NCBI RefSeq assembly: GCF_011758805.1
Contig: NZ_JAANOW010000003.1
Span: 310,001 to 374,000 of the forward strand
DNA from: Mycolicibacterium fluoranthenivorans
Lineage (GTDB): Bacteria; Actinomycetota; Actinomycetes; Mycobacteriales; Mycobacteriaceae
Direction: 5' to 3'
DNA: 64,000 nucleotides
The first letter of the stretch is position 1. Every line of letters begins with the position of its first letter. Shown here piece after piece: positions 1 to 64,000 of this stretch. The notes under the pieces are model-generated. The model was not told where the DNA came from, searched no databases, and worked only from the letters and a program-made list of their open reading frames with translations. A program made the position numbers and the translations under genes.

Positions 1-939
1 TCCTATGAGCTCGGTGGCGGCTGGATCCACGTCGCCAGGGCCACCATCGGCAAGCGGGCTTTCCTGGGTAACTCCGGGATCACCCAGCCCGGACGGCGGG
101 TTCCCGACGACGGACTGGTCGCGGTGCTCTCGGCTGCACCCCACAAAGCCAAGGCCGGTTCCTCGTGGCTGGGCAGCCCGCCGATCCGGTTGCGCCGCAA
201 CCCGACCGATGCCGACGTGCTGCGCACCTTCCAGCCGTCGACGAAGCTGAAGATCATGCGTTCGGTGGTGGAGACCTGCCGCATCATCCCGGTCATCGTG
301 ACCTTCGGGATCGGCGTCGCGGTGCTGGCCGGGCTGCAGGCACTGGCCGGCGCGTTCGGATACGCACTCACCGCCCTGGCCGGCGGGCTGGTGCTGCTGA
401 CTGCCGGCGCGGTGGCCGGCGGTATCGCCGTCCTCGCCAAATGGCTTGTCATCGGCCGCATCCGGGCGGTCGAGCATCCGCTGTGGTCCTCGTTCGTGTG
501 GCGTAACGAGGTATCGGACACCTTCGTCGAGACGGTCGCCGCGCCGTGGTTCGCCAGGGCGGCGACCGGTACGCCGGTGATGAACATCTGGCTGCGCGGG
601 CTCGGCGCCAAGATCGGCCGCGGTGTGTGGTGCGAAACCTACTGGCTGCCCGAGGCCGATCTGGTGCGCCTGGGTGCCGGCAGCACCGTCAACCGTGGTT
701 GTGTCGTGCAGACGCACCTGTTCCACGACCGGATCATGCGGATGGACACCGTCGTCCTGGAGGACGGGGCCACCCTGGGACCGCACTGTGTGGCGTTGCC
801 TGCCAGCAAGATCGGCGCCGGGGCCACCGTCGGTCCGGCGTCACTGGTGATGCGCGGTGACGAGGTGCCCCCGTTCTCACGCTGGCAGGGTAACCCGATC
901 GCGGTGTGGGATCCGTCGCGCAAGAAGAAGAACGCGTGA
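1..939 (+). CDS. Pls/PosA family peptide synthetase-like protein, C-terminal part (5' end outside window)
   Basis: The frame is open from base 1 and ends at the TGA at 937-939; about 312 residues are visible. Two stretches have the glycine/valine-spaced pattern of left-handed beta-helix (hexapeptide) acyltransferases, one near the start (GGGWIHVARATIGKRAFLG) and one near the end (VRLGAGSTVNRGCVV, then LEDGATLGPHCVALPASKIG). Between them lie about two hydrophobic membrane segments. Hexapeptide-membrane-hexapeptide at the C-terminus is the layout of Pls/PosA-type synthetases, whose adenylation and carrier domains would lie upstream, outside the window. Substrate is unknown. The stop overlaps the next gene's start (GTGA), so the two are probably co-translated. 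Confidence 0.75.
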   Translation, partial: SYELGGGWIHVARATIGKRAFLGNSGITQPGRRVPDDGLVAVLSAAPHKAKAGSSWLGSPPIRLRRNPTDADVLRTFQPSTKLKIMRSVVETCRIIPVIVTFGIGVAVLAGLQALAGAFGYALTALAGGLVLLTAGAVAGGIAVLAKWLVIGRIRAVEHPLWSSFVWRNEVSDTFVETVAAPWFARAATGTPVMNIWLRGLGAKIGRGVWCETYWLPEADLVRLGAGSTVNRGCVVQTHLFHDRIMRMDTVVLEDGATLGPHCVALPASKIGAGATVGPASLVMRGDEVPPFSRWQGNPIAVWDPSRKKKNA

Positions 940-2282
940 GCCCGAAAAAGGCGGCCAGGAAGGCAGCCGGTGCGGCCACCAGCCCGCCCGTCATCGATCC
1001 GTACCTGCCGCGCAACGGTAACTTCGGCTACCGGGTGTCGCGGTACGAGCTGGATCTGGAGTACAAGGTCTCGGCCAACCGGCTGTCGGGTTCGGCCACC
1101 ATCACCGCCGTGACACTGGCCGAGTTGCGCACGTTCACCCTGGATCTGGCCGACCCGATGGCCGTCGCCAAGGTCACGGTGAACGGGCGCCGCCCCAACC
1201 AGTTCCGATGTTCGAACGGCAAGCTGCACATCACCCTGCCCAACCGCCTGCCCGCCGGGGCGGCGATGACCATCGCGATCCGCTACGGCGGAACCCCGCG
1301 CCCCATCCGAAGCCTCTGGGGTGAAGTCGGTTTCGAAGAACTCACCAACGGCGCCCTGGTCGCCGGGCAGCCCAACGGCGCGGCATCGTGGTTCCCGTGC
1401 GACGACCACCCGGCCGCCAAGGCCAGCTTCCGTATCAGGATCGCCACCGATAACCCGTACTACGCGATCGCCAACGGCGAATTGGTATCCCGGCAGAACA
1501 GGGCCAGCCTGAACATCTGGACCTACGAGCTCGCCGAACCCACGTCCACCTACCTGATCACCCTGCAGATCGGGATGTACGAGCGGCTCCGCCTGCAGAA
1601 GAGCCCGGTACCGATGTATGCGGTTCTGCCCGACCGCTTGCGCCGCAACTTCGATCACGATTTCGGCCGGCAGGCGCAGATGATGAAGCTGTTCACCAGG
1701 CTCTTCGGGCCGTACCCGCTCGCGGACGGCTACACCGTCGTCATCACCGATGACGACCTTGAGATTCCGCTTGAAGCGCAGGGCCTTTCGATCTTCGGCG
1801 CCAACCACTGCGACGGCAAGCGCACCGCGGAACGACTGATCGCCCATGAGATGGCCCACCAGTGGTTCGGCAATTCGGTGACGGTGCGCCGCTGGCGCGA
1901 TATCTGGCTGCACGAGGGATTCGCCTGTTACGCCGAGTGGTTGTGGTCGGAGGAGTCCGGCGGACCCAGCGCCGACGAGCGAGCCCGTTCGTATCACCGC
2001 AGACTGCAGCATTCGCCCCAGGATCTGCTGCTGACCGACCCCGGCCCCGCCGACATGTTCGACGACCGGGTGTACAAGCGGGGAGCATGTGCGCTGCATG
2101 CGCTACGCGGCGTGATCGGCGACCCGAGTTTCTTTGCCCTGCTGAAGGATTGGACGACCCGGTACCGGCACAGCACCGCCGTCACCGACGATTTCACCGG
2201 GTTGGCCGCCAATCACGCCACCGTGTCACTGCGCCCGTTGTGGGATGCCTGGTTGTACTCGACGGCCGTGCCGGACCTGTGA
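936..2282 (+). CDS. M1 family metallopeptidase (aminopeptidase N-like)
   Basis: A zinc aminopeptidase of about 448 residues. The zinc site is clear: HEMAHQWFGN, then 18 residues after the second His the third ligand Glu in WLHEGFACYAEW. The usual GxMEN exopeptidase motif is replaced by LEAQG, which keeps a Glu. It is shorter than full aminopeptidase N (about 850 residues) and has only the N-terminal beta domain and the catalytic domain. The GTG at 936 is chosen because it overlaps the upstream stop as GTGA; an in-frame ATG at 906 lies inside the upstream gene. No signal peptide is seen. Confidence 0.88.
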   Translation: MSPKKAARKAAGAATSPPVIDPYLPRNGNFGYRVSRYELDLEYKVSANRLSGSATITAVTLAELRTFTLDLADPMAVAKVTVNGRRPNQFRCSNGKLHITLPNRLPAGAAMTIAIRYGGTPRPIRSLWGEVGFEELTNGALVAGQPNGAASWFPCDDHPAAKASFRIRIATDNPYYAIANGELVSRQNRASLNIWTYELAEPTSTYLITLQIGMYERLRLQKSPVPMYAVLPDRLRRNFDHDFGRQAQMMKLFTRLFGPYPLADGYTVVITDDDLEIPLEAQGLSIFGANHCDGKRTAERLIAHEMAHQWFGNSVTVRRWRDIWLHEGFACYAEWLWSEESGGPSADERARSYHRRLQHSPQDLLLTDPGPADMFDDRVYKRGACALHALRGVIGDPSFFALLKDWTTRYRHSTAVTDDFTGLAANHATVSLRPLWDAWLYSTAVPDL

Positions 2283-2289
2283 GCCACGC

Positions 2290-3546
2290 GTGACAGGGGG
2301 GCCGGTCGCACGCAACAGCGTCGCCCGGGTGGGGGTGGCCACGGCGGTGTCCGCGCTGTGCGGCTACGCCGTGCTCTACCTGGCGGCCCGCAGTCTGGAG
2401 CCGGCCGGCTTCTCGTTGTTCGGGGTGTTCTGGGGTGCGTTCGGGTTGGTGACCGGAGCCGCCTTCGGCCTGTTGCAGGAGGCCACTCGCGAGGTCCGCG
2501 CCGCCCGCCACACCGCCGCCGTCACCGGTCCGCGCACGCATCCGATGCAGGTGGCCGCAGGCCTGGGCGTTGCGGCCGCGGTGTTCATCGCGGTCACCGC
2601 GCCGCTGTGGTCGGCCCATGTGTTCGCCCAGTCCCGGCTGCTGTCCGTGCTGCTGTTGAGCATCGGGCTGGCGGGTTTCTGTATGCACGCCACCCTGCTG
2701 GGCATGCTCGCCGGCGTGGACCGATGGACCCAGTACGGCGCGCTGATGGTCACCGACGCCGGCCTGCGCGTGGTGATCGCGGCGGCCAGCTTCCTGGCCG
2801 GGTGGGGGCTGGCCGGTTATCTGTGGGCGACGGTCGCCGGTTCGGTGGCGTGGTTGCTGCTGCTCCTCGCATCCCCGGCAAGCCGGGCGGCCGCGGTGCT
2901 CGCCACCCCTGGCAGTGTGCGCACCTTCCTGGCCGGCGCGTCGCACTCCATCGCCGCCGCGGGCGCCAGCGCCATCCTCATCATGGGTTTTCCGGTGTTG
3001 CTCAAGGCCACCACCGCGCATCTGGGCGCCACCGGCGGCGTCGTCATCCTGGCCGTCACCCTGACCAGGGCCCCGCTGCTGGTGCCGCTCACCGCACTGC
3101 AGGGCAATCTGATCGCCTACTTCGTCGACAAGCCGCACGAACGCCTGCGTGCGCTGGTCACCCCGGCCCTGGTGGTGGGCGCGATCGGGCTGGTCGGCAT
3201 CGTTGCGGCCGGCCTCGCCGGCCCGTGGCTGTTGCGGGCCGCGTTCGGCCCGGACTACGTGGCCGGCGGCGGGCTGCTGGCCTGGCTCACGGCCGGCGCG
3301 GTGGCCATCGCGTTGCTGACGCTGACCGGAGCCGCCACCGTGGCCGCCGCCCTGCACCGCGCCTACGCGACGGGGTGGGTGAGTGCGACGGTCGCCGCGA
3401 CCCTTCTTCTGCTGCTGCCCCTCGAACTGGAGACGCGCACGATCGTCGCGCTGCTGTGCGGACCGGTGGCGGGAATCGCCGTGCACCTGGCCGCGCTGGC
3501 CCGCGGCTCCCGCCGCGGATCGGAGCGGCTGCGGCCACCGCACTGA
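2290..3546 (+). CDS. Polytopic membrane protein, flippase/polysaccharide-exporter-like (Rv3630-like)
   Basis: About 418 residues, almost all hydrophobic, with roughly 12 predicted membrane helices and short charged loops. The pattern (VLYLAARSLEPAGFSLFGVFWGAFG near the N-terminus) is that of Wzx/MATE-type lipid-linked sugar transporters. Its place directly before ppgS and the DUF2304 gene matches Rv3630-Rv3632 of M. tuberculosis. It may translocate a polyprenyl-linked sugar, but this is inferred only from neighbours. GTG at 2290 starts 8 bp after the M1 peptidase stop; the ATG at 2245 lies inside that gene. Confidence 0.72.
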   Translation: MTGGPVARNSVARVGVATAVSALCGYAVLYLAARSLEPAGFSLFGVFWGAFGLVTGAAFGLLQEATREVRAARHTAAVTGPRTHPMQVAAGLGVAAAVFIAVTAPLWSAHVFAQSRLLSVLLLSIGLAGFCMHATLLGMLAGVDRWTQYGALMVTDAGLRVVIAAASFLAGWGLAGYLWATVAGSVAWLLLLLASPASRAAAVLATPGSVRTFLAGASHSIAAAGASAILIMGFPVLLKATTAHLGATGGVVILAVTLTRAPLLVPLTALQGNLIAYFVDKPHERLRALVTPALVVGAIGLVGIVAAGLAGPWLLRAAFGPDYVAGGGLLAWLTAGAVAIALLTLTGAATVAAALHRAYATGWVSATVAATLLLLLPLELETRTIVALLCGPVAGIAVHLAALARGSRRGSERLRPPH

Positions 3547-3561
3547 AGCCGGTGTATTTTG

Positions 3562-4260
3562 GTGCCCATCGATACCTCGTACCAGGACGTTTGGATCGTC
3601 GTCCCCGCCTTCAACGAAGCGAGCGTCATCGCCGACGTCGTCGCCGATCTGCGCACCGTCTTTCCTCATGTGGTGTGCGTGGACGACGGCAGCCGCGACG
3701 GCACCGCCGATGCCGCGTACGCCGCGGGCGCGCATGTGGTGCGCCACCCGGTGAATCTCGGGCAGGGTGCGGCGATCCAGACCGGCGTGGAGTACGCGCG
3801 CGCACGTCCCGGCGCGGCGGTGTTCGTCACCTTCGACGCCGACGGCCAGCACCGGGTCAAGGACGTCATCCGGATGATCGACCGGCTTGCCAGCGATGAC
3901 GTCAATGTGGTGATCGGGACCCGGTTCGGCGGTGCGGTGACCCACACCCCTCCACTCAAGCGGGTCATCCTGCGGGCCGCGGCGATCATCAGCCCGCACA
4001 GCCGCAGTTTGGGCCTGACCGACGCCCACAACGGGCTGCGCGTGTTCGACAAGGTCGTGGCCGACGAGCTCAATATCACCATGAGTGGGATGGCGCACGC
4101 CGGCGAGTTCATCGCGCTGGCAGTCGAAAACCATTGGCGGGTGGCCGAAGAGCCGGTCGAGATCCTCTATACCGACTACTCGAAGTCCAAGGGCCAGCCC
4201 TTGGTCAACGGGGTCAACATCCTGTTCGACGGCCTGCTGCGCGGGAGGATGTCCCGATGA
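3562..4260 (+). CDS. ppgS: Polyprenyl-phospho-N-acetylgalactosaminyl synthase (GT2 family)
   Basis: A family 2 glycosyltransferase of about 232 residues, dolichol-phosphate-mannose-synthase type. The fold start is VVPAFNEASVI, followed by VDDGSRDGT, and the metal/sugar DxD-type motif is TFDADGQH. In M. tuberculosis the equivalent Rv3631 transfers GalNAc from UDP-GalNAc to polyprenyl phosphate, supplying the galactosamine found on arabinogalactan; Rv3632 boosts its activity. Order with the next gene (ATGA overlap) is the same here. GTG 3562 is preferred; TTG 3559 is also in frame. Confidence 0.85.
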   Translation: MPIDTSYQDVWIVVPAFNEASVIADVVADLRTVFPHVVCVDDGSRDGTADAAYAAGAHVVRHPVNLGQGAAIQTGVEYARARPGAAVFVTFDADGQHRVKDVIRMIDRLASDDVNVVIGTRFGGAVTHTPPLKRVILRAAAIISPHSRSLGLTDAHNGLRVFDKVVADELNITMSGMAHAGEFIALAVENHWRVAEEPVEILYTDYSKSKGQPLVNGVNILFDGLLRGRMSR

Positions 4261-4607
4261 ACTGGATCCAGGTGCTGTTGATCGCCTCGATCATCACGCT
4301 GATGGTCTACCTGCTGCGGTCGCGGCGCAGCGCGCACGCCAAGGCCTGGGTGAAGCTGGGCTACCTGCTGTTCGTCATCGCGGCGATCTACGCGATCGTG
4401 CGCCCCGACGACACCACCGTGGTGGCCAACTGGCTCGGGGTGAAGCGCGGGGCGGATCTGCTGGAGTACGCACTGATCATCGCGTTCCTGTTCACCACGA
4501 TCAGTACCTACATGCGGTTCAAGGATCTTGAGTTGCGCTTCGCGCGGCTGGCGCGTGCGGTGGCGCTCGACGGGGCACGCGCACCGTCCGACGATCCGGC
4601 TCAGTAG
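4257..4607 (+). CDS. DUF2304 small membrane protein, PpgS partner (Rv3632-like)
   Basis: 116 residues with three hydrophobic helices (IQVLLIASIITLMVYLL; LGYLLFVIAAIYAIV; YALIIAFLFTTIST) and a basic, then acidic tail. DUF2304 proteins regularly pair with GT2 polyprenyl-phosphate glycosyltransferases and are thought to hold or activate them at the membrane; for Rv3632 activation of Rv3631 has been reported. Translationally coupled to ppgS by a 4-bp overlap. The 3' end overlaps the convergent TetR gene by 7 bp. Confidence 0.85.
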   Translation: MNWIQVLLIASIITLMVYLLRSRRSAHAKAWVKLGYLLFVIAAIYAIVRPDDTTVVANWLGVKRGADLLEYALIIAFLFTTISTYMRFKDLELRFARLARAVALDGARAPSDDPAQ

Positions 4608-5185
4608 CCGCCCAGCAGTTTCGCCAGCAGTTCGATCTTGCGGGCCTCGAACTCCGGATCCGACAGCACCGGCCGCAGCATGGCCGCGCCGTCGAACGTG
4701 TTGGTCAGCAATCCGGTCACCACCGCGCGGGTTCCGTCCGGGAACTGTTCGGCGGTGGGCGCGGCGCTGGCCGCCTCGAAGATCTTCGCGCTGTATTCGG
4801 TGAAGACATCCTGCAGGGTGGCGCGCAGCTTCTCGTCGGTGCGGGCGGCGATCATCAATTCGTAGAGCACCGCATTGGTGTCGTTGCCGGTGATATCGCG
4901 CAGGACCGTCAGCACCGCCGGAAGCGCGGGCTCGCCGGTCGGTATCTGGACCACCTGCTTGCTGAACAGTTCCAGCTGACGGCGCAGCGCCTCGTAGGCG
5001 GTGGCGGCCATGAAATCCCCGATGGTCGGGTAGTGCCGGAACAACGCGCCCACCGACAGGCCCGCGCGCTTGCAGATGACCGCCGCAGAGGCGCGGGCAT
5101 AACCGATTTCGATGATCGTCTCGATGCTCGCGTCGAGCAACCGGGCGATCGTCTCCTCGCGCCGCTGCTGCTGGGTCCGCGCCAT
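4601..5185 (-). CDS. TetR/AcrR family transcriptional regulator
   Basis: 194 residues. The N-terminal helix-turn-helix is typical (LLDASIETIIEIGYARASAAVICKRAG then LSVGALFRHYPTIGDFMAA); the rest is a helical ligand/dimer domain. It follows the amidohydrolase gene with 1 bp between them, so they form one leftward operon whose promoter lies near 7030-7050. There a GAGCGCTC palindrome is a plausible operator, suggesting autoregulation. Ligand unknown. Confidence 0.9.
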   Translation of the reverse strand: MARTQQQRREETIARLLDASIETIIEIGYARASAAVICKRAGLSVGALFRHYPTIGDFMAATAYEALRRQLELFSKQVVQIPTGEPALPAVLTVLRDITGNDTNAVLYELMIAARTDEKLRATLQDVFTEYSAKIFEAASAAPTAEQFPDGTRAVVTGLLTNTFDGAAMLRPVLSDPEFEARKIELLAKLLGGY

Positions 5186-5186
5186 C

Positions 5187-7013
5187 TCAGACCGTGGCCG
5201 CGCCAGGCGAGCGCAGCGACGGGGAATTCAACCGAGGCGAGCGCAGCGACGCGGAATCCGACCCGGCCCGCAGATACCGGCCGGAGCGGACGGTGGCGCC
5301 GTAGCCGTCGCGGAACTCACCGTTGCGGAAGACCACCTGCCCGTTGACTCCGGTCGCGACCACCGTCGCGTCGTTGCGGTTCACCATCCGGCTCAGGTCG
5401 CCGTAGAACGGAACCGTCGCCTCGTGGTATTCGTTCACCGAATCGTCCAGGGCGGCAGGGTCGATCACCACGAAGTCGGCGCGATCCCCGCGGCGCAGGG
5501 TGCCCGCATCCAGGCCGAACCAGTCGGCCACCTCGGCGGTGAGCCGGTGCACGGCGTGCTCGGTGGTCAAGAACGGCCGACCGGCGCGGTCGGCATCGCG
5601 GACCCGCTTGAGCATGCGCAGGGCGTAGTTGTAGAACGCCATATTGCGAAGGTGCGCACCGGCATCCGAGAAGCCCATGTGCACCGACGGCTCCTTGGCC
5701 AGCTTGTCCAACTGCTTGGGCCGGTGGTTGGCCACGATGGTGGTCCACCTGACACGCCGTTCCCCGTTCTCCACGAGTACGTCCAAGAAGGCGTCCAGCG
5801 GATGGATACCGCGTTCGTCGGCGATCTGCCCGAAGCTCTTGCCGATCAGCGTGGCGTCCGGGCATTCGACGATGGTGGCATCGTGGAAATCGCGGTGCCA
5901 CAGCGCCGGTCCGAGCTTGCGCCGATCGAAGGAGCGATGGAAGCGGCGGCGGTACTCGGGATCGGCGAGCAGTGTGTTGCGTTCCAGCTGATCACGCAGA
6001 TGCAGGGCGGCAGTGCCGGCCCCGAACTCCTCGAACACCGGCAGATCGATGCCGTCCGAATACAATTCGAACGGTACCGGCAGGTGCTGGAACCGCACCT
6101 GCGAGTTCAGGATGCGGTTCAGCAGCCGAACGCCGGGCCCCAGGATGTGCACGGCCCCGGGTGAGGATTTGGCGTCGGCGGAGACCAGCAGGCTCATCCG
6201 AACCCCGCGGCGCCGGCCGAACCATCCGCTGCTCTCCAGGAAGAAGTTCAGCGCCTCTTGGATTTTGGCGACATTGGGCGCGCTCTGCAGGATGCGGCCG
6301 CGCTTGCGCAGCACCTTGATCAGACGACGGCGTTCCCGCCAGGTGGCGAAGGTGGACGGCAACGCCCGGGAACGGAACCGGTCGCCGTCGAGTTTGTCGA
6401 TCGCCGCGTCCATCCCGGACATGCCCAGCATCCCGGCGTCCAGCGCCCGCTCCAGACGCTGTGCCATGGTCTCCAGTTCGGCGTCGGTGGGCACCACATC
6501 GCGCGTGGTGGCGCGATCCAGTCCCAGCACCGAGGCGCGCAGATCCGAATGTCCGAGTAACGACGCCACATTCGGGCCGAGCGGCAGGGCGTCGATGGCA
6601 TCGACGTAACCGGCCGGGTCGGTCCAGGTCTTGTGGTCGGTCAAGGCACCGAGCACATACTGGCGCGGCACGGCCTCCACGCGACTGAACAGATCGGCGG
6701 CGTCCTCGGTGTCGGCGTACACCGTGGACAGTGAGCACATACCCAGCAGCACGGTGGTGACACCGTGGCGTACCGACTCGCGCAGGCCAGGATCGAGCAG
6801 CACCTCGGCGTCGTAGTGGGTGTGCACGTCGATGAAGCCGGGGATCACCCATTTCCCCGCCGCGTCGATGACGTCGGGGCAGCCGGTCTCATCGAGTGCC
6901 CCCGCCGAGATGTCGGCGACGACGCCGTCGCGGATTCCCAGGGTGCGGGTCAGCGGCGGCCGGCCGGTGCCGTCGAACCACAGTCCGTCGCGGATGATCA
7001 CGTCATAGGGCAT
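5187..7013 (-). CDS. N-acyl-D-amino-acid deacylase-type amidohydrolase
   Basis: 608 residues of the amidohydrolase superfamily. The metal motif DVHTHYDAEVLLDP is near residue 60. Further signatures are the late SDAGAHLRNMAFYN stretch and the C-terminal GDRADFVVIDP typical of D-aminoacylase/dihydroorotase-like enzymes. It resembles M. tuberculosis Rv2913c in kind and length; true substrate unknown. The last 20 or so residues are encoded by a 30-bp tandem repeat (5205-5264), an odd low-complexity tail rich in Ser/Leu/Arg/Pro. Co-transcribed with the downstream TetR gene. Confidence 0.82.
   Translation of the reverse strand: MPYDVIIRDGLWFDGTGRPPLTRTLGIRDGVVADISAGALDETGCPDVIDAAGKWVIPGFIDVHTHYDAEVLLDPGLRESVRHGVTTVLLGMCSLSTVYADTEDAADLFSRVEAVPRQYVLGALTDHKTWTDPAGYVDAIDALPLGPNVASLLGHSDLRASVLGLDRATTRDVVPTDAELETMAQRLERALDAGMLGMSGMDAAIDKLDGDRFRSRALPSTFATWRERRRLIKVLRKRGRILQSAPNVAKIQEALNFFLESSGWFGRRRGVRMSLLVSADAKSSPGAVHILGPGVRLLNRILNSQVRFQHLPVPFELYSDGIDLPVFEEFGAGTAALHLRDQLERNTLLADPEYRRRFHRSFDRRKLGPALWHRDFHDATIVECPDATLIGKSFGQIADERGIHPLDAFLDVLVENGERRVRWTTIVANHRPKQLDKLAKEPSVHMGFSDAGAHLRNMAFYNYALRMLKRVRDADRAGRPFLTTEHAVHRLTAEVADWFGLDAGTLRRGDRADFVVIDPAALDDSVNEYHEATVPFYGDLSRMVNRNDATVVATGVNGQVVFRNGEFRDGYGATVRSGRYLRAGSDSASLRSPRLNSPSLRSPGAATV
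5205..5264. repeat. Two tandem 30-bp units inside the 3' end of the amidohydrolase gene
   Basis: Units at 5205-5234 and 5235-5264 match at 26 of 30 positions and both begin AGGCGAGCGCAGCGAC. They encode the repeated SLRSP-type tail of the amidohydrolase. The core GCGAGCGCAGCGAC looks like a dispersed element that has been duplicated into the coding end. Confidence 0.7.
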
Positions 7014-7030
7014 CCCGCCACCCTAGGTTA

Positions 7031-7050
7031 GATAGCGAGCGCTCACAATC
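7031..7050 (-). promoter_or_regulatory. Candidate TetR operator upstream of the amidohydrolase-tetR operon
   Basis: An 8-bp perfect palindrome GAGCGCTC (7037-7044) lies in gatagcGAGCGCTCacaatc, 24 bp before the amidohydrolase start. AGCG/CGCT-type palindromes are common TetR-family operators, and the operon encodes a TetR protein. Inference from position and symmetry only. Confidence 0.4.
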
Positions 7051-7061
7051 TTCTTGCCGTT

Positions 7062-8003
<942 letters not shown>

Positions 8004-8041
8004 TTAGCGACGAAAGATGTGCGTCCGTACAGTCGGCAGCG

Positions 8042-9787
8042 ATGAAATGGCCGACCCGCGTTGCTGTCGCACTGATCGTGGCGCAGCTGGCGATCCGTGG
8101 CGTGGTGGCCTTCGGCGGTTACTTCTACTGGGATGACCTGATCCTCATCGGCCGCGCCGGCACCCAGGGCCTGCTGTCACCGGGGTATCTCTTCGATGAT
8201 CACGACGGGCACGTCATGCCGGGCGCGTTCCTGGTGGCCGGGGCCATCACCCGGCTGGCACCGTTCAACTGGGCCTTGCCCGCACTGAGCCTGCTGATGC
8301 TGCAGCTGCTGGCTTCGGCGGCACTGCTGCGGACGCTGACGATCATCCTCGGCCGGCGTCCGGTGTTGTTGATTCCCTTGACTTTCGCCTTGTTCACCCC
8401 GTTGACGGTGCCGGCCTTCGCGTGGTGGGCGGCCGGGCTGAACTCGCTGCCGCTGCAGGCCGGGCTGGCGTGGGTGTGCGGCGAGGCGATTCTGTTGGTA
8501 CGCACCGGCAATCGACGCCATCTGATCTCGGCGGTATTGGTGTACTTCGGCACGCTGTTGTTCTTCGAGAAAGCCGCCGTCATCCCGTTCGTCGCCTTCG
8601 CGGTCGCCGCCCTGCTGGCCCACGTCTGCGGCGATTCGGTGCGGGTGGTGTGGCAGCGGGGACGGGCGCTGTGGCTGTCGCTGCTGCTCGTCACCGCGGC
8701 CTGGATCGGGGTGTATCTGGCGGTGGTCGACCAGAAGCGTTGGACGCTGGATCCCGTCATGACGTGGGACCTGTTGCGGCGCTCGGTGACCCACGCGATC
8801 GTGCCGGGACTGGCCGGAGGACCGTGGGAGTGGCAACGCTGGGCACCGGCCTCGCCGTGGGCCACGCCGGGTACGACCGTGATGGTGCTGGGTTGGCTGG
8901 TGCTGGCGGCGGTGCTGGCGGTGTCGTGGGCCCGCAAGCAGCGGATCGGTGCGGTGTGGGCCGCGGCGCTCGGCTACGCGGTGGCCTGCCAGGTTCCGAT
9001 CTATCTGATGCGGTCCTCCCGGTTCACCGCACTGGAATTGGCGCAGACGTTGCGGTATCTGCCCGATCTCGTGGTGGTGCTGGCCCTGCTGGCCGCCGTG
9101 GCGTTCTGCGCGCCCAACCGCCCGTCACCTCGGTTGGACGCCTCCGCGACCCGCACGGTGGTGGTTGGAGCCGTCGCGGTCGCCTTCGTGGCGAGCAGTC
9201 TGTATTCGACGGTGACGTTCCTGCGGGTCTGGCGGGACAGTCCGGTGCCGGTCTATGTGGCCAATGCCCGGGCCGGGTTGGCCGCGGTGGGCACCCCGCT
9301 GCTGGACCAGGAGGTGGATCCGCTGATCCTGCAGCGGGTGGCGTGGCCGGAGAACCTGGCCAGCCATATGTTCGCACTGGTCCGTCCGCGCCCCGAATTC
9401 GCCACCGCCACAACTGAACTCCGGATGTTCGACAGCGTGGGCCGGCTACTGGACGCCAAGGTCACCTGGGTGCGCACGATCACGCCCGGCCCGGCACCGC
9501 ACTGCGGTTACCTCGTCCAACCCGACGACGAGGTCACCATGCCGCTGGATGGACCACTGCTACCCGCCGATTGGACCGCCGAGATCAACTACCTGGCCAA
9601 CAACGACGGCTCCCTGACGATGACGCTGCCGGAAGGGAACACCGCGAAGGTGCCGGTGCGGCCGGGACTGAACCGGGTGTTCGTCCGGCTGTCCGGCGCC
9701 GGTGCGGCCATCAAGGTGCGGGCCAACACCGCGGCGCTGTCGGTGTGCATCGCATCGGGGCCCGTCGGGTTCGTGGCACCGAAGTAG
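8042..9787 (+). CDS. Large multi-pass membrane protein (Rv3635-like)
   Basis: 581 residues with about 11 hydrophobic segments in the first 430, then a soluble C-terminal domain of about 150 residues that would face outside. The early YFYWDDL motif after the first helix recalls GT-C type glycosyltransferases, which carry acidic residues in the first periplasmic loop; this supports but does not prove such a role. Same divergent arrangement with galE1 as Rv3634c/Rv3635 in M. tuberculosis. ATG 8042 is preferred because the upstream in-frame codons overlap the galE1 promoter. Confidence 0.78.
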   Translation: MKWPTRVAVALIVAQLAIRGVVAFGGYFYWDDLILIGRAGTQGLLSPGYLFDDHDGHVMPGAFLVAGAITRLAPFNWALPALSLLMLQLLASAALLRTLTIILGRRPVLLIPLTFALFTPLTVPAFAWWAAGLNSLPLQAGLAWVCGEAILLVRTGNRRHLISAVLVYFGTLLFFEKAAVIPFVAFAVAALLAHVCGDSVRVVWQRGRALWLSLLLVTAAWIGVYLAVVDQKRWTLDPVMTWDLLRRSVTHAIVPGLAGGPWEWQRWAPASPWATPGTTVMVLGWLVLAAVLAVSWARKQRIGAVWAAALGYAVACQVPIYLMRSSRFTALELAQTLRYLPDLVVVLALLAAVAFCAPNRPSPRLDASATRTVVVGAVAVAFVASSLYSTVTFLRVWRDSPVPVYVANARAGLAAVGTPLLDQEVDPLILQRVAWPENLASHMFALVRPRPEFATATTELRMFDSVGRLLDAKVTWVRTITPGPAPHCGYLVQPDDEVTMPLDGPLLPADWTAEINYLANNDGSLTMTLPEGNTAKVPVRPGLNRVFVRLSGAGAAIKVRANTAALSVCIASGPVGFVAPK

Positions 9788-9850
9788 TTTCTGCGCGGCC
9801 CCGGCGTGTGCCGAGAGGACTTGTCGGTGCCATTCCCTACGCTGCTGCAC

Positions 9851-10222
9851 ATGAGTTGGCCAGATTCTCGACCCTCGGTCGTCGCACCGTGCCCGCACTG
9901 CGATACCGAGACGGTCTGGTTGCAGTTGGCCTACGGCAGCTGGCAGCTCTTCGATGCCCGGATGCACCCCACCGAGGACAGCGCGGCCGGTAACCGGTTC
10001 GCCATCCGGCGGCAGTCCCGCCAGGTGATCGATCTCGACGATGTCCTCGAAAGCCGCTGGCCGGCGACTTGTCTGCAGCTGCACAAGTTCGCCTGCCCGG
10101 AGAGCTTCGACCAGACGCGCTTCCATCAGCGCAGGCCGCGTCAGGCCCACGATATCGATCTCGAAGACCTGTGGCAGCGCCTCGCGGTGCGCCGGGACGC
10201 GCTACAAGCCGAGGCCGGCTGA
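9851..10222 (+). CDS. Conserved hypothetical protein with CPHC motif
   Basis: About 123 residues, not assigned to a family. A CPHCDTETVW motif near residue 15 could bind zinc with a later His/Cys pair (LQLHKFACPE). It is otherwise soluble and charged. ATG 9851 is chosen; an earlier in-frame start at 9806 would add 15 residues. It stands alone between the membrane protein and the acyltransferase remnant. Confidence 0.6.
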   Translation: MSWPDSRPSVVAPCPHCDTETVWLQLAYGSWQLFDARMHPTEDSAAGNRFAIRRQSRQVIDLDDVLESRWPATCLQLHKFACPESFDQTRFHQRRPRQAHDIDLEDLWQRLAVRRDALQAEAG

Positions 10223-10269
10223 TCTCATCGCCCGCGCAGTCATGCTTCTCACAGCCGGTTCATAGCCAG

Positions 10270-10283
10270 ACGAACTAGTTCGT
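10270..10283. promoter_or_regulatory. Perfect 14-bp palindrome upstream of the acyltransferase gene
   Basis: ACGAACTAGTTCGT is fully self-complementary and lies 17 bp before the ATG at 10300. Position and symmetry fit a repressor operator covering a promoter. No regulator gene is adjacent, so the binding protein is unknown. Confidence 0.45.
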
Positions 10284-10299
10284 TCGGTACTCTGGAGTC

Positions 10300-11162
10300 A
10301 TGACTTCCTCCGCCATGACCAACGTCGACACCCTGATCGACCCGCCCGGTCACATCCGGGCCATGCGCCGGGCCGCAGAGACCGCCGCCGACGCCGCCGC
10401 ACCCCTGGTCGATTTGTACCGACCGTATGTCGACGGGTTGCAGAACCTCCCCCGCGACGGCCGATTCCTGTTGTGGGCAACCACTCTCAGGCCGGCGTCG
10501 AGGGATTCCTGATCCCCTACGTGGTGCGCCGCGAGCTCGGCAACCTGGTCCGGCCACTCACCGACCGCGGATTCGGCAAGATGCCGTTCCCCGTGGCCGA
10601 CCTGATGGCCGCCTTCGGCGCGACCGTCGGCGCACCCGACTCCGCGCGCGAGTTGATGCGGCACAACCAGCCCATCCTGGTGTTCCCCGGCGGCGGGCGC
10701 GAGATCGCGAAATTCAAGGGCGAGCAGAACACCCTGCGCTGGGAGGGCCGTGCCGGCTTCGCCCGATTGTCTGTGGAGAACGACTACCCGATCGTGCCCG
10801 CCGCGCTGATCGGCGGGGACGACGTCTACACCAGCCTGACCCGGCGTGACGGTCTGTGGGGACGGTTCAGCCAGGGCCTGGCCGAGAAGCTCGGCGGCAA
10901 GCCCGATATGGCCATGCCGCTGCTGCGCGGTATCGGGCCGACCCTGATCCCGCGACCGCAGCGCATGTACCTGCGCTTCGCCCCGCCGATCGACACCACC
11001 AAACCCGCCGGTATCGACGAGCAGGACTGGGTCGCGACGATCCGAGAGGAAACCAAGAAGACGCTGGAGCGCACGCTCGACGAGCTGCTCGCGATCCGGG
11101 CCGAGGATCCCTACCGGGAACTCAACCCGCTGGCGTGGCACCGAGCCACGCAACCGGCCTGA
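10300..11162 (+). pseudogene. Lysophospholipid acyltransferase family gene, frameshifted
   Basis: Two reading frames make up one acyltransferase. The first (10300-10512) encodes MTSSAMTNVDTLIDPPGHIR to DGRFLL; the second (from about 10473 to 11162) carries on with GNHSQAGVEGFLIPYVVRREL, which holds the N-H-x4-E/D type catalytic motif, and a later VFPGGGREIAKFKG block. The frame changes at about 10471-10476 (ttgtggg): one extra G would read LLVGNHSQ and restore a single gene of about 287 residues. Either a real one-base deletion or a sequencing error. Ends 18 bp before the tRNA-Thr remnant. Confidence 0.8.
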
Positions 11163-11179
11163 CCTGCAGAAACAAAGAG

Positions 11180-11218
11180 AGCCGCCCAGGGGAATCGAAC
11201 CCCTGACCTTCTCATTAC
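11180..11218 (-). other. attL: displaced 3' part of the host tRNA-Thr gene
   Basis: Reading leftward, this is the 3' part of a tRNA-Thr from the anticodon loop on: GTAATGAGAAGGTC, then T-arm AGGGG-TTCGATT-CCCCT, then acceptor GGGCGGCT. The core GACCTTCTCATTAC (11205-11218, plus strand) is repeated at 55632-55645. Since the tRNA 5' half is at the right end, this fragment is the original host 3' end pushed away by integration. It is not a working tRNA. Confidence 0.92.
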
Positions 11219-11331
11219 AAGGCAACCAATCGGGGTGCGATCGTCCCACTTTCCTGGAGCAACGTAGTTCCCCTGGCTCCACCGCGGCGCCGGGAATGGT
11301 CGCCCGCTGACGTGCCGGGCAGGATCCCAGC

Positions 11332-11616
11332 GTGACCGCGACACAGCAGGTCTACACCGTCACCGAGCGCACTGACGGCCTACCTGGGTTCAGCGCCTAT
11401 GCGGGTGACGGTCTGCACTGGATCGCGTCGGCCTCGCCGCACACCGGCAACTACGCCGAGCCGGGCAGTTGGTTCGTGATGCTCGGCCTGGACGCCACAG
11501 GCACCATCGGCTGCCCTCCGGGGATGGCGTTCACTGTTGGCGACGAGGAGTACGCGCGACAGTGGGTTGACGTGCTGGCACGGATGTACCTTGCCGATCC
11601 CGCAGACCCATCGTGA
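11332..11616 (+). CDS. Phage hypothetical protein between attL and integrase
   Basis: 94 residues, no family recognised; acidic and aromatic-rich (GLPGFSAYAGDGLHWIASAS). Starts at GTG 11332. In the circular phage genome this start overlaps, as GTGA, the stop codon of the longer viral form of the repressor, so the two would be translationally coupled. In the prophage that coupling is lost because the repressor frame is cut at attR. Confidence 0.6.
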   Translation: MTATQQVYTVTERTDGLPGFSAYAGDGLHWIASASPHTGNYAEPGSWFVMLGLDATGTIGCPPGMAFTVGDEEYARQWVDVLARMYLADPADPS

Positions 11617-11648
11617 CGTGCCATGTTTCGTGATCAAAGGTTGGCCGA

Positions 11649-12635
11649 ATGGTGACGACGAAACAGTCTGTGAATTCGCTGCGGGTGGATAACTTTGCGA
11701 CTGTGAACGAAATATCGCGCGCGGAAATTCGCAGCCCCGAACTCCCCCGAATCGTCAAAAAATGGCGCACGTGGCAGTTTGCTCAGTCCTTATCCGCGCG
11801 GACCGTCGACGAGCGCGTCGCGACCGTGATGCGCATGGCCGCGTGGTGCCGCGTCGAGCCGGACCGCGCCAGCGCAGACGACATCGCGAGCTGGCTGGCC
11901 GAGGGTGGCGAGTGGTGCGCCAACACGAGATGGACCTATCACACGCAGCTGGCGGCGTGGTTCCTGTGGCTGCAGAAGCAGGACGAGCGCGTCGATAACC
12001 CGATGATCAATATCACCAAGTCGAAGCGGCCGAGGACCGAGCCACGGCCGGTGTCGAACCAAGGAATGCAGCGATTGCTAGCCGTCCGATCGCACCGCCG
12101 GACCAAGGCCATGATTCTGCTGATGGCGTTTCAGGGGTTCCGCGCGCACGAGGTCGCGAAGATCAAGGGAGAGCACCTGGACCTCGTGGAGCGCACCATC
12201 ACCGTGGTCGGCAAGGGTGGCGTCGAGGCCACGTTGCCGCTGCACCACCGGGTCATCGAGATCGCGTACCAGATGCCCCGGCGTGGATTCTGGTTCGCCG
12301 GGGTCGACCGCGGTCACCAGCGGCGGGAGTCGATCTGCTCGACCGTGAAGGAGGCGATGATCCGGGCCGGTGTGGCTGGCTCCGGCCACTGCTTGCGGCA
12401 TTGGTTCGCCACTGCGCTACTGGAGGCCGGCGTCGACGTGCGCACCGTGCAGGTGCTGCTGCGGCATCAGAATCTCAGTAGCACGGAGATCTACACGCTG
12501 GTATCTGCTCGGCGCCGAGCAGAGGGTATCGAGTGTCTGGACCCGTTCCGGGTGGCGCTTCCGAAGCCGCTGTCTCCGGAGGCGCAGGCGATCGTGAGCG
12601 CCGAGTGGCGGGACGCCGATGCCGATGCGGCCTAG
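11649..12635 (+). CDS. int: Tyrosine-family site-specific integrase
   Basis: 328 residues. An N-terminal SAM-like core-binding domain (about 35-125) precedes the catalytic domain. Catalytic residues are R165 (AFQGFRAHEV), K189 (VVGKGG), H247 and R250 (HCLRHWFA), H273 (LLRHQN) and nucleophile Y282 (STEIYTLV). It recombines attP with attB in tRNA-Thr. The protein ends ...WRDADADAA; a terminal AA after small/acidic residues resembles the ssrA/ClpXP degradation tag reported for integrases of phages with integration-dependent immunity. It is the second gene rightward from attL. Confidence 0.95.
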   Translation: MVTTKQSVNSLRVDNFATVNEISRAEIRSPELPRIVKKWRTWQFAQSLSARTVDERVATVMRMAAWCRVEPDRASADDIASWLAEGGEWCANTRWTYHTQLAAWFLWLQKQDERVDNPMINITKSKRPRTEPRPVSNQGMQRLLAVRSHRRTKAMILLMAFQGFRAHEVAKIKGEHLDLVERTITVVGKGGVEATLPLHHRVIEIAYQMPRRGFWFAGVDRGHQRRESICSTVKEAMIRAGVAGSGHCLRHWFATALLEAGVDVRTVQVLLRHQNLSSTEIYTLVSARRRAEGIECLDPFRVALPKPLSPEAQAIVSAEWRDADADAA

Positions 12636-12841
12636 TCGTCATTCTGGTGCGCGCCGGGGCGTTGGCCGCGGCGTTCGATCCATCGGTCAATTGTCTCAGG
12701 GAGCCAGCCTTTGACACGGCCGATCATGACGTCAGGTTGGGGCATGCGGCCGGGGATTTTGCTGTAGGACTTCACCGTGTTGACGGTGAGCCCGGTGCGT
12801 TCGGCCACTTCCGTGACACCGAGATACCTGATCACCACCAC
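12632..12841 (-). CDS. Small helix-turn-helix protein, AlpA/excisionase-like
   Basis: About 69 residues (VIRYLGVTEVAERTGLTVNT, then a WLPETIDRWIERR end). This is the MerR/HTH_17 layout of AlpA and many recombination directionality factors. It converges on int with a 4-bp overlap. One of three consecutive GTG codons at 12833-12841 is the likely start. TATTCT (minus strand, 12855-12850) is spaced so that the transcript could begin almost at the GTG. Could be the Xis or a small regulator. Confidence 0.65.
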   Translation of the reverse strand: MVVIRYLGVTEVAERTGLTVNTVKSYSKIPGRMPQPDVMIGRVKGWLPETIDRWIERRGQRPGAHQNDD

Positions 12842-12974
12842 ATTTGGCGAGAATATGAACCCCAACGGGGGCCCACGGTGGGGGACGCCTCCGTAGGTGG
12901 TGCTGGGTACGTGCGAGTGACAATCCTGAGCATGGACTGCGAGCCACCTGTTAGCGCAGCTATGGTGTGCGGTC

Positions 12975-13313
12975 ATGAGCGCACCGAAACCGGCCCCGGG
13001 CTGGTACCCGGACCCATTCACGCCTGGTAAGCAGAAGTACTGGGACGGCGCGAAGTGGCTGGATCTGCCGGCCCCGCCGACCGGCGAGGCAGCCGAGCGC
13101 CGGTTCACCATCCACTACGGATTCGCCCTGCTGGCGATCTTCTCGCTGCTCGGGACTCTGCTGTTCGGCATCCCGCTGCTGTCTCGCGCCACAGAACCGC
13201 ACGGTGGCGTATCGGCCACGATGGGCACCCTGTGGATGTTGTGGGGTGGGATGTGGACGCTGATCTGGACCGCGTTCGCGATTCAGCACACCCTTCGCGG
13301 CCGACGCAAGTAA
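12975..13313 (+). CDS. DUF2510 small membrane protein, candidate lysogen-expressed gene
   Basis: 112 residues. The N-terminus carries the DUF2510 signature PGWYPDP...YWDGAKW, followed by two membrane helices (FALLAIFSLLGTLLFGIPLL and a second, Trp/Met-rich one, TLWMLWGGMWTLIWTAFAI) and a basic end. It points rightward, against the late genes, and sits between the tail/lysis genes and the integrase. In related mycobacteriophages genes at this place are expressed in lysogens and can block other phages. Superinfection exclusion is a reasonable guess, not shown. Confidence 0.8.
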   Translation: MSAPKPAPGWYPDPFTPGKQKYWDGAKWLDLPAPPTGEAAERRFTIHYGFALLAIFSLLGTLLFGIPLLSRATEPHGGVSATMGTLWMLWGGMWTLIWTAFAIQHTLRGRRK

Positions 13314-14933
13314 CTACCGGAGTCCGTTGACGCGGTCTTTGTGCACCGGCCGGTCCGCGAACCCGTCGAGGATCATCTTCGTGCCGAGGTAGACCGTTCC
13401 GGGTAGGTCCGGGTGGATGCTGTCGACGGTGGACAGCAGGCGGGCCTGCTGAGAGTTCGTCGGCACACCGCGGGTGCCGCCGGCCGACGCGAGTGCCGGC
13501 CCCATCCCGGTCCACCAGCGGCTCGCAGCGTCAGGACCGAACATGTTGACGAACTTCACCCAGTCGCGCTCCTGCGCGGCCCGCCGCTGCGCCTTCGTGT
13601 AGACGTCGCCGCTGTCACCGTCACGCGGCGCACCGACACTGCCCACGCCCGTGTTGTTGTTGAACAGACCATCGTCGAACGGCTCTACCCCGAAGTGGAC
13701 AACTTGGCAGTACGGATCGACGCTATGCACCCAGTCCCAGTTTTCGGCGATGCGCGCGTACATCTGGGCGTCGGTGATGTTCGTGAGCAGCGACCGGTCG
13801 TTCCACGTCCCCAGGACGCCGAGCGCGAGCGGCCGGGTGCCCAGTGGTCCGCCGAAGAACTCTCCGACGTAGTTCTGAAATGCTGGCTTGCCGATGCCCT
13901 GGATTGCGGTGTTGGCGTCGGTCATCCAACCGCGCCGCGACGAGAATCCGGCACCTGCCCCCGAGAAGTAGCGGGAGAGCCCTGTGGTGGTGACGTTTCC
14001 GACCGGGAAAACGGTATTGACCGCTGTGCCGACGCTGTCGTCCGTGACGTAGCCCGCGCCGTTCGTGAAGAACCCTGTTGAGCCTTGGCCGAACCCGACG
14101 ATCGGAATCGTGGAGAGCATCCACATCTGGCGGTAGATCGTGCCGAGGTAGAACTGGTTGACGTTGTCAGTGCACAGTGCCTGCGACGTCTCGCCGTAGG
14201 AGTCCGTTTCCATGCCGATCGGGGCCTGATAGGGCGATGGACGGATGATTGACGTTGTGTCCGTGCGGATCCCAGTAAAACCACACGTGCCGAATCGGAG
14301 CTTGATCTTCGTCTCGGACTGCCAGTTGTTGAACACCACGTTGTGAAATGTGTGGTACCCGCTCGTGCTCGTGACGAGCATCGGCGTCGTCTGGCAGGCG
14401 TAGTAATCGCCGTCAACCTCGATGAACATTTCGATGTTGCCGGCGTAGTTCGGCGCGGTGTTGTTGCCGCCGAGATTCATGTGCACGTCGGAGAACGCGA
14501 TACCGGTGAACAGGAATTCAAGCTCGGTGATGTGCGGGAAGATCTCGTCACTCAGCCCGGCACCAGGCGCGCTGAACCGTCTGGGAGTCGCGCAATTGCA
14601 CACGCCGCCGTACGTCTGCGGGCCAGACAGCGTGGGCCTGATATGCCTAATCCATTTCTGCCCAAGGGTATTGAATGGGTAGGGATTGGCCGCGTCGTAG
14701 CTTCCGCCTGCGCCGCCGCTAACCGATCCGTCCAGCCGTCGAAGGTTGGTCTGCGATCCGTCAGTGTTGGTCGCCCAGTCCCCCCACCGGTATTCCTTGG
14801 CCGTGCGGCCCCCGGAGGTGAAGTTGAGCGCGGTTGCGCTGATCTCATTGGTGGCCAGGATCCCAGACGGGATGATCCCGGCCACCGGCTTCATCAAGTC
14901 ACCGAGCAGGACATAATCGGAGAACTTGCTCAC
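13314..14933 (-). CDS. Tail-associated SGNH/GDSL-type hydrolase, catalytic residues present
   Basis: About 539 residues. A beta-rich N-terminal half precedes a hydrolase domain with SGNH blocks: nucleophile region METDSYGET (Ser about residue 244), GTWNDRS (about 376) and DSIHPD (about 506). Likely a virion tail esterase or adhesin acting on cell-envelope polymers. Starts at GTG 14933, overlapping the upstream stop (GTGA). It shares layout with the next upstream protein (GIIPSG versus GLIPSG near the start), so the two look like diverged duplicates. Last gene of the late leftward run. Confidence 0.7.
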   Translation of the reverse strand: MSKFSDYVLLGDLMKPVAGIIPSGILATNEISATALNFTSGGRTAKEYRWGDWATNTDGSQTNLRRLDGSVSGGAGGSYDAANPYPFNTLGQKWIRHIRPTLSGPQTYGGVCNCATPRRFSAPGAGLSDEIFPHITELEFLFTGIAFSDVHMNLGGNNTAPNYAGNIEMFIEVDGDYYACQTTPMLVTSTSGYHTFHNVVFNNWQSETKIKLRFGTCGFTGIRTDTTSIIRPSPYQAPIGMETDSYGETSQALCTDNVNQFYLGTIYRQMWMLSTIPIVGFGQGSTGFFTNGAGYVTDDSVGTAVNTVFPVGNVTTTGLSRYFSGAGAGFSSRRGWMTDANTAIQGIGKPAFQNYVGEFFGGPLGTRPLALGVLGTWNDRSLLTNITDAQMYARIAENWDWVHSVDPYCQVVHFGVEPFDDGLFNNNTGVGSVGAPRDGDSGDVYTKAQRRAAQERDWVKFVNMFGPDAASRWWTGMGPALASAGGTRGVPTNSQQARLLSTVDSIHPDLPGTVYLGTKMILDGFADRPVHKDRVNGLR

Positions 14934-16204
14934 CGAATCCGCCTCGCGCGCAGCGTGTCGACGATCTGCTTGCCCGCCTCGACGGCCAGCAGTGCGGCCA
15001 GCCACGCGTTACCGTCGCGGTTCGGATTCTGCCCGTCAGCACCGATGAGCGGCGCCTGCTGCGCCAGGTTGAATGCCGGCGCGGTCGGCCCAAACAGATT
15101 CAGATAGGCGGCGTTCTCGACGTCAGCAATCGCGGCGGCCTGCTCGCGCCGGTTGAAATCGTTACTGCTGTCAGCGGTGGGCGGGCCCGTGACGGTGCCC
15201 GGGCCACCGGCCCCGGTGAACGGCGGCGGTGACACGTGCAGGATGAAGCATCGGGTGTCCTTGCTGCGGAACCACGCGTAGCACTCGTCAGCGCGGGTGG
15301 CCATCGGGCCATTGCTGGCGCCGGTCGCACCGGATCGACCGCCGTCGTCGAGGGTGCCGAGCAGGATGTAGAACAGTGGCTTGTCCTGAAAGTCCGACTC
15401 CAGGATCGCCTTTCGGCTGGCTGAGAAGAACCGGCTGCCGCCGTCTGCTGCGGGCGTATCGTCCGAGACCGTGGCGCTACCGTTGTAGAAGAATCCCGAG
15501 GGCATCCCGCGGGCCGCGGTGACGATGCCGGTGCGCTCGAAGAACAGCTCAGCGACCCCGGCGGTGAGGTAGGACGTGCCGGAGGCCTGCTTGAGCCCGG
15601 CTGCGTCGGCCCACTTGCCGCCGTCGAGGATCGCGAATGGGCGGTCCGGGGCTTTCGCGACGATCGAGCTCTGTTCGGTCTTGATGCCGACCAGCGCGGC
15701 GCCGCCGATGTGCACCCGGACCCGGCCCGTGTAGCCCGCTGGGAATGTCAGCGGCAGGTGGATGACGCCGGGCGTCGTGCCGACCACCGGGGCGGCAGTG
15801 GCCTTGTACAGCTTGCCGAAGTACTCCACGAAGACCTGGCAGTCGTAGGAGGCGCTGCCGACCATCACCACGTCGAGGTTCCCGCCGGCATGCAGAAACT
15901 CGAACGCGATGACGTGATTGATCGGCGAACCACCCGAAATGCGGGGCGTCGCAACGTTCTTGCACCCGTTACTCGGTGTGCCATCGACCGCCTGCCAGTG
16001 CTGGCCCTGGGTGCTGAACAGTCCCGAGTTCCACAGGATCGTCGCCAGGTTCGTGTAGGTCTGGGCCGCCGCGGAGAACGCGCCGACCGTGACCACTCCG
16101 GAGGGGATCAGGCCGCGTACCGGGTCGTATCGGTGACTGGCGCGGGTGCGCTCCCATAGCGCGGTCGGAAGTTCCCAGCCGTCTTCTTTCGCAACGATGG
16201 GCAT
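14930..16204 (-). CDS. Tail-associated protein, SGNH-like paralog lacking the active-site residues
   Basis: 424 residues. It has the same overall plan as the 539-residue neighbour: GLIPSGVV start, beta-rich part with a VFVEYFGKLYKA stretch, then a hydrolase-like domain. In the hydrolase part the nucleophile block reads AILDGGKWAD (no GDS Ser), GTLDDGG replaces GTWND, and GADGQNPNRDG replaces DSIHPD, so both Ser and His seem lost. Probably a structural or binding tail protein derived from an active enzyme. Confidence 0.62.
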   Translation of the reverse strand: MPIVAKEDGWELPTALWERTRASHRYDPVRGLIPSGVVTVGAFSAAAQTYTNLATILWNSGLFSTQGQHWQAVDGTPSNGCKNVATPRISGGSPINHVIAFEFLHAGGNLDVVMVGSASYDCQVFVEYFGKLYKATAAPVVGTTPGVIHLPLTFPAGYTGRVRVHIGGAALVGIKTEQSSIVAKAPDRPFAILDGGKWADAAGLKQASGTSYLTAGVAELFFERTGIVTAARGMPSGFFYNGSATVSDDTPAADGGSRFFSASRKAILESDFQDKPLFYILLGTLDDGGRSGATGASNGPMATRADECYAWFRSKDTRCFILHVSPPPFTGAGGPGTVTGPPTADSSNDFNRREQAAAIADVENAAYLNLFGPTAPAFNLAQQAPLIGADGQNPNRDGNAWLAALLAVEAGKQIVDTLRARRIR

Positions 16205-16860
16205 CAGAGCATCACCGCCTGGAATAGATCACTGCCGGGGGACTGATAGTTGGTTCCGGCCGTACGAATGGATCGCAGGACGTCGATCGGGTACCGCCCC
16301 GGGATGCCAACGATGGCCGCATCAGTGTCGGTCCACGTCAGGTTGGTCGCAGTGCCGTTCTTGTAGACGGTGTAGACGATGTCTGAACCGCTTACGGCAT
16401 ATCGGATGTCGATGACATCGGTACCGGTGGCTGATGTAGCTGTGCTGCCGGTAGACCGCTGGGTGATGGTGCCGCCGATCGCGGTGAACAGTCGGCCGGA
16501 CCCCGACTGAAAGCACGTCGCGAACACGGCGATCGATCCGTCGCCATTGCTGTAGCCCGGCCCGTAACCGCGGTCGGTTGACGACGTGCCGCCACCGTGC
16601 CCCGCGGATACCTTGTACGGGCCGTCATCCATCGCGGGCCCCCGAGCCGCGCTGTAGAACGTGCTGCTCGCCCCTGTGAACGCAGGCTGGAGACGCCTGT
16701 TCGCGTCGACAGCAACCGCGCCAGCACCGGCGTTGAGCGCAAGGCTGGAGATATCGGGCGGTGTCACGCTCGCGGTGAAACTGGCGTAGCCCCAGGACGT
16801 TAGCCCTGCGACGTTCGGCTTGGTGTGGTTCCGCCGTCGCTGGCGGGTGGCGGTGACCAT
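16204..16860 (-). CDS. Phage tail-region protein of unknown function
   Basis: About 218 residues. A basic N-terminus (TATRQRRRNHTKPN) is followed by a beta-rich, Gly/Ser/Thr-rich body (for example GHGGGTSSTDRGYGPGYSNG) that recalls lectin-like or jelly-roll virion proteins. ATG 16860 shares one base with the upstream stop (TGATG). No family recognised; its position among minor tail genes makes a virion role likely. Confidence 0.6.
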   Translation of the reverse strand: MVTATRQRRRNHTKPNVAGLTSWGYASFTASVTPPDISSLALNAGAGAVAVDANRRLQPAFTGASSTFYSAARGPAMDDGPYKVSAGHGGGTSSTDRGYGPGYSNGDGSIAVFATCFQSGSGRLFTAIGGTITQRSTGSTATSATGTDVIDIRYAVSGSDIVYTVYKNGTATNLTWTDTDAAIVGIPGRYPIDVLRSIRTAGTNYQSPGSDLFQAVML

Positions 16861-18548
16861 CAGACGATCAGATCGCCGGTCACGTAGAAGTGCGTGGGCG
16901 TGTCGAAGTGAATCGAGCACTCCGAGAATTGGCCTGCCGTGCGGAACTTCCCGCCAGCCCCGTCCTTGGTGAGCCCAGCGCCTGCCGCGATGGTGAGTGT
17001 GCCCGTGCCCTTCTGGCGGAACGCCACCACATTGCCCTCCTCGAAGTCGTTCGTGACCGTGAACGTCGCGGGCGTCGAGTTGTTGTGCTCGATCATCGTG
17101 CCCTTGTCCGTGCCGACGACGTTGTAGTCGCCGGTCTTCGTCTGGTTGGGCATCCGGTCGACGTAGTTCTTCACGCACTTCTCGCTGACGATCGCGGTGT
17201 CGGTCGGCGTCGCGGAGAACGCGATCTTGAACGCAAGACTCGCGGCGTGGTTGATCGCGTCGAAGTACGGGACCGTGTTCGCCGCTGCCGAGATACCTTG
17301 CAGCGCTTCCAGCACCACCCCGAGGTCGATGTCGTCACCCGTCGCAGGGAACCACACATCACTGGGCTGGTAGCCCGGTGGGCGATCGACTGGCGCGTCG
17401 CCGCCGACCCAGAAGACCGGGAAACTCACAGACGGGCGCGACGGCCAGGCGCTCGTGGTGGTGTTGAACTTCATCGGCGGGGCCCCGCCGACCGACGCGC
17501 TCAAAGCGGTGATCAGATCTTCGAGCTTCTTCAGCGTGTTGCCCGCGCTGGTCGCACCGCCGACGAGAGCGTCCGTCGCCGCCGTGATGTCGGCCGGGGT
17601 CGCCTTCGTGCCGAGCGTCGTCATGATGCCGGAGATGGCGCCCTGGTCGGCCTGGATCGCGGCGACGAGCTCGGTCCAGGTATCGAGGCTGGCAGGTGCG
17701 GCGCCGATCAGCTCGGCGATCTTGGCGGCCACGAACGCGCGGACCGCCTGCTGTGTCGCGAGCTTCGTGCCGGAGTTGGCCGCCAGCGCCGGGTCATTGT
17801 CGACGAACCCGAACCCTGACGTCGACGCCGCGGCCTTCGCGACCAGCTGCGCCGCGGTGATCCGCGCATCGACCCGGCTATCCGTGAAGTACTTATTGGC
17901 CGTGCCCTCCGGCAAGCCATCAGTGCTCGTCGGTCCGGACCCGCCGCTCAGCACCAGGGGGATCGGGTCACCGAGCGGAGAACCATTGGCCCAGAACTGC
18001 ACCGAGTTCGGGCCCACCAGCGTCACGTCGTCGGGCACCTGGCGGATGATGAATCCACCCTTGGCCGCGGTCGACTCGTTCAGCCACTCCATATCCGCGA
18101 GGTTCTGGGTGAATGGGCCCGACACCGCGACATCCCAATCATCCGGCACCACGGGGGCTTTGACCGTGATGGTCGGCAGATCCTGCGCCGCACCGTTGTA
18201 GGTCACGTGGTGCGGCCGGAACGTGTAGACGATGTCCACGTCATCCGGAAGGTCGAGGATCGAGCACTTCGCCAGCAGGCCGAACTCCTCCTGTGCCGCC
18301 GTGAGCTTCAGCAGTCCGTCATCGAGGCGGGCGTCCTGCTTGGCCAGTGAGTACAGCCGCGTCTTCGGCTCCGTGAACCCGCGGATCGCACGGATATCGC
18401 CCTTCGACAACTTCGCGGTGATCTCGACACCGCCGTGGATGCCCTTCTCTTCCGGGTCGGTATCGACGTCGCCGCCGAGTTCGGCCGGCGCATCGGCGAC
18501 GAACGCGTCCCATTTCAGGTAGGGCACCCAGAACATCGGCACAGCCAT
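16860..18548 (-). CDS. Minor tail protein
   Basis: 562 residues. An N-terminal virion-attachment part (MAVPMFWVPYLKWDAFVADA) leads to a middle part with the tail-fibre signature LPEGTANKYFTDSRVDARI, seen in many phage fibre proteins at trimer stalks. The C-terminus is beta-rich (DKGTMIEHNNSTPATFTVTN) and probably trimeric. Likely contacts the host. Separated from the holin/lysin block by a 117-bp gap holding a long inverted repeat. Confidence 0.75.
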   Translation of the reverse strand: MAVPMFWVPYLKWDAFVADAPAELGGDVDTDPEEKGIHGGVEITAKLSKGDIRAIRGFTEPKTRLYSLAKQDARLDDGLLKLTAAQEEFGLLAKCSILDLPDDVDIVYTFRPHHVTYNGAAQDLPTITVKAPVVPDDWDVAVSGPFTQNLADMEWLNESTAAKGGFIIRQVPDDVTLVGPNSVQFWANGSPLGDPIPLVLSGGSGPTSTDGLPEGTANKYFTDSRVDARITAAQLVAKAAASTSGFGFVDNDPALAANSGTKLATQQAVRAFVAAKIAELIGAAPASLDTWTELVAAIQADQGAISGIMTTLGTKATPADITAATDALVGGATSAGNTLKKLEDLITALSASVGGAPPMKFNTTTSAWPSRPSVSFPVFWVGGDAPVDRPPGYQPSDVWFPATGDDIDLGVVLEALQGISAAANTVPYFDAINHAASLAFKIAFSATPTDTAIVSEKCVKNYVDRMPNQTKTGDYNVVGTDKGTMIEHNNSTPATFTVTNDFEEGNVVAFRQKGTGTLTIAAGAGLTKDGAGGKFRTAGQFSECSIHFDTPTHFYVTGDLIV

Positions 18549-18594
18549 TACGCCCTCCTCGGGAGTGTGTTCCGCTTGATCTGATTCATTCGGG

Positions 18595-18663
18595 CTCTGC
18601 CCGGCGTCGGAGCTGGCCGCAGCACAGCCCTACCGCGACCGCGTCGGACGACGCCGGGCAGAG
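18595..18663. repeat. 15-bp perfect inverted repeat between lysis cassette and minor tail gene
   Basis: CTCTGCCCGGCGTCG (18595-18609) pairs with CGACGCCGGGCAGAG (18649-18663) around a 39-base loop. It begins 3 bp after the stop of the DUF2746 gene. No T-run follows on the transcribed (minus) strand, so it is not a standard intrinsic terminator. It may protect the mRNA 3' end or lower downstream transcription. Confidence 0.75.
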
Positions 18664-18665
18664 GT

Positions 18666-19073
18666 CTATGGCGGGATCTGATCCGGATGCACGCGCCGCG
18701 CGAAGCCGGTCACGCGCCGCTCCAGATCGCGCAGATTCCCGCGGTCCTCACGCATCTCGCCCCGGAGCTCCCCGAAGTCCTTCCGGAAGCCCCGGATATC
18801 GGCCGCCGCCTCGTCCTGCTGGCTGGCCATCGACACCATCCGCTCATCGAGGAGAAGCTGGCTCTGCTCCATGCGATCGAGCTGGACGCGCAGATTCACC
18901 TCGTCGCCGTGATCGTTGACGGTCTGCTCGTGGATCTCGGCGACCTGTGACTGTGTGGATTTCGCCTTCAGCCACAAGGGAACCACGGTGGCGGAAAGCC
19001 CAAGAATGCCCAGCACGATGAGCACCACCACGTCCATCCACGAATCCGGATTGAAGGGCGTCAACCCGGTCAC
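18666..19073 (-). CDS. DUF2746 membrane/coiled-coil protein of the lysis cassette
   Basis: 135 residues. One N-terminal membrane helix (MDVVVLIVLGILGLSATVVPLWL) is followed by a long charged coiled coil. DUF2746 proteins are common beside holin and lysin genes in mycobacteriophages and may act as a second holin or lysis regulator; direct function is not established. Overlaps the holin stop by 4 bp. Confidence 0.78.
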   Translation of the reverse strand: MTGLTPFNPDSWMDVVVLIVLGILGLSATVVPLWLKAKSTQSQVAEIHEQTVNDHGDEVNLRVQLDRMEQSQLLLDERMVSMASQQDEAAADIRGFRKDFGELRGEMREDRGNLRDLERRVTGFARRVHPDQIPP

Positions 19074-19462
19074 CGCCGGGAGGACTTCAGGAACGCCTCG
19101 ACGAGATCCACCGCAGCGGCAGCGCCCGGCCCGACAACCGGCGTAGCGCCGATGACCTCGGTGATCCCCTGCAGGATGTTCCCGAGCCGGGTGTCTGCGT
19201 CCGCAGCGGCTGCCGCCTGAGCATCGCGGTCCTGGACGGCGGCCTGCACGTCGCCGATAACTCGCTCATCGACCGGAGTGGCGGTGTCCCGGGGCCGGTT
19301 CGGCACGCCCCAGGTGGCCAGGCTGGTGAGCACCACGCCGGACCCGCCGACCCACAGCTGCCACTGCGGCGGCGCGTTCACCGCCGCCAAGAACGTGGCC
19401 AACGACCCCATCAGGGTAGCCAGTGCTTTTGCATTCTCGCGGGCTTTGATGATCGTGTTCAT
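19070..19462 (-). CDS. Holin
   Basis: 130 residues. Two hydrophobic segments (ALATLMGSLATFLAAV and LWVGGSGVVLTSLATWGV) are followed by a hydrophilic Ala/Asp-rich tail ending in a weakly hydrophobic GAAAAVDLVEAFL. It matches two-helix mycobacteriophage holins that time membrane opening for the endolysin. Directly after and overlapping the lysin A gene. Confidence 0.82.
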   Translation of the reverse strand: MNTIIKARENAKALATLMGSLATFLAAVNAPPQWQLWVGGSGVVLTSLATWGVPNRPRDTATPVDERVIGDVQAAVQDRDAQAAAAADADTRLGNILQGITEVIGATPVVGPGAAAAVDLVEAFLKSSRR

Positions 19463-20967
19463 GCCGTAACTCCTTGCAGGACGGTGGGATTGATGGTTGC
19501 GATGAAGACGAGAATCCGGTGCGCCAAGGCCTTGCCTCCGGCCCGGTCCGGGAACTTGGTGAGATCGGCGTCGGCCAGCTCGGCGAGATCGTCGAGCGTG
19601 TTCGGGTCGCCCACCAGCCCGAGCAGGATGGATACCAGGACGTGCACGTTGCCGTCCTCGTTCAGCCCGATCCCGGCGATGGTGTCGATGTTGCCCTCAC
19701 CGAGGCGGCGCAGCGGCGACCGCGACGGGTAGGGGATCTTTGCGAGCACGCGCAGCAGGTTGAGTACCTCGCGCTGCTCGTCGGCGTTGAGTGCTGACAT
19801 GAAATCGTCGTCTCCTGACTGGGTTGTGAGGGTGAGCAACTGGTCCCCGAGCGCGAGCGCCCGGTTGTATCGGGTGCGGCGTCCAGGACGGCCGTTGGTG
19901 TCTTCCAAGCCGTTGGTACCGCCGTTGATGATCTGGGTGGCCACCAGGACGTCGCCAGCGTCGGACGCCTCGTTGAGCGTGTGGTACTTGCGCTGAGTCC
20001 GAACGGTTTCCGTCCAGTAGTAAGCGGCGCCGAGGCCTGCCCACTGGAGGCCAGCGAGCGATCGGGGATTGTTGACGAACACGTTCGGGTCGGTGACCAG
20101 ACCGCGGTCGCAGCACCACTTGCCGAAACCGGCGTACGCGGACTTCCAGGTGAGCTGGATCCAGGTGCGGCCGAGGTAGATCCACCTCTCGGTGACGCCG
20201 CCGTCGCCCTTGTCGTACTCCTCGGTGGCCTCAAAGTTGTCCGACTCGTGGCCAACCTGGGCGAGCCACATAGCGATGCGCAGCACCGACGTGCACTGAC
20301 TTCCCCGCAGGCCGGCCGCCACCTCCGGGAGGATCTCAGTGGCCTTGGCGATGGGGATGCCGGCAGCCTTCGCTAGGACCGCAGCTGCATCCACGCTCGG
20401 CGTCGGCGCGCCGCCAGTTCCACCTCGGCGGAACGTCGAGAATCCGTCCGTCCGGATCTTGCGGGCGATGAAGTCGCTCACCCAGGGCTGGACGCGGCCG
20501 GCGGCTTGGTCGTAAGTGCCGTAGCCCATCTGCCAGTGCATCTCATCGATCGGCGAGCCCCAGCCGCCCTGCGACCTGTCGAGCTTCTTCCAGTCGATGC
20601 CAGCCCAGAAGACAGTGCCCTCGTACCAGTCGAGCAGTTCCTGGATGGTGCGGAGCTGCGCCGTGGTGAAGCTGCCGCGTTTCTGGAAGGGGTGCGATTG
20701 CCACCGGAGGTCGTATGCGGTCCCGCCGGGGTGATTGGACGAGGGCACTGAGTTGCCCGGTGTCCAGCAGCAGCAGTCGGGGTCGAAGATCGGTTCGACG
20801 AACTCGTGGTAGTCCCGTGCGAATGCTCCCAGCACCTCGTAGGGGGCGCCTTCTTGGATCTGCATCGAGACGCCCGGAGCAACCTGAAACCACTTGCAGG
20901 AGCCCTCGTCAACGTAGGGCCAGCCGTTCTCAGAGAACCGGCGGCCACTGAAGGTGCGGAAGGCCAT
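19459..20967 (-). CDS. lysA: Endolysin (lysin A): M15 peptidase plus GH19-like glycosidase
   Basis: 502 residues, three parts. Residues about 60-150 form an M15-type zinc peptidase with ligands in NHPGGTAYD (H79, D86) and DEMHWQ (H144). Residues about 190-370 are a GH19 chitinase/lysozyme-like domain (VGHESDNF, E241; GRTWIQLTWKSAYAGFGKWC), cutting the glycan. A C-terminal helical part probably binds the cell wall. No lysin B (mycolylarabinogalactan esterase) gene was recognised next to it, which is unusual for a mycobacteriophage. ATG 20967 overlaps the upstream stop. Confidence 0.9.
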   Translation of the reverse strand: MAFRTFSGRRFSENGWPYVDEGSCKWFQVAPGVSMQIQEGAPYEVLGAFARDYHEFVEPIFDPDCCCWTPGNSVPSSNHPGGTAYDLRWQSHPFQKRGSFTTAQLRTIQELLDWYEGTVFWAGIDWKKLDRSQGGWGSPIDEMHWQMGYGTYDQAAGRVQPWVSDFIARKIRTDGFSTFRRGGTGGAPTPSVDAAAVLAKAAGIPIAKATEILPEVAAGLRGSQCTSVLRIAMWLAQVGHESDNFEATEEYDKGDGGVTERWIYLGRTWIQLTWKSAYAGFGKWCCDRGLVTDPNVFVNNPRSLAGLQWAGLGAAYYWTETVRTQRKYHTLNEASDAGDVLVATQIINGGTNGLEDTNGRPGRRTRYNRALALGDQLLTLTTQSGDDDFMSALNADEQREVLNLLRVLAKIPYPSRSPLRRLGEGNIDTIAGIGLNEDGNVHVLVSILLGLVGDPNTLDDLAELADADLTKFPDRAGGKALAHRILVFIATINPTVLQGVTA

Positions 20968-21185
20968 CAGGCACCAGAGCCGGGCGGAAGGGCGGGCTGC
21001 TCGCCGACGACCGGCACCAGCTCGGTCCAGCCCTCGATCCGGGCAGCCCGCGGGTAGTTGCCGCCGCGGTCGAGCGTCATCGCACCGTAATCGCCGAGCG
21101 TGCTGCCCTCCGGCAGCTTCACCGCGACGGCGCCGAACGTCGGCGAATCCTCCCGCAGATCCTGGTATGTGCGCGGTCGTTCCAT
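20967..21185 (-). CDS. Small phage protein upstream of lysin A
   Basis: 72 residues (starts MERPRTYQDLREDSPTFGAV), soluble, with no recognised domain. Start and stop are both shared with neighbours (TGATG/ATGA overlaps), which supports real translation. Probably a virion or tail-tip accessory protein. Confidence 0.6.
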   Translation of the reverse strand: MERPRTYQDLREDSPTFGAVAVKLPEGSTLGDYGAMTLDRGGNYPRAARIEGWTELVPVVGEQPALPPGSGA

Positions 21186-21520
21186 CAGGCCTCCTCTGTG
21201 GCTGTGAGCGTGTAACCCGCCGCGGCGAGCGCCTCGGCAAAGACTTCGCACCCTGGCACTGATACGAGCGGCGTCATACCGTTGGACGGGTCGCCATCGG
21301 CGTCGAGCACCACCGCATCCGCGTCTGCCCGGAACACATCAGCCGTGTCGGGTAGGTGCAGCTGCACGATGGGCACCCGAACACCGAGCATCTCGTGCAC
21401 CATGTCTGTGCTGAGCCGGGGAATCGTGACGAGCAGGTACGTGCCATCCGAACATTGATAGAAGTTCGTCATCGGGCAGAAGTGCGAAACATTCTCTGTG
21501 ACAAGGGTTGCTGTCTCCAT
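21185..21520 (-). CDS. Small phage protein, unknown
   Basis: 111 residues, acidic and beta-rich (YLLVTIPRLSTDMVHEMLG). No domain recognised. It lies between a glycine-rich minor tail protein and a small gene before lysin A, coupled to the latter by overlap. Confidence 0.58.
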   Translation of the reverse strand: METATLVTENVSHFCPMTNFYQCSDGTYLLVTIPRLSTDMVHEMLGVRVPIVQLHLPDTADVFRADADAVVLDADGDPSNGMTPLVSVPGCEVFAEALAAAGYTLTATEEA

Positions 21521-21529
21521 CTATCCCAC

Positions 21530-22639
21530 CTACTTGTAGTAGAAGATCACCAGGCCGGGCGCCCCGGGCCCGCCGCTGCCACCGGAGCCGGGCAGCCCGT
21601 TGGATGCGCCGCCACCACCACCCCCGCCGCCGGGGTAGCCGCCGGCCCCGCCGTTGCCGCCACCGTTCAGTGCGACGGTCGCCGCGCCGCCACCGCCACC
21701 ACCGCCGCCACCGCACTTGACCGATGCGCCGGCCGATACCGAGTTGCCGGGGGAACCCGACGATCCGAACGACCCTGAGCCGCCACGATTGCCGCCGGTA
21801 GCCAGAAGCGACGGTGAGCCCGGTGTGCCGTTGGACGTGTTGTAATCGCTTCCGTCACCGCCAGATCCGGGGATCGACGCGGACGGGGTGTAGCCCAGCG
21901 GAGTGGACATCCCGCCTGCGGACCCGTGCACCGCCGACTGCGCCAGGATCGCCCCGGTGTGCGGGGTGGCGTTGTGCTCGCGCACGTAGGACAGGTTGCC
22001 GGCCGTCGCGATCCGTGTGTCCAGGGCCGTGATGCCTGTCAGGTCTACGCGGTGCACGATGTACGAGCCGTGCAGGCCGCCGATGCCACCGCCACCGCCG
22101 CCGGAGGAACCGTTGTTGCCGGTCTTCCCGCCGCTGAACATGCCGACGTTGAACTCCGCGGGCAGCGGCGACGGGACAACCCAGTTCACCTCATCGGAGG
22201 TGATCGTGTGCACGGTGTAGCCGTTGACCACCGCATCTTTGATGCTCTCGATGGTGTAGGTGACCTCGAATACCGTGCCGGTCGCACCAGATCCAAACCA
22301 GCCGTTGAAGATCCCCTTGAGAACGTCATCGAAGTTGGTGAACAGGCCGGGCAGATTGAAGATCTTCGACGGGTCCAGGATCGGGATCTGGAAGGGGTCG
22401 AGGAAACCGCCGATGAGCCGGGCGAAGTAGGTGATGCCGTCCCAGATCGCCTCGACGCCATTGTTGACCGCGTTGATGACGTCTGTCGGCGTGGGGAGAT
22501 TGAACAACTGGCCCAACCCGGCGAGAGCCTGATTGATCGGGTTGCCAGACTTTCGGACGGTGTCATCGATACTCTCGAAGTCCAGCAGGTTCCGCAGCGG
22601 CGACCGATCGTTATCGGGCCGCCGCCGATCCCAGGCCAT
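21530..22639 (-). CDS. Glycine-rich minor tail protein
   Basis: 369 residues. A helical N-terminus (SIDDTVRKSGNPINQALAGL) anchors it, a beta part follows, and the last 170 or so residues are very glycine-rich (long runs of G interspersed with S, N, A), as in tail-tip proteins with polyglycine-II sheet or collagen-like folds. Likely a host-contacting tail fibre or tip. The low-complexity DNA gives spurious reading frames on the other strand. Confidence 0.72.
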   Translation of the reverse strand: MAWDRRRPDNDRSPLRNLLDFESIDDTVRKSGNPINQALAGLGQLFNLPTPTDVINAVNNGVEAIWDGITYFARLIGGFLDPFQIPILDPSKIFNLPGLFTNFDDVLKGIFNGWFGSGATGTVFEVTYTIESIKDAVVNGYTVHTITSDEVNWVVPSPLPAEFNVGMFSGGKTGNNGSSGGGGGGIGGLHGSYIVHRVDLTGITALDTRIATAGNLSYVREHNATPHTGAILAQSAVHGSAGGMSTPLGYTPSASIPGSGGDGSDYNTSNGTPGSPSLLATGGNRGGSGSFGSSGSPGNSVSAGASVKCGGGGGGGGGAATVALNGGGNGGAGGYPGGGGGGGGASNGLPGSGGSGGPGAPGLVIFYYK

Positions 22640-22640
22640 G

Positions 22641-23765
22641 TCAGGACACCGGGAACTGCAGCAGCCGGACCTGCGACTGCGGCGTCGTGAACTTCCACGA
22701 GCCGGTGCCGCCCTTCTTGTGCCCGAACACGTAGAGCGTCATCGCCTGGCCGGCGGGCACGCGCCCGGTGCCAGAGTCCGGGCCGACCGCGCGAGTCGGG
22801 TCCTCGGTGTCGGAGAAGTGCGGGTGGATGTGCGACACCGTCAACGAGTCCAGCGTCGACGGGTCGTACCGGCCCAGGCCGCACAGCGGCTCGTTCTCAC
22901 CCGTGGACGCCCCGGTGATCCCGATACGGACCTCGATCTCGACCTGCGCGGACGACGGAGACAGAATGTTCGGGCTGTAGCGCGCCCAGTAGAGATGCCC
23001 CGTCACGTCCGGGTACCAGGCGTAGGCCAGTGGATCGAGATCCAACGACGCCAACAGCTGGCGGCCCGCGTTGCCCTGGTATGCCGTGAAATTCGCTTCC
23101 GGGATCGTGACCATGGTGGCCGCGGTCGGCGACAGATCACCGGGCTTGAACTTGCCGAGCAAGTCCGACCAGACGATCCCCTGGCCGTCCTGCGGCGGCA
23201 GGGTGTTGTCGTAGTCCGGTGCACCGCGCAGGATCGTCGACGGGCCCACCGGTCCGCGCAGCTTCTCGGACGGGAATTCGATGTTGAACCACGGCGCGAC
23301 CAGCGTGCCGGCCGGCGTGACGTTGATGTCGTCGTCATCCGGGTCGGACGTTTCGCGGAAGCTGGCCGTGAAGTTCACATCTGGTGTGATGCCGCGCGGG
23401 CCGGGGATGCCCGCGTCGACAGCTTTGTAGGTGCCGTCTGTGCCGATCTTGTCGACGTAGACGTACCAGGTGGTGCCGATGATCCATGCCCGGCCGTTGT
23501 CGGACTCGTTGAGGGTGGTGACGTCGGGCAGGTCGCCGATGGTGGCCACCGAGGAGTCCCACTGCACATCCATGACCGGCATCGGCTCGCCGGGGTCGCC
23601 CTTCGGGCCGATGAACACGTCGAGGAGCAGCTCGCCCTCACCGTTGACGACGGTGAACGTGCCGCCGACCCGGCGTGGGTCGCCTGCCTGGCGCGGCATA
23701 CCCCAGAACCCCAGCCGCACATCAGCATTGCCGATGAATGTGGGTTCACCGAGTGGAATGGTCAT
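22641..23765 (-). CDS. Minor tail protein
   Basis: 374 residues, beta-rich. It carries a short collagen-like IGPKGDPGEP stretch near residue 55 and repeated GPRGIT/GPVGPS turns, common in tail fibres of actinobacterial phages. Separated by 1 bp from the next gene downstream and overlapping (ATGA) the gene upstream. Confidence 0.72.
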   Translation of the reverse strand: MTIPLGEPTFIGNADVRLGFWGMPRQAGDPRRVGGTFTVVNGEGELLLDVFIGPKGDPGEPMPVMDVQWDSSVATIGDLPDVTTLNESDNGRAWIIGTTWYVYVDKIGTDGTYKAVDAGIPGPRGITPDVNFTASFRETSDPDDDDINVTPAGTLVAPWFNIEFPSEKLRGPVGPSTILRGAPDYDNTLPPQDGQGIVWSDLLGKFKPGDLSPTAATMVTIPEANFTAYQGNAGRQLLASLDLDPLAYAWYPDVTGHLYWARYSPNILSPSSAQVEIEVRIGITGASTGENEPLCGLGRYDPSTLDSLTVSHIHPHFSDTEDPTRAVGPDSGTGRVPAGQAMTLYVFGHKKGGTGSWKFTTPQSQVRLLQFPVS

Positions 23766-24250
23766 GCCCCGCCGCCCTTCTTCTCGTCGTCAGGTTCGGT
23801 GGTGTCCACCGTGAATTCCTTCGCGATCTGCTGAAGGAGCAAGTCGCGCACCTCTTTCGGGAGCTGCTTGTCCAGCTCTTCGCGCGCCCGGGCGGCCATG
23901 CGCTCGACCTCTTCGGGGTCCACCTCGGCCTTCGGTGGCGGATCGAACTCGGACTTGAGTCGCCAGTTGATGAGCCGGAACATGCCGGCGTCGTCCTCGT
24001 CAACATCGGGCCAGATGTAGGACTTCTCGTCATCGACGTCCCCGCCGGCCATCGCCAGGTGGAAGGCAATGTTGGCGATTGAGCCCTCGTCGACCATCAT
24101 CGCGACACCAGATGGCCCCACGGGGTCGGTCATCGCGTCGCGCAGCCGGTCCACCCGATCAAGGAAAGCGGGCAGATCCATCTTCGGGACCGCGTTCATG
24201 TACGGGAACGTGTTCGGGTTGATCATGTCCGCGGACTGTTGGTACGGCAT
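23762..24250 (-). CDS. Phage tail-region protein, hydrophilic
   Basis: 162 residues. An N-terminal stretch (PYQQSADMINPNTFPYMNAV) is followed by acidic, helical sequence with a coiled-coil-like section rich in E, R and K. ATG 24250 shares a base with the stop of the HNH gene upstream. Function unknown; perhaps a small tail-tip or assembly factor. Confidence 0.6.
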   Translation of the reverse strand: MPYQQSADMINPNTFPYMNAVPKMDLPAFLDRVDRLRDAMTDPVGPSGVAMMVDEGSIANIAFHLAMAGGDVDDEKSYIWPDVDEDDAGMFRLINWRLKSEFDPPPKAEVDPEEVERMAARAREELDKQLPKEVRDLLLQQIAKEFTVDTTEPDDEKKGGGA

Positions 24251-24702
24251 CAGGCAGCCGCCTTCCGCGCCTGGCAACGCAGATACGACTCACGAGTCTG
24301 GTCGCGCTTACACGTCGGGCAGATCCACGCGCCACGGTGGTTCTGCACCCGCCCGCTGTTCGGATGACCCCGCTTACAGAACCCCAGCGGGAACCCGCGC
24401 CCCTCCTGCCGGCGGTTCTGAGCCACGGTCAGCAGCCGCAGATGGTCGACATTCACACACCGCTTGTCGCAGTGCTCCGGGTTGCAGTGATCGACGTCGA
24501 ACCCATCGGCGACCTGGCCGTGAACGTGCACCCACGCCGCCCGGTGCGCGGTGGTGCCGTGGTTGCCCTTCTCGTCGCGCCAGCCGATCTGCGCATAGCC
24601 GCGCGACTGCACCGAGTACGTGCTGATGTGACAGCCGTTCTCGCCGAGAGTCCAACGGTCGAAGGCACGTTGGCCGACGCGCTCCGGAATCTCTTTGCTC
24701 AA
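24250..24702 (-). CDS. HNH endonuclease (free-standing, inside the tail operon)
   Basis: About 150 residues. The HNH core is DVDHCNPEHCDKRCVNVDHL, followed by LRLLTVAQNRRQ. A second C-terminal zinc knuckle has the form CKRGHP...CPTC. TTG 24702 overlaps the upstream stop (TTGA). Its insertion between minor tail genes suggests a homing-type selfish gene rather than a packaging enzyme. The C-terminal knuckle resembles that of the HNH protein at 53890-54384. Confidence 0.82.
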   Translation of the reverse strand: MSKEIPERVGQRAFDRWTLGENGCHISTYSVQSRGYAQIGWRDEKGNHGTTAHRAAWVHVHGQVADGFDVDHCNPEHCDKRCVNVDHLRLLTVAQNRRQEGRGFPLGFCKRGHPNSGRVQNHRGAWICPTCKRDQTRESYLRCQARKAAA

Positions 24703-26387
24703 AACATATCCCCACTTCCAGCTAGGAGGGCTGCAAAATTTGCGATGTTCGCGATGGCCGAAAACCCCTGCGCCAGCGGGTCTTCTTCGCGGGAGTCGTC
24801 GCCGAATGACAAGGTGGGGCGGTTGGATCCCTTGCGGGTGCCGCCGCGCTTGACCGCCATGATCTGGTCGGTGTAGAGCACGTGGCGGCGTTCGGCCGAG
24901 CAGCGTGAGCCCAGGCGGACGTCTTCGCCGAGCACGTACGGTGAGCCGTCGCCGACGTCGAACTTGAATGACGTGTAAGGCCTGGTCTTCCACCAGCCCT
25001 CGCGCAGCGTCATGACCGAGCTGATGGTGAATGCGGACCCGGACCCGACCTCGAAGTACTCATTGAATCCGTACGGGCCAACCTCATCGGTGCGGCGTGG
25101 GTCAACGAATGCGATGAAGGCGAGCAGGGTGTCGTCGAGCTGACCCTGATACAGGTTGTCCAAACCCTCGGTGCCGGTGGCCTGGGTTCCGAGGATCACA
25201 TTCGCCAATTGGCTTATGCCATAACGGATTGCGAATGTGATGGCCATGTTGACCCACTGGGGTGATTTCCCGCCAGTGAGAATCCGAAGTGCTCGGCTTT
25301 TGTGGATCACCATCGTGCGTTTCTCGGCGCCGCCATAGCCGACGTCGCGGTACACGAACGGGGGCCGCTTGGGTGCGACACCGAGGATCTTGCGGATGAA
25401 CGGGTCGGTGACGCCGTCGCCGTCGCTGTCGACGTTGATCAGCGATTCGGTGATCAGGTCATCGGCGGTGGCCGCGAACAGGTTGAGCAGGCCGTCGATC
25501 GCGGTGCCCGTGGGTCCGCCGACGCCGGACTGGTCCTCGAAGGACAGGATCACGCACGCGCGGGTGGGCTTGAGCTTCTCGGCCAGATCCGGCCCAAACA
25601 CGGTGTACGGGGCCGGATCTCCCGGCAGCCATGTGTACGCGTGGCAGATGACTCCGGCGTCCTTCATGACCGGCGTCAGGATCGTCTTGGCGTCCTTCCA
25701 CCTGGCGCCGAACGTCACCCACCGCGACTGATCGAAGACCGGGTTGACCGGCATCACCTGGACTGGCCAGTTCAGCGGGGAGATGTTCTCCAGCCACGTC
25801 TGCGGCGAGAACACCCGGCGCGGGATCGGCGACCAACCGTTGAGCGTGTAGATACGCGCGAGGTTGATCATCGTCGCGGTGGCGCACGCCGTGACACAGC
25901 TGCCACCCCAGAGGAACATCTTCGGGATCTGCACGGCCTCGGGAAGCAGAGGCATCGCAGCCAGGTAAATATGCTCCAGATGCTTCCGGTTCGATACGAC
26001 GTTGAGCGTTGTCCGAGTGGGCTTTCCGCGCTCCTCGACGTCCTCGATCGTGTCGACCTTGCCGCCCCAACGGTTCTTGAAATCCGTGGGCTTCTCGGGG
26101 TCCGGGTCGATCGTGACGTGGAGGTCCTCGGCCGGGCGCGTCTTGAACACGATGATTTCGCGCAGCCAGTCGTTGTCCTTGCCGACGATCTCGATGTGCG
26201 ACATGCCGTCGTCGTGGGCCAGCTCCTCGCAATCCCACGATTCCGGAATCTCGATGCGCGCCAGGAACTTGTGGTTCTTGTCCCACACGCGGATCAGCGG
26301 CTTCGGGATCTTCCGCGTGAGGTAGGCGTGGCGGCGATCGAACAGATGGTGTTCCATCTGCGCGAACTCGGTGGCGCTCAGCACCAC
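24699..26387 (-). CDS. Minor tail protein (ReqiPepy6 Gp37-like family)
   Basis: 562 residues. The opening (LIRVWDKNHKFLARIEIPESWDCEELAHDDG) and the later IVFKTRPAEDLHV are typical of the large Gp37-like minor tail proteins found two genes after the tape measure in actinobacterial phages; these form part of the baseplate/tail hub. A 59-bp gap separates it from the upstream distal tail-like gene. Confidence 0.8.
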   Translation of the reverse strand: MVLSATEFAQMEHHLFDRRHAYLTRKIPKPLIRVWDKNHKFLARIEIPESWDCEELAHDDGMSHIEIVGKDNDWLREIIVFKTRPAEDLHVTIDPDPEKPTDFKNRWGGKVDTIEDVEERGKPTRTTLNVVSNRKHLEHIYLAAMPLLPEAVQIPKMFLWGGSCVTACATATMINLARIYTLNGWSPIPRRVFSPQTWLENISPLNWPVQVMPVNPVFDQSRWVTFGARWKDAKTILTPVMKDAGVICHAYTWLPGDPAPYTVFGPDLAEKLKPTRACVILSFEDQSGVGGPTGTAIDGLLNLFAATADDLITESLINVDSDGDGVTDPFIRKILGVAPKRPPFVYRDVGYGGAEKRTMVIHKSRALRILTGGKSPQWVNMAITFAIRYGISQLANVILGTQATGTEGLDNLYQGQLDDTLLAFIAFVDPRRTDEVGPYGFNEYFEVGSGSAFTISSVMTLREGWWKTRPYTSFKFDVGDGSPYVLGEDVRLGSRCSAERRHVLYTDQIMAVKRGGTRKGSNRPTLSFGDDSREEDPLAQGFSAIANIANFAALLAGSGDMF

Positions 26388-26446
26388 GTCCCCAACGGGT
26401 TATGCCCGCCGTCCCAGTGCGGGAGGCGGGTGGCGGCAGCGACCAC

Positions 26447-27475
26447 TTAGCTGATAGCTCTCTCGAAGCGCTGCGGCAGGCGCACGGACACCCGCGCACC
26501 GACCTGTGAGTGGTAGATCGGCAGCGTCGCAACGGTGTTCGCCGGGATCGGCTGGGTGAATCCCTGCCCGTCGAAGCGCTCCAGCACGGTCTCAGTGGAC
26601 GATTGGCCGATATCGATGCCCAGCCACTTGAGCAGCTCGGCGTTGTCGAGAATGTTCAGCATCCAGTTCTGCACCGGATCCTTCTCACTGATCGCGATAC
26701 GGTGCGACGGGTCGGTGTCAATCAGGCACGTCTCCCCTGCGTACAGGCGCGGGACGCGGATCATGCGCCCGGACAGCCCATCTGGCAGCCAGCACCGGCC
26801 CGGCGCGCTGACCACGTAGACCGGCCAGGTCGGGATCGTCGAGGCGTTCGCGACGATGATCTTTCCGGCCTTGACGGGGATCTTCGGGGCCAGCTTCCCG
26901 CTGTCACGCTTCACATACATCGTGGGATCGGACTGGCGCACCAACCACGGTTCCGGCCGGCGGTCAGGCTGGCGCCACCGCGGCTCGCCGTCAGCTGCCA
27001 GCAGAATGTCCCACTCCTGCATGTTGCCGCCGTTGACCGTGGGATCAACCTCGAGCGGTGTCTCGACCTTGTCGAGGAGCTGCATCGGGAGGTAGTACTC
27101 GCCGCCCCAGCGGGTGAACGGGCAGAACCATCCCGGGTTGTCGCCGGTCATGCCGTCCCACCACAGCGATTCGGTGTCGAACCAACCGTATTCGGTGTCC
27201 GACATGGTCATCACGCGCATGCTGATCTCGCGGCGCTCGTCGACGATGCGCTCGAAACGGGGCGGCCCGTAAGCGGGTTCGGACCAGACGCTGGTGAACG
27301 GGACGTGCACCATGCCGGAGATCGGGCCGGTGATGATGACGCCCTGGGCGCCCTCGTTGTAGCCGCCGATATCCCAGACGCGATCGTTGCAGCCGATCCA
27401 TTTGATGTTGATGCCGTTGGCGGCGCGGTGGGCGGGGACGTCACGCCAGCGCGGCCGGATCACAGGTGCGGTCAT
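26447..27475 (-). CDS. Minor tail protein, distal-tail-protein-like
   Basis: 342 residues, beta-rich, directly downstream of the tape measure gene (ATGA overlap), the usual place of the distal tail protein that joins tube to tip. Features include WDIGGYNEGAQGVIITGPISG and a DTDPSHRIAISE stretch near the end. ATG 27475 chosen because of the overlap; the upstream in-frame extension lies within the tape measure gene. Confidence 0.75.
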   Translation of the reverse strand: MTAPVIRPRWRDVPAHRAANGINIKWIGCNDRVWDIGGYNEGAQGVIITGPISGMVHVPFTSVWSEPAYGPPRFERIVDERREISMRVMTMSDTEYGWFDTESLWWDGMTGDNPGWFCPFTRWGGEYYLPMQLLDKVETPLEVDPTVNGGNMQEWDILLAADGEPRWRQPDRRPEPWLVRQSDPTMYVKRDSGKLAPKIPVKAGKIIVANASTIPTWPVYVVSAPGRCWLPDGLSGRMIRVPRLYAGETCLIDTDPSHRIAISEKDPVQNWMLNILDNAELLKWLGIDIGQSSTETVLERFDGQGFTQPIPANTVATLPIYHSQVGARVSVRLPQRFERAIS

Positions 27476-30400
27476 TGGATGGGGATCCTCGGGATGGCGC
27501 GCTGCTGGTTGCGCTGCTGGCGTTTGTCGATTTCGTCGGCCGACCAACCGACGTTGCCCGCGATGGTGGTAGAGGCGTCGATGGTCACCGGGGCGGGACC
27601 AGGAAGCTGCCCAGAGCCCGGGTGCACACCGTCAGCGGGCATCGGCGGGACCGCGATATCGGGCATACCGAACGGGGTGGGTGACGTCGTGCCCAGCGCA
27701 TCGCCCAGCAGGCCGCCGGGTGTCCACTCGCCGGACTGGTACTGCGACACCATCGGGACGATGTTGTTCAGCAGAGTGCTCGCGGTCTGCATGATCGGCC
27801 AGGACGAGATATCCAGGCCCGTGGTTTCTTTCAGGAACGAGCCGAATATCTCTCCGATCGGACCCAGGCCGGAACCGCCGTCCTTGCCGCCCTTCTTCTT
27901 GGCCTCCTTCGCCGCGGTGAACTTGCCCCTGGAAGTCTCGGCCGCGTCGGTCTTCGCGTCGTCGGCCTCGCGGCGGGCCTTGGCGGCATCCGACTTGGCG
28001 TTCTCGACGGCGTTCTCAGCGCTCAGCTGCTGCGACTCGGATGCGTCGGCGTCCAGCTCGGCCAGCCGCGCCTCGGCCTGCGCCACCGCCTGATCCGCGC
28101 GCTTGACCCGCTCATTCGCATCGTCGATCGCCTGCTGAGCCTGCCGGATCGCCTTGGGGTCCTGCTCGTAGTAACCGGGCTCGCCGTCCTCGTTGTAGCC
28201 CGGTGTGCCCTTGCCGGGCTCGTAGCTGGCGCCGAATGCGCTCACCTTGTTGGGGTTCTGGCCCGTCGATGTGCCGGGCAGGGACGTGGTCGCGCTAGTC
28301 GTTCGATAGGTCTGCCCCTGGGCCGGCGCATCGGTGTCCTTGCCGCCCGGCTCAACATGCACGTGGACGTGATCCAGGTGATTCGCTGTCGACCCGCCGC
28401 GATCCTCCATCGGCGTCGAGGTGCCGTCCGGGTTCCACTGCCGTTGCTGCCACAGCACGTAGGACACGCCGGGCTGCTTCAGCGCTTCGGCGGCGACCTG
28501 ATCGCCGTAGGCCTTGCCCTGCGGGGTATTCCAGTTCGGGATCATGACATCGATCGCCTTGCCCGAGGGGTGCTCATTCGGGAAGTTGGCATCAGCCCGG
28601 TACCCGCCGATATCGCTGATCTCAGTGAACTTCGACGCGATGTCGTCCTTCACCGCGACGGTCTGCGGCAGCAGTCCAGCATCACTACCCACCTTGCGTG
28701 GAACACCACCTGCGCCGCCGGCTGCGGCGATCTGCAGATTCAATCCCGCACCGCGGCCACCCCCGCCGGGGATCAGCGGCGGCAGACCGGGGAGCTGACC
28801 AGAGGGCGGCCCCGAGAGAACATCGAGCGGGTTCTGACCCGGAACGCCCTGCCCCGGTGCCGGTGCCTGGCCAAGCAATGCAGGGACCGGCAGATTGCCG
28901 ATCGCCGAGAGTTCCGCCTTGAGGCCTTTGACGTTGTCCCACGCTGTGCCCGCCGCGGTGCCAATGCCGTCGACGGAGGTGCTCAGATCGTCGTTCTTCC
29001 CGGCAGCATTCTTGGCCTCCTCGCCCAGATTGTGAATGCCATCCCGCAGCGTCTTCCAAAGATCACCGTCCGCAGCCGCATTCAACTTCACGCTCAGGTC
29101 ACCGAGGCTGTCGTTGAATGCCTTCGCCGCCTCGTCGTCGTAGCCCGGAAGCCAGCTCAGGCTCTTCATCACCAGCGTGTCGAACAGATGGACCAGGTCG
29201 ACAATGCCGGCCATCACCTTCGTGGTGACCTCTGCTGAACTGATCGCCGCTTCACCGAAATCGACAAAGAAGTCGATGACCTCACCCTTGTGCCCGGACA
29301 CCCACTCAGAGAGTTCCGTGAGCTTGTCGTTCACACCGTCAAAGACGCTGCCTGCCAACGGCTCCAACGCGACTGCGACCTCGTTCTTGAGGTCCTGCCA
29401 GCGCTCGGCCCAGTCGGCGGTGTCGTCCGACACATCGTTGATGTCCAGCCCGGACTGATTGAGTGAGTCTGAGAGGGCCTGCACGTCAAGGTTGCCTGAC
29501 TTGATCGCGTCGAAGAAGTTGACGCCGCCCTTCGCGCCGAACACCTTGTTGGCCAGGTTCTGCGCGCCAGCCTGATCGCCGGCTTTGATCAACCGGCTGA
29601 TCTCGGCAACGGTGTCCCGCAGCCCCTGCGACGCGGTCTTGCCGTCCTTCGCGAACACCACCGCGCTCTTGGTGATGCCGGCCAGCATCTTGTCCGCATC
29701 CAGACCGGCCTCTTCGAAGGTGGTGACCAGCGCGGCGGACTCTCCGAAGTCCAGGCCGGCGGCACGCAGCGCCGCACCGCTCTTGACGACCGATGCCGTC
29801 ATGTCGTCGATCTGAAGGCCGCTCTTGGTCGACGCCTCATACAGCGCGTTGAGCGCGGCGGGCTGGTCAGCGACATCTACACCGAAAGCGCGGAACGCCT
29901 TGCCGAGATCGCGGATGTTGACGTCCTGGCCCATGCGCTGCAGGTTCGCCAGACGCGACGTCATCTCTTCCAGCGGCTCGCCGGTCAGGTGCAAGCTGCG
30001 GGTGACTTCCGCTGCTACGTCGCCGATCTCGCCGAACGTGGAAGGGACGTTGGTCGTGCCGAGTTCCTCGACGGACATCTTCAGCCGGTCGAGTGCGTCT
30101 CCGGACAGGCCCGTCTTCGTCTGGAGGCTGTCCGACAGATCATCGAACTGAGAGCCCAGCTCGTAGAGCCGATTGCCGACAGTGAGCGCGCCCGCGCCCA
30201 GCGCAGCGATACCGGCCAGCGCGACTCCACCGGCGAGCGCGCCCACGCTGGACAACGAGCCGGACAGCTTCCCGAACCGGCCGCCGAGATCATCAGTCCC
30301 GTCTGCGAGCCGTTGCTGGGCATCGTGCAGCGACCTTTCGCTCGCCTCAGCATCCTTGGCCGCGCGCGCTGAGTCCCGGAGAGCTTTCGCCCGCCGCTCC

Positions 30401-30708
30401 TCGGCCGCCGCGATCTGATCCGACTTGCCACCAGCGCGAGCCTTGGCAAGTTTCTCCTCCTCGACACGCACCTTGCCGAGCGCGTCGTCGGCCTTGTCCT
30501 TCAGCTTCTGATACGCCTTGGACGCCGCCTCGACCTCACGCTCCAGCGCCTTCAGGCCATCGGCAGCACCGGCCGCCATCTCGCCGCCGGCCTTCTTGCC
30601 GATCCCGCCGAAGACCTTCGACAGCTTCGACTCGACCTGCTTGTCGATCCCCTCGAATGAGGCGATGACCGGCAGCGTGTAGTACTCGCCCAGCTCGTTA
30701 CCGGACAT
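27472..30708 (-). CDS. Tape measure protein with embedded peptidase-like domain
   Basis: 1078 residues, the largest phage gene. The N-terminus is coiled coil (AYQKLKDKADDALGKV), then come Gly/Ala membrane-like segments and a TMP-typical central region. Around residues 700-800 lies a compact domain with zinc-peptidase-like motifs EHPSGKAIDVM and NHLDHVHVHV, similar to cell-wall peptidase domains in other mycobacterial phage tape measures. A second coiled coil follows. It sets tail length and could help DNA entry through the wall. Confidence 0.92.
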   Translation of the reverse strand: MSGNELGEYYTLPVIASFEGIDKQVESKLSKVFGGIGKKAGGEMAAGAADGLKALEREVEAASKAYQKLKDKADDALGKVRVEEEKLAKARAGGKSDQIAAAEERRAKALRDSARAAKDAEASERSLHDAQQRLADGTDDLGGRFGKLSGSLSSVGALAGGVALAGIAALGAGALTVGNRLYELGSQFDDLSDSLQTKTGLSGDALDRLKMSVEELGTTNVPSTFGEIGDVAAEVTRSLHLTGEPLEEMTSRLANLQRMGQDVNIRDLGKAFRAFGVDVADQPAALNALYEASTKSGLQIDDMTASVVKSGAALRAAGLDFGESAALVTTFEEAGLDADKMLAGITKSAVVFAKDGKTASQGLRDTVAEISRLIKAGDQAGAQNLANKVFGAKGGVNFFDAIKSGNLDVQALSDSLNQSGLDINDVSDDTADWAERWQDLKNEVAVALEPLAGSVFDGVNDKLTELSEWVSGHKGEVIDFFVDFGEAAISSAEVTTKVMAGIVDLVHLFDTLVMKSLSWLPGYDDEAAKAFNDSLGDLSVKLNAAADGDLWKTLRDGIHNLGEEAKNAAGKNDDLSTSVDGIGTAAGTAWDNVKGLKAELSAIGNLPVPALLGQAPAPGQGVPGQNPLDVLSGPPSGQLPGLPPLIPGGGGRGAGLNLQIAAAGGAGGVPRKVGSDAGLLPQTVAVKDDIASKFTEISDIGGYRADANFPNEHPSGKAIDVMIPNWNTPQGKAYGDQVAAEALKQPGVSYVLWQQRQWNPDGTSTPMEDRGGSTANHLDHVHVHVEPGGKDTDAPAQGQTYRTTSATTSLPGTSTGQNPNKVSAFGASYEPGKGTPGYNEDGEPGYYEQDPKAIRQAQQAIDDANERVKRADQAVAQAEARLAELDADASESQQLSAENAVENAKSDAAKARREADDAKTDAAETSRGKFTAAKEAKKKGGKDGGSGLGPIGEIFGSFLKETTGLDISSWPIMQTASTLLNNIVPMVSQYQSGEWTPGGLLGDALGTTSPTPFGMPDIAVPPMPADGVHPGSGQLPGPAPVTIDASTTIAGNVGWSADEIDKRQQRNQQRAIPRIPIQ

Positions 30709-31002
30709 TTACAGCGTGCATTCCTTGGCCACCGCGGTCAGGAACACGTCCAGGAACCGCTTGAAATCGGCCTTGGTGGTGTTGTCCGTCAACCGCTTCC
30801 ACTGCTTCGGGCCGACCAGCTGCTCGACGAACTTCAGCCAGTCGAGCAGAGTGCCGGTCGTGGAGGCCTGCACGCGCGCGATCCACGCCTGTGTCGGCCA
30901 GTCGTCGGAGTCCTGGGGGATCGTGAACTTCTGGCCGTTGAATTCGACCGTGACCGTTGACGATTCCTGATCTTCGGCGGGGTTCTTCTCATCCTTGGGC
31001 AT
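30709..31002 (-). CDS. Tail assembly chaperone, short paralog
   Basis: 97 residues directly before the tape measure gene. Good ribosome site (AGAGGAGACAGCCCATG). Its sequence VTVEFNGQKFTIPQDSDDWP...STTGTLLDWLKFVEQLVG..QW parallels the first 90 residues of the preceding chaperone gene (VTADYRGHEFLVPLDLDRWP...LLVLALRELLGAQW), so this appears to be a duplicate of that domain with its own start. It overlaps the upstream gene by 14 bp. Confidence 0.72.
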   Translation of the reverse strand: MPKDEKNPAEDQESSTVTVEFNGQKFTIPQDSDDWPTQAWIARVQASTTGTLLDWLKFVEQLVGPKQWKRLTDNTTKADFKRFLDVFLTAVAKECTL

Positions 31003-31783
31003 GGGCTGTCTCCTCTTGTAGGGCTCGTTGAGCGTTCGCGCGCGCACTGCTGAGCGCGGTGGTCTTCTTCTGAGCGGCGCGGCGCTTGTCCATCCGGGCC
31101 TTGTGGTCTGCTGCGTCCTGCTCGGATTTGGCTGCGACGGCATCACGTTCCCGCTTCTCGGCCGCCGACATCGGCCTGGACGGGTGCCGGCGCTTGGCCC
31201 AGAGTTCGAACAGATCCATCAGCAGCAGATCGGTGTTCGTGTAGTGCAGCCGGCCGTTGTTGATCGCGATCGCCAGCGCCGAATCGACCGGCAGATTGGA
31301 CAGTCGCTCGTGGATCTGGCGCAGGGTGAGCTTGCGCTGGCCGCGGCGGGTGAATCGCCACCGATCGCGGTAGTCGATGTGCCAGAACCGGTTCAGGTCA
31401 GATTCGACCTTGCCGGGCCACTCGTCGATCAGGTTAAGCAGGCGGGGGACGCCGCCGAATGCGATATCGGTCTTGATGCCCTCGTCAGCCGGGACTCCGA
31501 CCGCCGCGGCGAACGCATTCGATGCTGGGACCAGGTGCCGCTTCTTCGGGGTGGCCGCCACGAACGCGGGCCACTGGGCGCCGAGCAGCTCGCGCAACGC
31601 CAGGACGAGCAGCTGCTGGTTGACCGTGATCTGTTTGGTGGTGGTGTTCAGGAGCCGGCAGCGACGGATGCTGTCGAGTGGCCAGCGGTCGAGGTCGAGC
31701 GGGACCAGGAACTCGTGGCCGCGGTAGTCCGCGGTGACGAATTCCTGGCCCGCTGCTTCGGCCTCTATGGGGTTACGCGTCAC
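30989..31783 (-). CDS. Tail assembly chaperone, fused long form
   Basis: 264 residues. Residues 1-95 look like the G-type chaperone domain; residues 110-250 (LIDEWPGKVESDLNRFWHIDY; DLLLMDLFELWAKRRHPSRPMSA) look like the T-type extension usually reached by a programmed frameshift. Here both are in one uninterrupted frame, so no frameshift is needed. Coats the tape measure during tail assembly by family knowledge. Confidence 0.72.
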   Translation of the reverse strand: MTRNPIEAEAAGQEFVTADYRGHEFLVPLDLDRWPLDSIRRCRLLNTTTKQITVNQQLLVLALRELLGAQWPAFVAATPKKRHLVPASNAFAAAVGVPADEGIKTDIAFGGVPRLLNLIDEWPGKVESDLNRFWHIDYRDRWRFTRRGQRKLTLRQIHERLSNLPVDSALAIAINNGRLHYTNTDLLLMDLFELWAKRRHPSRPMSAAEKRERDAVAAKSEQDAADHKARMDKRRAAQKKTTALSSARANAQRALQEETAHAQG

Positions 31784-32144
31784 CGACCGGCGGCGCGTCG
31801 GTCACCGGGGTTTCGGTGGCCTGCTTGCCGGCGGTCTTGCCGGCCGCCTTGACGGGGGCCTTCTCCGGCTTCTCGTCCTCGACCTTGGCGACCTCGGGCA
31901 CCGTGTCGCTGGTCTCCGGCGCCTGGCCCTCGATGGCGTCCTCGACCACCTCGGCGTCGACGACTTCGGGCTCGTCCTCGACCCGCTTCGCCACGCTCTT
32001 GATGTCGACGAACGACTTCGCCGATGCCGGATCGACCCACACCTGCTCGCCGATCCGACGCTTCGGCGAGCCGTCGAGCTCGTCGACCGTGTCCTCCGTG
32101 AACTCGATGAGGACGCGACCGCGCCGCTTGTGGATACCGCTCAT
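31773..32144 (-). CDS. Phage protein after the major tail protein
   Basis: 123 residues. A short folded N-terminus (RGRVLIEFTEDTVDELDG; VWVDPASAKSFVD) is followed by a long disordered acidic/Ala-Pro tail. Found between major tail protein and chaperone genes in many actinobacterial phages; function not known. Coupled to both neighbours by overlaps. Confidence 0.62.
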   Translation of the reverse strand: MSGIHKRRGRVLIEFTEDTVDELDGSPKRRIGEQVWVDPASAKSFVDIKSVAKRVEDEPEVVDAEVVEDAIEGQAPETSDTVPEVAKVEDEKPEKAPVKAAGKTAGKQATETPVTDAPPVGDA

Positions 32145-32656
32145 GCCGGGATTCCTTCCTGAATCGTCCAGATGTCCTGACCATCCGGAGTGAGCGTGAC
32201 CTGGACGTCACGCCCCTTGACGTCCTCGGTCTTGTCGTCCTTGGGCACCCAGAACGTCGCCTTCTTCTTCGAGATCCGGCGCTCCAGATATCCGTCCTCG
32301 TGTACGAATTCCAATGCCACGTAGGTCATCACCGGGCGGGGCACCTTGCCCGGTCGGACCAGGATCACCGTCGCTTCGTTGTCCTCGTAGAGGTTGAAGT
32401 TCAGCGTCGACTTCGGATTCTTGAACCGCTCCAGCACGACGCCCTGCTGCCAGGTGTCGACGTCGGCGCGGTTGATATCGCGCGGCATCTCAGCACCCGG
32501 GTCGCCCTTCATCAGGCCACCGGGCAACCACGCCGCGGGCAGCGCCGCGTCGATATCAGCGGGCACATGGGTACCCGCAACGAACACCACGTCCGGATCG
32601 AAGATGAACACGTCACCGGTCACCAGGATCGAGATGTTGCTGGCATCACCAGCCAT
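32141..32656 (-). CDS. Major tail protein (tail tube)
   Basis: 171 residues, beta-rich, with the expected place between connector genes and tail chaperones. Segments such as GDVFIFDPDVVFVAGTHVPADIDAALP and NLYEDNEATVILVRPGKVPRPVMTYVALE fit tube proteins of long-tailed phages. 25 bp separate it from the tail terminator gene and give room for its own ribosome site (AAGGAGATTGCT before ATG), suiting high expression. Confidence 0.8.
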   Translation of the reverse strand: MAGDASNISILVTGDVFIFDPDVVFVAGTHVPADIDAALPAAWLPGGLMKGDPGAEMPRDINRADVDTWQQGVVLERFKNPKSTLNFNLYEDNEATVILVRPGKVPRPVMTYVALEFVHEDGYLERRISKKKATFWVPKDDKTEDVKGRDVQVTLTPDGQDIWTIQEGIPA

Positions 32657-32681
32657 AGCAATCTCCTTGTCTTGAAAGGGG

Positions 32682-33071
32682 TTAAGCGGTTTGCCTCACG
32701 GTGACCGACACCGTGATCGACGCCAACATGGCGCCTGTCTCCCGGTCCTTCGTGATGAGAGGAACCGAGACGCTTTCGATCCGGGCAATGCCCGGCTTGT
32801 TGGCCACGACGAACTCCGCGGCGTTGACGACGGTTTCGCGGGCCACGGTGCGGCCGGTCGCGTAACTGGTGAGCCGCAGCACCGTCAGGTACGGGGTTGC
32901 CTTGGCCATCCACGGGCCGCGCAGGACCGGGGGTCCGCCGTCGTCGGCGACCAGCACCACCGGTGTCCCGGCGACCACATCGAAGGTGGCGGGGACCTCC
33001 AGCGTCGCGTCGAACGGCGTAGGAGCTGCGCGCAGAGCGTCTTTCACACCCCGCACGTAATCGGGAATCAT
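32682..33071 (-). CDS. Tail terminator / minor connector-like protein
   Basis: 129 residues, start MIPDYVRGVKDALR. Position just before the major tail protein and size match the tail terminator of siphoviruses. Beta-rich, no signature residues. ATGA overlap with upstream gene. Confidence 0.65.
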   Translation of the reverse strand: MIPDYVRGVKDALRAAPTPFDATLEVPATFDVVAGTPVVLVADDGGPPVLRGPWMAKATPYLTVLRLTSYATGRTVARETVVNAAEFVVANKPGIARIESVSVPLITKDRETGAMLASITVSVTVRQTA

Positions 33072-33316
33072 CCCGGCGTCAGCCCCGCACGCCCTGCCGC
33101 CCGCGTCGCCACACCATCGCGTGCCTGCGCGTCGGCCGGCACCTTGATCCCGACCACGAAACGGTCGGTCTCGTACTCTTCGAGCACGGCCTCACCGCCG
33201 ATGTCCGCAGCGACCTTCGCGGCCGCCGCGCGTAGCGCCGCCTGCAGCCCCGGACCCTTCTTCAGGATCTGCTCGACGACCTTGGCGTTGCGCTTGAACC
33301 CCGGCTTCTGGGCCAT
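33068..33316 (-). CDS. Head-tail connector protein, HK97 gp10-like
   Basis: 82 residues: basic, MAQKPGFKRNAKVVEQILKK then an Ala-rich helix (AALRAAAAKVAADIG). Short form of the gp10-type connector that comes between stopper and terminator. ATG 33316 shares a base with the upstream stop; the longer frame upstream overlaps the stopper gene and is not needed. Confidence 0.62.
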   Translation of the reverse strand: MAQKPGFKRNAKVVEQILKKGPGLQAALRAAAAKVAADIGGEAVLEEYETDRFVVGIKVPADAQARDGVATRAAGRAGLTPG

Positions 33317-33663
33317 CACGCCTTGCCCCGCGCCGAATGGCAGAGGACCACGACACCGCCACGTCCGCCGGCATCCCATACCTGGGCGCGGCCGGCGCAA
33401 TCGCGGTCCCGGACCAGGATCCGGAAGTTGTCGGTGAGCGCCTCGACGGTCGCCTGGTAGTCCTGGGTGTCGGGGATCCGGCGCCGCAACGGCAGGAACA
33501 CGGTGAACTCCACCGAGTCCAGGTCGCCGCCGACACCGAAGCGCCTCACAGTGTTGCCTGGTGCGATCTCCATGGCCATCACATCGAACGGCGCCCCGGC
33601 GGGCTGCGGGTCACCGTCAGTGTTCGGCTCGGCCTGCGGGGTGATCGTGACCAGCTCGCTCAC
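33316..33663 (-). CDS. Head-tail stopper-like connector protein
   Basis: 115 residues, beta-rich (DSVEFTVFLPLRRRIPDTQDY). Order capsid, adaptor, stopper, gp10-like, terminator is the normal siphovirus order and gives the assignment; sequence alone is weak. Confidence 0.62.
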   Translation of the reverse strand: MSELVTITPQAEPNTDGDPQPAGAPFDVMAMEIAPGNTVRRFGVGGDLDSVEFTVFLPLRRRIPDTQDYQATVEALTDNFRILVRDRDCAGRAQVWDAGGRGGVVVLCHSARGKA

Positions 33664-34202
33664 GCCGCGGGCTCCAGCCGGTACTTGTCGAGCAGCGACC
33701 GCTCAACGTCGCTGAAAGCTGACCCGGCGGCCATCGCCTCGGACGGGTACTGGAAGGGGCCGACCACGGTGGGCCGGCCGCCGACCGATGCCATTGATGA
33801 ACGGTCGATCCACGAGAGGACCGCGGCGTTGAAGTCATCGGCGTCATCGAAGCCGTGGGTCATCTTCACCACGAGGCCACTGAATCGGCAGGTCCAGTAC
33901 GCCCCAGAGCGCTTGCGGACCATGCCCTTACCGGAGATTTCGAGATCGGCGAGCACGAGGTCGATACCGTCCTCGGTGAGCTTGGTCAGCTCGTCGAGCC
34001 GGAGGGTCGGCAGCGTGAGCAGCCGGCCCCCCGGCCCGTCGAGGGTGATCTCGTCGTCATCGATCACCGGTGACACGTGCCACCCGCAGTACCGTCGAGC
34101 AGCAGCAATCCCAGCGGGCAACAGTCGCAACGTCTCCAGATCGTCACGGTGAAGCCGTCCCTGGGTGTACTGCTCGACGGCAGCTGCGTTGAGTTCAGGC
34201 AT
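33660..34202 (-). CDS. Head-tail adaptor protein
   Basis: 180 residues. The N-terminus (QYTQGRLHRDDLETLRLLPAGIAAARRYCGWHV) is the helical start of gp6/gp15-like head-completion adaptors, with a beta C-terminal part. Third gene after the capsid. Overlaps neighbours by 1-4 bp. Confidence 0.68.
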   Translation of the reverse strand: MPELNAAAVEQYTQGRLHRDDLETLRLLPAGIAAARRYCGWHVSPVIDDDEITLDGPGGRLLTLPTLRLDELTKLTEDGIDLVLADLEISGKGMVRKRSGAYWTCRFSGLVVKMTHGFDDADDFNAAVLSWIDRSSMASVGGRPTVVGPFQYPSEAMAAGSAFSDVERSLLDKYRLEPAA

Positions 34203-34561
34203 TAGGCCTGAGCGCCCTCGGTGCTACCACCGGCGGATCCGGCACCGAGCGCGTCAGCAGCCGCGGCGGCCTGCTTGGTGCTCGGCGCCTTCGCCTGCTT
34301 GTTGGCCGGTGCTGCAGCAGCTTTCGCCCGGGCGGCTTCGGCCGCCGCCTCGGCGACCTTCTTGGCTTCCAACTCCTCGGCCTCCTTCTGTGCCGCGGCT
34401 TCCGCCGCCTCGCGGGCCTCGGCCTCCGCCTTGGCCGCCGCCTCGATCCGCGCCGACGCCAGATCCTTCTTGGTCAGACCCAGCTCCTTGGCGTCCTCAT
34501 CGGACAGCTGCAGCGTGGTCGCGTGACCGTTGACTTCGACGTCGTATTCCTTGAGCCCCAT
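34202..34561 (-). CDS. Small capsid-adjacent protein with Ala/Glu-rich coiled coil
   Basis: 119 residues. A short N-terminal fold (GLKEYDVEVNGHATTLQLSD) is followed by about 60 residues of Ala/Glu/Lys helix and a disordered tail. ATG 34561 is favoured by a strong ribosome site (AGAAGGGTGACCCC before it); an earlier ATG at 34633 would add 24 residues and abuts the capsid stop. Common next to major capsid genes in mycobacteriophages; role unknown. Confidence 0.65.
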   Translation of the reverse strand: MGLKEYDVEVNGHATTLQLSDEDAKELGLTKKDLASARIEAAAKAEAEAREAAEAAAQKEAEELEAKKVAEAAAEAARAKAAAAPANKQAKAPSTKQAAAAADALGAGSAGGSTEGAQA

Positions 34562-34637
34562 GGGGTCACCCTTCTGTGAAGTCGGACCCGGCCGAGGGGT
34601 CGCCCCGGCCGAGCCCGAATTGAACAGCGCCATCAGG

Positions 34638-35963
34638 TCAGGACAGCGCGGCCTTGACGAAGGCCTTCGGACGGGTGACGGCGAACGCGCACCGCTCCTC
34701 GGCCAGGATCGCGACCATGTTCCGGATGAAGAAGTCGGCGTGCGAATCCGAGATCGTCACCGTGGTCTGCTCCCGGTCCCACAGGACGGCCTTGGAGAAG
34801 TCGCCGACCAGGATGTCGGTGTCGGGCTGGGTCTCCGACTCGACGACCGGCCGGCCCCACAGCGTGCGCGGGCCGATCGACTGCGGACCGCCGTAGCGGT
34901 ACTGGCCGTTCAGGTCCTTGGCCAGGTCGATGATCTCGGCCGTCGCCGGGGAGACCACGATGGCATTCGGGTTGACCCGGCCAACGACGCGCGCCTTCGT
35001 GATCGCCTTACGGGCGGTCTCGAAGATGTCGGTCGAGAAGGCTTGGGTCTGGATGCCCGACCAGTTGCGGATGCCGGTGAAGTTCTCACCGGTGCCATCG
35101 CCCGAGAGGATCTGGCTCTCTTCGGCTTCGGCGATGTCGGCGCGCAGCTCGTCGTTGATCAGCCCTTCCAGCTGGGCGACGTCGGCGAGTGCTCGCTTGG
35201 TGGACGGCACCCATTCGGCGATGGTCTTGACGACCGCGGTGCGCCGCACGAATGCCCACGAGCCCTCGGGCTTGTAGCCGCCGTTGGGATCGCGCACCAG
35301 GTCGGCCTGCACGGTGCCGGCCGGAGCTTGCGGTGCCGCCGAGCTGGTGGCTTCCGGCACGACCGCCGCGGCGTTCGTGTGTGCGGTCTGCTCGACGTAT
35401 TCCACGGTGTCCGAACCGGTCCGACGCACGGAGACCAGATCGCGGATCTTGAGCTCCTTGCGGCCGAGCATCTCCACGATGCCGGTCTGCTCGTTGACCA
35501 CAAACGCGCCCGCGCTGGTGTCGGTGCCGCCGACGAACAGGCCCTTGATGCCGATCGGGTCGGACTGGATGCGCGCCTTCTCGGGGATACGCGCGGCGTC
35601 CAGGCCGCCGAAGGGCTTGAGCATCGCCTTGAACTCCGGCGACTCCACGACCTGCAGGCCCAGTGCCTTGACCCGCTCGCGGATCGGCTGCTTGCCCTGG
35701 ACGTCCAGGTCCTCGACGGCGGGCTCGCCGATCTCCGCGGCCAGGCCCTTGGCCTGATCGAGGATCGCCAGATCCTGCTTGGCCGTCTTGATCTGATCGA
35801 GCAGATCCTTGGCGGCCTTGATCGCGGTGTCGTAGTCGACGCGGGTGTTGTCACCCCACTCGCTGGGCGCCTTGTCGGGGTTGGCCTCGATGATCTCGCG
35901 GGCCTTCGCGGTCTGCGCCAGCGCGGCCTTCTGGAGGTCCGCCAGCTTGGTTGCCGTCATCAT
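34638..35963 (-). CDS. Major capsid protein, HK97 fold
   Basis: 441 residues. The first 110 or so are helical (delta/scaffold domain, likely removed by the adjacent protease). The HK97-fold body follows: GAFVVNEQTGIVEMLGRK, LEGLINDELRADIAEAEESQILSGDGTGENFTGI, and the typical C-terminal FFIRNMVAILAEERCAFAVTRPKAFVK. Overlaps the protease gene by 4 bp. Confidence 0.93.
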   Translation of the reverse strand: MMTATKLADLQKAALAQTAKAREIIEANPDKAPSEWGDNTRVDYDTAIKAAKDLLDQIKTAKQDLAILDQAKGLAAEIGEPAVEDLDVQGKQPIRERVKALGLQVVESPEFKAMLKPFGGLDAARIPEKARIQSDPIGIKGLFVGGTDTSAGAFVVNEQTGIVEMLGRKELKIRDLVSVRRTGSDTVEYVEQTAHTNAAAVVPEATSSAAPQAPAGTVQADLVRDPNGGYKPEGSWAFVRRTAVVKTIAEWVPSTKRALADVAQLEGLINDELRADIAEAEESQILSGDGTGENFTGIRNWSGIQTQAFSTDIFETARKAITKARVVGRVNPNAIVVSPATAEIIDLAKDLNGQYRYGGPQSIGPRTLWGRPVVESETQPDTDILVGDFSKAVLWDREQTTVTISDSHADFFIRNMVAILAEERCAFAVTRPKAFVKAALS

Positions 35964-36751
35964 GATGTTGCTGCTCCTATCTCGGAATTGGTTGCGCCGA
36001 GCTCGATATCGAGCTCCAGCAGATCCAGCGCCGAGGTATCGACGGACGGCTCCTGGCTGGCCTCACCGGTACCCGATGCCTCGGATTCCTTGCGAGACGG
36101 ACCATCACCGCTGGCCTTCCCCTCGTCAGATGTGCTGCTGTCGAGAGCTGACAACACCGTGCCGATAGCGGCGTGGGCGTCGCGTAATGCGCTCTCGTTC
36201 TTGGCCGACAGCACGCGGCCAGCTTTGAGGTCGATGATGACGTGCTCGGCGATTGCCTTCACTGCCACGACCGACGTGTCCTGATTCGCGCCAATCGGCA
36301 CAAACGAGAACTCATAGACCTTCAGCTCGCGCAGCTCGTACGCGCGGACACCGTTCTCCAGCTCGACACCCGCCGCGTCGATCACGTCGTACGCGAACGA
36401 CAGCTGATTGAGCCTGCGGCCCTTCACAAGCCGGTAGACGTGCGGACCCTTCGGCGACTCCAGATCGAACAGGCCTTTGACCCACCAGCCGTGCCCGTCC
36501 TCGCCCATGTCCTGGGCGCCGGCCACGTAGAAATCGGGGTCGTCCATGCGGTGACCGAACAGACCCGGCAGCACCAGACCAGAGTTCTTCCACGTCGCGA
36601 TGGTCTTGAGGAACGCGCCTGGTGCCACGATGTCGCCATAGGCGTCGGGCTGCTTGATGAATGTGGATGGATAGACGATGAATTCGCCTTCGGCCAAGCC
36701 GTCATCAGGACCGGCCTTCACCTTGGATACCGGTGTGTTCTTGGTGAGCAT
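35960..36751 (-). CDS. HK97-family prohead protease
   Basis: 263 residues. U35-type serine protease with catalytic His in LFGHRMDDP and Ser in NQLSFAYDV, then the LKVYEFSFVPIGANQDT strand typical of the family. The C-terminal 80 residues are acidic and disordered. It processes capsid and scaffold during head maturation. Between portal and capsid genes, as usual. Confidence 0.92.
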   Translation of the reverse strand: MLTKNTPVSKVKAGPDDGLAEGEFIVYPSTFIKQPDAYGDIVAPGAFLKTIATWKNSGLVLPGLFGHRMDDPDFYVAGAQDMGEDGHGWWVKGLFDLESPKGPHVYRLVKGRRLNQLSFAYDVIDAAGVELENGVRAYELRELKVYEFSFVPIGANQDTSVVAVKAIAEHVIIDLKAGRVLSAKNESALRDAHAAIGTVLSALDSSTSDEGKASGDGPSRKESEASGTGEASQEPSVDTSALDLLELDIELGATNSEIGAATS

Positions 36752-38052
36752 CAGTCCTCCTGGTCCTGCTCGTCGTCCGGTTCGGCCGGCGGCTTCTCGG
36801 TGCGTGTCGTCGCTGGCGCCGGGCCGCCATCTTCGGCGGGCACCGGGTTCTGATCACCGTTCTGAGTGACATTCAGCGGCCGGATCAACTCGTCGCCGCC
36901 CTCGACCGGCGGCCGGTTGTCCATCGCCCGACCCTCGTTGACAGTCAGGTACGGACCACCGATCGCCGATTGCATCGCACTGGCACGCTCCTCGAATGCG
37001 CCAGTGAGCTTCTCCCGCAGGTTGAATTCCACGTAGAAGTCGTGCGGCTTGGACTTCTCGAAGTCGGGCACCAGCTGCAGCGCGATCTCGTCCTGGATCA
37101 TCGTCAGCCACGGCCCGAGCGTGTCCTGGTACAGCATCTTGTGCTGCTCGGTGATGTTGGAAAACGAGGCGTGATCCAAGATCCCGACCATGGGCGGCGG
37201 GATGAAGTACGCCGCGGCGACCTCTTCTCGAGTCAGCTTCCGACCCTCGACGTACTGCAATTCCTTCGCGGTCTGGGCGGCCGGAACGAACGTCATGCCG
37301 TCCTCGAGGATCGGTGTTCCGCCAGCCTTCGCGCCTTCGCCGACATACTGCTGCTGCCACTGCTCCCGGAACCGATCCCGCGATTCCTTCGACCAGTCAC
37401 CGGATTCGGTCTTCGGCGGCCGCTTGATGTAACCCGATACCCGGGCGCCGTTGTTCATGGTCTGCTCGCGCATCCGCGACCCGGCCCAGTCCTCCAGCAG
37501 GATTTGCCGCAGCGACTCCAGCGGGGACACCCCGACGTCCTCGTTGGCGCTGTAACCGCGGAAGTACACCACCTGATCGGCGTCGTATGTCTTGCGTTCC
37601 TTGGTGCCAACCACCTCGAATTGCGCCGGGGTCAGCCAGTTATCGCCTTTGGGCGTGACCATCGACGGTGGCAGTCGGATCAGGCCCACGGTGCCGTCGT
37701 CGACCTTCGACTTCAGTAGGTACGCCACGTCATAGATGGCGTAGTCGTGCACCAGCGCGTTGATGAACCGGTATCGCGTGGTCCACGGGTTCGGCCGGCG
37801 CAGCAGCGTCGCCAGAGGATGATCTTGCAGCCGCTTCCGTTCCGTGTCGCTCTCGCGTTGGTACAGCGGCAGGCCGAGCTGGGCGATGTTGCGGGCCAGG
37901 AATGTGACGACGGTGCGCACCGCGGGCTGGGTGCGCCACAGCTTGTCGTACTCCCACGGCATCGCCGACGCGGACACCGGCAATCGGAGCGGCACGTTGA
38001 AGCTCGCGCGCGACAAGCTCTGCACCGACCCGCCAGAGACGACGAACGACAT
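36751..38052 (-). CDS. Portal protein (HK97 family)
   Basis: 433 residues. Recognisable by the N-terminal TVVTFLARNIAQLGLPLYQRE, DHPLATLLRRPNPWTT, and the later ISPLE-type block (DVGVSPLESLRQILLEDWAGS) plus the FIPPPMVGILDHASFSNITEQHK region. Forms the dodecameric DNA gate at one capsid vertex. The C-terminus is a disordered Pro/Glu tail. Its stop and the protease start overlap by 1 bp (TGATG). Confidence 0.92.
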   Translation of the reverse strand: MSFVVSGGSVQSLSRASFNVPLRLPVSASAMPWEYDKLWRTQPAVRTVVTFLARNIAQLGLPLYQRESDTERKRLQDHPLATLLRRPNPWTTRYRFINALVHDYAIYDVAYLLKSKVDDGTVGLIRLPPSMVTPKGDNWLTPAQFEVVGTKERKTYDADQVVYFRGYSANEDVGVSPLESLRQILLEDWAGSRMREQTMNNGARVSGYIKRPPKTESGDWSKESRDRFREQWQQQYVGEGAKAGGTPILEDGMTFVPAAQTAKELQYVEGRKLTREEVAAAYFIPPPMVGILDHASFSNITEQHKMLYQDTLGPWLTMIQDEIALQLVPDFEKSKPHDFYVEFNLREKLTGAFEERASAMQSAIGGPYLTVNEGRAMDNRPPVEGGDELIRPLNVTQNGDQNPVPAEDGGPAPATTRTEKPPAEPDDEQDQED

Positions 38053-38267
38053 CAGTCGCCGACGATCTGCACGTAGTCGACATTCACTGCGTCGATGACG
38101 ATTTCGCCATCAGCGGGCGACGGCGCCGAAGCGCCCTCGTCGTGAATCTGGCAGCGCTTCAAGACCAGGAACCGGCCCGGCGTCGATACCAGCACACCCG
38201 ATACCGCGTTGCCCGAGAACAGCGATACCAGCACCTGCCGGTTCAGCCCAGGATGCCTGCGCCTCAT
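38052..38267 (-). CDS. Small protein between terminase and portal
   Basis: 71 residues, basic N-terminus (MRRRHPGLNRQ), then beta strands (VLVSLFSGNAVSGVLVS). Overlaps both neighbours by 1-4 bp, so it is translated as part of the packaging operon. Similar tiny genes occur here in related phages; function unknown. Confidence 0.65.
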   Translation of the reverse strand: MRRRHPGLNRQVLVSLFSGNAVSGVLVSTPGRFLVLKRCQIHDEGASAPSPADGEIVIDAVNVDYVQIVGD

Positions 38268-40066
38268 ACCACCATCAGCCCTTCGCCTTCGTCGTCGTCA
38301 TATGCCGAGGTGGCCGCCGCTTCACGGGCCGCGATCGCTCGCGATATCGCCATGATGAGTGCCACCACACCGTCGATCTTGTCGCCGGCATTCGCCTTGT
38401 CAGGCTTCACATTTCCCGCGGGGTCCATCACCACCGCGAAGTTGTCGATCTCCCACCGCAGCAGCGGATTGCCGCCGTGCCGCACTATCGGTTTCACCGG
38501 GACGCCCTGGTCATCCACCTGCGCACCGACCCGGATCAGCCGTTGCAGATCCTTCGTCGGGGCCGACATGCTGGCGAAGCCCTGGCCCATCGTGATCATC
38601 GGAGCGCCGTCGCTGATCAGGTTGTTGATCAGCTGCTGCGAATTCCAGCGGTCGAAAGCGATCTCCTTGACCAGGAACTCATCCCGGTCCCGGCCGATCT
38701 GCGCCTCGATGAAGTCGTAGTCCGTCACGTTGCCCGGCGTCGTCGTCAGCCAGCCCTGCTTCACCCACCCAGACGCCGCGCCCGCCGTCCGCTCGTCGAG
38801 CGCCGCGATCGAATCCTCTGGCGCCCAATGCCGGGCCAGGAGATCGAACGTGCCGTCGTCGTTCGGGAACACCCACAGCAGCGCCGTGAGGTCCGAGGTC
38901 GATCCGAGGTCCAGGCCGCCATAGCACTCGCGACCCTTCAACCTCTCCGGAATCACTATCGAGGCGTTGACGTCCCAGTGATCCACGTCCAGATATCGGG
39001 TTTCCTGCTTGGTCCGGATCCCCAGATGCAGCCGCAGGAACCGGGCCAGCTCGGCCGGCGAATCCTTGGCCTTCTCCGCGGCCTCGACCATGAACCGCAT
39101 GGTTGGCGAGATCCCCAGGCCGGGGTTCGCCTTTTTCCACGTCGACACCGCGAACGGGTCGTCGGTCTTCTCCGCGGCGAACACCACGCCGTAGGTGGTG
39201 GCCCGCTTCAGCACACCGCGCGCCAGCTTCTCGATCAGCTGCCGCTTCTCGTCATACGGTGTGTGCCGCCGCCCGGCGTCCGCCGTCGTGATGTAGATGA
39301 TGAGCGGCTGCTCACGCGAACCGGTGCCGGTCTCCAGTGCCTCGATCAGCACCATGTCCTTGTGCAGGTGCAGCTCGTCGACAATCCCGCCGTGGATGTC
39401 TGCGCCGTGCTGCGCATCACCTGCGTTCGCGATCGGCTGGAAGTAACTACCGCTGGCCGCGTGCGTGATCCGATGCTTCAGAGCCCGCAGGTGCCGCTTC
39501 AGCCCCGGCGACTTGTTCACCAGCTGTCGGATCGGCTCGAAGACGAACCCGGCTTGTTCTTTCGTCGTCGCGGCCGCGACCACCTGGGCACCGAACTCGT
39601 CATCGGCGGCCGTCAGGTAGATGCCCCACCCGGCCGCCGTCGTCGTCTTGCCGTTCTTACGCGGCATATCGAAGTACGCGATCGTGATGATGCGCACCCA
39701 CTTGCCCGAGTCGATCGAGCGATGCACCCACCCGGCGACCGGGGCGATCATGTACGCCACCTGCCAGCAGTCCGGATCGAACCGCTGGCCCGCAAACCGG
39801 CCCTTGGTGTGGCGCAGCTGCCGAAATGCCGCGATCACCTTGTCAACCCGCGCCGGATCGAACCGGGCACCCGGGAAGTCCCGCGGCTCCGGCGTCTTGA
39901 TCAGCGGCGGGCAGTCCGGAACCGGATACCCGCGGTCCTCCAGATACCAGGCGACCTCGGGGCTGAGCTTCAGCTCGTCGAGATCGACGTCGGCCCAGGG
40001 GCTGTCAGTCGTCGCCGAGCGCGCCGGTTGCGAACGGGTTGATCTCGTCCGACCCGCGGTCATCAT
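38264..40066 (-). CDS. terL: Terminase large subunit
   Basis: About 600 residues. ATPase part: Walker A-like PRKNGKTTTAAGW and a Walker B-type IHGGIVDELHLHKD. Nuclease part: GGLDLGSTSDLTALLWV with an acidic residue, EIAFDRWNSQQL, and the VDGVVALIMAISRAI end. It cuts and pumps DNA into proheads. The start is uncertain: 40066 overlaps the small subunit by 62 bp, and a start a little downstream is possible. Confidence 0.92.
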   Translation of the reverse strand: MMTAGRTRSTRSQPARSATTDSPWADVDLDELKLSPEVAWYLEDRGYPVPDCPPLIKTPEPRDFPGARFDPARVDKVIAAFRQLRHTKGRFAGQRFDPDCWQVAYMIAPVAGWVHRSIDSGKWVRIITIAYFDMPRKNGKTTTAAGWGIYLTAADDEFGAQVVAAATTKEQAGFVFEPIRQLVNKSPGLKRHLRALKHRITHAASGSYFQPIANAGDAQHGADIHGGIVDELHLHKDMVLIEALETGTGSREQPLIIYITTADAGRRHTPYDEKRQLIEKLARGVLKRATTYGVVFAAEKTDDPFAVSTWKKANPGLGISPTMRFMVEAAEKAKDSPAELARFLRLHLGIRTKQETRYLDVDHWDVNASIVIPERLKGRECYGGLDLGSTSDLTALLWVFPNDDGTFDLLARHWAPEDSIAALDERTAGAASGWVKQGWLTTTPGNVTDYDFIEAQIGRDRDEFLVKEIAFDRWNSQQLINNLISDGAPMITMGQGFASMSAPTKDLQRLIRVGAQVDDQGVPVKPIVRHGGNPLLRWEIDNFAVVMDPAGNVKPDKANAGDKIDGVVALIMAISRAIAAREAAATSAYDDDEGEGLMVV

Positions 40067-40508
40067 CCCGCTTCGACACGTTGCGTTCGCCGGCTGGCGT
40101 CAGCCCAAAGTCATTCGCGTACTGCCGCAGCCGTGTCTCGGCCTGCTCGGCGATGGCCACCGCCGGATTCTTGGTGAACCACGTCGACTCGGTGCCGTCC
40201 TTGCGCACCGACGTGTTGCGAACCACCAGGCCGTTCTTCGCGATATCCCGCGTCGCCTTCACGAACCGCGACCACACCTCGCAGTAGGCCGTCAGCGTTG
40301 CCCGATCCTCCGGCTTCACGAGGTCCAACAGCACCAGGCCCGGCACGACGCGCTTCCACTCGGCCTTCGCCTCGCGGGACAGCCACGTGGGCGGATTCGG
40401 CGCCAGCCGCTTGAATGCCGGCGGCTTCGGAACCGGTCGACCCGCGCTGTCCTGGCCCTCTTTACGGCCGTTGAGCAGCAGCAACGTGGCCGGCTGCTGA
40501 GCCCCCAC
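40005..40508 (-). CDS. terS: Terminase small subunit, P27 family
   Basis: 167 residues. The P27-type pattern is clear: LNGRKEGQ near the start, PPTWLSREAKAEWKRVVPGL, and NPAVAIAEQAETRLRQYANDFGLTPAGE near the end. It recognises the packaging site and activates the large subunit. The gene opens the late leftward operon; the gap upstream may hold cos. Confidence 0.9.
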   Translation of the reverse strand: MGAQQPATLLLLNGRKEGQDSAGRPVPKPPAFKRLAPNPPTWLSREAKAEWKRVVPGLVLLDLVKPEDRATLTAYCEVWSRFVKATRDIAKNGLVVRNTSVRKDGTESTWFTKNPAVAIAEQAETRLRQYANDFGLTPAGERNVSKRDDDRGSDEINPFATGALGDD

Positions 40509-40656
40509 CGGTCACACCCCCCACTGTGAGGAGGTTGTGCAGAAAAATTCAGAGCTACCGCGGCGGGGGGCGTGGGTGGCGGTCGTGGAGATGCGGACCC
40601 CCTTACCCCTGTGGGTGGCCTCGTGCTGGGGCTGTGTGGCCCGTGGAGCGTCGAGG
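40509..40656. other. Non-coding gap next to terS, possible cos region
   Basis: 148 bp with no convincing gene; contains a G-rich run (gcggggggcgtgggtgg) and the terS ribosome-site region. In cos-packaging phages the cohesive end lies beside terS, often near an HNH gene, as here. The exact cut site cannot be seen from sequence. Confidence 0.25.
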
Positions 40657-40857
40657 TCAGGCATCGGCGGGTTTCGGGATGGCTGGGATGGCGTAGGAGC
40701 GGCAGCGGCTGTGTCCCGCGTGGCATCCGGCCGCGACGTTGCGTGAGCCTGCCATGCCGCGTCCGTGTTTGTGTCGGCCTTTGCAGTGTGGGCAGCTGAC
40801 GATGATGGTGGGGCCGTTGTCGTGGAGCACACGGGCCACGCCGGTCTGCCAGCTCAT
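40657..40857 (-). CDS. Small zinc-binding-like phage protein
   Basis: 66 residues starting MSWQTGVARVLHDNG. The CPHCKGRHKHGRG motif plus C/H pairs further on (CHAGHSRC) suggest a zinc ribbon. Overlaps the upstream gene by 4 bp (ATGA). Unknown role. Confidence 0.6.
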   Translation of the reverse strand: MSWQTGVARVLHDNGPTIIVSCPHCKGRHKHGRGMAGSRNVAAGCHAGHSRCRSYAIPAIPKPADA

Positions 40858-41216
40858 GCGGGGATCCGGCTGGCGCGAATGCTTGTGGTGATGATCGGGC
40901 GGCCGCATTCGCAGAGCCTCGTGTCGACTGAGATCTGGTTGACGATGGCGCCAATACGGTTGGCGAAGTCACACAGTTTCGTCGGTTCGGGATCGATCGT
41001 CAGGTGGTGGACGTCGAGGATCGAGCCCTCGTTGACGATGGTGCGGACTGCTCCGTGCATCGGGCCGTCGCCTTCGACGGTGATCCTGATGCGGTCCGGC
41101 GTGATGTCGGGGTCGACCAGCGCGGAGGCGAGCAGCTTGAAGTCCTTGTCCCAGAGTCGAGCGATGCTGAGCTGCTTGATCGTGACGTTCAGCGGCGGGG
41201 CGAGCTCGGGGTCCAT
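40854..41216 (-). CDS. Phage hypothetical protein
   Basis: 120 residues, beta-rich first part (LNVTIKQLSIARLWDKDFKL) and a C-terminal CECGRPI knuckle. It is reminiscent in wording of the N-terminus of the Gp37-like tail protein (DKNHKFLARIE), but too short to be one. Unknown function. Confidence 0.58.
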   Translation of the reverse strand: MDPELAPPLNVTIKQLSIARLWDKDFKLLASALVDPDITPDRIRITVEGDGPMHGAVRTIVNEGSILDVHHLTIDPEPTKLCDFANRIGAIVNQISVDTRLCECGRPIITTSIRASRIPA

Positions 41217-41219
41217 GGG

Positions 41220-41564
41220 TTACCTCAATCTGGTCTTGCCGCGGAGGGCGTCCGCGGTGGTCTTCTGTTGGTGGTGTGGCTCGCAGAGGGTCTGGTAGTT
41301 GGACCAGGCGTATCGGCGGTGGTCGTTCTTGGTGAGCTCGGCCAGGGGCACGATGTGGTCGACGTGGTCACCGAGGCGTGTGCAACCGGGGTGTGCGCAG
41401 TAAGGGAACTGGAGGCGGTAGGCCTTCATCGATCCGGCCATGCGTCGGTCGTCGTGGCCGCCGACGTGGGTTGAGCCTTCCCAGGCAGGGCGACACGCGC
41501 ATCGTTGACCCTTTGGCGCGGGTTTTCCGCAGCGTGCGCAGGCTCTAGGCGGTGCGCTCGGCAC
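41220..41564 (-). CDS. HNH endonuclease near terminase
   Basis: 114 residues from GTG 41564. An N-terminal CARCGKPAPKGQRCAC zinc ribbon precedes the HNH core: DHVDHIVPLAELTKND, then NYQTLCEPHHQQKT. HNH proteins of this kind beside terminase genes often assist cos cleavage. Overlaps the upstream HNH-like gene by 20 bp. Confidence 0.82.
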   Translation of the reverse strand: MPSAPPRACARCGKPAPKGQRCACRPAWEGSTHVGGHDDRRMAGSMKAYRLQFPYCAHPGCTRLGDHVDHIVPLAELTKNDHRRYAWSNYQTLCEPHHQQKTTADALRGKTRLR

Positions 41565-41958
41565 GCGGGTCGTTCCGCAACGGGGCGGACAAGCGTTCCA
41601 GCTCGTCGTCCCAGTACTCGACAGCCAGCACGTCGCTGGCCTTGCGTGCTTCCTTCCGTGCGGCAATCGCTGCACGGATCTGCGGTTCGAGCTCGGCGGC
41701 CAGGGCGTGCAGCCGGGGAATGCCCTGCTTCCGGTACGCACTGTCGAAGGCGCGGTGGCAGGGGTTGCAGCGGGGATCGTAATGCGTTGGGTCCGTGCTG
41801 TATTCCATGCCGCGGGCGTCGACTAGTTCGGCTGGATCGGCGTGGTCGTATGACCATTGGCGCGCGGGTCGACCGCAGTCGATGCAGGCGTGGCGTCTTG
41901 CCCGTCCACGGGCGTTCTGGACGCGGGCGTGGACAGCGCTGTATGAGGGTGCTGTCAT
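41545..41958 (-). CDS. HNH-like endonuclease
   Basis: 137 residues. ACIDCGRPARQWSYDHADP, then DPTHYDPRCNPCHRAFD, form a CxxC...DH...CxxCH zinc/HNH site. The C-terminal half is helical and charged. Second HNH-type gene in a row; start ATG 41958 overlaps the upstream stop. Confidence 0.72.
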   Translation of the reverse strand: MTAPSYSAVHARVQNARGRARRHACIDCGRPARQWSYDHADPAELVDARGMEYSTDPTHYDPRCNPCHRAFDSAYRKQGIPRLHALAAELEPQIRAAIAARKEARKASDVLAVEYWDDELERLSAPLRNDPRAERTA

Positions 41959-42155
41959 GATGGGGGCTGCTTAGCTAAGCGGCGAATGGCCGAGGAATCT
42001 GGGTCTCCAGACAGTTGTGCCTTCGGCAAATCGGAGTATCGCTCATAAATCTGCAGGTCGCAACGTTGGCGGGCCATCCGGTGTGTCGGGCATCCAGCTA
42101 ACAGCTCTTGCGCGTGCGTGGGTTCGCGGGCATACTCGGCGAGTATGTATGACAT
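41955..42155 (-). CDS. Small phage protein at the divergent promoter
   Basis: About 66 residues if started at ATG 42155 (MSYILAEYAREPTHAQELL); a GTG at 42209 would extend it across the divergent promoter and is less likely, and ATG 42077 would shorten it. Stop overlaps the HNH-like start (ATGA), supporting translation. Cys/His pairs (CPTHRMARQRCD) hint at metal binding. Unknown function. Confidence 0.45.
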   Translation of the reverse strand: MSYILAEYAREPTHAQELLAGCPTHRMARQRCDLQIYERYSDLPKAQLSGDPDSSAIRRLAKQPPS

Positions 42156-42197
42156 ACACGTTGACTTTGAGCGACTATGTATGACATACTCGATACA
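42131..42197 (+). promoter_or_regulatory. Palindrome-rich promoter of the toxin-antitoxin-like operon, apparently leaderless
   Basis: A sigma-70-type promoter has -35 TTGACT (42161-42166), an 18-bp spacer and -10 CATACT (42185-42190). The ATG of the first gene is at 42197, just where transcription should start, so the mRNA would be leaderless. Three palindromes cover it: CATACTCGGCGAGTATG (42131-42147), TGTATGACATACA (42146-42158) and GTATGACATAC (42179-42189); the last overlaps the -10. The shared GTATGACATAC unit is a candidate operator for the RHH protein of the operon. Confidence 0.7.
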
Positions 42198-42439
42198 TGG
42201 GACGCACACGGATCAAGGTCACCGCGAAGGCTCGTCGGCGCATCGGCAGCCGGGCCAACATGTTGGCCGCGCTCCGCAATGCCGGGAACCCGCTGCTGGT
42301 CGACGGCAACCGTGCGTACCTGATCGGCACCGACAGCAAGGGCGTCCGTTTCGAGATGATCCTGGTGGCCGACGACCGCGATGCCGACTCGTGGACCCTG
42401 ATCCACGCCATGCCCATCCATTACCGGAAGAACTGGTGA
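42197..42439 (+). CDS. Toxin-like small protein, first gene of a TA-like operon
   Basis: 80 residues, basic N-terminus (GRTRIKVTAKARRRIGSR), then strands (LLVDGNRAYLIGTDSKGVRFEMILVADDRDADSWTLIHAMPI when read across two segments). The plan, with a basic helix then a G-x-D-x-x-G-x-x-x-E/V strand pair and a late I-H-A, resembles small RelE/DUF4258/BrnT-like toxins. Toxin before an RHH antitoxin is the BrnT-BrnA order. No toxicity is shown. Rightward, against all flanking early/late genes. Confidence 0.6.
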   Translation: MGRTRIKVTAKARRRIGSRANMLAALRNAGNPLLVDGNRAYLIGTDSKGVRFEMILVADDRDADSWTLIHAMPIHYRKNW

Positions 42440-42792
42440 ACACCATGAGCGACAAGGACATCCGCCCGGCCGATTTCGATTTCAGCGACGCCGAGATCGA
42501 GGACGTCGACCTGGCTGAGACCGAGGTGATCGTCGACGGTGCGCGTCTCACCGACGAGCGGGCCGACGAGATTGCGGCCGACGTGCTCGCGAAGGCGCGC
42601 GGCCATGCCGAGACTCTCGTGCCGGGTGGGAAGTCGCTGACCGGCGACGGGAAGCACTCCCCGATTGTTCAGACCCGCGTGCCGGAGGTGACCCGGGACA
42701 AGCTCAAGGTGATCGCGGACCGCCGCGGTGTCGGGGTGTCCAAGGTGCTCCGGATCGCGATCGACGAGCTGATCGAACGCGAAGGCGCATAG
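42436..42792 (+). CDS. Ribbon-helix-helix protein, candidate antitoxin
   Basis: 118 residues from GTG 42436 (GTGA overlap, GGAAG site 5 bp before); ATG 42445 is an alternative. The N-terminal 70 residues are acidic and disordered, suited to wrap a partner. The C-terminal 40 form an RHH fold: TRVPEVTRDKLKVIADRRG, then VGVSKVLRIAIDELIER. Acidic toxin-binding part plus RHH DNA-binding part is the usual antitoxin design, here in reversed order. Likely binds the GTATGACATAC palindromes. Confidence 0.68.
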   Translation: MNTMSDKDIRPADFDFSDAEIEDVDLAETEVIVDGARLTDERADEIAADVLAKARGHAETLVPGGKSLTGDGKHSPIVQTRVPEVTRDKLKVIADRRGVGVSKVLRIAIDELIEREGA

Positions 42793-42971
42793 TGGCCGAG
42801 CAGGTGCCAGCGCATAGCTGGGGGATCAAGTTCGTCAATGGCGTGCCGCTGCCGGATCCGCACTACCACTACGACGACGATCTCGGGTTCGGCTACTACG
42901 ACGAGTTTTGGGGTCCGGCCTGCTGCGACTATCACCGTTCGGAGTATGAGAAGCGCGGACGCGGTAACTGA
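42792..42971 (+). CDS. Short third gene of the TA-like operon
   Basis: 59 residues from GTG 42792, which shares one base with the antitoxin stop (TAGTG). Sequence is rich in Asp/Tyr/His (PDPHYHYDDDLGFGYYDEFW) and ends ACCDYHRSEYEKRGRGN; a CC..H cluster could bind metal. No family recognised. Stops 3 bp before the convergent gene end at 42974. The tight coupling argues it is translated with the pair. Confidence 0.5.
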   Translation: MAEQVPAHSWGIKFVNGVPLPDPHYHYDDDLGFGYYDEFWGPACCDYHRSEYEKRGRGN

Positions 42972-42973
42972 AT

Positions 42974-43210
42974 TCAGTGGATTGGGCAGTGGGCGATTTG
43001 ACGCCAGTTGCCGAGGCCGGGGCCGCCGCCGTCCCACCAGCCGATCGAGCTGATGGCTTGGTTGTCGCATTGGGCGCCCTGGTCGTCGACGTGGGTACAG
43101 CGTCCGGGGAACGGGCGGCCGTCCCACTTGGCCGGCAACCGTGGCAGTTCCGGCTCTGGTGCCGGCGGGAGCCAGCGCTCGTATCGGACGGTGAGCTCGT
43201 CGTCGGTCAC
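42974..43210 (-). CDS. Small cysteine/histidine phage protein
   Basis: 78 residues from GTG 43210 (GTGA overlap with upstream stop). CTHVDDQGAQC and CPIH at the C-terminus suggest one zinc site; WDGRPFPG before it. Last gene of the early leftward operon. Unknown function. Confidence 0.6.
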   Translation of the reverse strand: MTDDELTVRYERWLPPAPEPELPRLPAKWDGRPFPGRCTHVDDQGAQCDNQAISSIGWWDGGGPGLGNWRQIAHCPIH

Positions 43211-44070
43211 TGGCCGATTTCCTTGGTGCGGAGCTTGCGCGCCCGGGCGAGGCTGTAGACGGCGGGATCGCCGCGGCGGATGCGGAATTGGACGATCTTG
43301 CCCTGGTGCATCCATCCACGCGGCCGGATCCGGCCTTCACGGATCCACTGGTAGAGCTTCACGCGGGAGACCGGTTCACCGAGGTTCTTGAGCACCTCCA
43401 GCAGCTTCGGTTCTGGTAGCAGGTCGCGGTCGACGGCGGCCTTGTCGAGGTTGCGTGCGACGTCAATCTTCTGGTCACACACTGGGCAGACCACGGTGCG
43501 CTCGTCTACGTCGGCGTACAGGCCGTGTCCGCATTCGATGGGCTTGCCGGTGTTGTCGTATCCGCGGACGGTTGGGCAGGGTCCGGCGAAGTGGCGTTCA
43601 ACGCGGTTGATTGCGGTGACGAGCTGGCCGCCGCGCTGGCTGGCGCCGACGAGCTTGTTGATGTCGTGGTAGAGCGCGCCCGCGCAGTCGAGCCGCGCGA
43701 TGGCCGCGGTGTTGACCTGTAGCCACCGCGCGAAGTCACGGGTGGCGTTGGTGTCGAGTCCGGGCGGGATGCGGCCGGTGTGCTTCTTGGTGACCGTCTC
43801 CACCCACTGCTGCAGCATCTTTCGTGTCTCGCGGGCGGTCTCACAGGCATCGAAGTCGATGACGGACATTTCGTGCGGGCGGCGTTGGCGGCCGATGGTG
43901 CCGTGGGGGATGCGGTCCATTCCTTGGATGCGGGCGTCGAGTTCGTCGAGCAGCCAAGGGATTTGGTCAAGCATGTTGGCCAGGGTGGTCTCGCAGTCGT
44001 CGCAGAGGTAGAGCTGGGCCTGGCGCTTGCATGCCTGGCAGACGTTCATCATCACGCCGTGGCTGGCCAT
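43207..44070 (-). CDS. Zinc-ribbon and helix-turn-helix phage protein
   Basis: 287 residues. N-terminal CQACKRQAQLYLCDDC zinc ribbon, a helical middle, a second CPTVRGY...CGH...CPVC zinc site near residue 195-225, then a MerR-like helix-turn-helix (SRVKLYQWIREGRIRPRGWM). Probably a DNA-binding regulator or replication helper. ATG 44070 has a good AGAAGG site; ATG 44052, overlapping the RuvC stop, is the alternative. Confidence 0.65.
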   Translation of the reverse strand: MASHGVMMNVCQACKRQAQLYLCDDCETTLANMLDQIPWLLDELDARIQGMDRIPHGTIGRQRRPHEMSVIDFDACETARETRKMLQQWVETVTKKHTGRIPPGLDTNATRDFARWLQVNTAAIARLDCAGALYHDINKLVGASQRGGQLVTAINRVERHFAGPCPTVRGYDNTGKPIECGHGLYADVDERTVVCPVCDQKIDVARNLDKAAVDRDLLPEPKLLEVLKNLGEPVSRVKLYQWIREGRIRPRGWMHQGKIVQFRIRRGDPAVYSLARARKLRTKEIGQ

Positions 44071-44597
44071 TGCACCTTCTCTAGTCCGGTGGTGTGCCGG
44101 GGCTTCACGTCGAATGGCATGGGTTCGCCGAGGTGGAATGCGCCGATGAGTGCGTGGCCGATCGCGTCGGCTTCGTCGTCGCAGGTGATCGTCTGACCGG
44201 GGTACATGGCTTGCACCGCGGCGACGACTTCGGCCTTCTTCGAGTTGCCCTTGCCGGTCAGCCAGACCTTGTGCGTTGAGGGGTGCACCACAACGGTAGG
44301 GATACCGAGCCAGTCGAGTTGGCCGAAGATGCCGTGCCACAGGCCAGCTCGGTCAAATTCGTTGCCTTGGTGACCGACTGCGTAGGGGTGCTGCTCGATG
44401 GCCGCGAGGTCAGGTTTCCAGCGGCCGACGTCGTTGACGACGTCAGCGGCGAGGCGGCGGATACGTCGACTGCGCGATTGGTAGCTCGCGCCGTTCTTGC
44501 CTGGCCGGCCGTGGTGGTTGTGGTGCACGAGGCGTCCGTCTTTGATGACGGCTACGCCCGTGCTGGTGAGACTGGGGTCGATCCCGACGACGATCAT
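44052..44597 (-). CDS. RuvC-like Holliday junction resolvase
   Basis: 181 residues. RNase H-fold catalytic residues are visible: D7 in VVGIDPSLTSTG, Glu in LAAIEQHPYAVG, and the late acidic pair in DDEADAIGHAL. Cuts branched DNA during phage replication or before packaging. Overlaps the upstream gene by 4 bp. Confidence 0.88.
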   Translation of the reverse strand: MIVVGIDPSLTSTGVAVIKDGRLVHHNHHGRPGKNGASYQSRSRRIRRLAADVVNDVGRWKPDLAAIEQHPYAVGHQGNEFDRAGLWHGIFGQLDWLGIPTVVVHPSTHKVWLTGKGNSKKAEVVAAVQAMYPGQTITCDDEADAIGHALIGAFHLGEPMPFDVKPRHTTGLEKVQWPATA

Positions 44598-44857
44598 CGG
44601 GGCCGCCGGAAGGTATGCGGCGCCGCGGAGAGCGTGTATGGGCTGGGTGGTTCGCCGAAGTACTCCGGGTATTGGTAGAGCGTCTGCCCGGTCACCAGCT
44701 CTGAGACGGTGTTGAGTGCGAGCCGCGCGGCCATGCAGATCACGCAGAGCGGGCGGAGGTAGTGCTGGTGGTGGAAAGCGTCGGCCGGTTCGCCGATCTC
44801 TTTACCGGGCCCCATTTCCATTGGGACGGTGTTGCATCCTTGGCACCAGATGATCAT
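44594..44857 (-). CDS. Small early phage protein with CxxC motifs
   Basis: 87 residues (MIIWCQGCNTVPMEMGPG); Cys pairs WCQGC and LCVIC make one zinc site. ATG 44857 overlaps the upstream stop. Unknown function. Confidence 0.6.
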   Translation of the reverse strand: MIIWCQGCNTVPMEMGPGKEIGEPADAFHHQHYLRPLCVICMAARLALNTVSELVTGQTLYQYPEYFGEPPSPYTLSAAPHTFRRPR

Positions 44858-45072
44858 GCGACTTGGTCCTTCCGGTGTGGGCAGTCGTCGCGGTGGCGAC
44901 CGTTGACGGCGGGGTAGTACAGGCAGACCTGGCACGGTGGCGGGAACATGGTGCAATCGGCGCGGTGCTGACCGGTCGCCTTCAGGTGGAGTCCACAGCC
45001 CTTGCACCAATCGGAGTAGTTGGCCTGGCCGCCTTGGCGCCAACGGTCACGCGAGATCGATTCCTTAGACAT
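44854..45072 (-). CDS. Small early zinc-ribbon phage protein
   Basis: 72 residues (MSKESISRDRWRQGGQANYS). Three Cys clusters (CKGCGLH, CTMFPPPCQVC, CPHRKDQ) suggest one or two zinc sites. ATG 45072 overlaps the HNH-AP2 stop by 8 bp. Unknown function. Confidence 0.6.
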   Translation of the reverse strand: MSKESISRDRWRQGGQANYSDWCKGCGLHLKATGQHRADCTMFPPPCQVCLYYPAVNGRHRDDCPHRKDQVA

Positions 45073-45562
45073 CGGCCACCTCGATACGGTCGGCATCGTT
45101 GAAGCTGAACAGGGCATTGCGCTTCGCGACTACCGCGGCCTCGGCTTGCTCTGGTGTGTCAAATACGCCGACGTAGACGCGCTTCCCGAAGTGCATAACG
45201 GCGCCGCGCCAGCGTCCGCGATGCCGCCATACTCCGCGGATGCCTGTCCGTGAATCACTATGGGCACCTGTGAGGTTCTCCATGTTCTGCTTGCGGGTCG
45301 ACGGCCGGAGGTGGCTCGGGTTCACGCAATTTGGCCGGTGGCAACGGTGGTCGATATCGGCTCCAGCCGGGATCGGGCCGACGTGTAGCTCGTACGAGTA
45401 ACGGTGCGCGCCGGTGGTCTCGCCTCTGCCAGAGAAGAACGATCCGTACCCGCCTTTGCCTTTCGTGCTGCCCAACCAGACCCAGCAGTTGCTGCCCAGT
45501 AGTTCGCACCATGGACCCGAGGGGTCAACCTTCGCCCAGAATCTCGCCTCTACGTTGCTCAC
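45065..45562 (-). CDS. HNH endonuclease with AP2-like DNA-binding domain
   Basis: 165 residues. HNH_3 core: ADIDHRCHRPNCVNPSHL, then RPSTRKQNMENL. C-terminal AP2-type domain: GIRGVWRHRGRWRGAVMHFG, then KRVYVGVFDTPEQAEAAV. This pairing is typical of free-standing homing endonucleases. Sits among tiny early genes and overlaps both neighbours. Confidence 0.87.
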   Translation of the reverse strand: MSNVEARFWAKVDPSGPWCELLGSNCWVWLGSTKGKGGYGSFFSGRGETTGAHRYSYELHVGPIPAGADIDHRCHRPNCVNPSHLRPSTRKQNMENLTGAHSDSRTGIRGVWRHRGRWRGAVMHFGKRVYVGVFDTPEQAEAAVVAKRNALFSFNDADRIEVADV

Positions 45563-45903
45563 AGCTGCTTGACCTCGCGCAGGACATCAGGCCGGGTGTC
45601 TCGCGCTGGCGCACCGCAGGTTCCGCAGGTATAGCGGCCAATCATGTTGAGCCGGACCAGATGTTGGGCGACGACGATGGTCAGGTCGGACAGGCACTTG
45701 AGGCAGAGCAGGAACGTGTAGTTCCCGAAGTGGTTGATCTTGGTGTCGGCGGCCTGGGTGTTGCAGTGGTCGAGTGCGTGGAATTCGACCTGGACGGCGG
45801 CGTTGCTCTTGCAGTCCTTGTCGCAGCCGTGCATTTCGCATTGGCAGCGAACGGTTTTCCAGTCGAGGTGGGCGATGGCGGCCAGGTCGTCGGTGGGCAT
45901 CAT
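45559..45903 (-). CDS. Early phage protein with multiple zinc sites
   Basis: 114 residues from ATG 45903. CQCEMHGCDKDC, LCLKC and CGTCGAPA indicate two zinc sites. ATGA overlap upstream and downstream. No family recognised. Confidence 0.6.
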   Translation of the reverse strand: MMPTDDLAAIAHLDWKTVRCQCEMHGCDKDCKSNAAVQVEFHALDHCNTQAADTKINHFGNYTFLLCLKCLSDLTIVVAQHLVRLNMIGRYTCGTCGAPARDTRPDVLREVKQL

Positions 45904-46175
45904 TCGCGCACCTCGCGGATAGCGATCACGGCGGCGTGGATGATCGTGTCGAGCACCTTCGGCGTGGGGTTCAGGTGGCTGAGCGCGATGTCGGTGATGT
46001 AGCGCGAGATTGCCGCTCGGGCGGCCATCATCTGCATCTCGCTCGGCAACCACACGTGACCTTCGGGGAGCACCACCGCCGGGTCGAGGTAGTCGATTGG
46101 GGCGTCGGGCGAGAACATGCACCCGCTGATGTGTGGTCCGGTGATCGGGGTGTTGCAGCACCAGGTGCGGTTCAT
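45900..46175 (-). CDS. Small early phage protein
   Basis: 91 residues; N-terminal WCCNTP and CMFS cysteines, C-terminal helix (PKVLDTIIHAAVIAIREVRE). Overlaps both neighbours by 4 bp. Unknown function. Confidence 0.58.
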   Translation of the reverse strand: MNRTWCCNTPITGPHISGCMFSPDAPIDYLDPAVVLPEGHVWLPSEMQMMAARAAISRYITDIALSHLNPTPKVLDTIIHAAVIAIREVRE

Positions 46176-46435
46176 CGCTGGTCCTTCCGGGGTGGGAGTT
46201 GGGCTCGGACGAGCGCGGAGCCGCGGGCCGCCGCCGCGGTGCGGTCGACGTGGTCACACGCCTGCAGGCCGCGGTACCCGTCGTCGTCGCAGAGCCTGCA
46301 GTTGGCGATGGCGGCCCGGGTGAGGTGTGCGCCAGCTTCCGGGTGCTGGTCGTGGTACTCGGCGATCCCGGCCTCGTAGGCCTGCAGCCGGGCGGCGCGG
46401 TCCGCGGCGAGCAGCTCGGCGTTGCGATCAGGCAT
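46172..46435 (-). CDS. Small early phage protein
   Basis: 87 residues, helical (AELLAADRAARLQAYEAGIAEYHDQHP) with a CRLCDDDGYRG...CDH zinc-like motif. Overlaps the replication protein's 3' end by 8 bp. Unknown function. Confidence 0.58.
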   Translation of the reverse strand: MPDRNAELLAADRAARLQAYEAGIAEYHDQHPEAGAHLTRAAIANCRLCDDDGYRGLQACDHVDRTAAAARGSALVRAQLPPRKDQR

Positions 46436-47225
46436 GGGACACCACCGCGGCGCCGTGGGTGCACTTCACCGAATCCGGTGTCGTCTGGCCGGTCTCGTCG
46501 GTCGTCCAGCCGTACTCGTCGCAATCCGGGCAGTCGGCCAGGACCCGCTTGCGCTCGGCCTTCGCCGCGGCCGCCGATGCCTCGACGGCGCTGCCGTGCT
46601 CGGCTTCCCATGCCTGGCGTCGCTGCCGGGCGCCGCCGCAGGCGCGGCACGGCGCGTCGGTGCCTTCCGGATGCTGCGGGCAGAACTCGGGGGGCGGGGT
46701 GTTCACGCCCGCGTCTGCTGAGGTGACCTCTCCCCCATACGTAACCACAGGATTAGGTGATGGTGATGGTGTTGGTAATGGTTCTGGTGTTGGTAGGGCG
46801 GACTCCCGCTGGTGTCCCACCGGGACAGACGTCGGGACAGTCTCGTGACCGTTGCGGGACATTTCACGTTCCCCCTGCTTAGACGGTCGACTGATGCGCT
46901 CGCGCTGCTTGCGTTTCCGTTCAGCCTCAGCCGCACGGAAATCCACAACCTGTTGCTTGGTCTTCTGCCACTTCGCCCAATTCGAAAACTGCACGCCGTC
47001 CTCGACGCGCTCCCACAGTCCGGAGTCGACGAGCAGGTCGACGATTTTCGGGGTTCCGCCGAACTCCTCGACCACCTCGGCGGGGATGTGTCCGTCCGTC
47101 AGTTCCTTGGCCGACCACGAGCCGGTGAGGGTCCAGAGGCCGATCGCCGTTGTCCGGTACCGGCGCGGGATGCGCATGACGGGCTTGCTGTTGGCGAAGC
47201 CGTCATCGACGTTGAACCACGGCAT
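46428..47225 (-). CDS. Phage replication-initiation-like winged-helix protein
   Basis: 265 residues. The start MPWFNVDDGFANSKPVMRIP and the following 100 residues (ALWTLTGSWSAKELTDGHIP-like; SNWAKWQ) match the N-terminal winged-helix domain of mycobacteriophage replication/organiser proteins. A Pro/Ser linker and a C-terminal double zinc knuckle (CPQHPEGTDAPCRACG; CPDCDEYGW) follow. Likely loads the host helicase or binds the phage origin. Confidence 0.65.
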   Translation of the reverse strand: MPWFNVDDGFANSKPVMRIPRRYRTTAIGLWTLTGSWSAKELTDGHIPAEVVEEFGGTPKIVDLLVDSGLWERVEDGVQFSNWAKWQKTKQQVVDFRAAEAERKRKQRERISRPSKQGEREMSRNGHETVPTSVPVGHQRESALPTPEPLPTPSPSPNPVVTYGGEVTSADAGVNTPPPEFCPQHPEGTDAPCRACGGARQRRQAWEAEHGSAVEASAAAAKAERKRVLADCPDCDEYGWTTDETGQTTPDSVKCTHGAAVVSHA

Positions 47226-48664
47226 TACGCTGTCGTCTCCGATCCGGGGGTCAGCGATTCGACGCCAACGCCTACGAGATCTCGCGCGTTCGGCGGGCAC
47301 ACCGCGTTGCCTGCGAGCCGGGACTGTTCGCGCCGGTTGCCTCGCATCACGTAGTCGGCGGGAAAGTCCATCGCCCGCTTCGTCTCTCGCGGCTCCAGCA
47401 TCCGGAAGAGCACATCGTTGATGTCGATGGCCGGTCCGAACGCCAGGCCGTCCGTCTCGCGGGTGGTGCGGGTTGCGATGGGATCTGTATCCGGTGCCGC
47501 GGCGTCGCGCCAGGTTCCGCCGGTCGGCGTGAGCAAGGCGTGGCGCTCAGTGGCGGTGACCGTGGCCAGCGCCTCACCTGCGGGCTTTGTCGACCCGTTG
47601 CCGTAGTAGGCGGTCACCAGGCCGTGATGGTTGCCGGATGCGGTGACGGTAGCCAGAGCATCCGATACCGGCCGATGCTTCGACCCGCCGCCGCGCAGTT
47701 CGGCCATGAACGCCAGCGCTGTCTCGGCCCGAGCGGTCATGGTCCTAACCGGCTGGCCGGCTGGTGTCGCTCGCTTACCGTCACGGCCTTCCACCGGGAC
47801 CAGCAGCGGCGCCCAGTACCGTTCGATGCCCGCCTGAATGCGGGCCATCGTCTTGTCCGCGAGTGGCTTCGCTCGGTCACCGATACGCTGACCGAGCAGA
47901 TCCCAGTCGATGATCTCAGCGGCCGAGCGGAACGCCGGTTCGACAGTCTGGTTGCGGCAAGCCACGTTCGGGCACCGATAGACGTACTGTGCGCGGTAGC
48001 GGCCCCACAGAGGCCGGTCGGCACGCTTCCAGGACTGGATGGCGCGGACAGGCCCACAGGTTGGACACACAGCCGCCGGCCGGGTGAGCCGGTCGAAGTC
48101 AGGGCGTCGGTTTCCCTTGCGCCAGAACACGACATACATGCGATCGCGGGACTGCGGCGCGCCGGGCCCAAACGCCTGTGCGTGCATGCTGTTGACGAAC
48201 ACGATGTGGTGCTCGTATCCGAGGCTGTCCATCGCCATCAGCCACGCTCGGAAAGGCTGCCAGTGATAGGCATCAACGACGTTCTCGACGAACACCAGCT
48301 CGTAGCGGTGGTATTCAGTGAAGCGGACAACGTCCCACATGGTGGCCCGAGACCGCTCGGCGGCCTCGTCGGGCAGGATCTCGCCGAACAGGTCCGGCTG
48401 CGCATCAGCGCGTTTGCGGCCTTTCGCGATGGTGTGGTTCGTGCACTCTGGCGAGAACCACCCCATCGTCGTACGAGGGAATAGGCGCGGGCTGATCTGC
48501 GACAGATCAGCACAGCGGTGATCAGTGGTGGGGTGGTTGGCGCTATGCGTCTCGATGGCCAGTGGCCAGTGATTCGCCGCCATTACCACTTCGACGTCGG
48601 GGATCTGGATGGCGCCGGTCGACGATCCGCCGGCGCCACAGAACATGTCAGTTAAGGTCAGCAT
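47225..48664 (-). CDS. DNA (cytosine-5) methyltransferase, orphan
   Basis: 479 residues from ATG 48664. SAM motif TDMFCGAGGSSTGA; catalytic motif IV appears as FSPECTNHTIAKG (PEC instead of the common PCQ); motif VI is FVENVVDA. A CPTCGP...CPNVAC zinc ribbon is inserted around residues 195-240. A target-recognition part and a C-terminal RLAGNAVCP (motif X-like RxxGNAV) complete it. No restriction partner is next to it, so it probably shields phage DNA. ATG 48685 is an alternative start. Confidence 0.88.
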   Translation of the reverse strand: MLTLTDMFCGAGGSSTGAIQIPDVEVVMAANHWPLAIETHSANHPTTDHRCADLSQISPRLFPRTTMGWFSPECTNHTIAKGRKRADAQPDLFGEILPDEAAERSRATMWDVVRFTEYHRYELVFVENVVDAYHWQPFRAWLMAMDSLGYEHHIVFVNSMHAQAFGPGAPQSRDRMYVVFWRKGNRRPDFDRLTRPAAVCPTCGPVRAIQSWKRADRPLWGRYRAQYVYRCPNVACRNQTVEPAFRSAAEIIDWDLLGQRIGDRAKPLADKTMARIQAGIERYWAPLLVPVEGRDGKRATPAGQPVRTMTARAETALAFMAELRGGGSKHRPVSDALATVTASGNHHGLVTAYYGNGSTKPAGEALATVTATERHALLTPTGGTWRDAAAPDTDPIATRTTRETDGLAFGPAIDINDVLFRMLEPRETKRAMDFPADYVMRGNRREQSRLAGNAVCPPNARDLVGVGVESLTPGSETTA

Positions 48665-49014
48665 CACCATGCGCTTCGTAGGCATGAGGCCGCGAAAATA
48701 ATGCGGCTGAGTTGGATTGGATTGCAGTCGGTTTCACCACACAGCTGCTCGTACAGCGGCGGGTCGACATCATCCACGACCGGGTGCTCGGCGTGGATGG
48801 ACAGCCGGTTGACGAACACCTTCAGCGTCGCGGTCACCGCCGTGGTGTCACCCGCGCTGATATAGATCGGTGATTCGGACGGCACCAGCACCGGCAGACC
48901 GTTGAGCAGCACGCGATTCGGCAGGATCACCGACTCGCCGCCGTCGCCGGTCAACGGCTGGCCTTCGCGCTTGACCTCGATGATGTCCAGATCGACACCA
49001 CGCCCGATCGCCAT
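48664..49014 (-). CDS. Early phage protein
   Basis: 116 residues (MAIGRGVDLDIIEVKREGQP), beta-rich, no signature. The stop overlaps the methyltransferase start (TGATG), so expression is coupled. Unknown function. Confidence 0.58.
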   Translation of the reverse strand: MAIGRGVDLDIIEVKREGQPLTGDGGESVILPNRVLLNGLPVLVPSESPIYISAGDTTAVTATLKVFVNRLSIHAEHPVVDDVDPPLYEQLCGETDCNPIQLSRIIFAASCLRSAW

Positions 49015-49217
49015 CAGCCGCGCACCTTCCCGATCGGGTACTCGTCGTCGGCCTCGGAGGCCGGATCGGGGCTGGGCCCAGTCACTTCGGTGCAGCGGGG
49101 GCACACCCAGCCGTCCTCAGACGGCTGGGCGGCCACCATGGCACGCTGCGGGCAAATCTCGCACTGCACCAGGAACCCGAGAACGGTGCCGGCGTAGTGC
49201 TCTCTCCCGGTGCCCAC
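49014..49217 (-). CDS. Small zinc-finger early protein
   Basis: 67 residues from GTG 49217. QCEICPQRAMV...WVCPRCTE forms one CxxC/CxxC zinc ribbon, followed by an acidic tail. Unknown function. Confidence 0.6.
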   Translation of the reverse strand: MGTGREHYAGTVLGFLVQCEICPQRAMVAAQPSEDGWVCPRCTEVTGPSPDPASEADDEYPIGKVRG

Positions 49218-49220
49218 GGG

Positions 49221-49694
49221 CTATTCGGCGTCGGAGAAGCCGGGGCGGTCGACCTCGTGCTCTTCGACCTCTGCATCCGACTCGTCGTCGGACCCTTCGC
49301 CGTCAACACCCTCATCGTCGGCGTCGGGATCCTGGCCGTCGAACAGCGTCGGCTGATTCGCCGCCGCCTCGGCCGCGGACTCGGCGTCCTTCTGGGCTTG
49401 GGTCTTCTCGATCTCCGGCTCCGGATCGCCCGGCTTCCAGATGGCCTGGATCTGGAGATCGCGGCGGTAGCGCACTTCACCATCGGAGCGCAGCAGCGGG
49501 CCATGCTCTCCTGTGCAGCGGGTGCGCACCATGAAGTACTCGATATCGCCGACTGCCGGCGGATTCACTACTGCGGCGGGGGTGGTGCCCAGCGCGAGGT
49601 ACGCGGGCTTGATCTCCAGATTGGCGTCCGGGTCTTCGACGTTGTCGAGCGCGTTGGTGGTCGGGATGTCTTCGGGCTTATCGGTAACGAGCAT
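49221..49694 (-). CDS. Early phage protein with acidic tail
   Basis: 157 residues. Beta-rich first 95 residues (YFMVRTRCTGEHGPLLRSDG), then a disordered tail very rich in Asp/Glu. It follows the HNH gene by 2 bp. A role as a small DNA mimic or RecT accessory cannot be judged. Confidence 0.58.
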   Translation of the reverse strand: MLVTDKPEDIPTTNALDNVEDPDANLEIKPAYLALGTTPAAVVNPPAVGDIEYFMVRTRCTGEHGPLLRSDGEVRYRRDLQIQAIWKPGDPEPEIEKTQAQKDAESAAEAAANQPTLFDGQDPDADDEGVDGEGSDDESDAEVEEHEVDRPGFSDAE

Positions 49695-49696
49695 GG

Positions 49697-50080
49697 TCAG
49701 ACTCCTATCGGTTGGGTTGTGTTGCGGTGGAAGCGATCGTGCTGGTTTTCGGACGGCGTGCCGTACCGAAGATTCGAGAGATGGTTGTTCAGCGGGTCGT
49801 CGTCGCAGTGGAGTGCGTGGAGGCCCGGCGGGCGCGGCCCGACGAATGCCAGCAGCACGAGGTGATGGACCTTGATCCGCCGTTGCCGCTCACCTGATTT
49901 GAGGGTCACCCGCAGATACTTCTTCCACGGCGGCCCTGCAAGTTCGGGCTTGAGCATCCGGCCAGGCTGGTTGGTCAAGTGGCACCGGAGGACCTGCCGC
50001 GGCTTTGCGAGGACGCGGCCATGGTCGGACACCTCGTAGAGGTCCTCCCAGTCGGGAACAGGCCGCCAGCGCTCAGTCAT
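49697..50080 (-). CDS. NUMOD4/HNH homing-type endonuclease
   Basis: 127 residues. NUMOD4 opening RWRPVPDWEDLYEVSDHGRV and HNH core HHLVLLAFVGPRPPGLHALHCDD, DPLNNHLSNLRYGTPSEN. Overlaps the recT stop by 8 bp. Typical free-standing homing endonuclease gene inserted after the recombinase. Confidence 0.88.
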   Translation of the reverse strand: MTERWRPVPDWEDLYEVSDHGRVLAKPRQVLRCHLTNQPGRMLKPELAGPPWKKYLRVTLKSGERQRRIKVHHLVLLAFVGPRPPGLHALHCDDDPLNNHLSNLRYGTPSENQHDRFHRNTTQPIGV

Positions 50081-51332
50081 TGGAAGCCTGGGCTTCTTCG
50101 GCTTCGAGTTCCTTCAGCGCGGCTGCGTTGAGCCAGTCGTTGACGGCGTCGGCGAGTGTCCCGGCCTCGCTGTGGCCGTGTAGCGAGTTGCGCAGCTTCT
50201 GCAGTTCGTCGGTGGTCAGCTCATTCGAGGACGCGACTTGGCGGCCGACGATGGCCTCGATGACGACCAGGCGGTCCTCGTGGTTCTCCTTCTTGGCCAG
50301 GTCGACCTCACCGAACAGCGAGAAGATGGCGCCGGTCAGCGATGCGCGGGCCGACTTTTCGAGATCCGAGCTCGGCGCGGTGGCGGCCGGCGGATTGTCC
50401 GCAGGTGGTTCCGGTTTTTCCCCCGAGATCGAGGCCTCGGCCGACTCGTCTACCTGCGGTTTGTCCGGATTTGCTTCATTCGGTGTGGAATTTCTACCGG
50501 CATTGTTGCTTTCCGTGTTGTCCGCGGGATCGTCCACCACTTCGGCGTCCTGGGGCGGCTCGGCAGCGGGTGCCGCAGCCTTCGCGCGGGTGCGCTTCGG
50601 CTTCGTAGCGGGAGCCGGGGCGCCGAGGATGTCGTCGGTGGTGACGGGCTTCGCCACGCCGCGTTCGGTCGGCGCGGGTGGAAGCGCCGAATCATCCCAA
50701 CGCTCGGACTCCAGCTCCTCGCTCGTGTACGAGATACCGAGCAGGACATCAGGCGCCATTTCGCGGCACACCTCGGACTGGGCCTTGGCCTTCAGCATCG
50801 CGATCGGGTCGGTGATGTACTTCTCGTTGCCCTGCAGATTGCCGCGCGCGTTGGTCTTGTACTTGCCGGTCTTCGGGTCGATCTCGGGCACGTAGCCAGC
50901 TTTGGTAGCGCGCTCGATAGTCCAAGTCGACTCGTAGACATCGCCTTCCAGATCGACACCGACCACGGTGACGGACTCCTCCGACTGGGCAGAGGTGCGG
51001 ATGCGGTAACCGCGAGCCTTGAGCAGCGCCACCATCGTCCGGGCCTCCAGCGACGGCATGCCGTGAATCGGGATGATGCGCTGCAGCGACTGGATCGGGT
51101 TCAGGCCAAGCTCGGCGCCGTACAGGATCGCGGCGGTGGCGTCCTCCTCCTTCCGGAAGAACCGGGTGGGCACCATCGTGGTCAGCACCATCTTTGAGGC
51201 CAGCTCGTAGGCGGTCTGCATCATCTCGGCGTGCGCGACGAGCATCTGCTGCGCGACGGCAGATGGGTTGTGCGCGGCGGGCAGGACGTTGATGGCGGAT
51301 TCTCCGCGGGTGGCGATATCGGTTGTGGTCAT
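50073..51332 (-). CDS. RecT-like single-strand annealing protein
   Basis: 419 residues. The first 215 match RecT-type annealases: MVPTRFFRKEEDATAAILYG, AELGLNPIQSLQRIIPIHG, PSLEARTMVALLKARGY, and a MAPDVLLG end. The rest is a long Pro/Ala/Glu linker and a small C-terminal helical part (LRNSLHGHSEAGTLADAVND), longer than usual and perhaps a protein-binding tail. Works with the RecE-like nuclease encoded just upstream. Confidence 0.88.
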   Translation of the reverse strand: MTTTDIATRGESAINVLPAAHNPSAVAQQMLVAHAEMMQTAYELASKMVLTTMVPTRFFRKEEDATAAILYGAELGLNPIQSLQRIIPIHGMPSLEARTMVALLKARGYRIRTSAQSEESVTVVGVDLEGDVYESTWTIERATKAGYVPEIDPKTGKYKTNARGNLQGNEKYITDPIAMLKAKAQSEVCREMAPDVLLGISYTSEELESERWDDSALPPAPTERGVAKPVTTDDILGAPAPATKPKRTRAKAAAPAAEPPQDAEVVDDPADNTESNNAGRNSTPNEANPDKPQVDESAEASISGEKPEPPADNPPAATAPSSDLEKSARASLTGAIFSLFGEVDLAKKENHEDRLVVIEAIVGRQVASSNELTTDELQKLRNSLHGHSEAGTLADAVNDWLNAAALKELEAEEAQASND

Positions 51333-51356
51333 TGGATGTTTCCTTCCGGGCGTGGA

Positions 51357-52439
51357 CTAGCTGGCGACGTGTAGTAGGGATTCCTGGCGTTCCCGCCGCC
51401 AGTTCGACATGCCGACACGGTGAACAACCGGGGGGATGCCGGGCCATTCATTGCTGGCTTCGCACTCTGCGTAGATCTCGATGGCTCGACGGTTCAAACG
51501 CCGCCCCAGATCTACAATCTCGGGGTCGATCTCGCACACGGCAACGTCATACGGGGGTTTGTTCGACTGCAAGACGAACACGAATCCGAATCCTTCGAAC
51601 CCATGCTGGATCAGACCGTCCTCATACCAGGCCTGCTGCTGGTGGTAGCCGAACTTAAACACCATGTCTTCGAAGTGATCTACCTCCGCAGAGGTCGACT
51701 GCTTGTAGTCGACGACGATGCGGCGAGGCCGACGTTTTGTCGGTTCGGTGATCCAGTCGGTGCGCAACCTGCAGCGGATTCTCGTCGCGTCGTCATGCCA
51801 GTAGCCAGACATCTCGGCGGTGCCGTCTGTGAACAGGTTGCGTGCTAACGGGTGGTCAAACACAACGCCTGCCATACGTTGTGCAGTTTCCATCTGTGCC
51901 TTCGTGATCGGCGTCAGACCGTCCAGCCGCGCTTTCGCCTCAGTGGCCTTCCACATGCCGGTCGCTGTGGGCTTTTGGGACTGCTTACCGTCCGCGGTGA
52001 GACCATGAATTTTTGGGTCCATGACCTTGAACTGGTTGCCTTCGCCGAGCACCATCTTGTGTGCGCAGTGGCCAAAGTCGTACTCGGGCTTAGGCTTCTG
52101 CGGTTCGTGCCGATCGTTGTAGAACTGCTTCGGGGTCTGCCTGATCAGCGTGCGCGCCCCAGTCGACGACAAGCTGGTGGGGTCTGCGTGGTAGATGTTC
52201 TCGGGCACGACGAGTGGCGAGTACATGGCGTCATTTGGTGGGACGCCAGGCGGCAGATCGGTGCGTACCCCCGGGAGCGCCACGTGATCAGACTCCCCTG
52301 TGCACCCGCGTTGATCTCGGCATGCCGCGCACAACCACATTCGGCAGCACGCCTGGTGGCTGAGCTTTTCGCCGACGAGCTGGCGGGTGTGGCGGCTGGA
52401 GTACCCGCACCCCTGGCACTTCACCGGCGGCGCGGTCAC
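51357..52439 (-). CDS. RecE-like exonuclease with N-terminal zinc domain
   Basis: 360 residues from GTG 52439 (GTGA overlap). Residues 1-50 hold a zinc domain (CQGCGYSSRHTRQL...CCRMWLCAAC). From about 75 on it is a PD-(D/E)XK nuclease: GARTLIRQTPKQFYND, DFGHCAHKMVLGEG, IRCRLRTDWI (the D), and IVVDYKQST (D-x-K). It makes the 3' tails used by RecT. The zinc domain fused in front is unusual. Confidence 0.85.
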   Translation of the reverse strand: MTAPPVKCQGCGYSSRHTRQLVGEKLSHQACCRMWLCAACRDQRGCTGESDHVALPGVRTDLPPGVPPNDAMYSPLVVPENIYHADPTSLSSTGARTLIRQTPKQFYNDRHEPQKPKPEYDFGHCAHKMVLGEGNQFKVMDPKIHGLTADGKQSQKPTATGMWKATEAKARLDGLTPITKAQMETAQRMAGVVFDHPLARNLFTDGTAEMSGYWHDDATRIRCRLRTDWITEPTKRRPRRIVVDYKQSTSAEVDHFEDMVFKFGYHQQQAWYEDGLIQHGFEGFGFVFVLQSNKPPYDVAVCEIDPEIVDLGRRLNRRAIEIYAECEASNEWPGIPPVVHRVGMSNWRRERQESLLHVAS

Positions 52440-52654
52440 AGCGCGATCCATCCGCCGCGCCGCCGCATCAGCTGCTGCGTGCGAGCCGCTTCCCGCTTCA
52501 CGTCCTCCGACCAGCCGCGGCCGGGAAACCGCCGGCAGATGATCGACGCGTTCCGGCCGAGCGTGCGGGCCACCTCCCGGTACGAAGCACCCTCCTCGAG
52601 GAGCGTCTTCGCGGCTTGGGCGTCGGCCTCGGTGAATGGCCGCCCGCTGCTCAC
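52436..52654 (-). CDS. Small helix-turn-helix protein
   Basis: 72 residues from GTG 52654. Helix-turn-helix of resolvase/Myb type (TEADAQAAKTLLEEGASYRE, then VARTLGRNASIICRRF), with a basic C-terminus. Could bind phage DNA. Overlaps both neighbours by 4 bp. Confidence 0.65.
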   Translation of the reverse strand: MSSGRPFTEADAQAAKTLLEEGASYREVARTLGRNASIICRRFPGRGWSEDVKREAARTQQLMRRRGGWIAL

Positions 52655-52896
52655 GACGCCACCTGCTCGGCGTATCGGCTTGCCGGGTTGAGTGGATGAT
52701 CCGGCGGCAGGGGGTAGTCCGGTGCTGTCCGGATCGCGGCCACGAGCGCGATGAGCGAGATGATGTCGACCGCACCACCGAGCGCGGCACAGATCCGCCA
52801 TTCCTCGTCGGTGATGCCGAGGATGAACTGGTCGGCGAACTCACCCATCGTCTTGATGTTCTTGGCCTTCGCGAGACCACCATTCAGCAGCGTCAC
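52651..52896 (-). CDS. Small early phage protein
   Basis: 81 residues; helical with one weakly hydrophobic stretch (GGAVDIISLIALVAAIRTAP) and a Pro-rich end. Unknown function; coupled to neighbours by overlaps. Confidence 0.58.
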   Translation of the reverse strand: MTLLNGGLAKAKNIKTMGEFADQFILGITDEEWRICAALGGAVDIISLIALVAAIRTAPDYPLPPDHPLNPASRYAEQVAS

Positions 52897-53318
52897 TGGA
52901 CACCCGCCTTTGGCGTCACGTCGAAGTCAGCCATGATCGCCCCGACGATCGCCGGGAGATCGCTGGTGTTGGCCTCGTGGATCTTCGACAGACGGCGGAT
53001 GAGTGCCGCCTCGGTGCGCTCCTGGACCGCGCGAGCGTCGAGCTGCTCGGCGACGTGCCGCAGATTGGATGGGCTCCACTCGATATCGGTGACAGCCCGA
53101 GCGAGCGCCACGCCGCGGTGGTACTCGACGGTGGCCTCTTCGAGGACGCCGGCTGCGAGCCGCATACGCGTCGGTAGGTCGAGGAGCTGAAACTCAGCGG
53201 ACACGGATCGAGGTCGGCCACCGCCGCCACCGCAGGCACCGACGGTTACAGCACCGCGACTATGGATGGCTGCCGGCTCGCCGCGTCCGCCGCCAGCGGC
53301 GGTCACACTGTCGGTCAT
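52893..53318 (-). CDS. Early phage protein
   Basis: 141 residues; Gly-rich, probably disordered first 35 residues, then helical. The in-frame GTG at 53204 (SAEFQLLDLPTRMRLAAGVL) would remove the disordered part and may be the true start. Unknown function. Confidence 0.55.
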   Translation of the reverse strand: MTDSVTAAGGGRGEPAAIHSRGAVTVGACGGGGGRPRSVSAEFQLLDLPTRMRLAAGVLEEATVEYHRGVALARAVTDIEWSPSNLRHVAEQLDARAVQERTEAALIRRLSKIHEANTSDLPAIVGAIMADFDVTPKAGVQ

Positions 53319-53593
53319 CGTGCACCTGCCAGGCGGTTGATGCGACGCGACCGGCGGGCAGCCTTGTTACGCTTCCGACGATGCGCAACCACAGCCGGAT
53401 CGACTGTCCCGGCATAGATGTGCTTGCCCTGCAGCGCGGCGAAGATCGGCGACGGCCGGAACTTCCGCCCCTCGGCCGGCTCCCACTTGCCGAGCAGCTT
53501 CGACGTGTCGGCCGCGGGCCCGGTGTAACCGGTCGCTGCCGCCTTCCGCTCGGCGTCGGACAGGAACGGGCCCTGTACGCGAATCGATTTCAT
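53315..53593 (-). CDS. Small basic early phage protein
   Basis: 92 residues (MKSIRVQGPFLSDAERKAAA) ending in a strongly basic stretch (HRRKRNKAARRSRRINRL) likely to bind nucleic acid. ATG 53593 overlaps the upstream stop. Confidence 0.6.
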   Translation of the reverse strand: MKSIRVQGPFLSDAERKAAATGYTGPAADTSKLLGKWEPAEGRKFRPSPIFAALQGKHIYAGTVDPAVVAHRRKRNKAARRSRRINRLAGAR

Positions 53594-53676
53594 CGGGCCA
53601 TCACCCCGATGCAGGCCCCGACCTCGACGGCGGCCATCATCAGCCACATGATCGGAATGACTTTCTCTCTCAGCAT
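53590..53676 (-). CDS. 28-residue membrane peptide
   Basis: A very short gene: a charged start (MLREK) and one hydrophobic helix (VIPIMWLMMAAVEVGACIGVM). It has a good ribosome site (GAAGGAGCAATC before ATG) and a 4-bp overlap with the next gene, both signs of real translation. Possible small membrane effector. Confidence 0.55.
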   Translation of the reverse strand: MLREKVIPIMWLMMAAVEVGACIGVMAR

Positions 53677-53765
53677 GATTGCTCCTTCAGGTCGGTCACG
53701 CGCAGGCTGAATCGGTTGGCTCGGTGTCGGCCGCGGTAGAGGTGGCGGCGCAGCAGCGCGATCAC
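53670..53765 (-). CDS. 31-residue basic peptide
   Basis: From GTG 53765 to stop at 53670: VIALLRRHLYRGRHRANRFS then LRVTDLKEQSC. GTGA overlap with the upstream small gene supports it. Basic and amphipathic; role unknown. Confidence 0.4.
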   Translation of the reverse strand: MIALLRRHLYRGRHRANRFSLRVTDLKEQSC

Positions 53766-53893
53766 TGGGCGGCCCCCTGCTGCTGGGCGGCGAGCGCGGC
53801 CAGGCGGCGCGCGTCGGCCGGCGTGAAGATCGCCGTGCGGAGCTGGTGGCCGACCTTCGCGGACAGTTCGTTGGTGACGGCACGCGTAATCAC
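53762..53893 (-). CDS. 43-residue early peptide
   Basis: From GTG 53893, overlapping the HNH stop (GTGA). Helical sequence with AIFTPADARRLAALAAQQQG near the end. Unknown function. Confidence 0.45.
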   Translation of the reverse strand: MITRAVTNELSAKVGHQLRTAIFTPADARRLAALAAQQQGAAQ

Positions 53894-54384
53894 TGCGCAC
53901 CTGCCGGGATCAGGGCTGACTGAAGCCTCGTGCGGGATCGTTGTTTGGCGAGTCGCTGGCAAGTACGGCAGCGGCGAAAGCTCAGGCCAGGGCAGACATT
54001 GGAGCCTGTGAGGGGGTGGCCATTCTTGCAATGGGTGCGCCGCGCGTACGGGTCATTGCCGTTTGCTACTCGATCCAGAGCATTCTCCGAGTGCGTCCCC
54101 CAAGTCAGATTTTCCAACCGGTTGTCCCGGGGATCGTCATTGATATGTCGAGTGACGGCACCGCTTGGCCGGGGTCCGATAAACGCCTCAAGAACCATCG
54201 CGTGCACGTACGGCGTTTTCCCGCGGGGCACGCTTACGCTCGGGTAGCCACGCTGGGATTTGAGGTGTTGCGGTATGGGTGCGCCAGAGGTAGCGCTTCG
54301 GACCCGTCCGCGGTCGGACACCTCGTATTCCGGGTGGCTGGGCACGACCCGCCACTGTTCGGAATTAGAGTTGGTTGTTGACAT
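53890..54384 (-). CDS. NUMOD4/HNH homing-type endonuclease
   Basis: 164 residues from ATG 54384 (AAGAAGG site). NUMOD4 part WRVVPSHPEYEVSDRGRV; HNH part VLEAFIGPRPSGAVTRHIND, DPRDNRLENLTWGTHSEN; C-terminal zinc knuckle CKNGHPLTG...CRTCQR like that of the HNH gene at 24250. Inserted in the early operon. Confidence 0.88.
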   Translation of the reverse strand: MSTTNSNSEQWRVVPSHPEYEVSDRGRVRSATSGAPIPQHLKSQRGYPSVSVPRGKTPYVHAMVLEAFIGPRPSGAVTRHINDDPRDNRLENLTWGTHSENALDRVANGNDPYARRTHCKNGHPLTGSNVCPGLSFRRCRTCQRLAKQRSRTRLQSALIPAGAQ

Positions 54385-54451
54385 GGGATTTGCCCTTCTT
54401 TCCTGATGTCGAAGGGCGTCGCGCCCCCTGGACCGGGGCGTGGCGCCCGAT

Positions 54452-54610
54452 CTAGAGGTGGTGCTGTGGGTGGTGTGGCCCGACTTCCCCAGCCGGGCCA
54501 CACCAGTCCGGGACCCCGCGGGCGCCGGAAGTTCTGCGGAATGCCAGCCAGGCGCCGAAGCGCAGCGCGGCGGCGATAGCGAAGGCCAGCAGTAGGCCGT
54601 CGAGGTTCAT
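54452..54610 (-). CDS. Short membrane protein
   Basis: 52 residues from ATG 54610: one hydrophobic helix (LLLAFAIAAALRFGAWLAF), then a Pro/Gly/His tail. Too short for confident calling; supported by frame, hydrophobic pattern and place in the leftward operon. Confidence 0.4.
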   Translation of the reverse strand: MNLDGLLLAFAIAAALRFGAWLAFRRTSGARGVPDWCGPAGEVGPHHPQHHL

Positions 54611-54723
54611 CGGTCGCCCCAGCAGGGTTCGTCGGGGTGGCCGGTGGCGGTCGGCGTGGTACCGCCCGCCACCGGCCGGTCTCCTACGCTTCCGGTGTCA
54701 ACGACGAGCGAAGGAGAAGAATC

Positions 54724-54972
54724 ATGACGACCGAAGGTCTGTCGATGGGTGAGTTCACGCACGTGCTGCACTACGGAGGTCAGCGTTACGCCGTGATGAC
54801 GGAGCACGCGCAGGACATCTTCGAGGCGATGCGTAAGGCCACGCTTGGGACCCACGGCGTCGCGGTCATGGAGGCGACTGATCTGGATACCGGTGAGAGC
54901 GCAGTATTGAACTTTTTGATTGGCCCGGGCATCTCGATCGCGGTGGCTGGTCCGCCGCTTAGCCTCGGATAG
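54724..54972 (+). CDS. Rightward phage hypothetical protein near the immunity region
   Basis: 82 residues with a strong ribosome site (AAGGAGAAGAATC before ATG). The sequence (FTHVLHYGGQRYAVMTEHAQ; LIGPGISIAVAGPP) is compact and alpha/beta. It opposes the leftward early operon, so it is probably expressed independently, perhaps in the lysogen. A competing leftward frame covers the same DNA but has poorer composition over this stretch. Confidence 0.6.
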   Translation: MTTEGLSMGEFTHVLHYGGQRYAVMTEHAQDIFEAMRKATLGTHGVAVMEATDLDTGESAVLNFLIGPGISIAVAGPPLSLG

Positions 54973-55031
54973 GCCTTTGACGTAGGCGTGCATGTGGATC
55001 ACGCCGTCGTCGCCGAACACCTCGGCGGCGC

Positions 55032-55214
55032 TCACGCGGAAGCCTCGACCCCGAGCAGCGCCTCGATATCACTCAGGCGGAAGCGGTAGTGCCCGCCGGG
55101 CGTGGTGAATGCGGGCGTGATCTTGCCCTCGGAGACCCATCTGCGCACCGCTGACGAATCAACGCCGAAGCGATCAGCAACACCGCTTGTAGTAATAAGG
55201 TCCACTTTGGGCAT
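55032..55214 (-). CDS. Small MerR/HTH_17-type DNA-binding protein, Cro- or Xis-like
   Basis: 60 residues: ITTSGVADRFGVDSSAVRRW, then VSEGKITPAFTTPGGHYRFR and LSDIEALLG. Excisionase-type winged helix. It is the first gene leftward from the immunity region, divergent from the repressor, where Cro sits in phages such as BPs. It could act as Cro, Xis or both. Confidence 0.75.
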   Translation of the reverse strand: MPKVDLITTSGVADRFGVDSSAVRRWVSEGKITPAFTTPGGHYRFRLSDIEALLGVEASA

Positions 55215-55259
55215 GCCGAAAGAGAATCACATCCGTGTAAGTAGTGTCAAGGTCCACTT
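55197..55259 (-). promoter_or_regulatory. Early leftward promoter with two AAGGTCCACTT repeats
   Basis: On the minus strand TTGACA (55250-55245), 16 bp, then GATTCT (55228-55223); the Cro-like ATG is at 55214, so the leader is a few bases at most. The 11-bp repeat AAGGTCCACTT occurs at 55197-55207 (first codons of the Cro-like gene) and 55249-55259 (touching the -35). The spacing and places fit repressor operators that shut this promoter. Confidence 0.6.
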
Positions 55260-55333
55260 ACGGTGCGATTCGCTTCTAGGCGTGCAAACCGGGCAGATTG
55301 CGCGAACAGTGCGGAACGTGCAAAATGTCACCC

Positions 55334-55651
55334 ATGAGCGTGGAGCCAGAATCGCGACCATGGGTACCAGACGACAGCGCCTTTGGAGCGCGACTAGCGA
55401 TGGTGCGCCAGCGCATGGGCTGGAACATCAAAGAAGCGGCCTTCGCGTGCGGCGTCAAAGGCACGTCGTGGCGCGGATGGGAGCTTGAAGGTCGCCGACC
55501 GCGCGACCTCGACGATGTCTGCCTGAAGATCGCAAGCCACACCGGCTGCAACGACTACTGGCTGATGACCGGCCGCACAACACCAAACGGCGGTGGGGGT
55601 GGAGAGAGCCGCCCGCGGGAATCGAACCCGCGACCTTCTCATTACGAGTGA
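55334..55651 (+). CDS. Phage repressor, prophage-truncated form; attachment core lies inside its 3' end
   Basis: 105 residues from ATG 55334 (ATG 55325 is an alternative). XRE-type helix-turn-helix: FGARLAMVRQRMGWNIKEAA, then FACGVKGTSWRGWELEGRRP. The last residues (SRPRESNPRPSHYE) are encoded by the opposite strand of the tRNA-Thr 3' half, and the stop TGA (55649-55651) is host DNA 3 bp past the core. In the circular phage the frame would instead continue after Tyr into the left arm for 38 residues (KATNRG...GRIPA). This is the repressor layout of integration-dependent immunity. -10-like CAAAAT at 55321 suggests a leaderless start at 55334. Confidence 0.85.
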   Translation: MSVEPESRPWVPDDSAFGARLAMVRQRMGWNIKEAAFACGVKGTSWRGWELEGRRPRDLDDVCLKIASHTGCNDYWLMTGRTTPNGGGGGESRPRESNPRPSHYE

Positions 55652-55679
55652 GATGCTCTACCGACTGAGCTAGGGCGGC
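55607..55679 (-). tRNA. tRNA-Thr (anticodon CGT), hybrid host/phage gene at attR
   Basis: 73 bases folding as a complete cloverleaf: acceptor GCCGCCC/GGGCGGC, D-arm GCTC/GAGC, anticodon stem TCTCA/TGAGA with loop CTCGTAA (anticodon CGT), T-arm GCGGG-TTCGATT-CCCGC, discriminator T, no encoded CCA. The 5' part is host, the 3' part from the core on was brought by the phage. Compared with the displaced host copy at 11180-11218, the T-stem differs at two pairs, both kept paired. Confidence 0.95.
55632..55645. other. attR core
   Basis: GACCTTCTCATTAC, identical to 11205-11218. It covers the anticodon loop and the 3' side of the anticodon stem of tRNA-Thr, where many tyrosine integrases cross over. 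Beyond it to the left the two copies stay similar (tRNA 3' half) but not identical. Confidence 0.9.
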
Positions 55680-55752
55680 GGTGCCTGGCCGATCTGGCAG
55701 GCGCAGGTGAGTCTACGGTAGTTCCCGCCCGCCTCCCAAAAGGTGGCCCCAC

Positions 55753-56964
55753 TCAGCTCTTGAGGGCCTGCCCCACCGTCGCGACCATGGCGTCGACGGC
55801 GAATTTCGGTTTCACATTCATCTCGAGCGCCTCCCGGCACCCCAGTACCGCTTCGATACAGCGCAGCAGTTTGTCCGGTGGCGCATGCGCCGCCAGGGCC
55901 GCGACCTTGTCGTGCATATCGGGATGGTTGGCCGTCACGCCGCCCGCACCCGCAGACACCACCAACGCGTCACGGAAATAGGTCGCCAGGTCCATCAGGG
56001 CCCGGTCCAGCGCATCCCGGGAGGCCCGGGTCTGCCGTGATTTCTGCCGCTTCTCCAGGTCTTTGATCGCCCCGGCCGCACCGCGGATCGCGCCGGCCGC
56101 ACCCTTGCCGGTGCCGCCCGCGCCGAGCGCGGTGCGCAATTCCTCGGTCTCGGTCTCGTTCCGGCCGGCCGTCAACGCCTTGGCCTCCGCCTCGGCCGTC
56201 GTCACCAGCTCTTCGGCGGCGCCGTACGCCCTGGCCGGGGTGGCCGCGTCGCGGGCCAGTCCCAGCGCACGTTCGCGGCGCTGGCGGGCCTCCGGATCGG
56301 TCGCCAGCCGGCGCGCCCGGCCGACATGACCACCGCTGATCGAGGCGGCCCACGCGGCGACCTCGGCGGTCAGGCCGTCGTTGTCGACCAGCACCTGCGC
56401 GATGGCCTCCGAGCGTGGCGTCACCAGCGCGATGTGCCGGCAGCGCGACCGCAACGTGACCGCGATGTCCTCGGGATCCACCGACGGGGCACAGAGCAGG
56501 AACACCGTCGACGGCGGCGGTTCCTCCACCACCTTCAGCAGCGCGTTGGCGGCGCCCTCGGTGAGCCGGTCGGCGTCCTCGACCACCACGATCTGCCAGC
56601 GGCCGGTACCGGGGCGCCGCGAGGCGATCTGCACGATCTCGCGCATCTCCGAGACTCCGATGGACAGCCCCTCCGGGATGATGCGCCGCACATCGGAGTG
56701 GGTGCCCGCCATGGTCGTCGTGCAGGCGCGGCATTCACCGCAGCCGGGTTCACCCTCGGACTGGCACTGCAGGGCGGCGGCAAAACACACCGCGGCGATC
56801 GAGCGGCCGGACCCCGGCGGGCCGGTGATCAGCCAGGCATGGGTCATCCCACCCGCTGTCAGCCCGCTGTGAGAGGAATCACCGCGCGCGGCGCGCGCGG
56901 CGGCCACCAACTCCGCCGCCACGGCGTGTTGGCCCACCAATCGCTCGAATACACCGCTTCCCAC
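55753..56964 (-). CDS. holB: DNA polymerase III delta' subunit (Rv3644c-like)
   Basis: 403 residues. AAA+ clamp-loader fold: P-loop-like GPPGSGRS, zinc module C..GCGECRAC, Walker B region IVVVEDADRLTEGAANALLK with VEEPP following, and sensor 1 (TLRSRC). Part of the replisome clamp loader. Starts at GTG 56964, divergent from the cyclase gene. Host gene; the tRNA-Thr follows downstream. Confidence 0.92.
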   Translation of the reverse strand: MGSGVFERLVGQHAVAAELVAAARAARGDSSHSGLTAGGMTHAWLITGPPGSGRSIAAVCFAAALQCQSEGEPGCGECRACTTTMAGTHSDVRRIIPEGLSIGVSEMREIVQIASRRPGTGRWQIVVVEDADRLTEGAANALLKVVEEPPPSTVFLLCAPSVDPEDIAVTLRSRCRHIALVTPRSEAIAQVLVDNDGLTAEVAAWAASISGGHVGRARRLATDPEARQRRERALGLARDAATPARAYGAAEELVTTAEAEAKALTAGRNETETEELRTALGAGGTGKGAAGAIRGAAGAIKDLEKRQKSRQTRASRDALDRALMDLATYFRDALVVSAGAGGVTANHPDMHDKVAALAAHAPPDKLLRCIEAVLGCREALEMNVKPKFAVDAMVATVGQALKS

Positions 56965-57044
56965 CGCTCAAACAGTAGTGGGACGTCCGGACACGGGGCA
57001 TCACAGCGGCGCACGAGGTCACACCCGACCGATACGGTAAACGG

Positions 57045-58643
57045 GTGAGCACGTTAACCAACCCGATCGGACGGATCAGCGCATTCGTCCGTTGGGTGGC
57101 GCGCACGCCGTGGCCGGTGTTCACGCTGGGCATGGTGCAGTCCGACATCATCGGCGCACTGTTCGTCCTGGGTTTCCTCCGGTTCGGGCTGCCCGCCGAG
57201 GACCGCATCCAGCTGCAGGACCTGCCGGCCGTCAATCTGGCGGTCTTCCTGGGCTACCTGTTCGTGGCCTTCACGGTGGGCGCCTACCTCAGTCTGCGGC
57301 TGCTGCTTCCGGTCATCCGTTGGCAGCGGCGCGACACCCTGCTCGCCGACGGGGATCCGACCATCACCGGGCTGGCCCGCGTCCGCGCGCTGAAGATGCC
57401 CTTCTACCGCACGTTGATCAGCGTCTCGAACTGGCTGCTCGGCTCGATCGTGTTCATCGTCGCCAGCTGGCCGGTGGCCAGCAAGTCCGCGCCCGTCGTC
57501 GCGGTGGCCACCGCACTGGGCGCCACCGCCACCGCCATCATCGGCTACCTGCAGTCCGAGCGGGTGCTGCGCCCCGTCGCGGTGGCCGCGCTGCGTGGCG
57601 GGGTGCCGGAGAACTTCCGGGCACCCGGGGTCATCCTGCGCCAGGTGCTCACCTGGGTGCTGTCCACCGGGGTGCCGCTGCTGGCCATCGTGCTGGCGCT
57701 GGTGGCCAGCAAGTTCGCCATCCTCACCGCACCCGCCGAACGCCTGAACACTCCCCTGCTGCTGCTGGCCATCGCCGCCCTGGTGATCGGGCTGGCCGGC
57801 ACGGTGCTGGTGGCGATGTCCATCGCCGACCCGCTGCGGCAGCTGCGCTGGGCCCTCGGTGAGGTACAGCGCGGCAACTACAACGCACACATGCAGATCT
57901 ATGACGCCAGTGAGCTGGGGTTGCTGCAGGCCGGATTCAACGACATGGTCCGCGACCTGGCCGAGCGACAACGCCTGCGTGACCTGTTCGGCCGCTACGT
58001 GGGCGAGGACGTCGCCCGTCGCGCCCTGGAGCGGGGCACCGAGCTCGGTGGCCAGGAACGCGATGTCGCGGTCCTGTTCGTCGACCTCGTCGGTTCGACG
58101 CAGCTGGCGTCGACGGTGCCCGCCTCCGAGGTGGTGAACCTGCTCAACGAGTTCTTCCGCGTCATCGTCGACACCGTGAACAGGCACGGCGGCTTCGTCA
58201 ACAAGTTCCAGGGTGACGCCGCGCTGGCCATCTTCGGCGCCCCGATCGAACACCCTGACGCCTCCGGCGCCGCGCTGGCCGCGTCCCGCGAACTGCACGA
58301 CGAGCTGGTGACGGTGCTGGGCCAGACCGAGTTCGGCATCGGGGTGTCGGCCGGGCGGGCCATCGCCGGACACATCGGCGCGCAGGCCCGTTTCGAGTAC
58401 ACCGTGATCGGCGACCCGGTCAACGAGGCCGCACGGCTGACCGAGCTCGCCAAGCTGGAGGCCGGCCATGTGCTCGCCTCCGCGATCGCGGTCAGCGGCG
58501 CACTCGACGCGGAGGCCCTGCGCTGGGATGTCGGCGAGATCGTCGAACTGCGTGGCCGCACCATGCCCACCCAACTGGCCCGGCCGCTGGTACGAGCCAC
58601 CCCGAGCGGGCGCATCCAGATCGGCCACGACGCGGCCACCTGA
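57045..58643 (+). CDS. Membrane adenylate/guanylate cyclase with HAMP domain (Rv3645-like)
   Basis: 532 residues. Six membrane helices (residues about 20-260), a HAMP linker (SIADPLRQLRWALGEVQRGN), then a class III cyclase domain with metal Asp in VAVLFVDLVGSTQ and GGFVNKFQGDAALAIFGAP; the transition-state Asn/Arg region reads GDPVNEAARLTE. Makes cAMP in response to membrane signals; Rv3645 is its M. tuberculosis counterpart by order and design. Ends 7 bp from convergent topA. Confidence 0.92.
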   Translation: MSTLTNPIGRISAFVRWVARTPWPVFTLGMVQSDIIGALFVLGFLRFGLPAEDRIQLQDLPAVNLAVFLGYLFVAFTVGAYLSLRLLLPVIRWQRRDTLLADGDPTITGLARVRALKMPFYRTLISVSNWLLGSIVFIVASWPVASKSAPVVAVATALGATATAIIGYLQSERVLRPVAVAALRGGVPENFRAPGVILRQVLTWVLSTGVPLLAIVLALVASKFAILTAPAERLNTPLLLLAIAALVIGLAGTVLVAMSIADPLRQLRWALGEVQRGNYNAHMQIYDASELGLLQAGFNDMVRDLAERQRLRDLFGRYVGEDVARRALERGTELGGQERDVAVLFVDLVGSTQLASTVPASEVVNLLNEFFRVIVDTVNRHGGFVNKFQGDAALAIFGAPIEHPDASGAALAASRELHDELVTVLGQTEFGIGVSAGRAIAGHIGAQARFEYTVIGDPVNEAARLTELAKLEAGHVLASAIAVSGALDAEALRWDVGEIVELRGRTMPTQLARPLVRATPSGRIQIGHDAAT

Positions 58644-58650
58644 GACCGGC

Positions 58651-61515
58651 TCAGGCCTTCTTGGCGGCCTTCTTCGCCGGTGCCTTCTTGGCCGGCGTCT
58701 TCTTGGCAGCAACCTTCTTCACCGGCGCCTTCTTCGCGGCCTTCTTCACCGGACCGCGGGCCCGGCGATCGGCGAGCAGCTCCGAGGCGCGGGCATCGGT
58801 GATGGTGAGCACGTCGTCGCCCTTACGCAGGCTGGCGTTGGTCTCACCGTCGGTGACATACGGGCCGAACCGGCCGTCCTTGATCACCATCGGCTTCTCG
58901 GACACCGGGTCGGTACCCAGTTCGCGCAGCGGCGGGGTGGCCGCACCCTGGCGGCCCCGTCGCTTGGGTTCGGCGTAGATCTTCAGCGCCTCGTCGAGGG
59001 TGACGGTGAACATCTGCTCTTCGGTGGCCAGCGACCGGGAATCGGTGCCGCGCTTGAGATATGGGCCGTAGCGGCCGTTCTGCGCGGTGATCTCTTCGCC
59101 TGAGGCCGGGTCCACGCCGACGACGCGGGGCAGCGAAAGCAGCCGCAGCGCGTCCTCGAGGGTGACGGTCTCCAGATCCATCGAGCGCAGCAGCGAGCCG
59201 GTGCGCGGCTTGGGCCCGGTCGGCTTCTTACCCTTCTTGGCCGTGACCCCGTCTTCGGGATCCTCCTTGCCCTTCCCCCCAGTCGCTGCGCTCCCGCCCT
59301 CCGGCGGCTCCGGGAGCACCTCCGTGACGTACGGGCCGAAACGCCCGTCCTTGGCCAGGATCTCGTGGCCCGTCTCCGGATCGACACCCAGCGAGCGACC
59401 CTCCTGCGGTGTGGCGAAAAGCTTTTCGGCGAGCTCGAGGGTGAGTTCGTCGGGAGTCAGCTCGTCCTTGAGATTCGCGCGCTGCGGCTTCAACTCGCCG
59501 TCGGGAGATTCCGGATCGACGATCATCCGCTCCAGATACGGACCGTTACGGCCGACCCGGACGTTGATGGCCCGCCCCTCGGCGTCGTCGAACAGCTTGA
59601 TGGAGTTGACCACCCGCGCGTCGATGCCCTCGAGGTTGCCGCCCACCAGATGCTTCAGGCCGCCGGCGCGGGCGATCGACCCCTCCACGCCGTGCTCGCC
59701 ACCGAAGTAGAAGTTGTTGAGCCAGTTGGTCCGTCGCTCGTTGCCGGAGGCGATCTCGTCGAGCTCGTCCTCCATCGCCGCGGTGAAGTCGTAGTCGACC
59801 AGCCGCCCGAAATGCTGTTCCAGCAACCCGATGACGGCGAACGCCACCCAGGACGGCACCAGGGCGCTGCCCTTCTTGTGCACGTAGCCGCGGTCCTGGA
59901 TGGTCTTGATGATCGACGAGTAGGTCGACGGCCGGCCGATACCGAGGTCTTCGAGGGCCTTGATCAGCGAGGCCTCGGTGTAGCGGGCCGGCGGGCTGGT
60001 GGTGTGCCCGTCGGCGGTCAGACCTGCGGCGTCGACGCGCTGCCCCTGGGTCAGGTTGGGCAGCCGGCTCTCGGCGTCGTCGGCTTCGCCACCGGCCTGC
60101 TCATCGAGGCTCTCGACGTAGGCCTTCAGGAAGCCGGCGAAGGTGATGGTGCGGCCGCTGGCGTTGAACACCACCTGCTCGCCGGTACGAGCCTGACCCG
60201 AAATCCGCAACGACAGCGTGGTGCCACGGGCGTCGGCCATCTGGGAGGCGACGGTGCGCTGCCAGATCAGCTCGTAGAGCCGGAACTCGTCGGTGTCCAG
60301 CGCGCTGTGCAGCTGCCCGGGGGTCTGGAAGACGTCACCGGCGGGCCGGATGGCCTCGTGCGCCTCCTGCGCGTTCTTCACCTTGCGGGTGTACTGCCGC
60401 GGCGACGGGTGCACGTACTCCTCGCCGTAGAGCTGCCCGGCCTGAGTACGCGCGGCGTTGATCGCCGACTCCGACAGCGTCGTCGAGTCGGTACGCATAT
60501 AGGTGATGTAGCCGTTCTCGTACAACCGCTGCGCGATGCTCATGGTGCGCTCCGAGGAGAAGCGCAGCTTTCGGCCGGCCTCCTGCTGCAGCGTCGAGGT
60601 CATGAACGGCGGATAGGGCTTACGGGTGTAGGGCTTCTGCTCCACCGAGGACACCGCGAGCTGCTCGCCGCGCAGACCGGCGGCCAGGGCGTTGGCAGCG
60701 GCCTCGTCCAGGACCATGACCTCGTCGGGTTTGCGCACCGCGCCGAGTGAATCGAAATCGCGACCGCTGGCCACTCTGCGGCCGTCGACGGTGTTGAGCT
60801 TCGCCGTGAACCTGGGCGGGGATGCCTGCGGGTCGGACACGCTGGCGTCCAGTTCGGCAGTGACATCCCAGTAGCCGGCGCTGCGGAACGCCATGCGTTC
60901 GCGTTCCCGCTGCACGATGATGCGCGTCGCCACCGACTGCACCCGGCCGGCCGACAGCTTGGGCGCGACCTTCTTCCACAGCACGGGTGAGACCTCGTAG
61001 CCGTAGAGGCGGTCCAGGATGCGGCGGGTCTCCTGCGCGTCGACCAGGTCGATGTCCAGGTCGCGAGGGTTCTCCGCCGCCGCGCGGATGGCGGGTTCGG
61101 TGATCTCGTGGAACACCATCCGCTTGACCGGGATACGCGGCTTCAGCGTCTCCAGCAGGTGCCAGGCGATGGCCTCACCCTCGCGGTCACCGTCGGTGGC
61201 GAGATAGAGCTCGTCGACACCCTTGAGCAGATCCTTCAGCTCGGCGACGGTGGCCTTCTTATCCGGGCTGACGATGTAGAGCGGCTCGAAGTTGTCGTCG
61301 ACATTGACCCCGAGTCGGGCCCACGGCTCGGATTTGTACTTGGCCGGGACGTCGGCGGCGTTGCGCGGGAGATCGCGGATATGTCCGCGGGAGGATTCGA
61401 CGACGTAGTTGGAGCCCAGGTAGCCGGCTATTTTGCGCGCCTTGGTCGGCGACTCGACTATCACGAGCCGCCGAATGTTACCGGCGCCTCCCCGGCTCCG
61501 GTCCTCCTCAGCCAC
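58651..61515 (-). CDS. topA: DNA topoisomerase I
   Basis: 954 residues. Toprim domain at the N-terminus (RRLVIVESPTKARKIAGYLG; ATDGDREGEAIAWHL), active Tyr in GYITYMRTDSTTL, and four C-terminal repeats of the actinobacterial type (LGVDPETGHEILAKDGRFGP and relatives) instead of zinc fingers. It ends in a Lys/Ala-rich basic tail (AKKTPAKKAPAKKAAKKA) that binds DNA in mycobacterial TopA. Relaxes negative supercoils. Essential host gene. Confidence 0.97.
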   Translation of the reverse strand: MAEEDRSRGGAGNIRRLVIVESPTKARKIAGYLGSNYVVESSRGHIRDLPRNAADVPAKYKSEPWARLGVNVDDNFEPLYIVSPDKKATVAELKDLLKGVDELYLATDGDREGEAIAWHLLETLKPRIPVKRMVFHEITEPAIRAAAENPRDLDIDLVDAQETRRILDRLYGYEVSPVLWKKVAPKLSAGRVQSVATRIIVQRERERMAFRSAGYWDVTAELDASVSDPQASPPRFTAKLNTVDGRRVASGRDFDSLGAVRKPDEVMVLDEAAANALAAGLRGEQLAVSSVEQKPYTRKPYPPFMTSTLQQEAGRKLRFSSERTMSIAQRLYENGYITYMRTDSTTLSESAINAARTQAGQLYGEEYVHPSPRQYTRKVKNAQEAHEAIRPAGDVFQTPGQLHSALDTDEFRLYELIWQRTVASQMADARGTTLSLRISGQARTGEQVVFNASGRTITFAGFLKAYVESLDEQAGGEADDAESRLPNLTQGQRVDAAGLTADGHTTSPPARYTEASLIKALEDLGIGRPSTYSSIIKTIQDRGYVHKKGSALVPSWVAFAVIGLLEQHFGRLVDYDFTAAMEDELDEIASGNERRTNWLNNFYFGGEHGVEGSIARAGGLKHLVGGNLEGIDARVVNSIKLFDDAEGRAINVRVGRNGPYLERMIVDPESPDGELKPQRANLKDELTPDELTLELAEKLFATPQEGRSLGVDPETGHEILAKDGRFGPYVTEVLPEPPEGGSAATGGKGKEDPEDGVTAKKGKKPTGPKPRTGSLLRSMDLETVTLEDALRLLSLPRVVGVDPASGEEITAQNGRYGPYLKRGTDSRSLATEEQMFTVTLDEALKIYAEPKRRGRQGAATPPLRELGTDPVSEKPMVIKDGRFGPYVTDGETNASLRKGDDVLTITDARASELLADRRARGPVKKAAKKAPVKKVAAKKTPAKKAPAKKAAKKA

Positions 61516-61617
61516 CTGCTCTTACTCTCCACTTCTCCACGCCTCGGGGCGCGACAGCAACTGACAATTTCGCACCCCACGCCTACCAACGCAAACTGGC
61601 TCGCCCGCCACCTGTCC

Positions 61618-62196
61618 TTATATTCGTGGCCACTGTGCGAACGCGTCGATATCGCCGGGAGGTTCCCCCACCGTCTCTACCAGCCTTAACAGCCGTCGGC
61701 GACCACTTATTCGCAGCGCCGGACGCGACCCCCTGGTACCGATCAGAGTGGGCGCAATTCCCACCCTCATCAAGGCCCCCGCCAGCGCCGCGTGGGTGTC
61801 CGGCGCGTGCGGGTCCAGACCGAGCAGGTACCGATCGGCCTCCGGCAGCCCGTCGGCCAGCACCCAGGCCCGCAGCTCCCGGGGGCCCGGCAACCACTGC
61901 GCCGGCACCGTCTTGACCGCACCCCTGGTCCAGTCCCGGGCGATACCGGCGAGCCGGGTGTCCATGCCGGTGCGCACCAGCGGGTTGTTCTCGTCGGTGC
62001 GGGCGATCTCGGGGACCAAGCCGGCGTCGGTGATCATCTCGGCCAGCCCCTCGGCACGCCAAAGCCGGTCGACGACCACCGACAGCCGCGCCTCATCGCC
62101 GGAGATCACCACCTGGCCGGACGCCGCCAGAATCCCCGTGAGGTCGGCTACCTGAGGTGGTATCGACTCAGCCGAGAAGAACGACAGCTGACTCAC
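61618..62196 (-). CDS. Conserved mycobacterial protein (Rv3647c-like)
   Basis: 192 residues, start MSQLSFFSAESIPPQVADLTGIL. Helical/beta mixture without signature residues; LGLDPHAPDTHAALAGALMR and GRRRLLRLVETVGEPP near the end. Lies between topA and cspA in mycobacteria. Function unknown. Confidence 0.78.
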   Translation of the reverse strand: MSQLSFFSAESIPPQVADLTGILAASGQVVISGDEARLSVVVDRLWRAEGLAEMITDAGLVPEIARTDENNPLVRTGMDTRLAGIARDWTRGAVKTVPAQWLPGPRELRAWVLADGLPEADRYLLGLDPHAPDTHAALAGALMRVGIAPTLIGTRGSRPALRISGRRRLLRLVETVGEPPGDIDAFAQWPRI

Positions 62197-62220
62197 ACGT
62201 CCGACACTAACGGCGTCGTA

Positions 62221-62251
62221 AACGAAAACACCCCCGGCGTGGCCGGGGGTG
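62221..62251 (-). terminator. Intrinsic terminator after cspA
   Basis: On the minus strand CACCCCCGGC-CAC-GCCGGGGGTG followed by TTTTCGTT: a perfect 10-bp GC stem with a 3-base loop and a T-run. It ends the cspA transcript 36 bp after its stop, before the Rv3647c-like gene. Confidence 0.9.
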
Positions 62252-62286
62252 CTCCGTCAGACTCAGTAGATCGAACAGCGCGTGGC

Positions 62287-62490
62287 TCAGACGGCGCGAA
62301 CGCCGGTGGCCTGGGGGCCCTTGGGGCTCTGGCCGACCTCGAACTCAACCTTCTGGTTCTCCTCCAGGGTGCGGAAGCCCGACCCCTGGATCTCCGTGTA
62401 GTGGACGAAAACGTCAGCGGAGCCGTCCTCGGGGGCGATGAAGCCGAAGCCCTTCTCCGCGTTGAACCACTTCACAGTTCCCTGTGGCAT
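62287..62490 (-). CDS. cspA: Cold-shock protein
   Basis: 67 residues, one cold-shock domain: [15 protein letters not shown] (RNP1) and [10 protein letters not shown] (RNP2). Binds single-stranded RNA/DNA. Ribosome site AGAAGGAATG ahead of ATG. About 300 bp of leader/intergenic DNA precede it, with an inverted repeat, fitting regulation through its 5' leader. Confidence 0.96.
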
Positions 62491-62785
62491 TTTCCGTACA
62501 TTCCTTCTCTTACCGGGTGCGGTTCACCGACTTCCGGTGTACCGGGCCCGTTCCGACCGCCAATCCTTCGTGGAGTCGTCGGAACTTGACCCGACTCACA
62601 ACCCTCGCAGGAACCGCGATCGCAACGACGATCCTGCGAGTGCGAGTACACGAACACAGAAGCTGCGACCGCGATAAGTGAATCATGTTCGGGGCGTCTG
62701 CGACAGTGTCGGCACGATCCGGTAGTTAACAATTCACCTGGGGACACATCCCGGGAATCCTCCCGGAATTTGAGAAAGGAAGCAG
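62491..62785. promoter_or_regulatory. Divergent intergenic region cspA/helicase with a hairpin
   Basis: 295 bp without a gene. CTCGCAGGA (62604-62612) pairs perfectly with TCCTGCGAG (62632-62640) around a 19-base loop; the cspA transcript could carry it about 115-150 bases before its start, as in cold-shock leaders. TAGTTA near 62723 and the AAAGGA site at 62775 serve the rightward helicase gene. Confidence 0.45.
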
Positions 62786-64000
62786 GTGAGCGGTTCGGTG
62801 GCCGAATCGGGGTCGCAGTTCGGGCGCGAACTGCTGGCCCGTGCGATCGACGGCACGCCGGCCGGCGAACATCCGCTGCGGCACGTCACCGATCTGGCCG
62901 CCCGCCGTGCACAGCGCCGGCCGTGGCCACAGTGGGCTCCCGACGCCGTGGTGGCGGCCTACGCCGACCGCGGGATCACCGGCTTGTGGTCGCACCAACT
63001 GGCCGCCGCTGAGCTGGCACATCAGGGTCGCCACGTGGTGCTCTCAACCGGCACCGCATCGGGTAAGTCGCTGGCCTACCAACTGCCGATCCTCACCGCG
63101 ATGTCCGCCGATCCACGGGCCAGGGCGCTGTATCTCTCCCCGACCAAAGCACTCGGTCACGATCAGTTGCGCAGCGCGCAAGCCCTCACCCTGGCGGTCG
63201 AGAACCTGCGTGATATCGCACCGAGCGCCTACGACGGCGATGCCAGCACCGAGGCCCGCCGGTTCGCCCGCGAGCGGTCGCGGTGGATCTTCTCCAACCC
63301 CGACATGATCCATCTGTCACTGCTGCGCAACCATGCCCGCTGGGCGGTGTTCCTGCGCAACCTCACCTACATCGTCGTCGACGAGTGCCATTACTACCGC
63401 GGCATCTTCGGGTCGAACGTGGCGATGGTGTTGCGCCGCCTGTTGCGGCTGTGCGAGCGGTACTCGGGCACACCCACCGTCATCTTCGCCAGCGCGACGA
63501 CGGCGCTGCCCGGGGAGACCGCCGCCGAGCTGATCGGCCAGACCGTGGCCGCGGTGACCGAGGACGGATCGCCGCACGGTGAGCGCACCGTCGCGCTGTG
63601 GGAGCCGGCTCTGCTGGGCGATCTCGTCGGCGAGAACGGCGCACCGGTGCGGCGGTCGGCGGGTGCCGAAGCCGCCCGCGTGATGGCAGATCTGATGGCC
63701 GAGGGAGCGCGCACCCTCACCTTCGTGCGATCCCGGCGGGGTGCCGAACTCACCGCGCTCGGGGCGCGGGACCGGTTGGAGGAAGTGGCACCGCAGCTCG
63801 CCGGTCAGGTCGCGTCGTACCGGGCCGGTTATCTGGCCGAGGACCGCCGGGAACTGGAACACGCGCTCTCCGAAGGGGAGCTGCGCGGACTGGCGACCAC
63901 CAACGCACTCGAACTCGGCGTCGACATCGCCGGGCTGGACGCCGTGGTGCTGGCCGGTTTCCCCGGTACCGTCGCCTCGTTCTGGCAGCAGGCCGGCCGT
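62786..64000 (+). CDS. DEAD/DEAH-box helicase (Rv3649-like), 3' end outside window
   Basis: 405 residues visible from GTG 62786 (AAAGGAAGCAG ribosome site), open to the window edge. Walker A STGTASGKSLAYQLPIL, motif Ia LYLSPTKALGHDQL, DECH box in IVVDECHYYRG, motif III FASATT, and motif V region TTNALELGVDIAGLDAVVLAG. Superfamily 2 helicase of the Rv3649 type (family length about 770). Confidence 0.9.
   Translation, partial: MSGSVAESGSQFGRELLARAIDGTPAGEHPLRHVTDLAARRAQRRPWPQWAPDAVVAAYADRGITGLWSHQLAAAELAHQGRHVVLSTGTASGKSLAYQLPILTAMSADPRARALYLSPTKALGHDQLRSAQALTLAVENLRDIAPSAYDGDASTEARRFARERSRWIFSNPDMIHLSLLRNHARWAVFLRNLTYIVVDECHYYRGIFGSNVAMVLRRLLRLCERYSGTPTVIFASATTALPGETAAELIGQTVAAVTEDGSPHGERTVALWEPALLGDLVGENGAPVRRSAGAEAARVMADLMAEGARTLTFVRSRRGAELTALGARDRLEEVAPQLAGQVASYRAGYLAEDRRELEHALSEGELRGLATTNALELGVDIAGLDAVVLAGFPGTVASFWQQAGR

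Follow-up and report, generated by a model that had tools for sequence, protein, structure and literature searches.

The window, by which we mean the whole stretch of 64,000 nucleotides of Mycolicibacterium fluoranthenivorans DNA analysed here, carries a prophage whose repressor gene runs into the right attachment site, and this raises the question of whether insertion of the phage switches immunity on by shortening its repressor. The initial annotation had proposed so, and our analysis arrives at the same view: the switch is in all likelihood integration-dependent immunity (IDI) of the Brujita/BPs kind, a mechanism that is already known. The attachment site lies inside the repressor gene, and insertion very probably cuts off a tail and turns immunity on. 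What is new here is that, read in the frame of the repressor, the arm of the host tRNA at which the phage inserts contains a TGA, and this stop is removed in the phage copy by paired T-stem changes.

The prophage measures 44,427 bp from core end to core end, has a GC content of 65.4% and is inserted in a tRNA-Thr(CGT) gene (Table 1). The tRNA gene reconstructed at its right end reaches 74.2 bits with the Rfam tRNA model and forms 5/5 T-stem pairs; attB overlaps the tRNA gene, which is rebuilt on integration. In the window's genome, the tRNA-Thr(CGT) pattern matches only this rebuilt gene, apart from the attL fragment. The attL and attR cores have 43 common bases with four mismatches, which represent two complementary T-stem pairs and are not noted in the initial annotation; the core had been called identical in the initial annotation, and this applies to its last 14 bases, the four mismatches speaking against identity over all 43. 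To the left, attL is flanked by an acyltransferase-like gene, and a DNA polymerase III delta-type gene lies to the right of the tRNA gene. Alignment of 29 relative loci (~1.5 kb each side) to the left flank yielded one locus (L091, in genome G493) matching the acyltransferase stretch, and there the acyltransferase gene, an intact tRNA-Thr gene and the DNA polymerase III gene are contiguous, which shows the empty site in this one genome. Between the integrase and the tail genes of the prophage, two ORFs on the minus strand (13314–15005 and 14930–16204) have no PHROG or Pfam match.

Table 1. Features of the prophage and its insertion site, with positions in the window.
Feature	Position	Strand	Remarks
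attL core, displaced host 3' part of tRNA-Thr(CGT)	11176–11218		repressor-frame TGA at 11204–11206
Displaced repressor 3' tail, 38 codons plus TGA, KATNRGAIVPLSWSNVVPLAPPRRREWSPADVPGRIPA	11219–11335	+	codons 11219–11332, TGA 11333–11335; joined only in the excised phage (predicted)
94-aa ORF between tail and integrase	11332–11616	+	coding-like composition
Tyrosine integrase, 328 aa, ends ...DADADAA	11649–12635	+	PF00589
Divergent HTH_17/MerR-type gene, 60 aa, at the position of a Cro/Xis-like gene	55032–55214	-	profile
19-nt direct repeat copy 1, candidate operator	55189–55207	+	84% alike
19-nt direct repeat copy 2, candidate operator	55241–55259	+	84% alike
Repressor, prophage form, 105 aa	55334–55651	+	phrog_2328 transcriptional repressor; start ATG 55334, alternatives in frame ATG 55325 or TTG 55298; stop TGA 55651
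attR core, tRNA 3' part from phage	55603–55645		CGA at 55631–55633 where the host has TGA
Reconstructed tRNA-Thr(CGT), host 5' part and phage 3' part	55606–55679	-	ARAGORN and Rfam

Both forms of the repressor ORF are directly visible on the sequence. In the prophage, the ORF crosses the attR core, continues for one host codon (GAG) and ends at TGA, and joining of the prophage ends at the core keeps the frame open for 38 more codons. On both points the initial annotation had coordinates and codons right. The common core of attP lies inside the repressor ORF, and the stop at the host junction shortens the prophage form to 105 aa as compared to 142 aa in the predicted viral repressor. The stop of the long form overlaps the start of the 94-aa ORF as GTGA, an overlap that had been regarded as hard to explain by chance and as an argument for the long form being the real viral protein. 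This argument is weak. When reading starts at random positions of the prophage, the frame is open for at least 38 codons in 56% of cases, and in 7.3% it closes with a GTGA at which an ORF of at least 94 aa starts. The overlap is weak evidence taken alone, because of the latter rate and because a last codon GCG before TGA always contains GTGA. GCGTGA also closes five of the 12 free-phage repressors read, namely those of Popper, Elesar, Bowser, EricDab and Tarzan, none of which belongs to the Brujita group; the seven Brujita-group repressors and those of three cluster P phages end in TAG. In view of the chance rate and the GCGTGA endings in these five phages, we rejected the overlap as proof of the long form, for which conservation of the tail in the matching frame speaks instead.

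This conservation became apparent from prophages of related genomes. A V[VIL]P motif, chosen after the tails had been seen, occurs in the repressor-frame tail of five out of six prophages at tRNA-Thr(CGT), followed from the integrase survey described below or from IMG/VR, in which both ends are readable and the repressor frame is open for at least 100 aa (the exception being G407), as compared to 0/12 in the other frames. At tRNA-Thr(CGT), the repressor frame is 0 in the window, G602 and G407, -1 in G398 and G450, and -2 in G767. In G725 and G747, where a contig end interrupts the repressor, the motif appears in a single frame of each; in these two and in G450 both prophage ends lie on separate contigs and were paired by inference. 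All-against-all comparison of nine tails (window, G602, G747, G407, G725, G398, G767, Babsiella and Elesar) gave a mean score of 31.2 versus 20.8 for shuffled tails, and 0 out of 1000 shuffles reached it. Kept outside this set were Brujita (near Babsiella), the 13-residue tRNA-Lys tail of M. canariasense, G450 (read later), the tRNA-Lys tails of loci L128 and L137, Xula, QueenHazel, mika, ridax, BIB1, Popper, Bowser, EricDab, Tarzan and cluster P. When the window tail was compared to single tails, its score was reached by 29 of 5000 shuffles for G602, 68 for Babsiella, 104 for G725, 169 for Brujita, 274 for Elesar, 530 for G767 and 4006 for M. canariasense; it was not above shuffles against several single relatives, namely G747 (1224), G407 (1087), G398 (1277), Popper (3162), Bowser (3888), EricDab (4068) and Tarzan (3050). 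These alignments point to a clear family of tails, of which the window tail is, with moderate confidence, a member. It is this comparative evidence, i.e. the motif in the own frame and the tail family, that lifts the observation above chance.

The tails differ in their last residues. They end in -RIPA in the window, -KVPA in G602, -PIPA in G725, -EKIA in G747, -DVA in G398, -IAA in G767, -TGT in G450 and -KAS in G407, the latter being the tail without the motif. The idea that every tail ends in Ala was rejected owing to -TGT and -KAS, and Ala also ends seven of 31 ORFs in the window. The predicted viral repressor lacks an ssrA-like -AA tag, and from its -RIPA end and the other endings it follows that the signal here would not be the classical -AA; candidate signals in members without -AA are the mid-tail V[VIL]P and the -[IV]PA end shared by the window, G602 and G725. 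We do not take the lack of an -AA tag as excluding IDI, as untagged members are filed under IDI in the account given in PMC8092301.

Once the prophage ends are joined, the integrase gene lies downstream of the repressor, and its product shares 74.7% identity over 269 residues with the Brujita integrase. No Pfam match to an arm-type DNA-binding domain was obtained in it, a profile search that cannot prove absence. The integrase carries an -AA tag, as do those of G602, G407 and G725, and among eight phage integrases read seven end in -AA and that of Tarzan in -VA. The order of repressor, attP and integrase claimed initially is borne out. Between repressor and integrase lies the 94-aa ORF, an arrangement for which there is precedent in M. 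abscessus prophages (PMC8092301). This ORF has no relative in viral contigs and no PHROG or Pfam family; its one phage match is weak (E 0.03). Across the control region, separated by a 119-bp gap, lies the divergent DNA-binding gene. It had been labelled Cro-like, and a divergent HTH gene is indeed present, but its profile is of the MerR/excisionase type HTH_17. The 19-nt direct repeat GGTCCACTT, with one copy at the beginning of the divergent gene and the other in front of it, was not found in seven other loci examined, and a scan of 55150–55360 revealed no sigma-70-like promoter.

Could the tail have another role, or none? It is unlikely that it acts as an oligomerisation or partner-binding element, leaving the long form stable and regulated differently rather than degraded. 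The variable ends and the position of the conserved element, which is the middle V[VIL]P and not only the last residues, would suit such a role, but in BPs the two forms of the repressor do not differ in DNA binding, and it is targeted degradation that makes the long one inactive (PMC4557955); the -AA ends of the integrases from the window, G602, G407 and G725 speak against such a role as well. Quite improbable is a scenario in which attP just overlaps the repressor end and both forms work alike, the tail being an accidental open frame: the frequency of frames open for at least 38 codons and the missing -AA end are compatible with it, whereas in relatives the protein sequence of the tail is conserved, each time in the frame of the own repressor and across three frames, and free phages with intact attP have the same construction. 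Finally, it is highly improbable that the prophage is decayed and its att arrangement of no further consequence, since, although the collections searched (phages, IMG/VR, genomes of the genus) yielded neither a free phage nor a circular contig with the window attP and an IMG/VR contig identical to the prophage represents the integrated form, its long open frames match profiles of terminase, portal, protease, capsid, tape measure, minor tail, endolysin, RecT and exonuclease as well as DNA methyltransferase.

IDI is well supported by the gene order, the homology to annotated IDI phages and the conserved tails in matching frame, which bears out the initial assignment to the BPs/Brujita type. Against it count the missing excised form in the collections searched, the -RIPA end, the failure of the window tail to exceed shuffles against several single relatives, the deviating tails of G407 and G450, the empty promoter scan and a repressor in G386 described below. 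In the phage, with attP joined, the 142-aa repressor would carry the tail that marks it for proteolysis, and no immunity would be established. The integrase encoded downstream would recombine attP with the tRNA-Thr(CGT) gene, and in the prophage the tail lies 44 kb away and the repressor stops one residue past the core at a TGA in the host part of the tRNA gene. The stable 105-aa form would then repress the early promoters and hold lysogeny. At the same time, these 43 bases double as tRNA 3' part, where the paired T-stem changes of the phage copy keep the fold and remove the TGA from the repressor frame. Within this scheme we infer excision, tail-directed proteolysis and loss of immunity by the long form; degradation is put forward with this reserve because the tail ends in -RIPA and not in -AA.

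The last step of this scheme concerns the T-stem, which reads AGGGG/CCCCT in the host and GCGGG/CCCGC in the phage, with 5/5 pairs each. In the repressor frame, the core of the host fragment encodes SRPGESNP, a stop and PSHY, and the phage copy encodes SRPRESNPRPSHYE. With the host T-arm in the repressor, the stop would therefore fall inside the core in phage and prophage, and no switch would be possible. Of 148 genomes surveyed in the genus, 143 contain the tRNA-Thr(CGT) pattern and 86 have the in-frame TGA; the phage type of the window, CCCGCGACC, had no second occurrence in this survey. Seven prophages with an attL/attR pair were compared, leaving out G407 with a base lost in the host copy. 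Between attL and attR, two T-stem pairs are changed in the window, three in G398, one each in G602, G767 and G450, and none in G725 and G747; that is, eight pair changes occur across five of the seven prophages, with all host and phage stems remaining paired at 5/5. In G602, pair 49–65 is the sole difference in a 40-base block and converts TGA to CGA. The T-arm type of the G602 host is that of the intact tRNA in G493, and the window host has the type of G482.

However, such changes are not confined to cases where the frame needs them: G398 (frame -1) and G767 (frame -2) reside in TGA hosts, yet their phage copies are also non-TGA, and we rejected T-stem recoding in this strict form. All four prophages in TGA hosts have a non-TGA copy irrespective of their frame, which leaves selection for read-through unproven; acquisition of the T-arm from a non-TGA host would explain these copies too. 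The phage copy of G767 has three acceptor changes as well, which leave two positions unpaired (by eye), similar to an M. abscessus prophage at tRNA-Thr (PMC9934374); core mismatches in BPs preserve tRNA pairing (PMC9262239). Adjoining an intact tRNA-Thr gene in G764 (L160–L166) is a 24-kb non-IDI element with its own tyrosine integrase and no long frame into the core. This element, a single control, has a TGA-type T-arm over a CGA host. In the literature searched we found no description of the removal of an in-frame stop from an att core; the founding paper (Broussard 2013), outside that search, may have one.

We tentatively suggest, as a reading that is possible while falling short of probable, that the 43 bases are triply constrained, as core, as tRNA 3' part and as codons, and that phages resolve the conflict via re-pairing of the T-stem: the native sequence of hosts with A49–U65 would give the repressor frame a TGA and abolish the switch, and phages that read this frame carry G49–C65 and thereby, on lysogeny, replace the T-arm in the single tRNA-Thr(CGT) gene of the host. 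If so, it would depend on the T-stem allele of a given host which repressor frames are able to use the tRNA-Thr site. The paired changes illustrate a way for a virus to code protein through a host tRNA that stays foldable.

The switch has relatives of several kinds. A search of the phage collection with the repressor protein matched 36 records, 18 of them covering at least 80% of the query, with Brujita, Babsiella, Xula and Island3 among them; the repressor also matches a prophage repressor in record MW584187, which is annotated with attP inside the gene. Of 396 genomes in the genus, 19, among them that of the window, encode integrases related at E ≤1e-60, and one IMG/VR contig (L116, IMGVR_UViG_2593339259_000002) ends at the start of an integrase that is 93% identical to that of the window. 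In M. canariasense, a prophage at tRNA-Lys(TTT) with an identical 52-base core has a repressor that is 72% identical over residues 1–93 and a tail, joined by eye, ending in -FAA; thus, repressor and site have been exchanged between relatives. Related integrases are also found at tRNA-Lys in L128 and L137, where the tails contain VVVPLSDRR and KVVDFPGRP and end in -AA (by eye). At the tRNA-Thr gene, different prophage repressors read the gene antisense in three frames, with stops one, seven or nine codons past the core (L141–L168). The IMG/VR contig L007 encodes at 4001–4267 a different HTH repressor that ends in the antisense tRNA-Thr peptide ESRPRESNPRPSHYE and is 39% identical over residues 14–105, mostly in the tRNA part (by eye); it may be an independent IDI switch that uses this tRNA gene. 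A Brujita-type repressor at tRNA-Thr in G386 (L014, G386:C23:646-976) continues past the core without a stop, giving an open frame of 232 aa, for which IDI offers no explanation; the tRNA there has a predicted anticodon AGT and no U33 (by eye), and the tRNA-Thr(CGT) pattern was not found in G386.

The closest known counterparts are Brujita, Island3 and Babsiella (cluster I1), with the comparison to Brujita being confined to the immunity and integration cassette. They share homologous repressor and integrase, the antisense tRNA-Thr segment, a VIPL tail and the divergent HTH gene; Brujita gp34 is 58.5% identical to the window repressor over 94 aligned residues (tblastn, 51% over residues 8–105). 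In Brujita, Babsiella, Xula, QueenHazel, BIB1, mika and ridax, an uninterrupted frame of 128–131 aa from an upstream ATG traverses the antisense tRNA-Thr segment into a tail with the VIPL motif; the annotated start lies further downstream in Xula and QueenHazel, and mika and ridax have no annotated repressor CDS. The cluster P phages Fishburne, Donovan and Shipwreck have a different N-domain fused to a Brujita-type segment and tail. The window differs from the Brujita group in its tail end (-RIPA versus -HAA/-AAA), the extra 94-aa ORF between tail and integrase and the T-stem sequence. Use of tRNA-Thr, thought initially to make this a new version, has an antecedent in Island3 (99.8% ANI to Brujita), whose attB was assigned by BlastN to tRNA-Thr Msmeg_6152 according to PMC3029335. 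The Arthrobacter phages Popper and Elesar have a similar N-domain (58–60% identical over residues 1–78), DVIKF in the tail and a GCGTGA stop overlapping a 94-aa ORF, but differ in their core and in the annotation of the gene product as Cro or HTH protein. The window tail does not exceed shuffles against Popper and does so only in part against Elesar.

The IDI prophages of M. abscessus, as presented in PMC8092301, likewise have repressors truncated at att, and some have genes between repressor and integrase or tails without -AA, for which other signals are presumed. The different tail named initially sets the window apart from the -AA of the Brujita group and has precedents in these prophages. 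MabB and MabK have the tRNA transcribed toward the truncated repressor, as in the window (PMC8092301); MabB adds seven residues, like the frame -1 reading at tRNA-Thr, and the window repressor adds one. M. abscessus repressors have been reported to read tRNA-Thr in different frames (PMC9934374), and in four M. abscessus records the match is confined to repressor residues 10–78 (58–62%).

Taken together, our data add one IDI switch in a mycobacterial prophage and assemble a natural comparison set, in which repressors of several types with related tails read a single tRNA site in three frames. BPs (cluster G), compared by its published description, resembles the window in having attP in the repressor, long viral and short prophage forms, the integrase in the same operon and pairing-preserving core mismatches (PMC4557955, PMC9262239). 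Its tag is ssrA-like according to PMC4557955, and PMC8092301 places BPs among the users of other signals. BPs differs in using tRNA-Arg and in reaching its stop at the junction base, whereas the window repressor reads one host codon first.
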